From Deltaproteobacteria bacterium (lineage in GTDB: Bacteria; Desulfobacterota; Desulfomonilia; UBA1062), in assembly GCA_011046135.1 (NCBI GenBank), contig DSBG01000104.1:1-39698 (forward strand): 39,698 nucleotides of DNA, in the 5' to 3' direction. Every line of letters starts with the position of its first letter. Position 1 is the first letter of the stretch. The position numbers were made by a program, and so were the translations under genes. Under the pieces are notes generated by a model. The model was not told where the DNA came from, searched no databases, and worked only from the letters and a program-made list of their open reading frames with translations. This document shows, piece after piece, positions 1 to 39,698 of the stretch.

Positions 1-1
1 A

Positions 2-520
2 GAGAGAGATTTCCAGGTTGTGCGCAGGAACGTCGGGTTTCTCTTTCAGAATTCCGACGATCAGCTCTTCTGCCCCACGGTGCTGGAAGATGTCGCCTTC
101 GGTCCGCTGAACCTGGGGAAGTCACCCGATGAGGCACGGGACATTTCTCTCAGGATCCTCGATGCCCTTGGCCTCGGGGAAAGCGAGACCAGAGTCAGCC
201 ACAAACTTTCCCATGGAGAAAAGAAGCTGGTAGCGCTCGCCAGCGTACTGGCAATGGAACCAGAGGCACTCATCCTCGACGAGCCCACCGCAGGGCTCGA
301 TCAGAAAACCAAGGATCGACTCTCGCACATCATGGGCGAGCTCAGCGTATCCCTGATCATTTCCTCGCATGAAATGGAATTTCTTTCCCGGATGACAGAC
401 ACCTTCTTTGCCCTTACCAACGGGCGCATCGAGCCTGCCCGCAGCGTGATACCCCACACCCATGTACACGTGCATGCCGGTGGCCAGTATGATCACGAGC
501 ACGAGGACCCCTACCGGTGA
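2..520 (+). CDS. cbiO: Cobalt/nickel-type ECF transporter ATPase, 5'-truncated by the window edge
   Basis: This is the C-terminal part of an ABC ATPase that would power metal-ion import at the cytoplasmic membrane. The frame is open from base 2, so the start and the Walker A motif lie outside the window. Visible parts are the Q-loop region (GFLFQN..DQLF, followed by TVLEDVAFGPLNLG, typical of CbiO/EcfA), an ABC signature in the form LSHGEKK, Walker B with the catalytic Glu (LILDEPTAGLD) and the H-loop His (SSHE). The C-terminus is rich in His (HTHVHVHAGG..DHEHE), which fits a Ni2+ or Co2+ system and could bind metal; that is inference. The gene ends about 40 bases from the stop of the convergent CoA-transferase operon, with no clear terminator between them. 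An ECF ATPase for another substrate cannot be excluded. Confidence 0.85.
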   Translation, partial: ERDFQVVRRNVGFLFQNSDDQLFCPTVLEDVAFGPLNLGKSPDEARDISLRILDALGLGESETRVSHKLSHGEKKLVALASVLAMEPEALILDEPTAGLDQKTKDRLSHIMGELSVSLIISSHEMEFLSRMTDTFFALTNGRIEPARSVIPHTHVHVHAGGQYDHEHEDPYR

Positions 521-560
521 ATTAAACGGCTTCACCTCGTTTCAGCACATCCCATCCTCA

Positions 561-1292
561 TTACGTCCAGAGCATGTTGCAAAAGAGGGGATAGACCCGT
601 CTGAGTCTTTCCCGTGCCGGTCCCCGGAGAAGAGAAAGCTCATCTTCTGTAATGGGAACGATCTCATCGATACTCCGTCCTGTGGTATCGAGGTCGAATC
701 CGGTGTTCTCGGCGACGGTTTCCATGTCGATGCCGGGATAGGTCGCGTCGAGAATAAGACGGCTGCTGCTTTCATCGAAGCGAAGCAGAGCAAGAGGTGT
801 GACGCAGTGTGAGAACACACCACGGCGCCAAGGAATGCTGTCATCCCGTGCAGAGCCGTTCTTGAAATCAACCTGCGGAACAAAGAGTTTCTTCGTGTGG
901 GTGATGGTGAAGAATATGGTCCTCTTGGCCATCATGATCATCATGTTCGATCCTGCTCCGCCCGGCAGGCGAAGCTTCGGCTTGTGATACTCACCGATCA
1001 CGGAAAGGTTGAAGTTGCCCCACTGATCGATCTGTATACCGCTGAGGAAGAAGAGATCTATCATGCCGCGTTGGGCAAGGCCGAAAAATTCATGAAGACC
1101 GTCGGTAATCCGCGTATCCGGGTCGCCGTAAATCAAGGGGACCAGGTTTGGCGCGTGGTGTAACTGCGCCAAGAAAAGTGCCGCAGCCGGAAGGGGAGAA
1201 AGCGTTCCCACGGCGGCGATTTCTCCGTCCCGCACGAGGCGTGATAAAACGACGATCATTCGTTCAAAGGGATGAAGTGATTTGTCGCTCAT
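561..1292 (-). CDS. CoA-transferase family beta subunit (pair 1), lacking the usual catalytic Glu
   Basis: This 243-residue protein belongs to the class I CoA-transferase beta-subunit family (GctB/IpdB-like). It shares with the second beta subunit of this cluster the HAPN segment, a region around GQID/IQID-x-x-GN(F/M)N, and a GGAG motif (here LPGGAGSN). Aligning on HAPN, the position that carries Glu in the second copy (Glu52) is Tyr55 here, in IYGDPD. Class I CoA-transferases use that Glu to form the acyl-enzyme, so ordinary transferase chemistry is doubtful. IpdAB, a hydrolase of the same fold that opens a steroid ring, is known to lack this Glu and is a possible model. The ATG overlaps the stop of the alpha gene by four bases (ATGA), which indicates translational coupling. 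It is the last gene of the operon. Confidence 0.85.
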   Translation of the reverse strand: MSDKSLHPFERMIVVLSRLVRDGEIAAVGTLSPLPAAALFLAQLHHAPNLVPLIYGDPDTRITDGLHEFFGLAQRGMIDLFFLSGIQIDQWGNFNLSVIGEYHKPKLRLPGGAGSNMMIMMAKRTIFFTITHTKKLFVPQVDFKNGSARDDSIPWRRGVFSHCVTPLALLRFDESSSRLILDATYPGIDMETVAENTGFDLDTTGRSIDEIVPITEDELSLLRGPARERLRRVYPLFCNMLWT

Positions 1293-2137
1293 GATGCATC
1301 CCCTTTCACGATCTCCAGGTATGCTTCGTGGTCTTCAGGTCCGGTTATGTATTTCTCCAGGTAGACCTGGTAGGAGTCTTTGTTCCTGGCAGCCTCCAGG
1401 TAGCGCATGATATGTTCAGCATCGATGTCGTAGCGACCGCGGCAGGCCGTCGGGTGGGCCCCATGGGGGGCAACGACGATGGCATCGATGTGGACGGAGG
1501 CCACGTATACACCGTGCCTCCCCGGCAGGAGATCGTCGGGGTCTACGAGTTCCTCAACGATGGCAATAGTTTTTCGTGCCGCCATGGCGAGAAGCCGGTC
1601 GTTCCTGAAGCTGTCCGTGACGACGGCCCCGGAAGGATCACCCTGGAAGGCATGAATGACAGCAACGTCGGGAACGAGTGCGGGTACAGCCACATATTCA
1701 GTGCCGCTGTAGGGATCTTTGATGCGCTTGAAATCTCTTCGAACAGTCAGGTAGTCACTGTTGAGAAACCCCACAACCGGGGTAAAGGGGATGCCGTTGG
1801 CTCCAGCCTGGAGCGCCAGAAGCAATGCCGGTCAGATGGTTTCCATAATCAATAATTTACCGGCCTCAGTATAGTTCCTGAATTGCGGAGCCAAACCGAA
1901 TTCGTCCATCACAATCTGGGGAAACTGAACGGACGTGACACAGCCAGCACCGATAAGAAGGTCGGCCACGTAGCCTCCGGTGAGAACAGAGGTGAGTGTA
2001 AGATTCGAAGTCCGGTTCTTTATAATCTCGCGGACCACCGGCATGGGATTCATGTCCATACCGGAGCCAACGCCGAGATGCATGCCCGATTCAATCAATT
2101 CCGCAGCCTGCGCCGCTGAAACAACCTTTTCCTCCAT
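1289..2137 (-). pseudogene. CoA-transferase family alpha subunit (pair 1), interrupted by an in-frame TGA
   Basis: The span codes for one alpha subunit of the GctA/IpdA type, but a TGA at 1832-1834 splits it in the same frame into a 101-residue N-terminal part (2137-1832) and a C-terminal part running 1831-1289. The N-terminal part has the GVGSGMDMNPMPVVREI glycine-rich region. The C-terminal part has ALQAGANGIPFTPV, DPYSGTEYV and PHGAHP, each with a counterpart in the intact alpha subunit at 4830-5888. Without the stop the protein would be about 282 residues, short for the family but complete at both ends. No ribosome binding site is visible for a restart at the TTG at 1825. It sits about 90 bases after the crotonase gene and is coupled to the beta gene. 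A sequencing error, a true nonsense mutation or recoding could each explain the stop; a mutation or an error is likelier. Confidence 0.7.
1832..1834 (-). other. In-frame TGA within the alpha-subunit gene of pair 1
   Basis: The minus-strand reading is GAA ACC ATC TGA CCG GCA TTG CTT. In the paralogue the aligned residues are E-L-T-N-H-T-L-L, so the TGA falls where Asn stands. Reading one base later gives TCT GAC (Ser-Asp), which resembles the expected Thr-Asn pair. This hints at a pair of small compensating indels or base-call errors rather than a single substitution. Confidence 0.75.
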
Positions 2138-2227
2138 GCTCCCCCCTTATGGTGTATGCCACAGAAAACCTTCCTGCGGGTGCCGCCAAAGATCAACAAT
2201 ACCCTGTGACCAGCCAGGATCGACCTA

Positions 2228-2944
2228 CTATGCCGTGAGGTTCAACGGTTCGATATAGAGTGGATCCTCCTCGTCAATCGCCTTGATGATCCATCGGTTC
2301 ATGCGGCGTTTCATCTCGCCGAAAACAGAGCGTTTCTTATTCAATGAACGAGCAAAACGCATTGATTCTTCGAACAGCTCCTGTTTTGTCTCAAGGGCCT
2401 TCAGAATGATGTTGTGTTCCTCCATCTCCTGCGCGTTGATTTTCTCCCCGGTATACTTGAGTTCCTCTAATGTATGAAAGGGAATGCCCTTCTTTGCGAT
2501 CTCGATCATACCGGGGAGAAAGGGGATGCCCAGGTCCACCTCGGGGAAGCGGCAGAAGCCCTGTTCAATGCTCATAAAACGGAAATCGCAGGCACAGGCC
2601 AACACCAGGCCATTTGCTGCCACGTGTCCGTTTATACAGGCGATCAGAGGTATGGGAAAGGTCAGCATGGTCTTGAACATCTCGTTGACAGCATACAGGC
2701 ATTTTTTGATCAGATCGAATTCGCCCTTTGCATACTGCTCAAAAAGCCAGTCTACATCCATACCGAGAGACCAGCACGTCGTATCCGTGGAGGACAGAAC
2801 AACCCCATGGATGCGTTCATCGATCAGCACCTCGTTCAGCACATGAATCATGGTCTCAGCAAAGACAAGATTGTGGCGGTTTTCTCCATTGTTCATTCGT
2901 ATCTGTGCGATCTCCTCGAGGTTTTCCCATTCGATTACAGCCAT
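2228..2944 (-). CDS. Crotonase-family protein (enoyl-CoA hydratase/isomerase)
   Basis: This 238-residue crotonase should act on an acyl-CoA in the cytoplasm. The first oxyanion-hole segment is SLGMDVDW around residues 59-66. The second is INGHVAANG around residues 104-112, where most hydratases have a Gly-rich AxGGG. The FPEVDLGIPF segment at 133-142 contains a single Glu (135) in the active-site region. One acidic residue and the PEVDLG context resemble Delta3,Delta2-enoyl-CoA isomerases more than two-Glu hydratases, but the exact reaction cannot be read from sequence. The gene lies about 100 bases after the amidohydrolase and about 90 before the pair 1 CoA-transferase genes, all on one strand, so it is probably part of the same operon and handles the CoA ester those proteins make or use. 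Confidence 0.85.
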   Translation of the reverse strand: MAVIEWENLEEIAQIRMNNGENRHNLVFAETMIHVLNEVLIDERIHGVVLSSTDTTCWSLGMDVDWLFEQYAKGEFDLIKKCLYAVNEMFKTMLTFPIPLIACINGHVAANGLVLACACDFRFMSIEQGFCRFPEVDLGIPFLPGMIEIAKKGIPFHTLEELKYTGEKINAQEMEEHNIILKALETKQELFEESMRFARSLNKKRSVFGEMKRRMNRWIIKAIDEEDPLYIEPLNLTA

Positions 2945-3042
2945 TGCTTCTCCTTGCCGGACAAGTGAATCCGGACTCCCGCGAGAGATACGGGGATGGT
3001 TATCATCGATGCCGCCATGTTTTTTTCTAACCCGAGCATCCC

Positions 3043-4011
3043 TTATTCAAGATTAAAGAGACGTGCAGCATTGTGATAGAGCCATTTTGCCTTGACGTCG
3101 TCCTTGAGGGGGAGCTCCATGACACCATCGGCCAGCTGCTTGATCGTTCGGCCCATGAACAGCCAGGTAGAAGCGAAGAGCACCCGGTCCTGCAGGATGG
3201 AGTTACCGAGTTGCATCAGGGTTTCCCAGCCTGATCCGGGTCTGCCGAGGTATCTGGGTTCGATTGAGGCGATGTCGATATAGATGTTTTCATTTCGCCA
3301 GGCCACCGCCATCATTTCAGGAATCCACGGCCACCCCCCATGGCCTGCAATGATTTTCAGCTCGGGGAAGTCCTGAGCCACGATGTCGAAATAGATCGGG
3401 CGTTCAACCTCCATGTTGTTGGTGGAGTAGTTGATGCCGGTATGGAACCAGACCGGTATGTCGAGCTCAACGCAGGTTGAGTACAAAGGATACATCTTGG
3501 CGTGGTGAGGAGGAATGCCGAACATGAAAGGTCTCACGCCGATCCCGCGCAGACCGAGATCATAGCTGCGTCTGATTTCACGCACGGCGTTCATGCCTCT
3601 CAACGGATCGATTCCGGCCATACCAATGAATTTATCCGGATACTGTTTGACGACATCGGCGTAGTAGTCATTCGGCAGTCCTGCCAAGCCGCTGGGGGTT
3701 TTCTCATCCAGGTTGAAGATAACGGCCTTTTCCACTCCCATTTCATCCAGCTGTCCGACAAATTCATCCAACGTGGAAGATAGGGGTTTCATCTTCGGGG
3801 CCAAGGCCTCGCGGAAATCGTTCTCGCTCATCCTGATTTTCATTTGGTAGAATTCTTCTGATGTTATACCCATAGCCGGAGCCACCCGGGGGCCGAAAAC
3901 ATTTTTCAGATAGCGGGCCATCTGGGGAGGTAGTGAAACAGCCAGATCCAGAACCACTTCTGCGGTGGGAACGTAACACAGCGCGTCGATAATTTTATAG
4001 GGTTCCTGCAT
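3043..4011 (-). CDS. Amidohydrolase_2-family protein with a degenerate metal site
   Basis: The fold is that of the amidohydrolase-2 (ACMSD-like) TIM-barrel family, 322 residues from the chosen start. I chose the ATG at 4011 because it lies 10 bases after the beta-subunit stop and begins MQEPYKIIDA, where the family normally starts its first strand; the ATG at 4047 would overlap the upstream gene. Family members usually carry HxH on strand 1, a His on strands 5 and 6, and an Asp on strand 8. Here strand 1 reads IDALCYV (Leu11 and Tyr13 at the HxH positions), His190 (WFHTG) and His224 (AGHGGWPW) remain, and the strand 8 segment is FASTWLF with no Asp. Metal-dependent hydrolysis or decarboxylation is therefore doubtful. 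The position between CoA-transferase and crotonase genes suggests a role in the same catabolic route. Confidence 0.8.
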   Translation of the reverse strand: MQEPYKIIDALCYVPTAEVVLDLAVSLPPQMARYLKNVFGPRVAPAMGITSEEFYQMKIRMSENDFREALAPKMKPLSSTLDEFVGQLDEMGVEKAVIFNLDEKTPSGLAGLPNDYYADVVKQYPDKFIGMAGIDPLRGMNAVREIRRSYDLGLRGIGVRPFMFGIPPHHAKMYPLYSTCVELDIPVWFHTGINYSTNNMEVERPIYFDIVAQDFPELKIIAGHGGWPWIPEMMAVAWRNENIYIDIASIEPRYLGRPGSGWETLMQLGNSILQDRVLFASTWLFMGRTIKQLADGVMELPLKDDVKAKWLYHNAARLFNLE

Positions 4012-4021
4012 GGTCTGTCTC

Positions 4022-4840
4022 TCATGCGTTCTTGGATAACAGATCAATGACCCTGTTCATAACGACTTCAAGCTGGAGTTTTCTGCCCATGGAGACCTCC
4101 GGAGAGAAGGTGCGGATAATGGTGAGTTCCTCCTCTGTGGGAAAGGGGGTTATCTCGAGTGTGTCGGCGACGTTCAGATCCCAAGGAACGTCTGCCTTGA
4201 TCTCCTCTACTGTCACACCGGGATGCAGCCCTGCAAGGTACAGTTCTTTTGTGTCTTCGGCAAACTTGAAGACTCCCTTGGTCGTAATCAGCATAGTGGG
4301 CCCCGACCCCTCGGGCATGCCGGCTTCGTAGCGTGAATCACCACCGGTTACGAAACCCGGGGAGGTGAAATAATCCAGTGTATTGACGAAGGTTCCCCCG
4401 CTCATGGTCAGGATGGCACGATTGGCATAGCCCACAAATTCAGGTGCGCCTCCAGCGCCCGTCATGCGGATCGTAAAGTCATCCGGATCCCCAAGATAGC
4501 TGCTGTTCATGTTGCCGTAGCGGTCGATCTGGCCGACGCCAAGAAAGGTTGCATCTACATAGCCCCGGTTCACGACCGTGGTAAAGATGTCGATCATATC
4601 GCATGAATACGTGAAGCCCCTGCTGCATGTTGGATCAGCGATGTGCAGCGGTACTTTGAACGGGTCGATGCCGAACATGCCGGCCTCGGTCAGAATCACT
4701 GAGTTGGGTGCATGGGTTTTACGTGCTAAGACCCCGGCTGCCATGGCAATGCCCTGGCCGATGACGACAAGTTCGTTATCCTTGAGTTCCTTTGCGGCAC
4801 GCGAAACGATCAGCTCATTGACGGTATAATTAGTTCCCAT
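4022..4840 (-). CDS. CoA-transferase beta subunit (pair 2), catalytic Glu present
   Basis: A 272-residue class I CoA-transferase beta subunit, GctB-like. It would move CoA between a donor acyl-CoA and a carboxylic acid as part of an alpha/beta complex in the cytoplasm. The segment SVILTEAGMFGIDP places Glu52 at the position of the catalytic Glu of glutaconate CoA-transferase. The segment GVGQIDRYGNMNSS and the TGAGGAPEF glycine motif are also family features. The gene starts 11 bases inside the end of the alpha gene, which suggests coupled translation and equal subunit amounts, and the amidohydrolase ATG follows its stop after 10 bases. Compared with the beta subunit at 561-1292 it keeps the catalytic residue, so this pair is the better candidate for an active transferase. 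The substrate is unknown. Confidence 0.88.
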   Translation of the reverse strand: MGTNYTVNELIVSRAAKELKDNELVVIGQGIAMAAGVLARKTHAPNSVILTEAGMFGIDPFKVPLHIADPTCSRGFTYSCDMIDIFTTVVNRGYVDATFLGVGQIDRYGNMNSSYLGDPDDFTIRMTGAGGAPEFVGYANRAILTMSGGTFVNTLDYFTSPGFVTGGDSRYEAGMPEGSGPTMLITTKGVFKFAEDTKELYLAGLHPGVTVEEIKADVPWDLNVADTLEITPFPTEEELTIIRTFSPEVSMGRKLQLEVVMNRVIDLLSKNA

Positions 4841-5888
4841 GGATCAACACTCCTTTCTTGTCAAGCATGGCAACAAATTCATCCATGTTCATGCCCATAT
4901 TTCTCGAATAGCCGCTTTCATTCCAGTCTGTTGAGAATGTTGACCCATAATCTGCATCGACACTCTTGAAGGATTTTGCCCTGAAGGCATCAAGGGTTTC
5001 CTGGCCGAAGCGCTTGACATAGTGTTCGATGTATTCGTGGCGATCACCAACAGTGTAAATCCACTCATCCATCCAGGCCTTGGCTCCTTCAGGGCTGGCG
5101 CAAGAACCAAAGAACAAGGCCCTGAAAGGAAAGTCGTAATCGTAGTGCCCCAGGAGTTCAGATGGATGAGCACCCCAGGGACATTCCACAACGGCACAGA
5201 CCTTGTGGGCAGGCACGATCGTGAGGTGCGGAGAGGACATGATTACCTCGGTGTCCACGATTTTCTCGCATGACAGGATCACCTTCTTGGCAGCCAGGCA
5301 GGCCCATTTGCTGTTGATCATCGCACCCCAGAGCTGACCGTTGCCAGCTTTGTCTGCGCGTTGTACGTGCATGAGAGCAAAGTCAGGATTATACCCCTTG
5401 ATCACGAGAACAGGGTTACCGGTAAAGGGGTCTGTTATTTCGGAAAAGCGCTGATCTCCCATAAAACCCTTACGTTTGACCACATCAGTGACCCGGATGC
5501 CGGACAGCACCGGGATAAACGGATATCCCATGGCACCTGCCTTCATCATGGAGAGCAGGGTATGATTGGTCAATTCTTCGACCACAATCTGCCTTTCCTT
5601 CAGGGCGCGATCGAGAGGAGTGGTGATCCTGGGACCACCAGCTCGGAAATTATAGGCCAGAACGAGGCGGTCGAGTGATCCAGCCAGTAGAAGCTGATCG
5701 ATTTCTTCAATGCCTCCCTGCTGAAAAGCCATGAGATTTTTTTTGCCCTGCCTGATAAGTTCGTGAGCCAGCGCCAGAGGCATGCTGTAGAGACAGTTTG
5801 CAAAGACGAAGGATTCACCGTTGTTGACAAAACGATCGATGGCGTCTTTGGCCGTCATCCTCTTGTCAGGATCCATGTATTTTTGCAT
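4830..5888 (-). CDS. CoA-transferase alpha subunit (pair 2)
   Basis: A 352-residue alpha subunit of the GctA/IpdA type, partner of the beta subunit encoded next. Recognisable segments are the N-terminal helix-strand region (AKDAIDRFVNNGESFVFAN), KAGAMGYPFIPVLSG, the FTGNPVLVIKGYNPDFALMHV region and PWGAHPSELLGHYDYD, which matches the PHGAHP segment of the pair 1 alpha subunit. It is longer at the C-terminus than many family members by a tail of about 60 residues after the conserved core (from about residue 290). The start has an excellent ribosome binding site, AAGGAGG, a few bases upstream. It is the first gene of the catabolic operon, following a tetR gene by about 150 bases that hold a palindrome and a direct repeat. 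Confidence 0.87.
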   Translation of the reverse strand: MQKYMDPDKRMTAKDAIDRFVNNGESFVFANCLYSMPLALAHELIRQGKKNLMAFQQGGIEEIDQLLLAGSLDRLVLAYNFRAGGPRITTPLDRALKERQIVVEELTNHTLLSMMKAGAMGYPFIPVLSGIRVTDVVKRKGFMGDQRFSEITDPFTGNPVLVIKGYNPDFALMHVQRADKAGNGQLWGAMINSKWACLAAKKVILSCEKIVDTEVIMSSPHLTIVPAHKVCAVVECPWGAHPSELLGHYDYDFPFRALFFGSCASPEGAKAWMDEWIYTVGDRHEYIEHYVKRFGQETLDAFRAKSFKSVDADYGSTFSTDWNESGYSRNMGMNMDEFVAMLDKKGVLIHGN

Positions 5889-5917
5889 ATCTCCCTCCTT
5901 TCAGATTTGTATTTCCC

Positions 5918-5935
5918 AAAACCGATATTGGTTTT
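5918..5935. promoter_or_regulatory. Candidate operator: 18-bp near-perfect palindrome before the catabolic operon
   Basis: The sequence AAAACCGATATTGGTTTT has six-base arms (AAAACC/GGTTTT) around a GATATT core and only one mismatched pair. It lies about 30 bases upstream of the first CoA-transferase ATG and just downstream of the tetR gene, where a repressor could block transcription. That the neighbouring TetR protein binds it is inference. Confidence 0.45.
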
Positions 5936-5982
5936 TACATCATAACAATAGTGTGAACTCTACTAACTCGTAATTCTTATCG

Positions 5983-6026
5983 TGCCGGTACATCGTGCCA
6001 GACTGCATGAAGATCATTGCCGGTAC
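5983..6026. repeat. Direct repeat TGCCGGTAC, two copies
   Basis: TGCCGGTAC occurs at 5983-5991 and again at 6018-6026, 35 bases apart start to start, in the short region between tetR and the CoA-transferase operon. Both copies are exact. They could be regulator half-sites; no known motif was recognised. Confidence 0.4.
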
Positions 6027-6038
6027 GAGTAGTCTTCA

Positions 6039-6695
6039 TTATGCCGAGTTCATGCCCCATATGGGGGGATTGTTCTGACTCGGTGACAGAGAAGGAGCTG
6101 AAACCGCCTTCCAGAACGCGGGGAAGAAATCCGGTATGGCATCAACCAGCTTCCACGTCATTTTGTTAAAATACCATCGGTGAACCTCATGATAGCAGTG
6201 CATGAAGAAAAGGCCCAAGATCTGGGAACCCTTCAATCGAGGGTCAAGTTCTTCCCGCCTGACTTGTTGCAGGACCGTGTCGATGAGTATGGCATAGGTG
6301 CCGCTTTGTCGGTAGGAGTCTTTTTGCATCCACGTCCGGGTTGGAACCGTGATAAAAAAGGTTATGGCCACCCCGGGGTTGCGGTCATAGTAGTCCATCA
6401 GCACCCAGTACGCTTTTCTGAACATCTCCCGTGAACTCTCAAGTCCCTGGAGATGGAGGCGCACAAGATCATGGATCTCAGCGACTTTTTCATCGATTAT
6501 TGTGAAGAGCAGATCCTCTTTGGAGGTGAAATATTTATAGATGGTGCTGGTGCTCAAGCCTGACATTGTGCTGATATCGCGGATGGTTACCTGGTGGAAA
6601 TCATTTTTGGAAAAGAGTTCCAGCACCACGGGATAGAGGCGATTTTTCAGTTTGTCCGGCATCTCGATGCTGGGCGTTTCGATATGTTCCATCAC
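6039..6695 (-). CDS. TetR-family transcriptional regulator
   Basis: A 218-residue DNA-binding regulator. The N-terminal helix-turn-helix is clear at about residues 36-56 (QVTIRDISTMSGLSTSTIYKYF), followed by SKEDLLFTIIDEKV, the standard start of the TetR ligand domain. The rest (about 75-200) is helical, with many aromatic residues, and should hold the inducer pocket and dimer interface. It is encoded directly upstream of, and on the same strand as, the CoA-transferase/amidohydrolase/crotonase genes, so it probably controls them in response to the substrate or its CoA ester. FadR/FabR-type TetR proteins commonly sense acyl-CoAs, but the ligand here is unknown. It may also be co-transcribed with the operon. 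Confidence 0.88.
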   Translation of the reverse strand: MMEHIETPSIEMPDKLKNRLYPVVLELFSKNDFHQVTIRDISTMSGLSTSTIYKYFTSKEDLLFTIIDEKVAEIHDLVRLHLQGLESSREMFRKAYWVLMDYYDRNPGVAITFFITVPTRTWMQKDSYRQSGTYAILIDTVLQQVRREELDPRLKGSQILGLFFMHCYHEVHRWYFNKMTWKLVDAIPDFFPAFWKAVSAPSLSPSQNNPPIWGMNSA

Positions 6696-6747
6696 CCGGG
6701 TGTAGCCCCTTGAATAGTGAGAGCAGTGAGCATTATGAAAAAAGAAA

Positions 6748-6783
6748 CATTATTTTGAATATGGTGTCAATTACAAAATGATG
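6748..6783. repeat. Inverted repeat upstream of tetR
   Basis: CATTATTTTG at 6748-6757 pairs with CAAAATGATG at 6774-6783, ten-base arms with one mismatch and 16 bases between. It lies in AT-rich DNA 50-90 bases upstream of the tetR start and overlaps a TTGACA on the minus strand. It could be an autoregulatory site, but there is no second copy of the 5918 palindrome here. Confidence 0.25.
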
Positions 6784-6839
6784 TTTTGATTTTCCGAAAT
6801 TTCAGAGAGCAAACAACCAGCCGACAGCCTTTTTTCAAG

Positions 6840-7118
6840 AGGAATCACTATTCAATGATTGTCCCACGAGAGCGTACCTGGAGCATCATGCAGGGCACAG
6901 ATGGCAGGTGTGAAGAAATTCTTATCCCTTCATCGGTGGCCTGCCATTGAAGCGTTTTAATCTCCTTGCTGGTGCCCTCGGTGAGACCTGCAACAAGGAA
7001 ACCTCATCACCTTCCTGTTCCGGATCAGTCTGAAGGCCACCCTGGCTCCACGATACCCCGTGTGTTCATATCGTTTTCCAGCAATCCCAACCCCCTGAAA
7101 TAATGAATTCATGATCAT
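6840..7118 (-). pseudogene. Decayed N-terminal fragment of an ISL3-type transposase
   Basis: An ATG at 7118, preceded by a GAGGG sequence, opens a 53-codon frame reading NSLFQGVGIAGKRYEHTGY and then VAFRLIRNRKVMRFPCCRSH before a TAA at 6957. This pattern (a short helix, a G-x-x-Y-x-x-T strand, then a C-x-C-C zinc-finger start) resembles the N-terminus of ISL3-family transposases. The expected continuation appears in another frame as KRFNGRPPMKG, stop, EFLHTCHLCPA, stop. The remnant is therefore out of frame and carries several stops, and no catalytic domain follows; the tetR gene lies just beyond. The assignment rests on remembered family patterns and needs a profile search. Confidence 0.5.
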
Positions 7119-7244
7119 GCTGTACCCTCTTTTTGGTTTTGATTCATAAAGGGAGATATGCCCGTTCTTCTCAGCTGGTACGAACTCTCTCGGGTGGAGG
7201 GAGAAAAAAAAGTTGTGTCACAGATGTGGCCGCATTTTCCCGCC

Positions 7245-7274
7245 TTGACAACAGCCGGGGTATTCCTATATAGA
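7245..7274 (+). promoter_or_regulatory. Sigma-70-type promoter for the rpsU operon
   Basis: A consensus -35 TTGACA at 7245-7250 is followed by TATATA at 7267-7272 (16-base spacer) or TATAGA at 7269-7274 (18-base spacer). Transcription would start near 7280, leaving a leader of about 48 bases before rpsU. Confidence 0.65.
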
Positions 7275-7327
7275 TTCTAGCTCTTATACGACACTACACA
7301 CGGAGAGGGGGTGTATCCTTAAACCAT

Positions 7328-7531
7328 ATGCCCGGAATACGAGTGAGAGATACCGAGCCTTTTGAAGGCGCGTTGAAGCGGTTCAAAAAGCAGGTAGAAA
7401 AGGCAGGGGTGCTCTCCGAGGTCCGAAAACGGGAATTCTACGAGAAGCCGAGCGTCAAGAAGAAGAAAAAGGCCATCGCAGCCCGAAAAAGGGCCTTGAA
7501 GAGAATGAACAAGGTGAGAACCTACTATTGA
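7328..7531 (+). CDS. rpsU: 30S ribosomal protein S21
   Basis: A 67-residue basic protein of the small ribosomal subunit, which helps initiation on the 16S rRNA. It starts [20 protein letters not shown], has the conserved [14 protein letters not shown] segment near the middle, and is Lys/Arg-rich in its C-terminal half. The length is normal for the family. It is the first gene of a macromolecular-synthesis operon: its TGA overlaps the next ATG by one base (TGATG), and a good sigma-70 promoter lies about 50 bases upstream. A purine-rich GGAGAGGGGG sequence ends about 15 bases before the ATG, a little far for a ribosome binding site. Confidence 0.96.
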
Positions 7532-7968
7532 TGCTGACCGATACGATTCAATCAGATCTGGAAGCGGCGATCAGGGCCCATGACAGAGACAGGGCAACGT
7601 GTCTGAGAATGGTCCTGTCCGCAATCAAGTACAAGCAGGTGGATATGCACAAGGACCTTGATGATCAGGAAGTCATCAAGGTCCTTCGATCCCAGGTGAA
7701 GCAGGTATCGGAATCCCTTGAACAGTTTACCCGTGGAAAGAGGGATGATCTTGTCGAGAAGGAAGAGAACAACCTCAAGATTCTCAAGGCATACCTTCCC
7801 CGAGAGCTGAGCAGCGAGGAGATAACCGCGATAGCACAACAGGTGATCTCGGAAACCGGGGCGACGAAGAAGGAAATGGGCACGTTCATGAAGCAGGTCA
7901 TGCCCCGCATTGCCGGCCGGGCCGATGGGAAAGTGGTTCGCGATCTCGTTTCGAACCTGTTGACGTGA
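7531..7968 (+). CDS. yqeY: GatB/YqeY domain protein
   Basis: A 145-residue helical protein of the YqeY family, related to the tRNA-binding tail domain of GatB. It begins LTDTIQSDLEAAIRAHDRDR, and the conserved segment LRMVLSAIKYKQVD follows, then LKAYLPRELSSEEI and the C-terminal MGTFMKQVMPRIAGRADGK. The molecular role of stand-alone YqeY is unclear; tRNA binding is suggested by the GatB relationship. I chose the ATG at 7531, which overlaps the rpsU stop by one base, instead of the TTG one codon earlier. YqeY commonly follows rpsU in many bacteria, so the placement supports the call. About 55 bases separate it from mutS2. Confidence 0.93.
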   Translation: MLTDTIQSDLEAAIRAHDRDRATCLRMVLSAIKYKQVDMHKDLDDQEVIKVLRSQVKQVSESLEQFTRGKRDDLVEKEENNLKILKAYLPRELSSEEITAIAQQVISETGATKKEMGTFMKQVMPRIAGRADGKVVRDLVSNLLT

Positions 7969-8023
7969 CTTCGTAGTATACTATCTGTATCCTGAGGCAG
8001 CGAGCTGCCTGAATCCGGTTTTC

Positions 8024-10288
8024 ATGGGAAATGATCCATTAGAGTTTTCTGCCCTGAAAGAGTGTATACAGCCCTACCTTGCATCAGACCTTGGTCTGCG
8101 CTTTCTTGAGGCGCTCAGTCCGTACGATACCTGGGATGAGGCACGAAGGAGGCTCAGTGCACTTTCAGAAATGATGCGGCTGATCGCCTCCGGAAAGGAA
8201 CCGGCGTTTCCCTCGATTCCCGATGTTTCTAGCCTGCTGGAGGTGCACCAGGGTGCACTCCTGGAGGGTCAGGACATTGTCAGGGTTGCCCAGAGCATCC
8301 GGGACAGTGCGCGAATCCGGTATGAACTGGAACATGCAGGCGGAATGCTGGCCCAGATCGCAGGCGGGATTGTTCCCCTGGAGTCCCTCACTACGCGCAT
8401 CGGCCATGCCCTGCTTCCCTCCGGCGAGGTTTCGGAGCGGGCAAACCCGGTGTTGAAGGATCTGCGTGCCCGCTATCGGGCCCTGAGGTCTTCGATCCTG
8501 GAGAAGCTCGAAGAAATCGTGGAGCGGCTCAAGACCAAGGCTGTCCTCATGGATGAGCTCATCACCAAGCGAAACGATCGGTTTGTCATTCCCCTGAGGC
8601 ATGACTACGGGTCTCACCTGAAAGGAATCACGCACGACTATTCCCGGACGAATCGCACCGTATATGTGGAGCCTCTGGCAGTGGTCAATGAAAATAATAC
8701 GCTCAATATACTCAAGAGCGACATCATCGAAGAGGAGCACAAGGTGCTGCGTACGCTGACCACGCTCATTCACGACCATGCCCGGGAGATCAGGACAAAC
8801 CTGGAGATCTACGGGGACCTGGACCTCCTCCAGGCCTGTGCGCGCTGGGCCCTGAAGATCGATGCCACGGTACCCGAGATTTCAGGGGATGCCATCTCCC
8901 TGAAGGCAGCGCGGCATCCGCTCCTTGTCCACCGCCTGGGAAAGAAAACGGTCCCTTTGGACATCCTGATGCCCCCTTCGAAGGACTGCCTCATCATCTC
9001 AGGTCCTAATGCAGGGGGAAAGACCGTTGCGCTCAAAACCCTGGGGCTGATTGTGCTCATGGCCAAGAGCGGACTGGCCATTCCGGCCCGTGAGGATTCC
9101 TCCCTGCCGGAGATCGGGCACGTCTGGGTGGAAATGGACACGAACCAGGACATCACCCACGATCTCTCGTCGTTCACCGCCCATGCACTCTCGTTGAAGG
9201 AGATCTACGAGTCTGTTCGCGGGGGAGACCTGGTGCTCCTGGATGAGCCGGGCACGGGCACAGACCCTGACCACGGCGGGGCGCTGGCGGTGTCCTGCCT
9301 TCATGCGCTGAGGAACAAGGGCGCCCGCGTGGTGGCAACCTCCCATTCCGACCTGGTCAAACTCTATGGTGTCAGTTCGGACAAGGTGGAGATTGCGGCC
9401 ACCGCGTTTGATGATACCGGGCTCAAGCCTTTGTTCAGTCTCGTCTACGGGGTCATCGGAACCAGCAGGGCATTCGAGATTCTGGAATCGATTGCCTTTC
9501 CCCGCCCCCTCATCGAAGAGGCGCAGGGAATCGTGGGCAGGCACGGCAACAGCACCCTGGCCCAGGCCATGGAGGACATCTCAGAGGCGTCCCGCATGCG
9601 CAGACAAGCCCAGCAGGACCTCCTGGAGGCCTCATCGCTCAGGGAGAAAGCCCAGGAGTCATATCAGGAGAGAGAGCGGGAGCGGATCAGCGCGGCCCTG
9701 AAATACAAGCGGCTGATGAACCAGGTGCAGGTGCTCACCACGAACCCCTCCAGTGCCGAAGCCATCGGTGCTGTGGAGCAGTCACCCGAGGCCATCGAAC
9801 TCACGGAGATCCTCGAGACCTCTGAAATAGCACAGTCCCTGAAGGTGGCCCTCGGATCCCGGGTGATCCTCAAGGGCAGCGAGATGGAAGGAGAGGTCGT
9901 GGAGCTCAGGGATCAGAGCGCCGAGGTGCTCTTCGGCACCAAACGCATGAAGGTCGGTCTCGAACAGCTTCAGGTACTCGACAGGAAAGGATCGCAAGAC
10001 AGGAAGAAGACGCTGAGAATCATGGCAGCTCCTGCCCCTGTCCTGCCCATCATCGTGGTGGGACTGCGCGCCGATGAAGCTCTGCCCGTGGTGGAACAGG
10101 CCATCGACCGGGCGATTCTCTCCGGACAGGATTCCCTTGAAATCGTTCACGGAGCGGGTACGGGCAGGCTCAAGAAGGCCATACGGGACTACCTCAAGGA
10201 CCTCAAGGTGGTCACAACCTTTCACGATGGCCCCGTGGCGGCAGGGGGAGGGAACGTGACGGTGGTCCGGCTGAGTACGAATCCATGA
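8024..10288 (+). CDS. mutS2: MutS2 family ATPase with C-terminal Smr domain
   Basis: A 754-residue MutS2. It lacks the mismatch-recognition domain of MutS and begins with the core/clamp region (about residues 1-290). The ATPase domain has Walker A GPNAGGKT at 327-334 and a Walker B segment VLLDEPGTGTDP. A long charged helical stretch (about 510-580) follows, then a KOW-like strand region and a C-terminal Smr domain (about 675-754) with LRADEAL and HGAGTGRLKKAI. Family members bind branched DNA or collided ribosomes; the Smr domain is nuclease-like. The usual DLRG of Smr is VVGLRAD here, a small departure. No strong ribosome binding site precedes the ATG. The gene overlaps dnaG by four bases (ATGA), so it belongs to the rpsU-rpoD operon. 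Confidence 0.95.
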   Translation: MGNDPLEFSALKECIQPYLASDLGLRFLEALSPYDTWDEARRRLSALSEMMRLIASGKEPAFPSIPDVSSLLEVHQGALLEGQDIVRVAQSIRDSARIRYELEHAGGMLAQIAGGIVPLESLTTRIGHALLPSGEVSERANPVLKDLRARYRALRSSILEKLEEIVERLKTKAVLMDELITKRNDRFVIPLRHDYGSHLKGITHDYSRTNRTVYVEPLAVVNENNTLNILKSDIIEEEHKVLRTLTTLIHDHAREIRTNLEIYGDLDLLQACARWALKIDATVPEISGDAISLKAARHPLLVHRLGKKTVPLDILMPPSKDCLIISGPNAGGKTVALKTLGLIVLMAKSGLAIPAREDSSLPEIGHVWVEMDTNQDITHDLSSFTAHALSLKEIYESVRGGDLVLLDEPGTGTDPDHGGALAVSCLHALRNKGARVVATSHSDLVKLYGVSSDKVEIAATAFDDTGLKPLFSLVYGVIGTSRAFEILESIAFPRPLIEEAQGIVGRHGNSTLAQAMEDISEASRMRRQAQQDLLEASSLREKAQESYQERERERISAALKYKRLMNQVQVLTTNPSSAEAIGAVEQSPEAIELTEILETSEIAQSLKVALGSRVILKGSEMEGEVVELRDQSAEVLFGTKRMKVGLEQLQVLDRKGSQDRKKTLRIMAAPAPVLPIIVVGLRADEALPVVEQAIDRAILSGQDSLEIVHGAGTGRLKKAIRDYLKDLKVVTTFHDGPVAAGGGNVTVVRLSTNP

Positions 10289-12015
10289 GCAAGACCGACG
10301 TTGACCTCATCAAGGCGAACATCGATATCGTGTCCATCATCTCCGAGCACGTCCAGCTCAACAAACGGGGCAGGACGCTGTGGGGGCTCTGTCCGTTCCA
10401 CAACGAAAAGACGCCCTCCTTTCAGGTCGATCCCGACAGGCAGAGCTACAAGTGCTTCGGCTGTGACAAGGGCGGCGATGTGATCTCCTTTCTTATGGAG
10501 AAGAAGGCCTTGAGTTTCCTTGAGGCGCTCCAGGAGCTCTCCCACAGGACGGGGATCCCCATTGAATCGGGAAACAGAACGCCCTCGTCGCGTCGGAAGA
10601 CCTACTACGAGATGAACCGGGTCGCCATGCAGTATTACGAGCGCATGCTCTCCCAGCCGAGCGGGAAAAACGCCCTTGCCTACCTCACCTCCCGGGGCCT
10701 CAGTGATGCCGCCATCAGGGAATTTCACCTGGGATGGGTCCCTGATTCATGGGACGGGCTCTGTTCTCACCTGGACAAGAACGGGCTCTCCCTCCAGGCG
10801 GCCCATGACTGCGGGCTCGTGGTGAAGAGGGCTTCAGGGGGGTTCTACGACCGGTTCAGGAACCGGGTCATGTTCCCGATCCACGATCTCTCCGGTGAGG
10901 TGATCGGGTTCGGGGGCAGGATCATCGGCAGCGGGGAGCCCAAGTATCTCAACAGCCCCGAGAGCCCGCTCTTTACCAAGAGGAAGGTGCTCTACAACCT
11001 GAACCGTGCCCGGGAACACCTCCGATCCGGCCCCGTGGTGATCGTGGAGGGATACATGGATGTGATATCCCTGGGAAATGCGGGGTTTCACCGTGCCGTG
11101 GCAACACTGGGGACCGCGCTCACCGAAGAGCACATCCACCTGCTTCGGAGATTCACGGATACCATGGTCCTGGTCTTTGATGGAGACAGTGCCGGGAAGC
11201 GTGCCATGCTCAGGGCCCTGGAGCCATTCCTCGCCAGTGACGTCGTGCCCCAGGTTGTGCTCCTGCCTGCCGGGAAAGACCCCGACGATATTGCACGCAC
11301 GGATATCAGGCAGTGGGACAAACTCCTGGGATCGGCGAAATCCCTGTGGGATGTCGTGATCGATGAATCGTTTTCAGCTCGAGATCCATCAAAACTCTCG
11401 GATCAGAATAAAATCCTCAGGGAATTGGCTCCAGTGATAGCGCGCATCAGTGACGAGGTAATCAGGAATCTGCTCGTTCAAAGGCTTGCCGGGCGTCTCG
11501 GGGTGGGTTCGGAGATGATTTTTCCCCTCATCTCTCCGGTTTCGCGTACACCCCGTGACCTCCCCGCAGGGGAACAGCCCCTCACAGGTCTCGAGGAAAC
11601 CTTTGTTCGATTGTTGCTCTGTGATCCTGAGGCCGTGCACCTGGTGAGACGGCTCGGACTCGAGAATGATTTCCAGGACACTGGCATGAGAAATCTTTTC
11701 GCTTATATTATAGAGCATGGTCCGGATATCCTCAGTGATGGAACCTGTCCGGACTCGATTCGGGTTCTTGCGGCACAGATGATGGCACAGGGTGAATTTC
11801 CCGGGGACACGAAAAAGGCCTTGATCGATACGCTCTGCCGGTTTAAGAGTCACTCGATCGATGGCGAGCTCAGGAGCATCCAGGAGAACATCCTCAGGGC
11901 AGAAGCCTCCGGCGAGACAACGAAGATCAAGGCCCTGCTGCGGGACAAGCAGGAAAAAATGAAGGAAAAACGAAATCTGCGCACGACCGTGATGGAGGTA
12001 CTACAGAAGAGATGA
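10285..12015 (+). CDS. dnaG: DNA primase
   Basis: A 576-residue primase that makes RNA primers at the replication fork. The N-terminal CHC2 zinc-binding domain has Cys36, His39, Cys57 and Cys60 ([11 protein letters not shown] and YKCFGC). The RNA polymerase/TOPRIM core includes [31 protein letters not shown] and the TOPRIM Glu segment [13 protein letters not shown], followed by [12 protein letters not shown] with acidic metal ligands. The C-terminal helicase-interacting region (from about 440) is helical and less conserved. The length is close to the usual 580-620. It overlaps mutS2 upstream and rpoD downstream by four bases each, so translation of the three genes is probably coupled. Confidence 0.97.
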
Positions 12016-13730
12016 GTGACAAGAAAGCCTACTCCAAAGAGGTACAGAAGCTCATTGCCATGGGAAAGTCAAAGGGCTTCCTCACCTACGACGAGGTCAA
12101 CGATGCCCTGCCCGATGATCTCCTGACACCCGGCGATCTCGATGATGTCATGGACCTCTTCACGGAAAAAGACATTCAGCTGGTGGACAACGAGGATGAT
12201 CTCGAACCTGATGAGGACAGCTCAGACATTCACGACGACGGATCCCTGAGGTCTCCGGATCCGGTCAAGATGTACCTGCATGAAATGGGTTCCGTGTCCC
12301 TGCTCTCCAGGGAAGACGAGACAGAGATCGCCAAACGGATCGAGGCAGGTCAGCGACAGGTCCTCAACGTCATCATCAATTCTCCCGTGACCGTCAAGGA
12401 GGTGATCCAGATCGGCCTCGCCCTGGAAAAAGGAGAAATCCGTCTCAAGGAAGTCATTGACATCGAAGACATGTTTGAAATCGACGAAGAGCTCGCGCTC
12501 AGAAACATCCTGGATATCATCAGGGAGATCGAGGGCAAGCAGGGAGAACTCAAAGCGCTCAAGTACCAGCTCTTCCATGCAAAGGCCAAGAAGAGCAAGG
12601 AGAAGATCAAGAACAGCATGGCCCTGGTGAGTCGCGACATCGTGAGGCTCATCCACGACATTCACTTTCTGCCCGAGCAGGTTGATCTCTTCGGGAGCAG
12701 GCTCAAGGAGCTCAAGCGGCAGCTGGAGGAGAAGGAGGACATTCTTGTCCAGTGTGAAAAACGCTTCTGCCGTCCCTTCGACGAGGTCAGGCAGATCCAC
12801 CGGAGGATCTGTGAGAACGAGTGCGATGGAGCGATCAGCGCCTTTCTCGACGAGCTTGGCCTCACAGGTGACGAGTTCTGCACCATCGTCGAGGAGGTGG
12901 GCTACGTTGTCCGGGAAATCAAGAGAATCGAGATCGAGGGCGGCCTCACCTCCCACGGACTGAAGAAGGCCGTGGGCATTCTCGAGGATGCGGAACATCG
13001 GACCAACGCGGCCAAGACCGAGCTCATCCAGGCGAACCTCAGACTCGTGGTGAGCATCGCCAAGAAGTACGTGAACCGGGGGCTCCAGTTCCTCGACCTC
13101 ATCCAGGAAGGCAACATCGGGCTCATGAAGGCCGTGGAGAAGTTCGAGTACCGCAGGGGCTACAAGTTCTCAACCTATGCCACGTGGTGGATCCGCCAGG
13201 CCATCACCCGTGCCATTGCAGACCAGGCACGGACCATCAGGATCCCGGTGCACATGATCGAGACCATCAACAAGCTCATCAGGACTTCCCGGGCCCTGGT
13301 CCAGGAGCTCGGCAGGGAGCCCTCGCCTGAAGAGATTGCTGAGAAGATGGACTATCCCGAGCACAAGGTGCGCAAGATCCTCAAGATCGCCAAGGAACCC
13401 ATCTCGCTCGAGACCCCCATCGGCGAGGAGGAAGACAGCCACCTGGGTGATTTCATCGAGGACAAGAAGGTGCCCTCACCCTCGGAGGCTATCCTGGCCA
13501 AGAACCTCTCGGAGCAGTCGCGCCGCGTGCTGGCCACGCTCACGCCGCGGGAGGAGAAGGTGCTCCGCATGCGCTTCGGCATCGGGGAGAAGTCAGATCA
13601 CACCCTGGAAGAGGTGGGCAAGGATTTCACCGTCACCCGGGAGCGGATCCGCCAGATCGAGGCAAAGGCGCTCCGCAAACTCCGACACCCGGTCAGATCA
13701 AAGAAGCTCCGCTCCTTCATCGACTCGTAA
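12012..13730 (+). CDS. rpoD: RNA polymerase primary sigma factor (sigma-70)
   Basis: A 572-residue housekeeping sigma factor. Region 1.1 is present at the N-terminus, with an acidic stretch at about 58-76. Region 1.2 starts at [13 protein letters not shown] (81-93). A non-conserved, charged insertion follows (about 150-320). Region 2 contains [35 protein letters not shown] and the -10 recognition helix [13 protein letters not shown] near 386-398. Region 4.2 has the helix-turn-helix [26 protein letters not shown] near 530-556. The gene overlaps dnaG by four bases (ATGA), with a GGAGG about 15 bases before its ATG, and is closed by a strong terminator about 25 bases after its stop. Confidence 0.97.
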
Positions 13731-13753
13731 GGAGGGCACATCTCAAGAGGTAC

Positions 13754-13786
13754 AAAAAAAGCCCGCCTGTTCAGGCGGGCTTTTTG
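13754..13786. terminator. Bidirectional intrinsic terminator between rpoD and the porin gene
   Basis: An eight-base-pair GC stem, GCCCGCCT/AGGCGGGC, has a GTTC-type loop. It is preceded by seven As and followed by TTTTTG. The A run on one side and the T run on the other let it end transcripts from both strands: rpoD on plus and the porin gene on minus. Confidence 0.95.
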
Positions 13787-13806
13787 TATTCCGGTTAAAA
13801 AAGCTC

Positions 13807-15210
13807 CTAGAAGACCAGCTTGATCCGGTGCTGGAGGAGCATGACCTCATCGGGGTCTTTGGAAGGTGCGCCGTAGGGAAGGCCCTTTTTGTCGTAACTC
13901 AGGGTCGCATAGCCGCCCATGACCTCGTAGGTGAGGTTGTCCGTGATGGCGTAGGCTGCATTGGCATCGATTTCCCACGCGGAGAAGTCCTCCCACGCTG
14001 TTTTCTCCTGGTTGGACATGATGTAGGCAAAGGATGCTCCGCAGGTGAGCTTGTCGATGGGGGTCTTCACATTGGCAATGTAGGGTTTGATCATTGACAT
14101 GCCAAGGACATCTTGTGCAGGCTGCCAATCCACACCACCGATAGCGAGCCAGTCGCCAAGGATCAGGTTGGATTCGAAGTCTTCCCCAGCGTCAAATCCC
14201 CAGCCGGCTCCAAATGGTCCGCCCTTGTCATCCCAGCTCGCGTAGTACATGCTCAGACCGGCTCTGCCGAAGTCCAGATCGTTCCAGACATTCAAGTACA
14301 CGCTCCAGATGGTCGAGTCCTTGGCGTTTGCTAACCCTGCTAAATTTGCTAAATCTTCTAAACCAGGTTGCGCTGCGAGTGCAGCGAGAGGGGCAAGATC
14401 TTGCAGGTCTTCCACCATCCAGTTCTGCATGCCAAACTCTGCCTCGAACTGCACCGGGCCGAGGTCGCCGTTCAAGGCCAAAGCCCCGCCAAGGATCTGA
14501 ATACCCGTGTTCTTAAGATCAAGGCCTAAGACTCCAGGAAGTGCACTCCTGCTTATGTTTGGTAAATAGTCCCCCGCCTCCGCATAGATGATGAGAGGCT
14601 TCACGAAGACGTCACCGACTTTGGTGACCCAGCCTGCGCCGTAGTACATGAAGTCGCCATCCTCGGAATCCTTGAGATCCTCCTTGCCCAGTTCAGCCCG
14701 CTTCTCGTAGAGGAGCACAAAGACGCCAACCGGGGTCCTGGGGTACCACACCACGCGGTAGCGTGCCTCAACCGCGTCACCGAAGGTGGTGCCCCACTGG
14801 CCGCCGTCCCTGAGGCCCACATCGAGGAAGGAGTTCTCGAAGTAGTGGCGGAGCCACAGCCGCGCGATCTGGACGTTCGCATCGGTGCTGTCAGTATACT
14901 GGTAGGGAAACCCGTCGGCAAAGTCTTTTACAGAAGTGCCTGCATCAGTTTCATATCCATAAAAGTTTCCCCAGATCTCGTCGCGCATCTGGATCCGCAT
15001 CTTCAGTTCTGTTTTGCCCACCTTGATGGTGGGGTAGAGGTTTGTCTCCCCATCAACGTTCATGTAGCTGACGTTGTTGTCCGGATCCAGGTTGAAATTT
15101 TTCCAGTAGCTGCCCCGGGCAAAGAAATCACCGGTGAGATCGAAGGAGATCTCGGCGTGCCCCGCTGTTGCAAAGAACACGAGCAACAAGGTTAGTAAGA
15201 CTTTTTTCAT
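13807..15210 (-). CDS. Outer-membrane beta-barrel (porin-like) protein
   Basis: A 467-residue exported protein. Residues 1-19 form a signal peptide (MKK, hydrophobic core, cleavage after GHA). The mature part has alternating aromatic/polar beta-strand patterns (for example TELKMRIQMRDEIWGNFYGY, ARLWLRHYFENSFLDVGLRD) and ends in HRIKLVF; the terminal Phe is the usual BAM recognition signal. This supports an outer-membrane channel or alginate/porin-type barrel, but the substrate is unknown. At about residues 270-297 lies a Leu/Ala-rich low-complexity insert, partly made of nine-base DNA repeats using TTA codons, unlike the CTG/CTC codons elsewhere. The gene stands alone, with a strong promoter about 260 bases upstream and a shared terminator downstream. 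Confidence 0.85.
   Translation of the reverse strand: MKKVLLTLLLVFFATAGHAEISFDLTGDFFARGSYWKNFNLDPDNNVSYMNVDGETNLYPTIKVGKTELKMRIQMRDEIWGNFYGYETDAGTSVKDFADGFPYQYTDSTDANVQIARLWLRHYFENSFLDVGLRDGGQWGTTFGDAVEARYRVVWYPRTPVGVFVLLYEKRAELGKEDLKDSEDGDFMYYGAGWVTKVGDVFVKPLIIYAEAGDYLPNISRSALPGVLGLDLKNTGIQILGGALALNGDLGPVQFEAEFGMQNWMVEDLQDLAPLAALAAQPGLEDLANLAGLANAKDSTIWSVYLNVWNDLDFGRAGLSMYYASWDDKGGPFGAGWGFDAGEDFESNLILGDWLAIGGVDWQPAQDVLGMSMIKPYIANVKTPIDKLTCGASFAYIMSNQEKTAWEDFSAWEIDANAAYAITDNLTYEVMGGYATLSYDKKGLPYGAPSKDPDEVMLLQHRIKLVF
14326..14361. repeat. Four in-frame 9-bp repeats inside the porin gene
   Basis: Four consecutive nine-base units read on plus as GTTTGCTAA, CCCTGCTAA, ATTTGCTAA and ATCTTCTAA; all end in CTAA and three in TGCTAA. 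On the coding strand they give TTA-rich Leu-Ala-Asn, Leu-Ala-Gly and Leu-Glu-Asp triplets at about residues 284-295. Because the unit is nine bases, copy-number change would keep the frame. Confidence 0.7.
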
Positions 15211-15257
15211 CCTATTCCCTCCCTCTTAAAAAATTTTTTATGTTCTGTTAAACTAAT

Positions 15258-15304
15258 TCAGGCCGTTGAAAGCACTGACAAAACCTTATTTGCCTCCGGC
15301 CTGA
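15258..15304. repeat. Inverted repeat in the porin leader
   Basis: TCAGGCCG at 15258-15265 and CGGCCTGA at 15297-15304 are perfect eight-base arms 31 bases apart, about 50 bases upstream of the porin ATG. In a transcript from the 15468-15496 promoter they would form a stem in the 5' leader. Confidence 0.4.
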
Positions 15305-15315
15305 GTCCCTCAAAC

Positions 15316-15352
15316 CACACAATTTGTCAAACTTAAGTATTCAACTTGTGTG
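15316..15352. repeat. Second inverted repeat in the porin leader or promoter region
   Basis: CACACAA at 15316-15322 and TTGTGTG at 15346-15352 are perfect seven-base arms enclosing the eight-base palindrome ACTTAAGT at 15331-15338. The nested symmetry suggests a protein-binding site or RNA hairpin upstream of the porin gene. Confidence 0.35.
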
Positions 15353-15467
15353 CCAAATTAAAAATCAAGTAGTATCATGCCATTATAACCTGCATTCAAT
15401 AACGCATGTTGCACATACACCACAATACCGTGAAATTTAATGATACACCCTGCAAGTTAACACCGTT

Positions 15468-15496
15468 ATCATAGAGTAACATGAGTATGGTGTCAA
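15468..15496 (-). promoter_or_regulatory. Near-consensus sigma-70 promoter for the porin gene
   Basis: On the minus strand TTGACA (15496-15491) and TATGAT (15473-15468) are separated by exactly 17 bases, with one mismatch to the full consensus. The start would be near 15461, giving an unusually long leader of about 250 bases before the porin ATG. Confidence 0.65.
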
Positions 15497-15651
15497 TGCA
15501 TATTTTCTTAGCATACCCATGATACACGAGATCTGCGAGCGCGTGCAACAGAATACGGGGGGGGAGATCCCTGTACAGGGGAAGCAGGGATGCCCCCGGG
15601 AAGGGGCGAAGCCCGGAGATCAGTAAGCGCATGCAAAGTCCTGCGTGGACC

Positions 15652-15680
15652 TTGACGGGGTGACCCCCGTGCACTACAAT
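15652..15680 (+). promoter_or_regulatory. Sigma-70-type promoter for the phosphohexomutase gene
   Basis: TTGACG at 15652-15657 and TACAAT at 15675-15680 are separated by 17 bases, one mismatch each from consensus. The start would be near 15687, about 77 bases before the ATG, which has a GGAGG-like ribosome binding site (ATGGAGGCACC). Confidence 0.6.
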
Positions 15681-15763
15681 GCTGCAATCGTGGCGTTGAT
15701 CTTGCATGGATGAGGCCCAGTGGCGGCAGGGCACGACCATCTGAGTGAACATATGGAGGCACC

Positions 15764-17152
15764 ATGAATCCAGAGGTTTTCAGGGAGTATGACATACGGG
15801 GTGTTGTTGGCAGCGAACTGAGCGATGACTTTGTGGAACGGTTCGCGTGCGCCATGGGGGTCTACTGGAGCGATCACGGTGTGAAAAAGGTCGGCCTTGG
15901 CATGGATGCTCGGCTCAGCTCCCCGGGGTTTCTCGACATCCTGAAACGAGGGATCGCTGCGAGCGGGATCGAGGTGGTGGACCTCGGGATGGTCCCGACC
16001 CCGGTGCTGTACTTTTCCCTGCACCGCCTCCATCTCGACGGCGGCATCGAGGTGACCGGATCGCACAACCCCCCGGACAACAACGGGTTCAAGATCGCCC
16101 TGGGAAGGCAGACCATCTTCGGGGACGAGATCCAGAAGATCAGGACCCTCATGGAGCAGGGCAGGAGGATCACGGGGACGGCGAAGGCGCATCGATACGA
16201 CATCATTCCCGAGTACGTGGACGACATCGTGTCCCGCGTCTCGTGCGCCCGAGGCCTGAAGGTGGTTCTGGACCCGGGCAACGGTGTGGGCGGCGCGCCC
16301 GCGCTTGCAGTGCTCGATGCCCTCGGCATGGAGGTGATCGGCATCTGCCTCGAACCCGACGGCCGTTTCCCCAACCATCATCCCGATCCCACCACGGTTG
16401 AAGGGGTATCCATGCTCAGGGACGAGGTGCTCTCGACGGGAGCCCATCTCGGGATCGGTCTCGACGGTGACGCGGACAGGATCGGGGTCATCGATGCGAA
16501 GGGATCCCCAGTCTACGGCGACATGATCACCACGATCCTGGCACGGGAGATCCTGGGCAGGAGAAAAGGGGAAAAGATCATCGGCGAGGTGAAGTGCTCG
16601 AAGGTGTTCTTCGAGGAGGTCGCCAAGGCAGGCGGCATTCCCATCATGGGCAAGGTGGGACATTCCCTCATGAAGGCGCGGCTCCTGGAAGAGAATGCGG
16701 CTCTGGCCGGGGAAATGAGCGGGCACATCTTTTTCAGCGACCGGTGGTATGGGTTCGACGACGCCATCTACACCGCTGCGCGGCTCCTCGAGGTGCTCTC
16801 CGCCGAGGAGGAACCCCAGGCGGTGTTCGACAACCTTCCCAAGCTCGTCAACACCCCGGAGATCAGGATCGACTGTCCCGACCGCATCAAGTTTCAGGTG
16901 ATCGAATCATTCAGGGACTATGCGATGCAGCGCTACGCTGAGTGTGTGGACATCGACGGGGTGCGCTTCACCCACGGGGAGTCATGGGGGCTTGCCCGGC
17001 CGTCCAATACCCAGCCCGTGATCGTGCTCAGGTTCGAATCCCCTGACGAGAGACAGCTCAGGTCCCTTGAAAAGGACACGCGGGACAAGCTGCAGGAGAT
17101 CATTCAGTCCAGGCTCGTCAAAGACGGAAAAGGGCGCGAAGGTATTGCATAG
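15764..17152 (+). CDS. Phosphomannomutase/phosphoglucomutase
   Basis: A 462-residue alpha-D-phosphohexomutase of the AlgC/ManB type, which interconverts hexose 1- and 6-phosphates for sugar-nucleotide and surface polysaccharide synthesis. The N-terminus FREYDIRGVVG is typical. The active-site serine is Ser100 in TGSHNPPDNNGFK, where most members have TASHNP. The metal loop DGDADR is at 234-239. The sugar-binding loop appears as GEMSGHIFF, with the Glu and Ser of the GEMSGH motif, and the phosphate-binding loop is ARPSNTQP near the C-terminus, with Asn in place of the common SGTEP-like or SNTEP form. Length and domain order are normal. It has its own promoter and is followed after about 56 bases by the SH3/anchor gene. 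Confidence 0.93.
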   Translation: MNPEVFREYDIRGVVGSELSDDFVERFACAMGVYWSDHGVKKVGLGMDARLSSPGFLDILKRGIAASGIEVVDLGMVPTPVLYFSLHRLHLDGGIEVTGSHNPPDNNGFKIALGRQTIFGDEIQKIRTLMEQGRRITGTAKAHRYDIIPEYVDDIVSRVSCARGLKVVLDPGNGVGGAPALAVLDALGMEVIGICLEPDGRFPNHHPDPTTVEGVSMLRDEVLSTGAHLGIGLDGDADRIGVIDAKGSPVYGDMITTILAREILGRRKGEKIIGEVKCSKVFFEEVAKAGGIPIMGKVGHSLMKARLLEENAALAGEMSGHIFFSDRWYGFDDAIYTAARLLEVLSAEEEPQAVFDNLPKLVNTPEIRIDCPDRIKFQVIESFRDYAMQRYAECVDIDGVRFTHGESWGLARPSNTQPVIVLRFESPDERQLRSLEKDTRDKLQEIIQSRLVKDGKGREGIA

Positions 17153-17208
17153 CTCGTCCACATGGGTTAGGGTGAGACGAGAGTGCCCGTAGGAAGTGAG
17201 AGGTCGAA

Positions 17209-17886
17209 ATGAAGCAGATTGTTGTGTGTTCCCTTGTGATGTCCCTCGTGATCCTTCTGGTCCAGGCGTGCCCGCTTCATGCACGGGGGATGTATGTTCG
17301 GGACTGGATCACCATAACGCTCCGCACCGCCCCATCCGAAGGAGCAAGGGACATCGGCCTGGCAAACACCAACGATTTCCTCGAGATCCTTCAGGAGCAG
17401 GGGGAGTGGTACAGGGTGAAAACGCCGGGTGGAATTGAGGGATGGGTCCAGGCACGCTTCCTCACCAACCAGACACCCAAGGCGCTCATCATCGAACAGC
17501 TCAACGACAAGGTCCAGTCTCTGACCGAGGCGAACAGGGCCCTTGAAGAGGAGAACAAACAGCTTCAGAAGGATAACCGGGAACGGAACTTCAAGCTCAG
17601 CAGTATCGCCAAGGAGATGGAGAAATCAAAACAGGACTACGAAACACTCAAGGAGGCCTCCAGCGATTATCTCGATCTCAAGCAGAACTACGAAAAGCTC
17701 CTCGCAGATGCTCAGGACCGGGACGAGCAGCTCGCCGTGCTCTCCAGGGAGAACAACCGTTTGAAGACCTCGGAACGGCTCGGCTTCATGCTCATTGGCG
17801 GGGGATTCATCATTGCCGGCATGATCATCGGGTTTTTCCTCCAGGCCGTCCGGTCAAAGCCGAAAAAAACCGGGTATAAATTCTGA
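17209..17886 (+). CDS. SH3 domain and C-terminal membrane anchor protein (TIGR04211-like)
   Basis: A 225-residue envelope protein. It begins with a signal peptide (hydrophobic residues 3-20, then ACPLHARG). A bacterial SH3 domain follows at about 27-88 (YVRDWITITLRTAPS ... EWYRVKTPGGIEGWVQARFL). Residues 95-185 form a long coiled coil rich in Glu, Lys and Gln, and residues 193-213 form a membrane helix (GFMLIGGGFIIAGMIIGFFL) ahead of a basic tail. This order matches the SH3/anchor family that includes E. coli YgiM, whose exact function is not known; a link to the cell wall is likely for an SH3 domain in the periplasm. It lies between phosphohexomutase and threonine dehydratase genes on the same strand with short gaps. 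Confidence 0.85.
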   Translation: MKQIVVCSLVMSLVILLVQACPLHARGMYVRDWITITLRTAPSEGARDIGLANTNDFLEILQEQGEWYRVKTPGGIEGWVQARFLTNQTPKALIIEQLNDKVQSLTEANRALEEENKQLQKDNRERNFKLSSIAKEMEKSKQDYETLKEASSDYLDLKQNYEKLLADAQDRDEQLAVLSRENNRLKTSERLGFMLIGGGFIIAGMIIGFFLQAVRSKPKKTGYKF

Positions 17887-17901
17887 CGAGGAAAGACGGA
17901 T

Positions 17902-18882
17902 ATGCTGAAGAAATACGAGAAATTGAGCACGCGGGTAACCATCCAGGGGATTCTCAGGGCGCGGGCCGCCATCTACCACTACATCAACAAATCGAATCTG
18001 ATCTACTCCTCCGAACTGAGCAGGCTCATCGGGTGCGACGCCTTCGTCAAGCATGAGAATCACCTGCCCACCGGTTCCTTCAAGATCAGGGGCGCGCTCA
18101 ACTTTTTCCACTCCATACCCAGGGAAGACGTGACCAATGGCGTGCTCGTGTCCACCAGGGGGAACCATGGTCTCGCCATGGCATGGGCAGGCCGGTGGTA
18201 CCAGATCCCGTGCACGGTGGTTGTCCCCATGAACAACAACCCGGAGATCAACCGGATCATCGAGAGTTACGGTGCGGAACTCATCGAGTACGGACATGAT
18301 TTCTACGACACCCAGTTCTACTGTGATGAACTCGTGTCTTCAGCCGGATACTACTACGTGGAGCAGGGAAACGAGCCGGAGATCCTCAATGGGGTGGGGA
18401 CCATGGGGTTCGAGATCTTCGAAGACCTGCCCGAGGTGGATGTGATTATCTGTCCCATCGGCGGAGGTGCCGTCTGCGCGTCGCTGCTTCGGGTGGTACA
18501 GGCCATAAACCCGAATGTTGAGATCATCGGTGTCCAGTCGGCAAAGGCCCCCGCCTTTGCAAAGGCACAAGAGCTCGGTGAGTGGGTGACCATCGACGAG
18601 GCGGACACCATTGCCGACGGGCTGGCTGCACGCAGCGTGTTCCAGCTTCCCTACGTGATCATGAAGGATCACATCAAAGAGGTCGTCCTCTTGAATGAAG
18701 AAGAGATCCTGGAGGGAATCCGCCTGGCGCTTACCACAACACACAACCTCGCAGAAGGGGCCGGGGCAGCCTCCCTCATCGCAGCGCTGAAGATCAGGGA
18801 GCGGCTACAGGGAAAAAAGGTGGTCCTCATCATGAGCGGGGGAAATCTGGATCGGGAGCACCTGGAAAGGGCCCTGGCCTAG
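17902..18882 (+). CDS. Threonine dehydratase (threonine/serine ammonia-lyase), PLP enzyme
   Basis: A 326-residue fold-type II PLP enzyme that should deaminate threonine to 2-oxobutyrate and ammonia, or serine to pyruvate. The PLP lysine is Lys61 in GSFKIRGALNFF. The asparagine loop follows as STRGNHGLAMAWAG, where many members have SAGNHAQ. The phosphate loop is PIGGGAVCAS, and the C-terminal segment is LIMSGGNLD. It has no ACT domain, so it resembles the short catabolic enzyme rather than feedback-inhibited IlvA. It starts 15 bases after the SH3 gene. Its last four bases overlap the end of the convergent porB gene, so the two transcripts are antisense at their ends. The 2-oxoacid product is a plausible substrate of the adjacent oxidoreductase. 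Confidence 0.88.
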   Translation: MLKKYEKLSTRVTIQGILRARAAIYHYINKSNLIYSSELSRLIGCDAFVKHENHLPTGSFKIRGALNFFHSIPREDVTNGVLVSTRGNHGLAMAWAGRWYQIPCTVVVPMNNNPEINRIIESYGAELIEYGHDFYDTQFYCDELVSSAGYYYVEQGNEPEILNGVGTMGFEIFEDLPEVDVIICPIGGGAVCASLLRVVQAINPNVEIIGVQSAKAPAFAKAQELGEWVTIDEADTIADGLAARSVFQLPYVIMKDHIKEVVLLNEEEILEGIRLALTTTHNLAEGAGAASLIAALKIRERLQGKKVVLIMSGGNLDREHLERALA

Positions 18883-19796
18883 CCTTCCTCCCCGTTTTCC
18901 ATGGTTTGGAAGTAGCGTTCCCACCGCGTGGTGATAAGCTGCTGGATCTCGTTGATCTGGTCAGGCCCCAGGTTCCTGAAGCGTGCTTGAGTTTTGAAAT
19001 AGTCTTCAACCGGCACGAGGTTTTTCTTGTCCGCCAGTTTCTGGGATGCCCCGGTCAGCCTGAACTGCCCATGCTCGACCTCGTAAAGTTCGTACAGCCC
19101 TGTTTTGACGGCGAGTTTCCCGATCTTTACCGACAGGCGTGGATTAAACCCCCATCCCGGGGGGCAGGGTATGTGGAGGTGGAGGTATTTCACCCCGGTG
19201 AACGTGACGGCTTTTAAGACCTTATCGTAGATATCCAGCGGGTAGGCCGCCGAGCAGGTAGCCACGTAGCTGATGCCGTGGGCGCTCATGATGGCGGGAA
19301 CATCCTTCTTGGGCTGAAGCTTGCCTTTGAAGGGGGTGGTGGCTGTCAGGGCGCCGATGGGGGTCGTTCCCGAGCGCTGGGCGCCGGTGTTCATGTAGCC
19401 TTCGTTGTCATAGCAGATGAAGAGAAAATCATCGCCACGCTCCGCCGCCCCGGAGAGCGCCTGAATCCCGATGTCGCTGGTCCCTCCATCCCCGGCCCAG
19501 GCAACAACCTTGATCCCTGTTTTGTGTTGGGCTTTCAAGGCCCCGAGGAGCCCTGTCGCGGCAGCTGCAGTGGAGGCAAAGGTCACATTGAGCGAAGGGA
19601 GTTTTGTCGCAGCGATGGGGAAGAGCCCCTGGAGCACGGTGAGACAACTCGGAGGAACGACCAGGAGGGTGTCTTTCCCCAGGGCTTTGAGCGCAACGCG
19701 ATAGGCGATTCCCAGGGAACACCCCGAACAGGAGCGGTTTCCGGGATTGAGGAATTCTTCTTCCGGGAGATCCAGGATGGTTGTTATGGCGTGCAT
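18879..19796 (-). CDS. porB: Pyruvate/2-oxoacid:ferredoxin oxidoreductase, beta subunit
   Basis: The 305-residue TPP-binding subunit of a four-subunit 2-oxoacid:ferredoxin oxidoreductase, which decarboxylates a 2-oxoacid to acyl-CoA and passes electrons to ferredoxin. The TPP motif runs from GDGG (102-105) to NEGYMNTGAQ (131-140). Cysteines that should hold the proximal [4Fe-4S] cluster are Cys23 and Cys26 (CSGC), Cys51 (PPSC) and a later Cys in YVATCSAAYP. The length fits PorB. It is the last gene of porG-D-A-B and starts 12 bases after porA. Family members for 2-oxoisovalerate or indolepyruvate are related, so pyruvate is likely but not proven. Confidence 0.92.
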   Translation of the reverse strand: MHAITTILDLPEEEFLNPGNRSCSGCSLGIAYRVALKALGKDTLLVVPPSCLTVLQGLFPIAATKLPSLNVTFASTAAAATGLLGALKAQHKTGIKVVAWAGDGGTSDIGIQALSGAAERGDDFLFICYDNEGYMNTGAQRSGTTPIGALTATTPFKGKLQPKKDVPAIMSAHGISYVATCSAAYPLDIYDKVLKAVTFTGVKYLHLHIPCPPGWGFNPRLSVKIGKLAVKTGLYELYEVEHGQFRLTGASQKLADKKNLVPVEDYFKTQARFRNLGPDQINEIQQLITTRWERYFQTMENGEEG

Positions 19797-19808
19797 TGAT
19801 CAGTTCTC

Positions 19809-21011
19809 CTAGATTTTCAGGCCGATCCACCCTATCTCGTCAGGGTGCGCCACCGGTGTTGTGCAGGAGTGTTTCAGTGCCTCGTGGAGGTCCTCGGTTC
19901 TGATCTCCCTTCCTCCGAGGCCTAGGACATGTCCCAGAACCTCAGGCCTGGCCTGGTTATGGCCGTGGTGGAAGAGCGCTGATTTGATGTCAGAACACAG
20001 CGCCCCTTCATATCCGTAGCTGAGGGCTTTTTCGAAGACGATGATGCGTCTGGCATGGACGAGAGCCTGTGCGATCATGCTCGCGGGAAAAGGGCGGTAG
20101 AGGTGTACGCTCATGACGCCTACCCTGATGCCTGAAGCCCTGAGCAGATCGGCCACATCCCTGAGGTGGTAGGAAAGGGATCCCATGCTCACTGCGATGT
20201 AGTCAGCATCTTCACAGCAGTAGAGTTCAAAGAATGCATCTCCGCCCCTGCCGAACATCTCGAAGAACTGCCGTTCGATACTCGAAGCGGCATCGAGGGC
20301 CTTTCTCATGTCTTCCTGGAGCAGGTAGCGGATTTCCATGTACCCATGGGCAAGCCTTCCCTGTGCATCAAACCGGATATCAGGCAGCGTCACCGTGTTG
20401 AGGTTTGCGGGGTTCTCGGGATCAAGGGCATACGGTGCTTTGTATGGGGGGAGAAAGGCATCCACCCGGTCCTGCTCCGGCACATCGAAGGGCATGTACG
20501 TGTGGGAGAGGAGGTACCCGTCGTAGCAGACCATGATGGGAATCATCACCTCTTCGGCAAGGCGGAATGATTTTATCACGGTGTCGATGATCTGCTGGTG
20601 ATCGTTCACGTAGATCTGTATCCATCCGGTATCCCGCTGGGAAATGGAATCCTGGTGATCGTTCCACACGGTCCAGGGTGCTCCGACCCCCCGGTTGACC
20701 ACGCACATGACGATGGGCAGTCTGGCTCCTGCGGCCCAGTGAATCTGTTCATGCATGTACAGAAGCCCGTTGGCGCTCGTTGCGGTGAATGCCCTGGCAC
20801 CGGCGGACGACGCTGCAATGCAGACGGCCAGTGCTGAATGCTCGCTCTCCACAGGGATGTACTGGGCATCAAGTTCTCCTGCCTCGACGATCTCGGAGAG
20901 CTTTTCTGTCAGCGGGGTCTGGGGCGTGATAGGGTAGGCGGCGATGACCTGTGCTCGGGAGAGTTTCACCCCGAGGGCGGCAGCGACATTCCCGGATTCT
21001 ATGATATGCAT
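19809..21011 (-). CDS. porA: Pyruvate/2-oxoacid:ferredoxin oxidoreductase, alpha subunit
   Basis: A 400-residue alpha subunit that carries the pyrimidine-binding domain and part of the substrate site. The start chosen is the ATG at 21011 (MHIIESGNVAAALGV), four bases after the porD stop; the frame is open further upstream to 21086, but that would overlap porD. Family segments are QVIAAYPITPQTPLTEKL, PVESEHSALAVCIAAS, ATSANGLLYMHE and the C-terminal GVMSVHLYRPFP. The RGVGAPWTVWNDHQDS region near the substrate pocket fits pyruvate-type enzymes. It forms an operon with porG, porD and porB. Confidence 0.92.
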   Translation of the reverse strand: MHIIESGNVAAALGVKLSRAQVIAAYPITPQTPLTEKLSEIVEAGELDAQYIPVESEHSALAVCIAASSAGARAFTATSANGLLYMHEQIHWAAGARLPIVMCVVNRGVGAPWTVWNDHQDSISQRDTGWIQIYVNDHQQIIDTVIKSFRLAEEVMIPIMVCYDGYLLSHTYMPFDVPEQDRVDAFLPPYKAPYALDPENPANLNTVTLPDIRFDAQGRLAHGYMEIRYLLQEDMRKALDAASSIERQFFEMFGRGGDAFFELYCCEDADYIAVSMGSLSYHLRDVADLLRASGIRVGVMSVHLYRPFPASMIAQALVHARRIIVFEKALSYGYEGALCSDIKSALFHHGHNQARPEVLGHVLGLGGREIRTEDLHEALKHSCTTPVAHPDEIGWIGLKI

Positions 21012-21015
21012 GGCC

Positions 21016-21321
21016 TTATGGTTTCCCTTTGGTAACGCTGGATTCTTCCACCATGATGATCGCCTTGGTGGGACACTCCTCGGCACAGATTCCGCAGCCC
21101 TTGCAGTACTCGTAATCGATCGTCGGCGGAATGCTTCGCGTGATTATTCCATCGGGGCAGTAGAGCCAGCAGATAAAGCACGCGGGTGCATTTCTCTTGG
21201 CCGGGATACAGGCACCCGGGTCCAGAACGGGGCGCAGAACCCTCCAGGATCCGGTTTTCCCGGCATCACCGGGGCCAGGTTCACTGTGTGACGTGCTCCA
21301 CCCGTAGTCTCGCGTACTCAC
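21016..21321 (-). CDS. porD: 2-oxoacid:ferredoxin oxidoreductase, delta (ferredoxin-like) subunit
   Basis: A 101-residue subunit that wires electrons out of the complex through two [4Fe-4S] clusters. The motifs are CFICWLYCPDG and CKGCGICAEECP; the first set is completed by a cysteine in the CIPAKRNAPAC segment ahead of it. The N-terminal 35 residues are a short extension (KTGSWRVLRPV is the usual PorD start region). The start is a GTG at 21321, directly after the porG stop; no better start is visible. Its stop is followed after four bases by the porA ATG. Confidence 0.9.
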   Translation of the reverse strand: MSTRDYGWSTSHSEPGPGDAGKTGSWRVLRPVLDPGACIPAKRNAPACFICWLYCPDGIITRSIPPTIDYEYCKGCGICAEECPTKAIIMVEESSVTKGKP

Positions 21322-21885
21322 CTAGTACCCCATCACCGTGGTGTTCTCGTAACAGAGACGTGCTGCCTGCGCATTCTCCGATGCCCGCCGTCCCTGAAAT
21401 TCCTCCTCTATGTTCCTGATGAGCAGGGCAAAATCCAGGAAGTCGGTGGCCCTGGCAAAGGAACCGATGATGCCGGCATTCACCATCCCCTCCGGAAGAC
21501 CCGCCCGGCATGACACTGCTGTCACATCAGCCACTGCGAGCCTCGTGCCATCGAAGTTGTACGCTTCGAGGGGTTTCGGGGTGTTGATCACGAGAATCCC
21601 CCCCGGCTTCAGGCCGTGGAGGATGTCTGTCTCTTCCAGAAGGAGGTGATCAAGAACCACGATGATATCAGGTCTCGAGATGGGCGAGAGGTCATAGATC
21701 TTTGTTTTCGATACCTTCAACGAGGTGAAGACCGGGGCACCCCTGCGCTCCGTTCCAAAGGTGGGAACCATCGCTACCCCGGGGTAGCCTGATTCAAAGG
21801 TTGCCTTTGCCACGATCTTTGCCGCGGTGATAGCGCCTTGCCCCCCCCTACCGTGCCATCTGATTTCCAGGTGTTCATGCTCCAT
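21322..21885 (-). CDS. porG: 2-oxoacid:ferredoxin oxidoreductase, gamma subunit
   Basis: A 187-residue gamma subunit, which in this family binds or positions CoA. It begins LEIRWHGRGGQGAITAAKIVAKA, the standard start, then AMVPTFGTERRGAPV and PDIIVVLDHLLL. The glycine motif at residues 11-17 is coded by a run of eight Gs (plus-strand Cs at 21841-21848), a slippage-prone tract close to the start. It is the first gene of the operon. A GG-N10-GC element at 21906-21921 could be a sigma-54 promoter, but would leave only about 10 bases of leader. Confidence 0.92.
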   Translation of the reverse strand: MEHEHLEIRWHGRGGQGAITAAKIVAKATFESGYPGVAMVPTFGTERRGAPVFTSLKVSKTKIYDLSPISRPDIIVVLDHLLLEETDILHGLKPGGILVINTPKPLEAYNFDGTRLAVADVTAVSCRAGLPEGMVNAGIIGSFARATDFLDFALLIRNIEEEFQGRRASENAQAARLCYENTTVMGY

Positions 21886-22297
21886 GTGTCATCCCCAGCG
21901 TTTCATGCATTGTTCGGGCCAGCCTGCGATTCTCAGCGTGGGTATGGGCATGAGGCACGATCCTCGTACTCCCCCCCGGTCAGTCCGGCAGGAACGACTC
22001 TCTGGCTGGGCCGAGGGCCTGAGGCATCTCACAACGAGGGCATGGTCTCCCGCCTGGGAACACCTCATCGATTCCTGTTCCATGCCTGTCCTCGTACCGT
22101 TCATCTTTCTCGCTGGTCCTGGTATCCTCCTCTTCAGCTTCAGAGGGATACCCGTGCCCGGGCCGCTCACCCTGGCGTTTTCGTATGCGGGTGCCTTTAT
22201 ATACCACTATCGATGCTAAATCAAGGCACATACTTTGCATTAAACGCTGGTATGAACAAGAAAAGAACTGGTGAAACGAGTCACCAAGGAGCGACTG
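21886..22297. other. 412-base divergent intergenic region, porG to diguanylate cyclase
   Basis: Apart from the possible sigma-54 element near porG I see no gene. Long frames cross it on both strands but have no recognisable motifs. An AT-rich stretch at 22195-22255 just before the cyclase gene is the likely promoter region for the plus-strand genes; no clean -35/-10 pair could be fixed. Confidence 0.5.
21906..21921 (-). promoter_or_regulatory. Possible sigma-54 promoter before porG
   Basis: The minus strand reads TGGCCCGAACAATGCA, with GG and GC ten bases apart, as in TGGCACG-N4-TTGCA. There are two mismatches to the consensus outside the GG/GC pair. The start would be at about 21895, only 10 bases before the porG ATG, which leaves little room for a ribosome binding site. 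Confidence 0.3.
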
Positions 22298-23275
22298 ATG
22301 ATACGTGAACTGAAACTCTCCACTGAAAAACGGGTAGCGGCACGAGGGGATACCTCGAAGCAAAAACCGCTGGCACTGTTTACGGAAAGCATGATCACCC
22401 TCCTTTCAGGCTCCACCACGCACACGGCACTCATCGATCTCGTCTCCCTCATGGCACAGTCCTTTCCCCTTGCTGCACCGGCAATCTACACCAGGATCCA
22501 TGGACAGAGGAAAAAGGCATATGCTGTCACTGAACACAGAGACGGGGGGTATCGCGACGCGCGCAGGGTCCTGGGGAGCGACGACTACGAGCACGTGAGC
22601 ATACACATAGGAGGTCACCCGCCAGAGGTCAGGAACCGCGTCGATCTCACCCTTTTCGATGGGTTTCAGGCCCGGGTTGTCCTGTCGATAAACTCAGGAC
22701 TCCATGTGGAGTTGTTCCAGGAATGGGTCAAATATCTGACGCCCGCCGTTGCAAAACTCGTTGACAATGAGCTGCTCCTGCACATGGCCTTTCGAGACGG
22801 GCTCACGGGTCTGCTCAATTACCGGGCCTTCCAGGAGATTCTCGAGGCGGAGTGGCAGCGCTGCCAGCGCTACGGCACGACCTTTTCTCTCATGATGATT
22901 GATATTGACTATTTCAAACGTGTCAACGATGTATATGGGCATCCTGCAGGAGACAGTGTGCTCAAGGCCCTTGCCCTGAGACTCCAGGCGCGCCTCAGGA
23001 AGAGCGACCTCGTGTTCCGCTACGGGGGGGAGGAATTTATGGTTCTCCTGCCGCAGACAGGTATCTACCGGGCACGAATGCTTGCAGAGCGACTCAGGCT
23101 CATGGTGGAAAGAATGCGGTTCGTGCACGATGTCCAGGCGACGGTCAGTATCGGGGTAAGCCAGTATCGGGAGGGACTGAGTTGTGCCGAGCTCGTTAGA
23201 CAGGTAGACAGGGGACTGTACCTGGCAAAAGAGTGGGGTCGCAACAGGGTTGAACTCTTTAAGGAGATTTCATGA
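22298..23275 (+). CDS. Diguanylate cyclase (GGDEF domain)
   Basis: A 325-residue cyclase that should make cyclic di-GMP from two GTP. I chose the ATG at 22298 because AAGGAG lies six bases before it; a GTG at 22271 in frame is weaker. The C-terminal GGDEF domain begins at the DGLTGLLN helix and has the active site GGEEF at 243-247 (FRYGGEEFMVLLP). The inhibitory site RxxD is present as RKSD at 234-237, so product feedback is expected. Residues 20-160 look like a GAF-type sensory domain without a recognisable ligand motif, and there is no membrane helix. The stop overlaps the ATG of the PilZ gene by four bases (ATGA), which pairs an enzyme that makes c-di-GMP with a probable receptor. Confidence 0.92.
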   Translation: MIRELKLSTEKRVAARGDTSKQKPLALFTESMITLLSGSTTHTALIDLVSLMAQSFPLAAPAIYTRIHGQRKKAYAVTEHRDGGYRDARRVLGSDDYEHVSIHIGGHPPEVRNRVDLTLFDGFQARVVLSINSGLHVELFQEWVKYLTPAVAKLVDNELLLHMAFRDGLTGLLNYRAFQEILEAEWQRCQRYGTTFSLMMIDIDYFKRVNDVYGHPAGDSVLKALALRLQARLRKSDLVFRYGGEEFMVLLPQTGIYRARMLAERLRLMVERMRFVHDVQATVSIGVSQYREGLSCAELVRQVDRGLYLAKEWGRNRVELFKEIS

Positions 23276-24120
23276 ATATCGACAGCCTTCTCAACCTGAG
23301 TCAACGCGTTGTCCTCTATACACTGGACGGACAGAAATCCGCGGGAAAGGTCATGGAACTCTCCGACGAAGAGAGCTTTCTCTTTCTGCCCGAGGCAAGC
23401 CTCTCCGTTGTGCCGGGGGCGGTGGTGAAGATATCCGATGGGCAGGATGCAATCTTTGCCAAGGTTACCCATGAGACCGACCGTGGACTGGAGATGTATC
23501 TGGAACGCGGTGCCTCTGTCGGCAACGAGCGCAGGTCGGATGTGAGAATCTATGATAAGATCTACTGCAGCGCCACGTTCATCTGCCATGCCGATGAAAA
23601 ACCGGCAGAACTGCCCCGGAGCCTTGATCGCATTCGAGCGAACAAACTCATCATCGATTCCTTTCTGAAGGGAAAATACGGCTACCCTGGAGCGGACGAG
23701 GTTCCGTACACACGGGAATCCCCCTACAACCAGATCCTGTGGGAGATGAACAGGAAGCTCGATCTCCTCGTTCACATGCTGCTTGCCGAAGAGTTCAAGA
23801 ACCTCATGAGCTCTCGTCCCCTCGATGTCAATATCTCGGCTTCCGGCATCCGATTTATCACGAACACCTCCTTCGAAGTGGGAGATCTCCTGGAGATCAA
23901 CCTCATCCTGCCCATGGTGCCCCTCCTCTTCATCCGGCTCATGGGGGAGGTAATTCGTCAAAAAAATGTCACAAGCTATGAGACGAACCGCTATGCCGTT
24001 GCCGTGACCTTCCTGCGCATGGATCCAGACGCCAAGGATGACATCATCCGGTACCTGTTCAGGAGGCAGAGAGAACTCCTCAGGAAACGGCAGAACCATA
24101 CGCTCATCAAGAACCACTGA
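23272..24120 (+). CDS. PilZ-domain protein, probable c-di-GMP receptor with a helical insertion
   Basis: A 282-residue protein. Residues 1-80 form a beta-rich N-terminal domain, similar in layout to YcgR/FlgZ-type proteins. The c-di-GMP binding signature is split: RRxxxR at 87-92 (NERRSDVRI) and NxSxxG at 187-192 (DVNISASGIRF). About 85 mostly helical residues (100-184), including KPAELPRSLDR and a Leu-rich helix RKLDLLVHMLLAEEF, lie between them, where normal PilZ domains have about 25-30. The tail is strongly basic (RRQRELLRKRQ). Binding residues look intact. The target could be the flagellar motor encoded nearby or an envelope process. Translation is coupled to the cyclase gene. Confidence 0.82.
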   Translation: MNIDSLLNLSQRVVLYTLDGQKSAGKVMELSDEESFLFLPEASLSVVPGAVVKISDGQDAIFAKVTHETDRGLEMYLERGASVGNERRSDVRIYDKIYCSATFICHADEKPAELPRSLDRIRANKLIIDSFLKGKYGYPGADEVPYTRESPYNQILWEMNRKLDLLVHMLLAEEFKNLMSSRPLDVNISASGIRFITNTSFEVGDLLEINLILPMVPLLFIRLMGEVIRQKNVTSYETNRYAVAVTFLRMDPDAKDDIIRYLFRRQRELLRKRQNHTLIKNH

Positions 24121-24191
24121 CCGTTGCCCGGCTCACGGTGATCATCTCTCGGACATGGCGGCACGGGTGGGTGATCGTTCAGAAAACTTGA

Positions 24192-24219
24192 TTGACAGCC
24201 GGTGTGATCTGCCTATAGC
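24192..24219 (+). promoter_or_regulatory. Sigma-70-like promoter immediately before the PBP gene
   Basis: TTGACA at 24192-24197 and TATAGC at 24214-24219 are 16 bases apart. Transcription would start at about 24226, two bases before the GTG start codon, so the mRNA would be nearly leaderless if both are real. Confidence 0.4.
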
Positions 24220-24227
24220 CTTGAAGC

Positions 24228-26474
24228 GTGAAGTGGAGATGGTTGAGTCCCAGATGCCTTGTTTCTGTCCTCGGTATCGCTGTCCTCGTGATCCTCTTCA
24301 TGGTAACCCTGGACGCCTATCGGCAGGTGAGAAAGATCGGGACAGGGTCCATCTGGAATATCCCCTCAAAGATCTACAGTATGCCCCTGGCGATCACTCC
24401 GGGCAGTGATCTTCTCCGCACAGGATTCGAACAGCGACTGCAGCGTCTCAGGTACCGCAGTGTCTCCGAGGTGCGATCTCCAGGGGAGTACGGCACGAAC
24501 GGGGATGCAATTGCCGTGTTCCTGCGAGGGTTTGACCACCCCGGCGGAAGGGCTGAACCGGCATTGAGAGAAATCCACACGGCCAGGGGGATCGTCGAAG
24601 AGATCAGGAACCCTCTGGACGGGAGTTTGCTCGAGAGCGTCGTTCTGGAGCCGGAGCTCCTTGCAGAGATTTTTGACGAGAGATTCGAAGACCGGGTGAT
24701 AATTTCCCTGGACGAGTGTCCGACGTCGCTCCTCGATGCCATCATCGTCACTGAAGACAGGAGATTCTACGATCACCGCGGCATCGATTTCAGATCGATC
24801 TTGCGGGCCTTTCTCATCAACCTTCGCCAGGGCCACGTCGTCGAGGGCGGCTCCACGATCACCCAGCAGCTCGTGAAAAATCTGTTCCTCACGACCGAAA
24901 AGAGCCTGCTGCGCAAGGCCAGGGAAAGCATGTTTGCCGTCCTCATGGAGATGGTCTACACGAAACAGGAAATCCTGACGCTGTATCTCAATGAAATCTA
25001 TATGGGGAGGCGGGGTCATGCGGGTATCCATGGGATCGGGAGGTCCTCGCGGCTCTTTTTCGACAAGGAGGTCCCGGATCTTGACCTTGCAGAGGCGGCA
25101 CTCCTTGCCGGGATCATACGGGCACCGAACCGCTATTCTCCCTACACGAGTCCTCACCGGGCGATGATGCGGAGAAATACCGTTCTCGAACTCATGTTCC
25201 GCGAGGGATACATCACCTCGAGCGAGTTTGCGCAGGCTCAGCTTCTCCCCATCGAGGTCGTCGAACTGGAACCCCTCTACCGGCAGGCACCCTATTTCAT
25301 CGATCATGTCATGGCTTCACTCGGCGATGAGTTCCCTGCCGAACTTCTCTCGAGGGGAGGGTACAGGATTTTCACGACGCTCGATGCACACATGCAGCAC
25401 ACCTGTGAGGGCGTCCTGCAGCACGTCCTGAGCTCGTTGCCGCACCACATCGATGGAGCGGTGGTTGTTCTCGACCCCGAAACCGGGGGGATTCGAGCCC
25501 TTGTGGGGGGAAAGAATTATGCGAAGTCACAGTTCAACAGGGCAACGCAGATTCAGCGTCACATCGGGTCTCTCATCAAGCCGGTGATCTACTATACCGC
25601 CCTGCGCAGAGGCTCTACCCTGTCCCGCCTCGTCGATGACAGCCCGCTGTCCGTGAAGCTCGATGATGGCTCATACTGGAGGCCCGTCAACTATGACGGC
25701 AGCTCCCATGGCAGGGTCATACTCTTCGAGGCGCTGGTCAAATCGTACAACATCGCCACCGTCAGGCTCGGACTCGAGGTGGGACTGGACAATGTGATTA
25801 CTGAGATTCAGGGCATCCTCCCGGAGTGTTCCCCCGCCCCTCACCCTTCGATCCTGCTCGGTGCCGTTTCCTGCTCTCCGCTGGACATGGCACGCCTCTA
25901 CAGTACCTTTGCCAACGGAGGGTTCAGGACAGAGTCCAGTGGGGTCCTCGCCGTCACCAATGAACACGGGACCATTCTCGCATCGCAGGCATCTCCTAAA
26001 CGGCAGCGGGTTCTCGATCCCGTCACCCTCTACCTTGTCAACACGGCGCTGCAGGAGGTCGTGATTTCGGGCACGGCGAAAGACGCCCGCATGTACGGTA
26101 TGCCGGAGGGGATCTGCGGAAAGACCGGAACCACCAATGACAAGAGGGATTCCTGGTTTGCGGGATTCAGCCCGGGAATGACCGTTGTGGTGTGGCTCGG
26201 TGACGATTTGTTTCAACCCATCGGATACAGTGGTGCGACAGGGGCCATGCCCGTTGCTTCCATGATTCTTCACCAGCTTGCTCACCCGTTCTCTCGTGAA
26301 GCCCCCAAGGAGCTTGTGCTGTGCAGGATCGATCCCGCGAACGGGAAGCGCGCTGGCCTCTGGACAAAGCACACCGTCGAACTCCCCTTCATCAGGGGGA
26401 CTGAACCCCTCGAGGTGTCTGAAGAGGGTGCACCTGCACTGCTGAGATTTTTTAAATCTATCCTGAAGAAATAA
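24228..26474 (+). CDS. mrcB: Class A penicillin-binding protein, PBP1b type
   Basis: A 748-residue bifunctional peptidoglycan synthase. Residues 10-30 are the membrane anchor. A UB2H-like domain follows (about 43-110, IPSKIYSMPLAITPG, FEQRLQRLRYR), which marks PBP1b rather than PBP1a and is a partner-binding site in E. coli. The glycosyltransferase domain has EDRRFYDHRGIDF with catalytic Glu176, GGSTITQQLVKNLF (208-220), RKARE and KQEILTLYLNEIYMG. The transpeptidase domain has the SxxK serine at 448 (GSLIK), SYN at 506-508 and KTG at 632-634. All catalytic motifs are intact. The start is a GTG; the next in-frame ATG would remove the membrane anchor. Confidence 0.94.
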   Translation: MKWRWLSPRCLVSVLGIAVLVILFMVTLDAYRQVRKIGTGSIWNIPSKIYSMPLAITPGSDLLRTGFEQRLQRLRYRSVSEVRSPGEYGTNGDAIAVFLRGFDHPGGRAEPALREIHTARGIVEEIRNPLDGSLLESVVLEPELLAEIFDERFEDRVIISLDECPTSLLDAIIVTEDRRFYDHRGIDFRSILRAFLINLRQGHVVEGGSTITQQLVKNLFLTTEKSLLRKARESMFAVLMEMVYTKQEILTLYLNEIYMGRRGHAGIHGIGRSSRLFFDKEVPDLDLAEAALLAGIIRAPNRYSPYTSPHRAMMRRNTVLELMFREGYITSSEFAQAQLLPIEVVELEPLYRQAPYFIDHVMASLGDEFPAELLSRGGYRIFTTLDAHMQHTCEGVLQHVLSSLPHHIDGAVVVLDPETGGIRALVGGKNYAKSQFNRATQIQRHIGSLIKPVIYYTALRRGSTLSRLVDDSPLSVKLDDGSYWRPVNYDGSSHGRVILFEALVKSYNIATVRLGLEVGLDNVITEIQGILPECSPAPHPSILLGAVSCSPLDMARLYSTFANGGFRTESSGVLAVTNEHGTILASQASPKRQRVLDPVTLYLVNTALQEVVISGTAKDARMYGMPEGICGKTGTTNDKRDSWFAGFSPGMTVVVWLGDDLFQPIGYSGATGAMPVASMILHQLAHPFSREAPKELVLCRIDPANGKRAGLWTKHTVELPFIRGTEPLEVSEEGAPALLRFFKSILKK

Positions 26475-26588
26475 GGAATAACCCCGCGCCAGGCCTTGCA
26501 GAGCCACAGCTCCAGCGAACCCATCATTTCTGAAGGGGAAGTGAAAACACCTTGCGCTCACCCAGGGGCATGGGTATGCTAGGTGCCC

Positions 26589-26849
26589 ATGGATTTCAGG
26601 GATACGCAGTGCACCTGGTGCGGACTCAGGAAACAACCCCTGGAAGACTGCAGGGGGTGCCCCAAGTACGAGAAGTATGTTCTCAAAAAGGACATCGTGT
26701 TGAATTCTGAGGCATTCTGTTCCATCTGCATCCATGAGAATGATCCGGAGCTCGCTGTCTACTGTTCGAGGAACAGATACTACCAGCAGGATGGAGACGA
26801 GCCGTTCGACTGCTACAGGTTCTGCCCTCTCTTTGGTCGAGGCCGATGA
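26589..26849 (+). CDS. Small cysteine-rich protein of unknown function
   Basis: An 86-residue protein with nine cysteines, six of them in CxxC pairs: CTWC, CRGC and CSIC, then single Cys in VYC, DC and FC-P. The spacing suggests binding of zinc or an iron-sulfur cluster. There is no signal peptide or membrane helix, and I do not recognise the family. The start is uncertain: the ATG at 26589 and a GTG two codons earlier (26583) both lack a clear ribosome binding site. It lies between the PBP gene (about 115 bases before) and the acyl-CoA-synthetase gene (about 330 bases after). The even Cys pattern and good codon use favour a real gene. Confidence 0.55.
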   Translation: MDFRDTQCTWCGLRKQPLEDCRGCPKYEKYVLKKDIVLNSEAFCSICIHENDPELAVYCSRNRYYQQDGDEPFDCYRFCPLFGRGR

Positions 26850-27176
26850 GAACCCGTCGCCACACCGAGGAATTCCCTTCGGAGCGGTCCCGCATCACTC
26901 ATGGTCACAGCGCTGCCGTGCTGCATTGTCCCATTGACAGGCCTGATGTCTTTTCGCTATCCAGAGCCATGGATGATCTCCGGCTGCTTCAGGACACAAG
27001 CCTCCCAGAGAGGCACGGTGCGAGGTTCCCCATGCGTTTGAGCATGGGGCCGGGATTGTTACAGAGGTGATGAAGAGAGCGCTGCCCGATGGAGAGGTGA
27101 GGGTGCCTCGAGCATCAGCGACATCACCCGGCGGGTGCTGTCGGTGTTCAGATCCTACAATGAATGAGGAGGTTTC
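26850..27176 (+). other. 327-base stretch without a supported gene; possible decayed coding sequence
   Basis: Two pieces near the right end look protein-like in different frames: GIVTEVMKRALPDGE (from about 27052) and GASSISDITRRVLSVFRSYNE, which ends at a TGA at about 27167. One frameshift would join them into the C-terminus of a protein I cannot name. The last bases hold an excellent AGGAGG ribosome binding site for the next gene. Confidence 0.3.
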
Positions 27177-28658
27177 ATGAATATCTACTCCTGGCTTGCC
27201 GTGCACGCAACATCCCGGCCTCAGAAGACATGTATCCGCACCAGGGATACAGAGATGACCTTTTCCGAGCTCTACACCCTCACGTGTGCCCTCGGTGCCT
27301 CGCTGAAAAAATCGGGAATCAGGAAGGGAGACCATGTTACCATGGTCCTGCCCAACATCCCCGAATTCATCGTCGTATACATGGCGGTCGTGGGTCTCGG
27401 CGCCGTTGTGATTCCCGTGAATCCGGCCTTCACCTCCCGGGAGCTGAAGTACATCCTCTCGGATTCAAATTCCCGGGCCATCATTCTCGAACACGCCAAC
27501 CTGGGGACCTACACGGCCATTCAACAGGAGTGCAGCCAGGATATCGTCATCACCACAGGGCAGGGGGGGAACTTTTCAGAGTATGTCCGTGATCGGGGAG
27601 CCCCGATCCTCGAAGACATGGATCCCCACGACGTGGCTGCCATGATCTATTCATCGGGGCTCACGGGGGAACCCATGGGCGCCATGCTTACCCAGGCCAA
27701 CCTCGACCACAACTCGGATCTCATGAGAGTGTGCATGGGTGCGGATGATACAGACACCACGCTCACCCTTATCCCCTGCTTCCATTCCTTCTCAGCAAGC
27801 GTGAACATGCTCTCCATGCTCCGCTACGGAGGGAGCATCTACCTCATGAAAAAGCTCGACTTCAAGGAGATGCACCACGCCCTCACATCAGTTGGAATCA
27901 CGGCGATCTGTGCCGTCCCCACGCTCTTTTTCGGCCTGGTAAGCCATCCCGATCTCCAGGGTATCGATTACTCCGGCGTCAGGACGCTGATTGCGGGGGG
28001 ATCCGCTCTATCGCTGGATATCTATGAGTCGTTCAGGGAGCGGTTCCAGCGAAACATCAGGCAGGGATACGGAATTACCGAAGCCTCACCGGTGTGCAGC
28101 TGTAACTACCGGCCCTTTCCCATCAAGCCGGACTCAATCGGGATGACGGTGCCGGGTGTTCAGGCAAAGGTGGTTGATGATCAGGGTGCAGAGCTGAAGC
28201 CAGGGGATCATGGCGAGATTCTCTTCAAGGGCCCCAATATCATGAAGGGGTACTACAGGCGCGAGAAAGAAACCAATGAGGTCATCTCGGACGGGTGGCT
28301 CTCCACCGGAGATCTGGGATTCATGGATGAGGATGGCTACATCTACATCACCGGCTACAAAAAGGACATGGTGATCACCTCGGGATTCAACGTCTACTGC
28401 CGGGAAGTCCAAAACGTCCTGAACTCGCTGCCGGGGGTCAGGGATTCTGCCATCACCGGGGAGCCTGATCTCATGCGAGGCGCGATCATCAAGGCGTTCA
28501 TCGTCTGTGACGACCCCAGTGTCAGTGAGAGTGCCATCAAACACGCTGCCCGGAAACTCCTGGCCTCCTACAAGACCCCGAGGAAGGTGATCTTTGTCAG
28601 GGAAATCCCCCGGGACGAACAGGGAAAAGTGCTTTTTGACCACATGGAACCCCTCTGA
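27177..28658 (+). CDS. Acyl-CoA synthetase-like protein (AMP-binding, ANL superfamily)
   Basis: A 493-residue adenylate-forming enzyme that should activate a carboxylic acid to its CoA thioester with ATP. It starts after a strong AGGAGG. The phosphate-binding loop is SSGLTGEPMGAML at 159-171; most members have SSGTTGxPKG, and the loop lysine is Met167 here. The other motifs are normal: GYGITEASP, STGDLGFMDEDGYIYITGYKKDMVITSGFNVY, and the catalytic lysine Lys484 in DEQGKVLF. The substrate is unknown; long-chain and aromatic acids are both possible. The TGA overlaps the ATG of the radical SAM gene by one base (TGATG), so the two are translated together. Confidence 0.87.
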   Translation: MNIYSWLAVHATSRPQKTCIRTRDTEMTFSELYTLTCALGASLKKSGIRKGDHVTMVLPNIPEFIVVYMAVVGLGAVVIPVNPAFTSRELKYILSDSNSRAIILEHANLGTYTAIQQECSQDIVITTGQGGNFSEYVRDRGAPILEDMDPHDVAAMIYSSGLTGEPMGAMLTQANLDHNSDLMRVCMGADDTDTTLTLIPCFHSFSASVNMLSMLRYGGSIYLMKKLDFKEMHHALTSVGITAICAVPTLFFGLVSHPDLQGIDYSGVRTLIAGGSALSLDIYESFRERFQRNIRQGYGITEASPVCSCNYRPFPIKPDSIGMTVPGVQAKVVDDQGAELKPGDHGEILFKGPNIMKGYYRREKETNEVISDGWLSTGDLGFMDEDGYIYITGYKKDMVITSGFNVYCREVQNVLNSLPGVRDSAITGEPDLMRGAIIKAFIVCDDPSVSESAIKHAARKLLASYKTPRKVIFVREIPRDEQGKVLFDHMEPL

Positions 28659-29560
28659 TGGTTCTGTGTGAACTCTGTCCCAGGCAGTGCCGCGTTGACA
28701 GGACCGTGCGTACCGGCGGGTGCGGGATGGATGCTCACCTGAAGGTTGCCTCCATCGTTATCCACAGGGGTGAGGAGCCGCCACTGGTAACGGGTGCGGG
28801 ATCAGGTGCCGTGTTTTTTTCCGGGTGTCCTCTTGCGTGCTCTTTCTGTCAGAACAAGCAGATTTCACACTACGGCCTCGGAAGACAGGTTTCTCCCCTT
28901 GAGCTCGCCTGTTCCCTGGTTGAGCTCCAGGAATCTGGGTGCAGCAACATCAACCTGGTGAGCCCCACACACGTTACCCCGGAGATACTGGAGGCCCTCG
29001 ATGAAGCCCGGAACAGGGGTCTGACACTTCCGGTGATACTCAACTCGAGCGGGTACGAACGACCGGAGATCCTCTCGAGATGGAAGGATCATGCCCGGAT
29101 CTACCTCATGGATGTGAAGTACGGGGACAATCAGACGGGACGCGTCTTGAGCAGGGTGGATGACTACTGGGATCGTGTACGCGAGGCGATCGCCTTTTTG
29201 TGGGAGACCGTCGGTCCTCTCCGGATGGATGCTCAGGGGAGTGCCATCAGTGGTCTGATCGTGAGGCACCTGGTTCTTCCCGGGATGCGATCGAATCCCT
29301 TCGCTGTCCTCGAATTTCTCTCCGAGATCTCGGCAGATATCGCGCTGAGCATCATGTCGCAGTACACCCCTGATTTCTATACGGGAGATCTCCCGGAGAT
29401 GAAGAGGTGCATCTCTCCGGAGGAATACCGGGTGGTCCTGGACAGGGCCGATGAGCTCGGGTTTGAAACGATCTTTCTGCAGGACATGGGAGCTCCGTCT
29501 TTCTACACCCCTGATTTTACGGCACCCAAACCCTTTGGAGACTGCATGAGGCTTCTGTGA
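28658..29560 (+). CDS. Radical SAM protein, pyruvate-formate-lyase-activase-like (PflX type)
   Basis: A 300-residue radical SAM protein. The cluster motif is CPLACSFC (Cys57, Cys61, Cys64), the CxxxCxxC that binds the catalytic [4Fe-4S] cluster and SAM. Ahead of it, CELCPRQCRVDR and GGC supply four more cysteines (4, 7, 11, 22), typical of the PflX-like group rather than of PflA itself. The SAM-binding region and the MDVKYGD strand follow. No glycyl-radical enzyme is encoded in the window, so the target is unknown. The start overlaps the acyl-CoA-synthetase stop by one base, which suggests a shared role. The gene faces the flagellar cluster, about 85 bases from the end of motE. Confidence 0.88.
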   Translation: MVLCELCPRQCRVDRTVRTGGCGMDAHLKVASIVIHRGEEPPLVTGAGSGAVFFSGCPLACSFCQNKQISHYGLGRQVSPLELACSLVELQESGCSNINLVSPTHVTPEILEALDEARNRGLTLPVILNSSGYERPEILSRWKDHARIYLMDVKYGDNQTGRVLSRVDDYWDRVREAIAFLWETVGPLRMDAQGSAISGLIVRHLVLPGMRSNPFAVLEFLSEISADIALSIMSQYTPDFYTGDLPEMKRCISPEEYRVVLDRADELGFETIFLQDMGAPSFYTPDFTAPKPFGDCMRLL

Positions 29561-29581
29561 ATGTCTGCGAAAGATCTCTGC

Positions 29582-29606
29582 CCCCGGGAAAGCCCTTTTC
29601 ACGGGG
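29582..29606. terminator. Stem-loop between convergent genes, possible terminator without T-tract
   Basis: CCCCG at 29582-29586 and CGGGG at 29602-29606 enclose a second pairing GAAA/TTTC, giving a hairpin of about nine pairs with one mismatch. It lies between the ends of the radical SAM and motE genes. No run of Ts follows on either strand, so termination is uncertain. Confidence 0.3.
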
Positions 29607-29646
29607 AGACGGGGAACGTGCACCAGAGAACGGATCTGGGCAACGG

Positions 29647-30168
29647 CTATTCAGGGGCCGAAGATCCTCCCGCACCGTAGCTGATGAGCTTGCCGGTAAT
29701 GGATGCAGCCTTCTTTGTGTCCATGTACGCGAGAATGCCTCCAGCGATCTCACCCTTCATGCTGAGGAACACTTCCACCGCGATGTCCTTGTCGAGGTTG
29801 TTCATGAGACTTGCAGCTGCCTGTGGTTTCATGGATGAATAAATCTTTACCAGGTGCCGGATCCTCTCGTCGGTGATCTGACGATACGTCTGCACTTCGG
29901 CTCGCACAGAAGCCTCGAGTTCGTGGAGCGCCCTGATCTTTGTTTCCAGCTGGGCCTCGAGATCCCTCAACTGTATTTCCCTGAGCTCGAGTTCCCTCTC
30001 CCGGGCCTGGATGAGCTCCAGCTGATCCTTGGGTCTTACGGGAGGCTGTTCCTGGACAAGCTGCGGCTCCTGGATGTCTGCTGCAATCAGGTTTGGCTCC
30101 AGATCGAGGTGTACCCCGAGAAACACGAGATTTACCGCAAGTACGATGAGCAGGGCCTTCATCTTCAT
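29647..30168 (-). CDS. motE: MotE-like flagellar protein (MgtE N-domain-like)
   Basis: A 173-residue protein. Residues 4-20 are a membrane anchor or signal segment. Residues 45-105 are a coiled coil (LELIQARERELELREIQLRDLEAQLE). The C-terminal part (about 105-165) has the fold-pattern of the MgtE N-domain: LVKIYSSMKPQAAASLMNNL, AVEVFLSMKGEIAGGILAYM. This layout matches MotE, described as a periplasmic chaperone of the motor protein MotC in alphaproteobacteria and found in many flagellar operons under the name MgtE-like. The start overlaps the fliJ stop by one base. It is the last gene of the flagellar run here. Confidence 0.8.
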   Translation of the reverse strand: MKMKALLIVLAVNLVFLGVHLDLEPNLIAADIQEPQLVQEQPPVRPKDQLELIQARERELELREIQLRDLEAQLETKIRALHELEASVRAEVQTYRQITDERIRHLVKIYSSMKPQAAASLMNNLDKDIAVEVFLSMKGEIAGGILAYMDTKKAASITGKLISYGAGGSSAPE

Positions 30169-30605
30169 CAGTGACCTCCATGCCGCATGATTGCCATTTC
30201 ATCGATGAACCGCATCTCTTTTTTGTTCATGTCCTTATGGTATCTTCCCTGGTGTATCTCCCTGAGCCGCTCGATCGCCTTTGACTCCTTCTTTGCCGTG
30301 AGCATTGTTTCCCGTTCGCTGTTCAGCTGCTTCCGGGCGGATTCGAGGTAGCCGTTGAGCTTGACGACGTCGCTGTCGAGGTGGCTCAGGTAGGTAACGT
30401 ACTGCCTCGCTTCATGGGATCCGATTCCCCTTCTCATTTTTGCCATGAGTTCCCTCCGGATCTCGTCCCTGGCCTGAGTTTTCTGCTGCAGCATGTTCGC
30501 CAGGGAAAGGTAGTGGTGTTGCGCCTTGGAGAACGCCTGGAGGGCCAGGTCCTCCCTGATCTTCCGAACCTTGAGTACGGTTTCGAATCTGAATGTGAAT
30601 GCCAT
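30168..30605 (-). CDS. fliJ: Flagellar export protein FliJ
   Basis: A 145-residue, almost entirely helical coiled-coil protein that starts AFTFRFETVLKVRKIREDLALQAFSKA, the usual FliJ opening. FliJ links the FliI ATPase ring to the export gate FlhA. Sequence conservation is low in this family, so the call rests on size, coiled coil and position: it starts at the fliI stop (one-base overlap) and is followed by motE with a one-base overlap. Confidence 0.87.
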   Translation of the reverse strand: MAFTFRFETVLKVRKIREDLALQAFSKAQHHYLSLANMLQQKTQARDEIRRELMAKMRRGIGSHEARQYVTYLSHLDSDVVKLNGYLESARKQLNSERETMLTAKKESKAIERLREIHQGRYHKDMNKKEMRFIDEMAIMRHGGH

Positions 30606-31936
30606 TACCGTTCCTCTTGTGGTGCCTCGGAGATGATCGAGGCCATGAGTCTGCGCGCCTCGTCAAGACTGCTGCTCACGGAAATCTCCTGTCGCAGAAA
30701 GCCATTGATGGCATCGATGTATTCGATGGCGGCGTCGATATCAGGGTTATTTCCCTTTGTGTAGGCACCGATATTGATGAGGTCCTGCGCCTCCTCATAT
30801 ACCGCTGCAATGGACTGGATCTTCCGGGCGATCTGCAGGTGCTCCGCATCCACGATATCACTCATGACCCTGCTCACGCTCCTGAGGATGTCGATTGCAG
30901 GGTAGTGGTTGCGGGAAGCGAGTTCCCGAGACAGAACAATGTGACCATCGACCACGGAGCGTACCGTATCTGTGACCGGCTCGGTGAAGTCATCGCCTTC
31001 AACCAGAACGGTATACAAACCGGTAATGCTCCCCCGTGCAGCGGTATTCCCGACGCGTTCCAGGAGTTTAGGCATCTTTGCAAAACAGGAGGGGGTGTAC
31101 CCCTTGGTGGTGGGGGGTTCACCTATGGCGAGGCCGATTTCCCTCATGGACATGGCAAAACGGGTAATGGAATCCATCATGAAGAGTACATCCAATCCCT
31201 GATCACGAAAAAACTCTGCGATAGTCGTGGCAAGGTAGGCCCCCCTGAGACGGATCAGTGCCGGTTGATCCGAGATAGCCGCAACAACTACCGAATTTTT
31301 CAGACCTTCTTCCCCGAGATCTTTGTCCAGGAACTCCTTTACCTCTCTGCCCCGTTCACCAACAAGGGCGATGACATTCACGTCGGCCTTTGTATGGCGC
31401 GCTATCATGCCGAGCAGGACGCTTTTCCCCACACCCGAGCCTGCCATGATCGCCATCCTCTGGCCCTTGCCCACCGTGAGGATCCCGTTGATGGCCTTGA
31501 TGCCGAGGTCCAGCGGTTCCGTGATACGCCTTTTGGTTAGGGGATTCGAGGGATTCCCGTACAGGGGGAGTTCCTCCCTGAGTGCCAGGGTTCCCTTGCC
31601 ATCCAGGGGATTTCCCATTCCGTCGATGACCCGTCCCAGCAGTTCGTGCCCCACCTTGACGCACGGGTTGGATTTTCTCGCAACGATCATGCTTCCAGGG
31701 CCGATCCCGCTGAGTTCTCCCAGGGGCATGAGAAGGACGCGTTTGTCTTTGAATCCAACGACCTCGGCCATGATGGAGTGATTCATGCCCTTGGAATAGA
31801 TCTCGCACATGCCACCCATGGCACTTCCCGGACCGTGTCCCTCGATGACCAGGCCCACGATATTGGTGACCTTCCCTCGAACCTGGATGGTCTCTGTCTC
31901 TTCGACGAACTGAATGAAGTTCTTCGGATCAGCCAT
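30605..31936 (-). CDS. fliI: Flagellum-specific ATPase FliI
   Basis: A 443-residue F1-beta-like ATPase of the flagellar type III export apparatus, at the cytoplasmic base of the flagellum. The Walker A motif is GSGVGKS at 166-172, preceded by the typical GIKAINGILTVGKGQRMAI. Walker B (LDVLFMMDSITRFAMSMREI) and the FliI segment GEPPTTKGYTPSCFAKMPKLLERVG follow. The length is normal. The start overlaps the end of fliH by eight bases, and the stop overlaps fliJ. Confidence 0.96.
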   Translation of the reverse strand: MADPKNFIQFVEETETIQVRGKVTNIVGLVIEGHGPGSAMGGMCEIYSKGMNHSIMAEVVGFKDKRVLLMPLGELSGIGPGSMIVARKSNPCVKVGHELLGRVIDGMGNPLDGKGTLALREELPLYGNPSNPLTKRRITEPLDLGIKAINGILTVGKGQRMAIMAGSGVGKSVLLGMIARHTKADVNVIALVGERGREVKEFLDKDLGEEGLKNSVVVAAISDQPALIRLRGAYLATTIAEFFRDQGLDVLFMMDSITRFAMSMREIGLAIGEPPTTKGYTPSCFAKMPKLLERVGNTAARGSITGLYTVLVEGDDFTEPVTDTVRSVVDGHIVLSRELASRNHYPAIDILRSVSRVMSDIVDAEHLQIARKIQSIAAVYEEAQDLINIGAYTKGNNPDIDAAIEYIDAINGFLRQEISVSSSLDEARRLMASIISEAPQEER

Positions 31937-32585
31937 TGTTCAACACGATGTCCTGCAGATGCTCGATCTGAGATCTGATGCTGGCATCGATCTCCCCGAA
32001 CTCTGTCTCGATGATGACCCCTCCGCGCTCGATGGAGAGGTCCTCGACGAAGGTTACGCTGTTTTCCCTGCTCAGCGAGAGGGAGATAATCTTTTCGATT
32101 TCGCGAATGTATTCAAAATCAGAAGGGTGGAGCCTCACCCTGATCTCGTCGGTCTCCATGAGGTGAGAACACGCAGCCCGAACCGTGTCCAGGACGATAT
32201 CGGGATGTATCTGGATCGAGCGGTGCACAATTTTTTCGGCGATCAGGACCACGAGCTGGAGGAGCTGTTTCTGGTTCTGATCGAGGATATCCCCTCGCAT
32301 ACGGGCCAACTCATCTATGGCACTGCGGAAGGTGTCGAAGAGTGGCCCGAGCCGTTTGATTGCCATCTTCTGACCCTGGGCCTGCCCTTGCTCGAGGCCC
32401 TGGTTGTAGGCCTGCATCTCGATGGACTCCTTTTCCGAGCGGGCCTTTTTCAGGATTTCTTCGGCCTGTTTGAGGGACTCCTCCAGTTCGTTGCGCTTTC
32501 CTGTGCACGTCACTTCCCTGATGCAGTATGGGGTGACATGACCCTGGCGGGACTCGGTGTCCACGAGTATTCTAGATGAGGACAT
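31929..32585 (-). CDS. fliH: Flagellar assembly protein FliH
   Basis: A 218-residue regulator of FliI. I chose the ATG at 32583-32585 (MSSSRILVDTES), which overlaps the fliG end by 14 bases; the frame is open to 32675, but that region is inside fliG. Residues 30-75 are a charged helix with a QG-repeat (NQGLEQGQAQGQ), the glycine-repeat helix of FliH. The C-terminal domain (about 95-215) contains VVLIAEKIVHRSI and RVRLHPSDFEYI, similar to V-ATPase E subunits. It precedes fliI with an eight-base overlap. Confidence 0.88.
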   Translation of the reverse strand: MSSSRILVDTESRQGHVTPYCIREVTCTGKRNELEESLKQAEEILKKARSEKESIEMQAYNQGLEQGQAQGQKMAIKRLGPLFDTFRSAIDELARMRGDILDQNQKQLLQLVVLIAEKIVHRSIQIHPDIVLDTVRAACSHLMETDEIRVRLHPSDFEYIREIEKIISLSLSRENSVTFVEDLSIERGGVIIETEFGEIDASIRSQIEHLQDIVLNNG

Positions 32586-33588
32586 CCTCTCCACCTTTTC
32601 CGCCAATGACAATCTTGCCTGCGGCTTCCAGTTTCCGTGCCACACGCACGATGTTCTGCTGGGCATTCTCCACATCGGAGAGTTTCACGGGCCCCATGGC
32701 CTCCATGTCGTCCAGGAGCATTTCTGAGGCTCTCGACGACATATTGTTCAGGATGAGCGACTTCAGTTCTTCGCTCGCGGTCTTGAGAGCCAGGGAGAGG
32801 TCTTCGTTGGTGATTTCCTTCAGGATGGACTGGATACCCCTGCTGTCGATGTTGGCGATATCTTCGAACACAAACATTTTCTGCCTGATGTTCTCTGCGA
32901 GGTCTGCATCCAGTTCTTCCAGAGAGGAGAAGATCGTATTTTCTGTGGCGTGATCGAGCTGATTCAGGATCTCTGCCACGGTCTCCACCCCGCCGAGTTT
33001 TTTACTCTCCGTGGAGTCCATCGCCTCAATATCCTTCTTCAGCACGGTGTCCACATCCTCGATCACCCCGGCGGGAACAATTCCCAGGTTCGCCAGCCTG
33101 AAGACAACCTCTGCCTGCAGTTTTTCCGGCATTTCCCGAATGATCTGCGCCGCCTTCATGTGATCCAGGTGAGCAAGGATCAGCGCGATGGTCTGGGGAT
33201 GTTCCCCCCTGAGGTAGTCCACCAGCAGGGACGGGTCGACTCCACGCAGCACTGCAAAGGCTGCCGTGTCGGTGGCCTGGGAGATGGATTCCATGATCGG
33301 CTTCGCCTTCTCGTTCCCGAGGGCAGACACGAGCGCGTCCCTGAGATAATCGAGTCCCTTTCCGGTAATACCGCTCACCTCAGCATTCATCTGCTGGAAT
33401 TCATCCATGATGCTCTGGACGGTATCCACCGGGATGGTGACGTCCTCCATGCTTGCCATGCGTTTCCCGATGAGCTTGATTTCATACTCGCTCAGCCCCT
33501 TGAAAATCGCCCGGGAAAACTCATCACCCATGGCCATGAGAAAGATTGCTGCCTTCTGGGGACCGTCGAGTTTTCTGATCTTTCCCAT
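32572..33588 (-). CDS. fliG: Flagellar motor switch protein FliG
   Basis: A 338-residue rotor protein of the C-ring that receives torque from the stator. I chose the ATG at 33588 (MGKIRKLDGPQKAAIFL), which overlaps the fliF stop by one base, rather than the start 21 bases upstream. The N-terminal domain binds FliF. The middle domain has the EHPQ motif at 129-132 (RGEHPQTIALILAHL). The C-terminal domain carries the charged torque helix and the LLDDMEAMGPVKLSDVE segment. Length and order are normal. It runs into fliH with a short overlap. Confidence 0.96.
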   Translation of the reverse strand: MGKIRKLDGPQKAAIFLMAMGDEFSRAIFKGLSEYEIKLIGKRMASMEDVTIPVDTVQSIMDEFQQMNAEVSGITGKGLDYLRDALVSALGNEKAKPIMESISQATDTAAFAVLRGVDPSLLVDYLRGEHPQTIALILAHLDHMKAAQIIREMPEKLQAEVVFRLANLGIVPAGVIEDVDTVLKKDIEAMDSTESKKLGGVETVAEILNQLDHATENTIFSSLEELDADLAENIRQKMFVFEDIANIDSRGIQSILKEITNEDLSLALKTASEELKSLILNNMSSRASEMLLDDMEAMGPVKLSDVENAQQNIVRVARKLEAAGKIVIGGKGGEDVLI

Positions 33589-35201
33589 TACGTATTCTCC
33601 TGCAGCCATGACTTCACTACAGCGGTGGCAGATCCCATGTCATCCTTGCTGATTTTTTCAATGAGCTTCCTCTTCCCGTGGACCGCCCGTTTCAGATCAT
33701 CACTCTTGGCCGCCACCTCCAGCAGGGGGGTCTCATCTGCCTCGATCTGTTCCGTCTGACCTGCCTGGAGCGCTCGCTGGGTGTCAGGGACGTTCTCGAG
33801 CACCTTGACGGATTTCGTTGCCCACTTCAGCATGGGGCGGACCACGAACAGCAGGAGCATGAGGATCACCGCGAAGAGCAGCACCGGTTTTGCCAGGGCG
33901 CTGATCAGTTCTTTTCTCTGTGCACTCTCGGAGATCGCTCCAATGTCACTATCCACCTGTGCAAAGGGGATGCACGAGACCGAGATGGTGTCATCGCGAT
34001 CCGCGTTGAATCCCACCGCGTGCTTGACGGCGTTCTCAATTTCCCTGAGCTCTGATGCCGGGCGCGGGATAAAGGTTTTATTCCCCTCGGGGCTCGCCTC
34101 GTACCTGCCGTCAACAACAACCGAAACCGTCAGCCTGGTGATATCGCCCGGAGAGTAGATGCGCTCGACCTGATTTCTCCCGATTTCATAGTTTCTGATG
34201 ATATCCGAGCCTCCCGAGGAGGCATTCTGCGGCAGCTGCTCGGGTCCTCCCCGGCCTGTCGGGAGATTTGACTGCGTGCCGGCGATGCCCTGCCCGAACC
34301 TGTCAGCGCTGTTGAACGTGCTCTTCATCTCCTCGCTGCGTACGATGTGAACCTCTGGATCAAAGGTGTCCTGAACGCTCTTGACCATGTCCATGTTGAT
34401 GTCGGAACTCACCTTCACAATGGCGGCTTCGCTCCCCACGATGCGTTCCAGGAGATCCTGCGCCCGTGTCTGGAGCAGGGTTTCGATGGCGTTCTTAACC
34501 TCGAGGTGCTTGCTGGCAAGCGACACTGCAGCCGAGGAGCCCTTCCCCTCGTAGAGCACCTTTCCCTTGATGTCCACGATGCTGATATTTTCGGGCTCGA
34601 GTCCCCTGACACTCTTTTCCACGAGGTACACGATGCCTTGAACCTTCTGTGAGTTGAGATTGAGACCGGGTTTCGGCTTGATCACAATGGATGCCTTTGC
34701 GGGTTTCTCATCCTCGATGAAGATGGTTTCCTTGGGAAGTGCGATGTGCACCCGTGCAAACTCCACTTCTTCGAGGGCCATGATGGTGTTTGCGAGTTCG
34801 TTCTGGAGTGCCCTCTGGTAATTGATTTTCTGCACGAACTCGGAAGTGGAAAACCCGGTTTCGTCGAACAGCGCAAATCCTTTTCCCAGGCCTCCCTTGG
34901 GCAGTCCCTGACCCGCAAGAGACAGCCGCGTCTCGTAGACGCTCTCCTCAGGGATCATGATCGCGCTCCCGCCCTTGACAAGTTTGTAGGGGACACGGTT
35001 CTCTTTGAGATTCTGCACGATCATCGAAGCGTCTGCCTCGCTCAGATCGGTGAACAGGTACTGGTATTTCGGTGCAAGGCTCCACATCAGGGTAACCAGC
35101 ACGACAGCAAGCACGAGACCGCATGCGGCAAAGAGACCGAACCGCTGGCCCATGCTCATAGCTGAAAACCTGGCCGCTATGTTCATGAAGGTATCTTTCA
35201 T
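33588..35201 (-). CDS. fliF: Flagellar MS-ring protein FliF
   Basis: A 537-residue inner-membrane protein that forms the MS ring. Two membrane helices flank a large periplasmic region: residues about 19-41 (FGLFAACGLVLAVVLVTLM) and about 431-451 (VLLFAVILMLLLFVVRPML). The periplasmic part has the ring-building motifs, for example YLFTDLSEADASMIVQNLKE, PKGGLGKGFALFDE and RALQNELANTI. The C-terminal cytoplasmic tail should bind FliG, which is encoded next. It lies 12 bases after fliE. Confidence 0.96.
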   Translation of the reverse strand: MKDTFMNIAARFSAMSMGQRFGLFAACGLVLAVVLVTLMWSLAPKYQYLFTDLSEADASMIVQNLKENRVPYKLVKGGSAIMIPEESVYETRLSLAGQGLPKGGLGKGFALFDETGFSTSEFVQKINYQRALQNELANTIMALEEVEFARVHIALPKETIFIEDEKPAKASIVIKPKPGLNLNSQKVQGIVYLVEKSVRGLEPENISIVDIKGKVLYEGKGSSAAVSLASKHLEVKNAIETLLQTRAQDLLERIVGSEAAIVKVSSDINMDMVKSVQDTFDPEVHIVRSEEMKSTFNSADRFGQGIAGTQSNLPTGRGGPEQLPQNASSGGSDIIRNYEIGRNQVERIYSPGDITRLTVSVVVDGRYEASPEGNKTFIPRPASELREIENAVKHAVGFNADRDDTISVSCIPFAQVDSDIGAISESAQRKELISALAKPVLLFAVILMLLLFVVRPMLKWATKSVKVLENVPDTQRALQAGQTEQIEADETPLLEVAAKSDDLKRAVHGKRKLIEKISKDDMGSATAVVKSWLQENT

Positions 35202-35213
35202 GGGAATCTCTTC

Positions 35214-35504
35214 TTATCTCAATCGTGTGAGCTCGTTGTAGCCTTCAATGAGCTTGTTGGTCGCCGATACCATGAGCCTGAGCGTGATGTCGGCCTTCTG
35301 CATCGCCAGCATGGCCTCGTGGATGTTGGGCGTCTTCCCTGAAGACAGATCGACGGCAGCCTTGTCAGCCTCCGTGATCATGTCGTTCGTTGATTCGAAG
35401 GCCCTTTGCAGGGTGTCCATGAAGGTCGTTTTCTGGGTATTCCCGGGCGCCTGGGCAGGGGAAATTCCCCCTGAGAATCCGATCAGCTGATCTATGCGCA
35501 TCAC
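35214..35504 (-). CDS. fliE: Flagellar hook-basal body protein FliE
   Basis: A 96-residue protein that joins the MS ring to the rod. The conserved C-terminal part (about 30-96) includes FMDTLQRAFESTNDMITEADKAAVDLSSGKTPNIHEAMLAMQKAD and ends in VSATNKLIEGYNELTRLR. The length is normal. It overlaps the flgC stop by one base; the start could be either of two adjacent ATG codons. Confidence 0.95.
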   Translation of the reverse strand: MMRIDQLIGFSGGISPAQAPGNTQKTTFMDTLQRAFESTNDMITEADKAAVDLSSGKTPNIHEAMLAMQKADITLRLMVSATNKLIEGYNELTRLR

Positions 35505-35908
35505 TACCTCCCGCCGATCTGAAGGGCCTTGAGGGCCATGTCTGAAAGCGTTTTGACTGCAGTGGAATTCGCCTCGAAGGCACGGCTTGCGCCAATCATA
35601 TTGACCATCTCCTCCATGAGATTGACATTCGGCAGGGTGACGTGCCCCTGCTCATCCGCATCGGGATTGCCGGGATCGTACACTGTCTTTCCCGGTGTCG
35701 GGTCGATGGCGATTGATGCGACCTCAACATTGGAGAGGACCCCTTCAAAGGGGTTCTCCCTGAAGACCACATCCCTGCGCTTGTAGGGTCCGCCTTCAGG
35801 GGTTCGGGTCGTCTGGGCATTGGCGATGTTCGACGAAATCATGTTGATTCGTGTCCTTTGAGCCCTCATGCCGCTTGCACTGATATCCATGGCGGTGAAC
35901 AGGTCCAT
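35504..35908 (-). CDS. flgC: Flagellar basal-body rod protein FlgC
   Basis: A 134-residue proximal rod protein. The N-terminus MDLFTAMDISASGMRAQRTRINMISSNIANAQTT is the standard rod/hook motif. The middle has GGPYKRRDVVF and the C-terminal segment is VNLMEEMVNMIGASRAFEANSTAVKTL, also standard. It overlaps flgB and fliE by one base each, so the rod genes are translated as a block. Confidence 0.96.
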   Translation of the reverse strand: MDLFTAMDISASGMRAQRTRINMISSNIANAQTTRTPEGGPYKRRDVVFRENPFEGVLSNVEVASIAIDPTPGKTVYDPGNPDADEQGHVTLPNVNLMEEMVNMIGASRAFEANSTAVKTLSDMALKALQIGGR

Positions 35909-36291
35909 TACCGTATGCTCCTTATCACCTCTCGAAGAGCCTCGAGCTTGTTGGAGATGATCTGAGCCGAGGCATTGAAGAGGATGTGGTTCTGGGAGAG
36001 CTTCATCATCTCCCTGTCGATATCAACCGTGTTTGTGTCATTCCCGATCCGGGAAAAGGGGTCTTCCTGAACCGGGTGGCTGTTCTCTCGCTGCGAAGGG
36101 GTGAGGTGTCTGGGATCCGAGGAGACCATCGTGAGACGTCCCTGCAATTCCTTCTCAAAGCGCACGTCCTTGGCCACGTATCCGGGGGTGTCAACATTGG
36201 CCAGATTGGAGGAAATAATTTCCTGACGAAAGGTGCGATAACTCATGTGCGATGCGAGTTCCGCAAGTGATGTATCAAAGATTCCGACCAT
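35908..36291 (-). CDS. flgB: Flagellar basal-body rod protein FlgB
   Basis: A 127-residue proximal rod protein and the first gene of the flagellar structural run. The motif RQEIISSNLANVDTPGYVAKDVRFEKEL is typical, and the C-terminal half has VDIDREMMKLSQNHILFNASAQIISNK. The ribosome binding site is AGGAGG just before the ATG. A sigma-54 promoter lies about 25-40 bases upstream, with a leader of about 14 bases. Confidence 0.96.
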   Translation of the reverse strand: MVGIFDTSLAELASHMSYRTFRQEIISSNLANVDTPGYVAKDVRFEKELQGRLTMVSSDPRHLTPSQRENSHPVQEDPFSRIGNDTNTVDIDREMMKLSQNHILFNASAQIISNKLEALREVIRSIR

Positions 36292-36315
36292 ATGGCCCTC
36301 CTTGGTCGTGAAGCA

Positions 36316-36331
36316 AGCAATAGTTGTACCA
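36316..36331 (-). promoter_or_regulatory. Sigma-54 promoter before flgB
   Basis: The minus strand reads TGGTACAACTATTGCT, with GG and GC separated by ten bases and TTGCT matching the -12 element. The expected start is at about 36305, some 14 bases before the flgB ATG, just leaving room for the ribosome binding site. The gene just upstream encodes a sigma-54 activator. Confidence 0.75.
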
Positions 36332-36357
36332 AGACCGGAAATCGCGGATTTACGGGG

Positions 36358-37686
36358 TTAACCCGAGAACTCCTGGGTTTTTTTGCCCTGGGTCGTGTCA
36401 GAAAATTGACTATTCTGGGAATACTCATTGAGCTTGTTCCGCAGGGTCCGTATGCTGATGCCCAACAGGGATGCCGCCTTCGTCCGGTTTCCGTCGACAC
36501 TGGAGAGCGTGGAGACAATGAGTCCCTTTTCCATCTCATGGATCGTGGTTCCCACGGGCAGGCTCCGGGCTGCAGGCGTCGGTGATCCCATGCCGAAGAT
36601 GAGGTCCTCGGATGTGATCATGGCCTCATCACAGAGAATCATGGCGCGTTCGACGACGTTCTCCAGTTCTCTGACGTTGCCTGGCCATGCGTACTTGAGC
36701 AGGCTGTTCTGAGCGTCCTTTGCCAGAGTTTTTTCAGGGATTCCCTCCCGCTGTGCCACCTTATGGATGAAGTGCTCTGCCAGCGGCAGAATATCGTCTC
36801 TGCGGCATCTCAGGGGAGGAACTTTTATGGGAATGACATTGAGCCTGAAGAAGAGATCGTGCCGGAAGCGGCCGGCCTGTATGTCTTCCTCGATATCCCG
36901 GTTCGTGGTGGCAATGACCCTGAAGTCAACGGAAATTGAAGCCTTGCCTCCCACCCGATCGATCTGTTTTTCCTGGAGAACGCGCAGGAGTTTCGCCTGG
37001 AGTCCGAGACTCACCTCCGTGACTTCATCCAGCAGGATGGTTCCTCCATGCGCCAGTTCGAACTTTCCTATCCGCGTGGCATACGCCCCGGTGAACGCCC
37101 CTTTTTCATAGCCGAACAGTTCACTCTCCAAGAGGCTCTCGGGTATGGCGGCGAGATTTATCCCCACATACGGACCGTCCTTTCTCCTGCTGAGCGAGTG
37201 AATGCTGCGTGCGATGATTTCCTTTCCGGTTCCTGACTCTCCCTGTATGAGCACCGGTGCCTGTGTCGGAGAAACCTTGGAGATGATTTCGAGGATCTTC
37301 TCCATGCTCGGATCGACTGCGATGAACGACTCGTCCCGGTGTGCTCTGCCGGGAGCTGGTTTTTTCATGAGGATACCAAGGACCTGCTGAATGTCCTGAG
37401 CACAGAAGGGCTTTTTCAGATAGTGTGTGGCTCCCGCCTTGATGCAGCGTGAACCTTCACCCGTTCCGATCGCCACAATCTCGATGCTCTGGTATACCTG
37501 CTTGGTACCCTCGATCACATCGATGAAGTCATCGGAGATAATGGCAACGTTGTGTGATGCAGGATCGATGGCTCCCAAGAAACGGTCCTTGTCATGGTAG
37601 GGGGAAGGGGTTTGTCCCAGATCATGGACGATCTCTGAAAGGATGGAGACAATGGCCGTGTCGGAATCGAGGATGGCAACGCACAT
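36358..37686 (-). CDS. Sigma-54-dependent response regulator, FlrC/FleR-like
   Basis: A 442-residue activator of sigma-54 promoters. The N-terminal receiver (1-105) has an acidic pair (LDSD, 6-9) and Lys91/Lys92 (YLKKPF), but strand 3 reads VAIISDDFIDVI: the phosphoacceptor could be Asp52 or Asp53, and the usual hydrophobic-Met-Pro that follows is missing. The AAA+ domain is intact: Walker A GESGTGKE at 149-156, the sigma-54 contact loop GAFTGA at 196-201, and Walker B GTILLDE at 215-221. The Fis-type helix-turn-helix (NRTKAASLLGISIRTLRNKLNEY) is at the C-terminus. It lies directly upstream of a sigma-54 promoter for flgB and should activate it. It overlaps the TPR gene by one base. Confidence 0.92.
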   Translation of the reverse strand: MCVAILDSDTAIVSILSEIVHDLGQTPSPYHDKDRFLGAIDPASHNVAIISDDFIDVIEGTKQVYQSIEIVAIGTGEGSRCIKAGATHYLKKPFCAQDIQQVLGILMKKPAPGRAHRDESFIAVDPSMEKILEIISKVSPTQAPVLIQGESGTGKEIIARSIHSLSRRKDGPYVGINLAAIPESLLESELFGYEKGAFTGAYATRIGKFELAHGGTILLDEVTEVSLGLQAKLLRVLQEKQIDRVGGKASISVDFRVIATTNRDIEEDIQAGRFRHDLFFRLNVIPIKVPPLRCRRDDILPLAEHFIHKVAQREGIPEKTLAKDAQNSLLKYAWPGNVRELENVVERAMILCDEAMITSEDLIFGMGSPTPAARSLPVGTTIHEMEKGLIVSTLSSVDGNRTKAASLLGISIRTLRNKLNEYSQNSQFSDTTQGKKTQEFSG

Positions 37687-39698
37687 CAGGGTGCTCCCTC
37701 GCTGAACCTGGTTCTCCGGAGGTGGAAGTCCTGGATGTCCCTGTCCAGGTCGATCTCGTTGGCCAGCGACGTGGCCGCGCTCAAGAGAATCGTGTCAGTG
37801 CTCCGGGAAAGAATGTCGTGTACCAGTGTGAGCGCCTCCTGATGGCTCGAAACCTCCATGGTGATCTGGGCGAGGTGATACATGGCCCAGTCTGTGTGAT
37901 GAGAATCAGGATAAGATTCAAGGAACTCCCGGTAGAGTGTCATGGCACGCTGGAGCTCCCCGGACTCCTTGAGCTGTGTCGCCCTCAGGAACAGAGCCTG
38001 TTCCATGATGGGGGAGCGTTGCCCGGGGGAGGCGGAGATGATCGAGTCGAGAACCCGTGCCTCATCAGTTCTCCGATCGAGGTTCCGGTAGATGTCCGCA
38101 AGCTTGAATTGGGCAGAAAGACGCTTCTCTCCCTCCTGTCCAGCCATCTCTTCAAAGTATTCGATGGCCTCCTCGTAGTGTCTCAGCAGATACAGCAGCT
38201 CTCCCCTCAGTTCCCGCATGGATCGTGCATCCGTGCCCTGACCAAAGCGCTCCAGGTAGCGGGCGCTCCACTGGAGTGCCTGGGAAAAATTTCCACTGTC
38301 ATAGTCGATCTGGTACAGAAGGGCGAGGGCCTGGTCTTTGGCTGAAACGTCATGTTCGGTACTGAGGATGAGCAGCGGGCGTGCCTGGTACCCCTGTCCC
38401 ATTTCATACAGGGAATGCCCCAGTCTGAACAGGGTTTCACTGCACGTGATCTCCCTGATGAAGCTGTCCTGATACGCGTTGTGGAGCTCACAGACCTGGT
38501 CGTATTTTCCGGCGGTATAGAGCTCCGCCACCCTGGTCTGGAGCGTTTCCACGGCCTCGGTCTGTGCGTATCGGTGGATCGGATCTTCGGGCGTTGTCTC
38601 AAACCAGACACGGTAGTAGGCCTGAAGGGATTCTTCCCAGTCGCCCCTGTGTGCATAGGTTTGGGCGATTCGTACCCTGATGATGGAGCCCAGCTGACCC
38701 TCGCTGTATTCCCGTGTAGTCTTCAGGGCCTCATAGATATCCATGATCTCGTAAAAGGTGCTGTCTGTCAGCGAGCCGTGCATGGCAAGGTCCTTTTCCA
38801 GAAGGATCTTCGCTGTTCTGAGTTTTGCGATGATACCGCTCTCACTGTGCGGAGCAAGGGTCTCCACTTCCGAAAAAACGGTCATGGCCTTGTCCTTCTC
38901 ATCGAGGTGGGAGAGAGAGTCACCGAGCATGAGGAGGGCGTCCTGTCTGGAATCGGGATTCCCCTGGTTGATGGCCGAAAGGAGGTGCTCTCTTGCCGTT
39001 GCATACGCTCCCAACCCAAAGGCGGCCTTTCCCATCCTCGAGAACAGATCGGGGTCGTTTCTGAGAAGGGACGAATCAGTCGTAACCGCCTCGTGGTAGA
39101 GATCCAGTGCCTTTTGGTGTGCGTTGAGACCCAGATACGTGTCGGCGAGGATGCTGAGATAGCGGCCGCTCATGTCTTCGGGCATCTCGTCGTCGCCTTT
39201 GATGGCGAGCATACGCCTGTTCGCCACGAATGCATCCTGGAAGGATCCCCTGTGATTCAGCACATCTATTTCCTGGATGTGAGCCTTGATCACCATATCC
39301 GGGTGCAGTGATTCTTTGAGCACTCGCAGGAGGTTCTGTGCCTCTGATATGAGGCCGGCGTGAAGCAGCATGGTGCTGTACTCGAACATGAGCTGCTCCT
39401 TGTCAGCCTCCGTCGGCATGACTGAAAGGGCCTGGTTCATGAGATGAAGTGCTTCGGTGGCCAGTGTGTCCATGCGGTATGGGTATGACCGTGCCCAGAA
39501 GGCCCTGGCCAGCAGGACCATCTCCTGCGGAGAAAGACCACCGTGAGCCTCCTCCAGGGAACGGATAACCGAGGACACATCACCGGCATCGAATGCCGTG
39601 GCGGCCATGGCATAGCGCTTTTCGGGAGAGATCGGAGTGTCAACGAACAAAACGATCTTCTGTGCTGCCTCCTGTGTATCCACACGGGAGAGGGTGTG
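37686..39698 (-). CDS. TPR-repeat protein heading the flagellar cluster, open at the window edge
   Basis: At least 665 residues, built of repeated helix pairs over its whole length. Segments such as SGRYLSILADTYLGLNAHQKALDLYHEAV, DALLMLGDSLSHLDEKDKAMTVFSEVE and KLADIYRNLDRRTDEARVL have the TPR pattern of Trp/Leu/Gly, Tyr and Ala positions. No signal peptide, membrane helix or catalytic domain is seen. A GTG at 39683 could be the start, but five more codons upstream to the window end are open, so the gene is probably cut. It overlaps the sigma-54 regulator gene by one base. Function is unknown; as a TPR scaffold in the flagellar cluster it may act in regulation or assembly. Confidence 0.8.
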   Translation of the reverse strand, partial: HTLSRVDTQEAAQKIVLFVDTPISPEKRYAMAATAFDAGDVSSVIRSLEEAHGGLSPQEMVLLARAFWARSYPYRMDTLATEALHLMNQALSVMPTEADKEQLMFEYSTMLLHAGLISEAQNLLRVLKESLHPDMVIKAHIQEIDVLNHRGSFQDAFVANRRMLAIKGDDEMPEDMSGRYLSILADTYLGLNAHQKALDLYHEAVTTDSSLLRNDPDLFSRMGKAAFGLGAYATAREHLLSAINQGNPDSRQDALLMLGDSLSHLDEKDKAMTVFSEVETLAPHSESGIIAKLRTAKILLEKDLAMHGSLTDSTFYEIMDIYEALKTTREYSEGQLGSIIRVRIAQTYAHRGDWEESLQAYYRVWFETTPEDPIHRYAQTEAVETLQTRVAELYTAGKYDQVCELHNAYQDSFIREITCSETLFRLGHSLYEMGQGYQARPLLILSTEHDVSAKDQALALLYQIDYDSGNFSQALQWSARYLERFGQGTDARSMRELRGELLYLLRHYEEAIEYFEEMAGQEGEKRLSAQFKLADIYRNLDRRTDEARVLDSIISASPGQRSPIMEQALFLRATQLKESGELQRAMTLYREFLESYPDSHHTDWAMYHLAQITMEVSSHQEALTLVHDILSRSTDTILLSAATSLANEIDLDRDIQDFHLRRTRFSEGAP

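Follow-up and report, generated by a model that had tools for sequence, protein, structure and literature searches.

The analysed window (the whole stretch of 39,698 nucleotides) very probably encodes a heterodimeric selenoenzyme, further referred to as pair 1, that has the class-I CoA-transferase fold, acts on acyl-CoA and contains selenocysteine (Sec) encoded by UGA102 of its alpha subunit. Judging from the sequence, it is probably a previously unlisted selenium-containing enzyme, with Sec where a related enzyme has a catalytic glutamate. The genes lie on the minus strand in the order TetR, pair 2 alpha/beta, amidohydrolase, crotonase and pair 1 alpha/beta:

6039..6695, minus strand: TetR-type regulator (PF00440)
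4830..5888, minus strand: pair-2 alpha subunit, GctA-like, with Asn at the Sec column (Pfam, alignment, tree)
4022..4840, minus strand: pair-2 beta subunit, GctB-like, catalytic Glu52 retained (Pfam and alignment)
3043..4047, minus strand: amidohydrolase (PF04909); possibly starting at the ATG at 4011 instead
2228..2944, minus strand: crotonase-family protein (PF00378)
1289..2137, minus strand: pair-1 alpha subunit, 282 aa with TGA readthrough, class-I CoA-transferase fold (homologues, Pfam, AlphaFold)
1832..1834, minus strand: in-frame TGA, codon 102, proposed selenocysteine, aligned with IpdA Glu105 (alignment)
1799..1816, minus strand: GGC-loop hairpin, proposed bacterial SECIS element (nt 19-36, the T of the TGA being nt 1)
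561..1292, minus strand: pair-1 beta subunit, catalytic-Glu segment deleted (Pfam and alignment)

The initial annotation described a TetR-linked cluster in which two pairs of the CoA-transferase type flank an amidohydrolase and a crotonase, and Pfam bears out the six genes. Its claim that pair 2 retains the catalytic Glu52 also holds, as this residue aligns with the Glu of the glutaconate CoA-transferase beta subunit (1poi_B), and pair 2 resembles a typical GctAB enzyme. Both pair-1 subunits contain the PF01144 domain, and the ATG of the beta gene overlaps the stop codon of the alpha gene. As to NCBIfam, pair 1 gave only weak matches far below the cut-off, so that no model fits it, and the amidohydrolase had no match.

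The pair-1 alpha gene consists of two in-frame pieces of 101 and 178 aa, split by the TGA at 1834-1832. A TGA in the same column was found in all 26 distinct close homologues, down to 32-34% identity (the count after dropping one locus that duplicates another). It is present in 21 of the 27 genomes that gave matches at E<=1e-40 among the 395 genomes of the phylum searched, in 5/5 loci from a further scan of genome contigs, and in the locus L081. The Sec origin was single in 98% of bootstrap trees. Scanning the window for additional genes with in-frame TGA returned two implausible frames; the scan is insensitive, since the known TGA was also left unflagged. The conserved codon, which is the main feature of the cluster and alters what the pair-1 enzyme is, was overlooked in the initial annotation.

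At a fixed distance 3' of the TGA lies a hairpin with a GGC loop, whose loop and spacing agree with the rules for bacterial SECIS elements. Pairing was retained in 143 of 150 cells, as against 88.2±4.9 expected under synonymous resampling (maximum of 107 in 1000 resamplings), and therefore the hairpin is not due to synonymous codon choice; compensatory changes were found in 12 cells versus 2.3 in shuffled data, none of 500 shuffles scoring as high. The GGC loop is formed in all 26 TGA genes, and the loop combined with an energy of <=-7.5 occurs in 21 of them, in one of eight non-TGA homologues and at 4.9% of 5313 other codons. Five hairpins, all of family f21, do not reach the published energy cut-off, their value being -6.6 kcal/mol. 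In a strict scan for bulge-free bSECIS elements, 18 of the 26 TGA genes passed (that of the window failed) together with 5 of the 8 non-TGA genes, and the folding stability of the 50 nt from the TGA onward does not exceed that of shuffled sequences (z 0.10). There was no Rfam match. The proposed decoding of UGA102, in which SelB, tRNA-Sec and this downstream hairpin would bring about selenocysteine insertion, is strongly supported.

As for the position of the proposed Sec in the enzyme, the TGA column corresponds in the alignment to IpdA Glu105, which is replaced by Ala in PDB 6coj; Sec would thus begin a helix, at the site of that glutamate. The AlphaFold model of the alpha subunit has a pLDDT of 94.5. 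Structurally this subunit is nearest to IpdA (VIA Z 37.9, rmsd 1.6, 279 aligned; Z 34.8 for GctA), GctA being the top match by Foldseek E-value and by sequence profile, and the tree does not place it firmly with IpdA, its deep branches being weak and the IpdA branch long. Thus, of the likeness to IpdAB proposed earlier, the structural part and the absence of the beta Glu stand, while the grouping with IpdA in the tree is not firm. In CoA-transferases the beta Glu forms the anhydride and CoA-thioester intermediates. The spacing between the APN and RGxxD motifs is 28-29 residues in 24/24 informative pair-1-type beta partners and 47-48 residues in 11/11 members of other subfamilies; hence, 19-20 residues including the transferase Glu are deleted in all the former and in none of the latter. 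In the window's own pair-1 beta the spacing is 28 residues. The initial annotation was right that pair 1 lacks the Glu, but the alignment of Tyr55 with Glu52 is an artefact of this deletion, and Tyr55 is rejected as its counterpart. The description of pair 1 as apparently non-catalytic is likewise doubtful, because the TGA coincides with the site of a catalytic residue in a related enzyme.

We suppose that UGA102, read via SelB, tRNA-Sec and the adjacent 3' hairpin, provides a Sec that would assume the catalytic role held in transferases by the beta Glu, as suggested by its position and by the beta deletion. The CoA ester could be supplied by pair 2 in the window or by AMP-forming ligases at some other loci; the selenolate would attack a carbonyl of the CoA-linked substrate, and a C-C or thioester bond would be cleaved via an acyl-selenide or related intermediate. 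This is the most likely reaction, although we propose it tentatively. Equally tentative is the broader suggestion of a new selenoenzyme family of anaerobic bacteria, in which Sec replaced a non-Cys active-site residue of the CoA-transferase fold and may serve as a non-redox nucleophile cleaving acyl-CoA bonds, for example in a thiolase-like step where the energy of the cleaved bond would be conserved in a new thioester.

The idea of a conserved six-gene ring-cleavage module did not survive comparison of the loci. Neighbours were annotated with Pfam for 30 selected genes and with NCBIfam for eight proteins; of the 25 further selenocysteine-type loci, L058 alone shares pair 2 and the amidohydrolase, as judged from the selected neighbours scanned, and no crotonase was recognised there in the stretch between. 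With this one partial match the module is rejected, and the neighbourhoods of pair-1-type loci vary between lineages.

Among the alternatives, a pseudogene or a sequencing error, which might be suspected from a stop codon interrupting a single gene in a fragmented draft assembly, is refuted by the recurrence of this codon in 26 distinct sequences, which come from many families. It is very improbable that a different amino acid is inserted at the UGA, or that it yields a regulated truncated product, with no selenium involved. Such a reading could draw on the window's own genome (99% complete), in which selB and tRNA-Sec were found but SelA was not with two models, and no convincing SelA lies next to selB or tRNA-Sec. 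However, selB is present in 19/21, tRNA-Sec in 18/22 and SelA in 21/22 of the TGA-carrying genomes, at least two of the three genes occurring in 21/22; the reading frame downstream of the TGA is conserved in 26/26; TGA serves as an ordinary stop in the same operon, including at the end of the pair-1 alpha gene itself; and the conserved hairpin follows the bacterial SECIS rules.

If selenium is present, its role may be seen differently. A redox-active Sec, performing selenol-dependent reduction or reductive elimination on acyl-CoA and re-reduced by a separate reductase, seems unlikely to us. It would accord with the known selenoproteins, most of which are thought to be redox proteins, according to the inventory cited (PMC13188914), as well as with a pyridine-nucleotide-disulphide oxidoreductase resembling CoA-disulfide reductase, also with an in-frame TGA, that lies close to the pair at L058, L074 and L077, and with a CMD-family protein adjoining four f21 loci. 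Yet this reductase was recognised at no more than four loci, including one truncated by a contig end, the fold is of a non-redox acyl-CoA type, neither UxxC nor CxxU occurs at the Sec position, and the homologue alignments contain neither an invariant Cys in alpha apart from the Sec column nor a conserved Cys in beta that could resolve a selenenyl bond. Still somewhat less probable is that pair 1 remains a CoA-transferase, in which Sec replaces the beta Glu by carrying the acyl group or assisting direct acyl-to-acyl transfer. The GctAB fold and the top rank of GctA would fit this; however, the intermediate-forming Glu falls in the deleted segment, Sec belongs to alpha rather than beta and occupies the IpdA position, and for IpdAB, likewise without the Glu, the cited report notes no detected CoA transfer (PMC5380842).

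Cysteine homologues exist for nearly all selenoproteins (PMC13188914). A Sec that stands in for a Glu within the CoA-transferase fold, if true, would mean that the 21st amino acid had an unusual origin here and perhaps also an unusual function. Pair-1 alpha also marks a blind spot of detection, as standard gene callers are expected to split the gene in two, and methods requiring Cys homologues may, as one source indicates, drop such genes (PMC12013277). Pair 1 is, besides, a directly testable enzyme.

Compared with known systems, pair 1 shares with IpdAB, the COCHEA-CoA hydrolase of steroid degradation (PDB 6co6/6co9/6coj), the alpha/beta class-I CoA-transferase fold, the lack of the beta Glu and the expected location of the catalytic residue at the same alpha position; it differs in having Sec in place of Glu105, in the deletion of the beta Glu segment, in sequence (28% identity) and in that no steroid-type neighbourhood was seen. 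GctAB (1poi) is similar in fold and alpha length, but GctB retains the catalytic Glu segment that pair-1 beta has lost. AibA/AibB, the 3-methylglutaconyl-CoA decarboxylase (5mzw), is, like pair 1, a GctAB relative without the beta Glu, and in AibB the Glu is replaced by a chalcogen residue, Cys56B, described as not strictly needed (PMC7756340); this Cys, however, is on beta, whereas in pair 1 Sec is on alpha, where AibA has Gly, and the beta segment is gone. No CoA-transferase appears in Table 1 of an inventory from 2026 that covers 119 prokaryotic selenoprotein families (PMC13188914). In relatives the Sec column of pair 1 is occupied by Glu or Asn and once by Cys, and pair 1 resembles known bacterial selenoproteins in its in-frame UGA, downstream hairpin and accompanying Sec machinery.

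On the minus strand of the window the genes follow the order TetR regulator, pair 2, amidohydrolase, crotonase and pair 1, which confirms the TetR-linked cluster proposed in the initial annotation, with two CoA-transferase-type pairs flanking the amidohydrolase and the crotonase. The features concerned are:

5888-4830 and 4840-4022, minus strand: pair 2, alpha and beta subunits of a GctAB-like CoA-transferase
2137-1289, minus strand: pair 1, alpha subunit
1834-1832, minus strand: in-frame TGA, codon 102 of this alpha, proposed to encode selenocysteine (Sec)
1799-1816, minus strand: candidate SECIS hairpin
1292-561, minus strand: pair 1, beta subunit

The TGA splits the pair-1 alpha gene in the context METI-TGA-PALLLALQAG. 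The terminal stop of the gene is also a TGA and overlaps the ATG of beta (ATGA), hence beta appears to be placed for coupling to translation continuing through the first alpha TGA. Elsewhere (8024-35201), nine of ten further ORFs scanned had Pfam matches, including DnaG primase, sigma-70, phosphomannomutase and a FliF-type flagellar gene, with nothing odd among them; a second AMP-forming ligase lies at 27177-28658.

Among 395 genomes sampled from the phylum, 27 matched the pair-1 alpha (E<=1e-40), 21 with the in-frame TGA (one of these additionally spans a TAA close to its end) and six without it. A scan of genome contigs found five loci, all with the TGA, and a search of the class found the gene in 2 of 85 genomes, both with the TGA and one of them new (L081). 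As L028 and L054 seem to be one contig (identical in length and coordinates), 26 distinct TGA sequences remain, and in all of them the TGA falls in a single alignment column, occupied by Asn (five), Glu (two) or Cys (one) in eight non-TGA homologues. A 25-member profile, built from the very sequences it separates, scored 21 TGA loci at 374.9-429.9 bits; among the matches listed, a Cys form (270.3) and a Glu form (258.0) came next, and no other row contained a TGA. In 98% of bootstrap trees a single branch (support 68/89) sets the 26 Sec alphas apart; the placing of this group relative to IpdA, AibA and GctA is weakly supported. Of 24 genomes searched within the window's order, the window's own is the only one with a TGA-type alpha at E<=1e-30, and two more give weak matches without TGA; this restriction suggests transfer. 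The Cys form (L080, 7355-8931), which also lacks the beta Glu, is a natural Cys counterpart and adjoins an AMP-forming ligase and an ABC transporter. At L056 (957-2480) alpha and beta share one open frame, 508 aa long when Sec is counted, from which the beginning of beta is missing; this is either a fusion or an assembly deletion.

Downstream of the TGA, counted from its T, nucleotides 21-26 pair with 30-35 around a GGC loop. Pairing was observed in 143 of 150 cells, versus 88.2±4.9 expected (maximum 107) from 1000 synonymous codon redraws of the same genes, and the mean energy was -9.4 versus -4.6 kcal/mol in such redraws. Two-sided changes occupied 12 cells versus 2.3 by shuffling (0/500 shuffles as high), and sliding the register lowered the paired fraction from 95% to <=55%. 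In the same columns of the eight non-TGA homologues, 30 of 48 cells were paired. The loop formed in 26/26 TGA genes, with energy <=-7.5 in 21; both together occurred in one of eight non-TGA genes and at 262 of 5313 other codons. The bacterial SECIS model, as described in a figure legend of PMC13188914, has a loop of 3-9 nt with G in the first two positions, a spacing of 16-37 nt and an energy <=-7.5 kcal/mol; in most cases the loop reads N-G-[G or U]-N-N, its outer bases being paired. A-GGC-U, at a spacing of 22-23 nt, fits it. Three results count against the hairpin. A 50-nt fold from the TGA gave z 0.10, and Rfam had no match. A strict bulge-free SECIS scan was passed by 18/26 TGA genes (the window's gene fails), and also by 5/8 of those without TGA and by 11% of the remaining codons; such a generic model discriminates poorly, and therefore the position-specific test carries the weight.

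As to the decoding machinery, selB is present in the window's own genome and in 19/21 TGA genomes (G444 left out of the count), and also in 5/6 other genomes; tRNA-Sec was found in 18/22 TGA genomes, SelA in 21/22, and at least two of the three in 21/22. The exception for SelA is the window's own genome, where selB and tRNA-Sec were found and a search for SelA gave none despite a rating of 99% complete; an assembly gap may account for this.

The nearest structures of alpha by Z are IpdA (37.3-37.9), GctA (34.8) and AibA (32.4), while Foldseek E-values put GctA first. IpdA Glu105 was reportedly essential in the 2018 IpdAB structure paper. In single-sequence and profile alignments the Sec column corresponds to the IpdA Glu that reads Ala in 6coj_A, an entry titled 'IpdAB E105A COCHEA-COA complex'; AlphaFold modelling of alpha (pLDDT 94.5) predicts residue 102 to stand at the start of helix 102-113. 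No invariant Cys occurs in alpha outside the Sec column or in beta, making an internal selenenyl-sulfide cycle less likely.

The pair-1 beta indeed lacks the catalytic Glu, as originally noted; Tyr55, however, is not its counterpart, since the segment is deleted: the interval between flanking motifs is 28-29 residues in 24/24 informative Sec partners (20 adjoining alpha, four elsewhere in genomes of family f8) versus 47-48 in 11/11 others. One more Sec locus, L066, was excluded for N bases at this segment. GctB-like partners of Asn alphas keep the Glu (7/7), and the partners of Glu alphas (L078, L079) or the Cys alpha (L080) keep the segment without Glu. In f8 (alphas L068, L069, L071, L072, L075; betas L111-L114) the subunits are unlinked: 4/5 genomes have beta at a separate locus, no beta turned up in G312, and alpha is preceded by a gene that looks NUDIX by eye.

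The neighbourhoods share a theme of acyl-CoA traffic and no single pathway. AMP-forming ligases occur at L054, L067 and L115 and next to the Cys form, acyl-CoA dehydrogenases at L056, L067 and L115, a hydroxyacyl-CoA dehydrogenase/crotonase fusion with a thiolase at L070, and a branched-chain-amino-acid-type ABC transporter beside L061, L063, L064 and L080 (members scanned at L061 and L080, clustered at L063 and L064); the remaining scanned loci have housekeeping neighbours. A conserved ring-cleavage neighbourhood, as initially envisaged, did not emerge: among the 25 other Sec-type loci compared, with selected neighbours scanned, only pair 2 and the amidohydrolase recur, at L058 (pair-2 alpha 79% identical), and neighbours otherwise vary by lineage. 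This segment (3043-5888) is possibly a unit of its own. Near the pair at L058 (14159-15352), L074 (231-1400) and L077 (6701-7777) lies a pyridine-nucleotide-disulphide oxidoreductase that resembles CoA-disulfide reductase. Its gene, too, contains an in-frame TGA, directly ahead of PYYIG, and its family is already listed among selenoproteins; a relative at L076 is truncated at the contig end.

No CoA-transferase appears among the 119 selenoprotein families in Table 1 of PMC13188914 or the nine new ones of PMC12013277, no NCBIfam 20.0 model fits pair 1, and the titles and abstract openings listed by literature searches mention no selenocysteine CoA-transferase. Within those inventories, NCBIfam and literature at title and abstract level, a selenocysteine enzyme of this fold was thus found nowhere. 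The conserved TGA, the hairpin, the beta deletion and the Sec position are established at the level of sequence; Sec would be inserted at the alpha UGA and would serve as the catalytic nucleophile, on a substrate that is presumably an acyl-CoA, with cleavage of a C-C or thioester bond. A covalent acyl-selenide seems chemically reasonable, since Sec (pKa 5.2, as given in PMC13188914) would be anionic like Glu and far more nucleophilic. Among the fold relatives, IpdAB performs a retro-aldol-type hydrolysis without the beta Glu, with CoA transfer undetected, according to PMC5380842.
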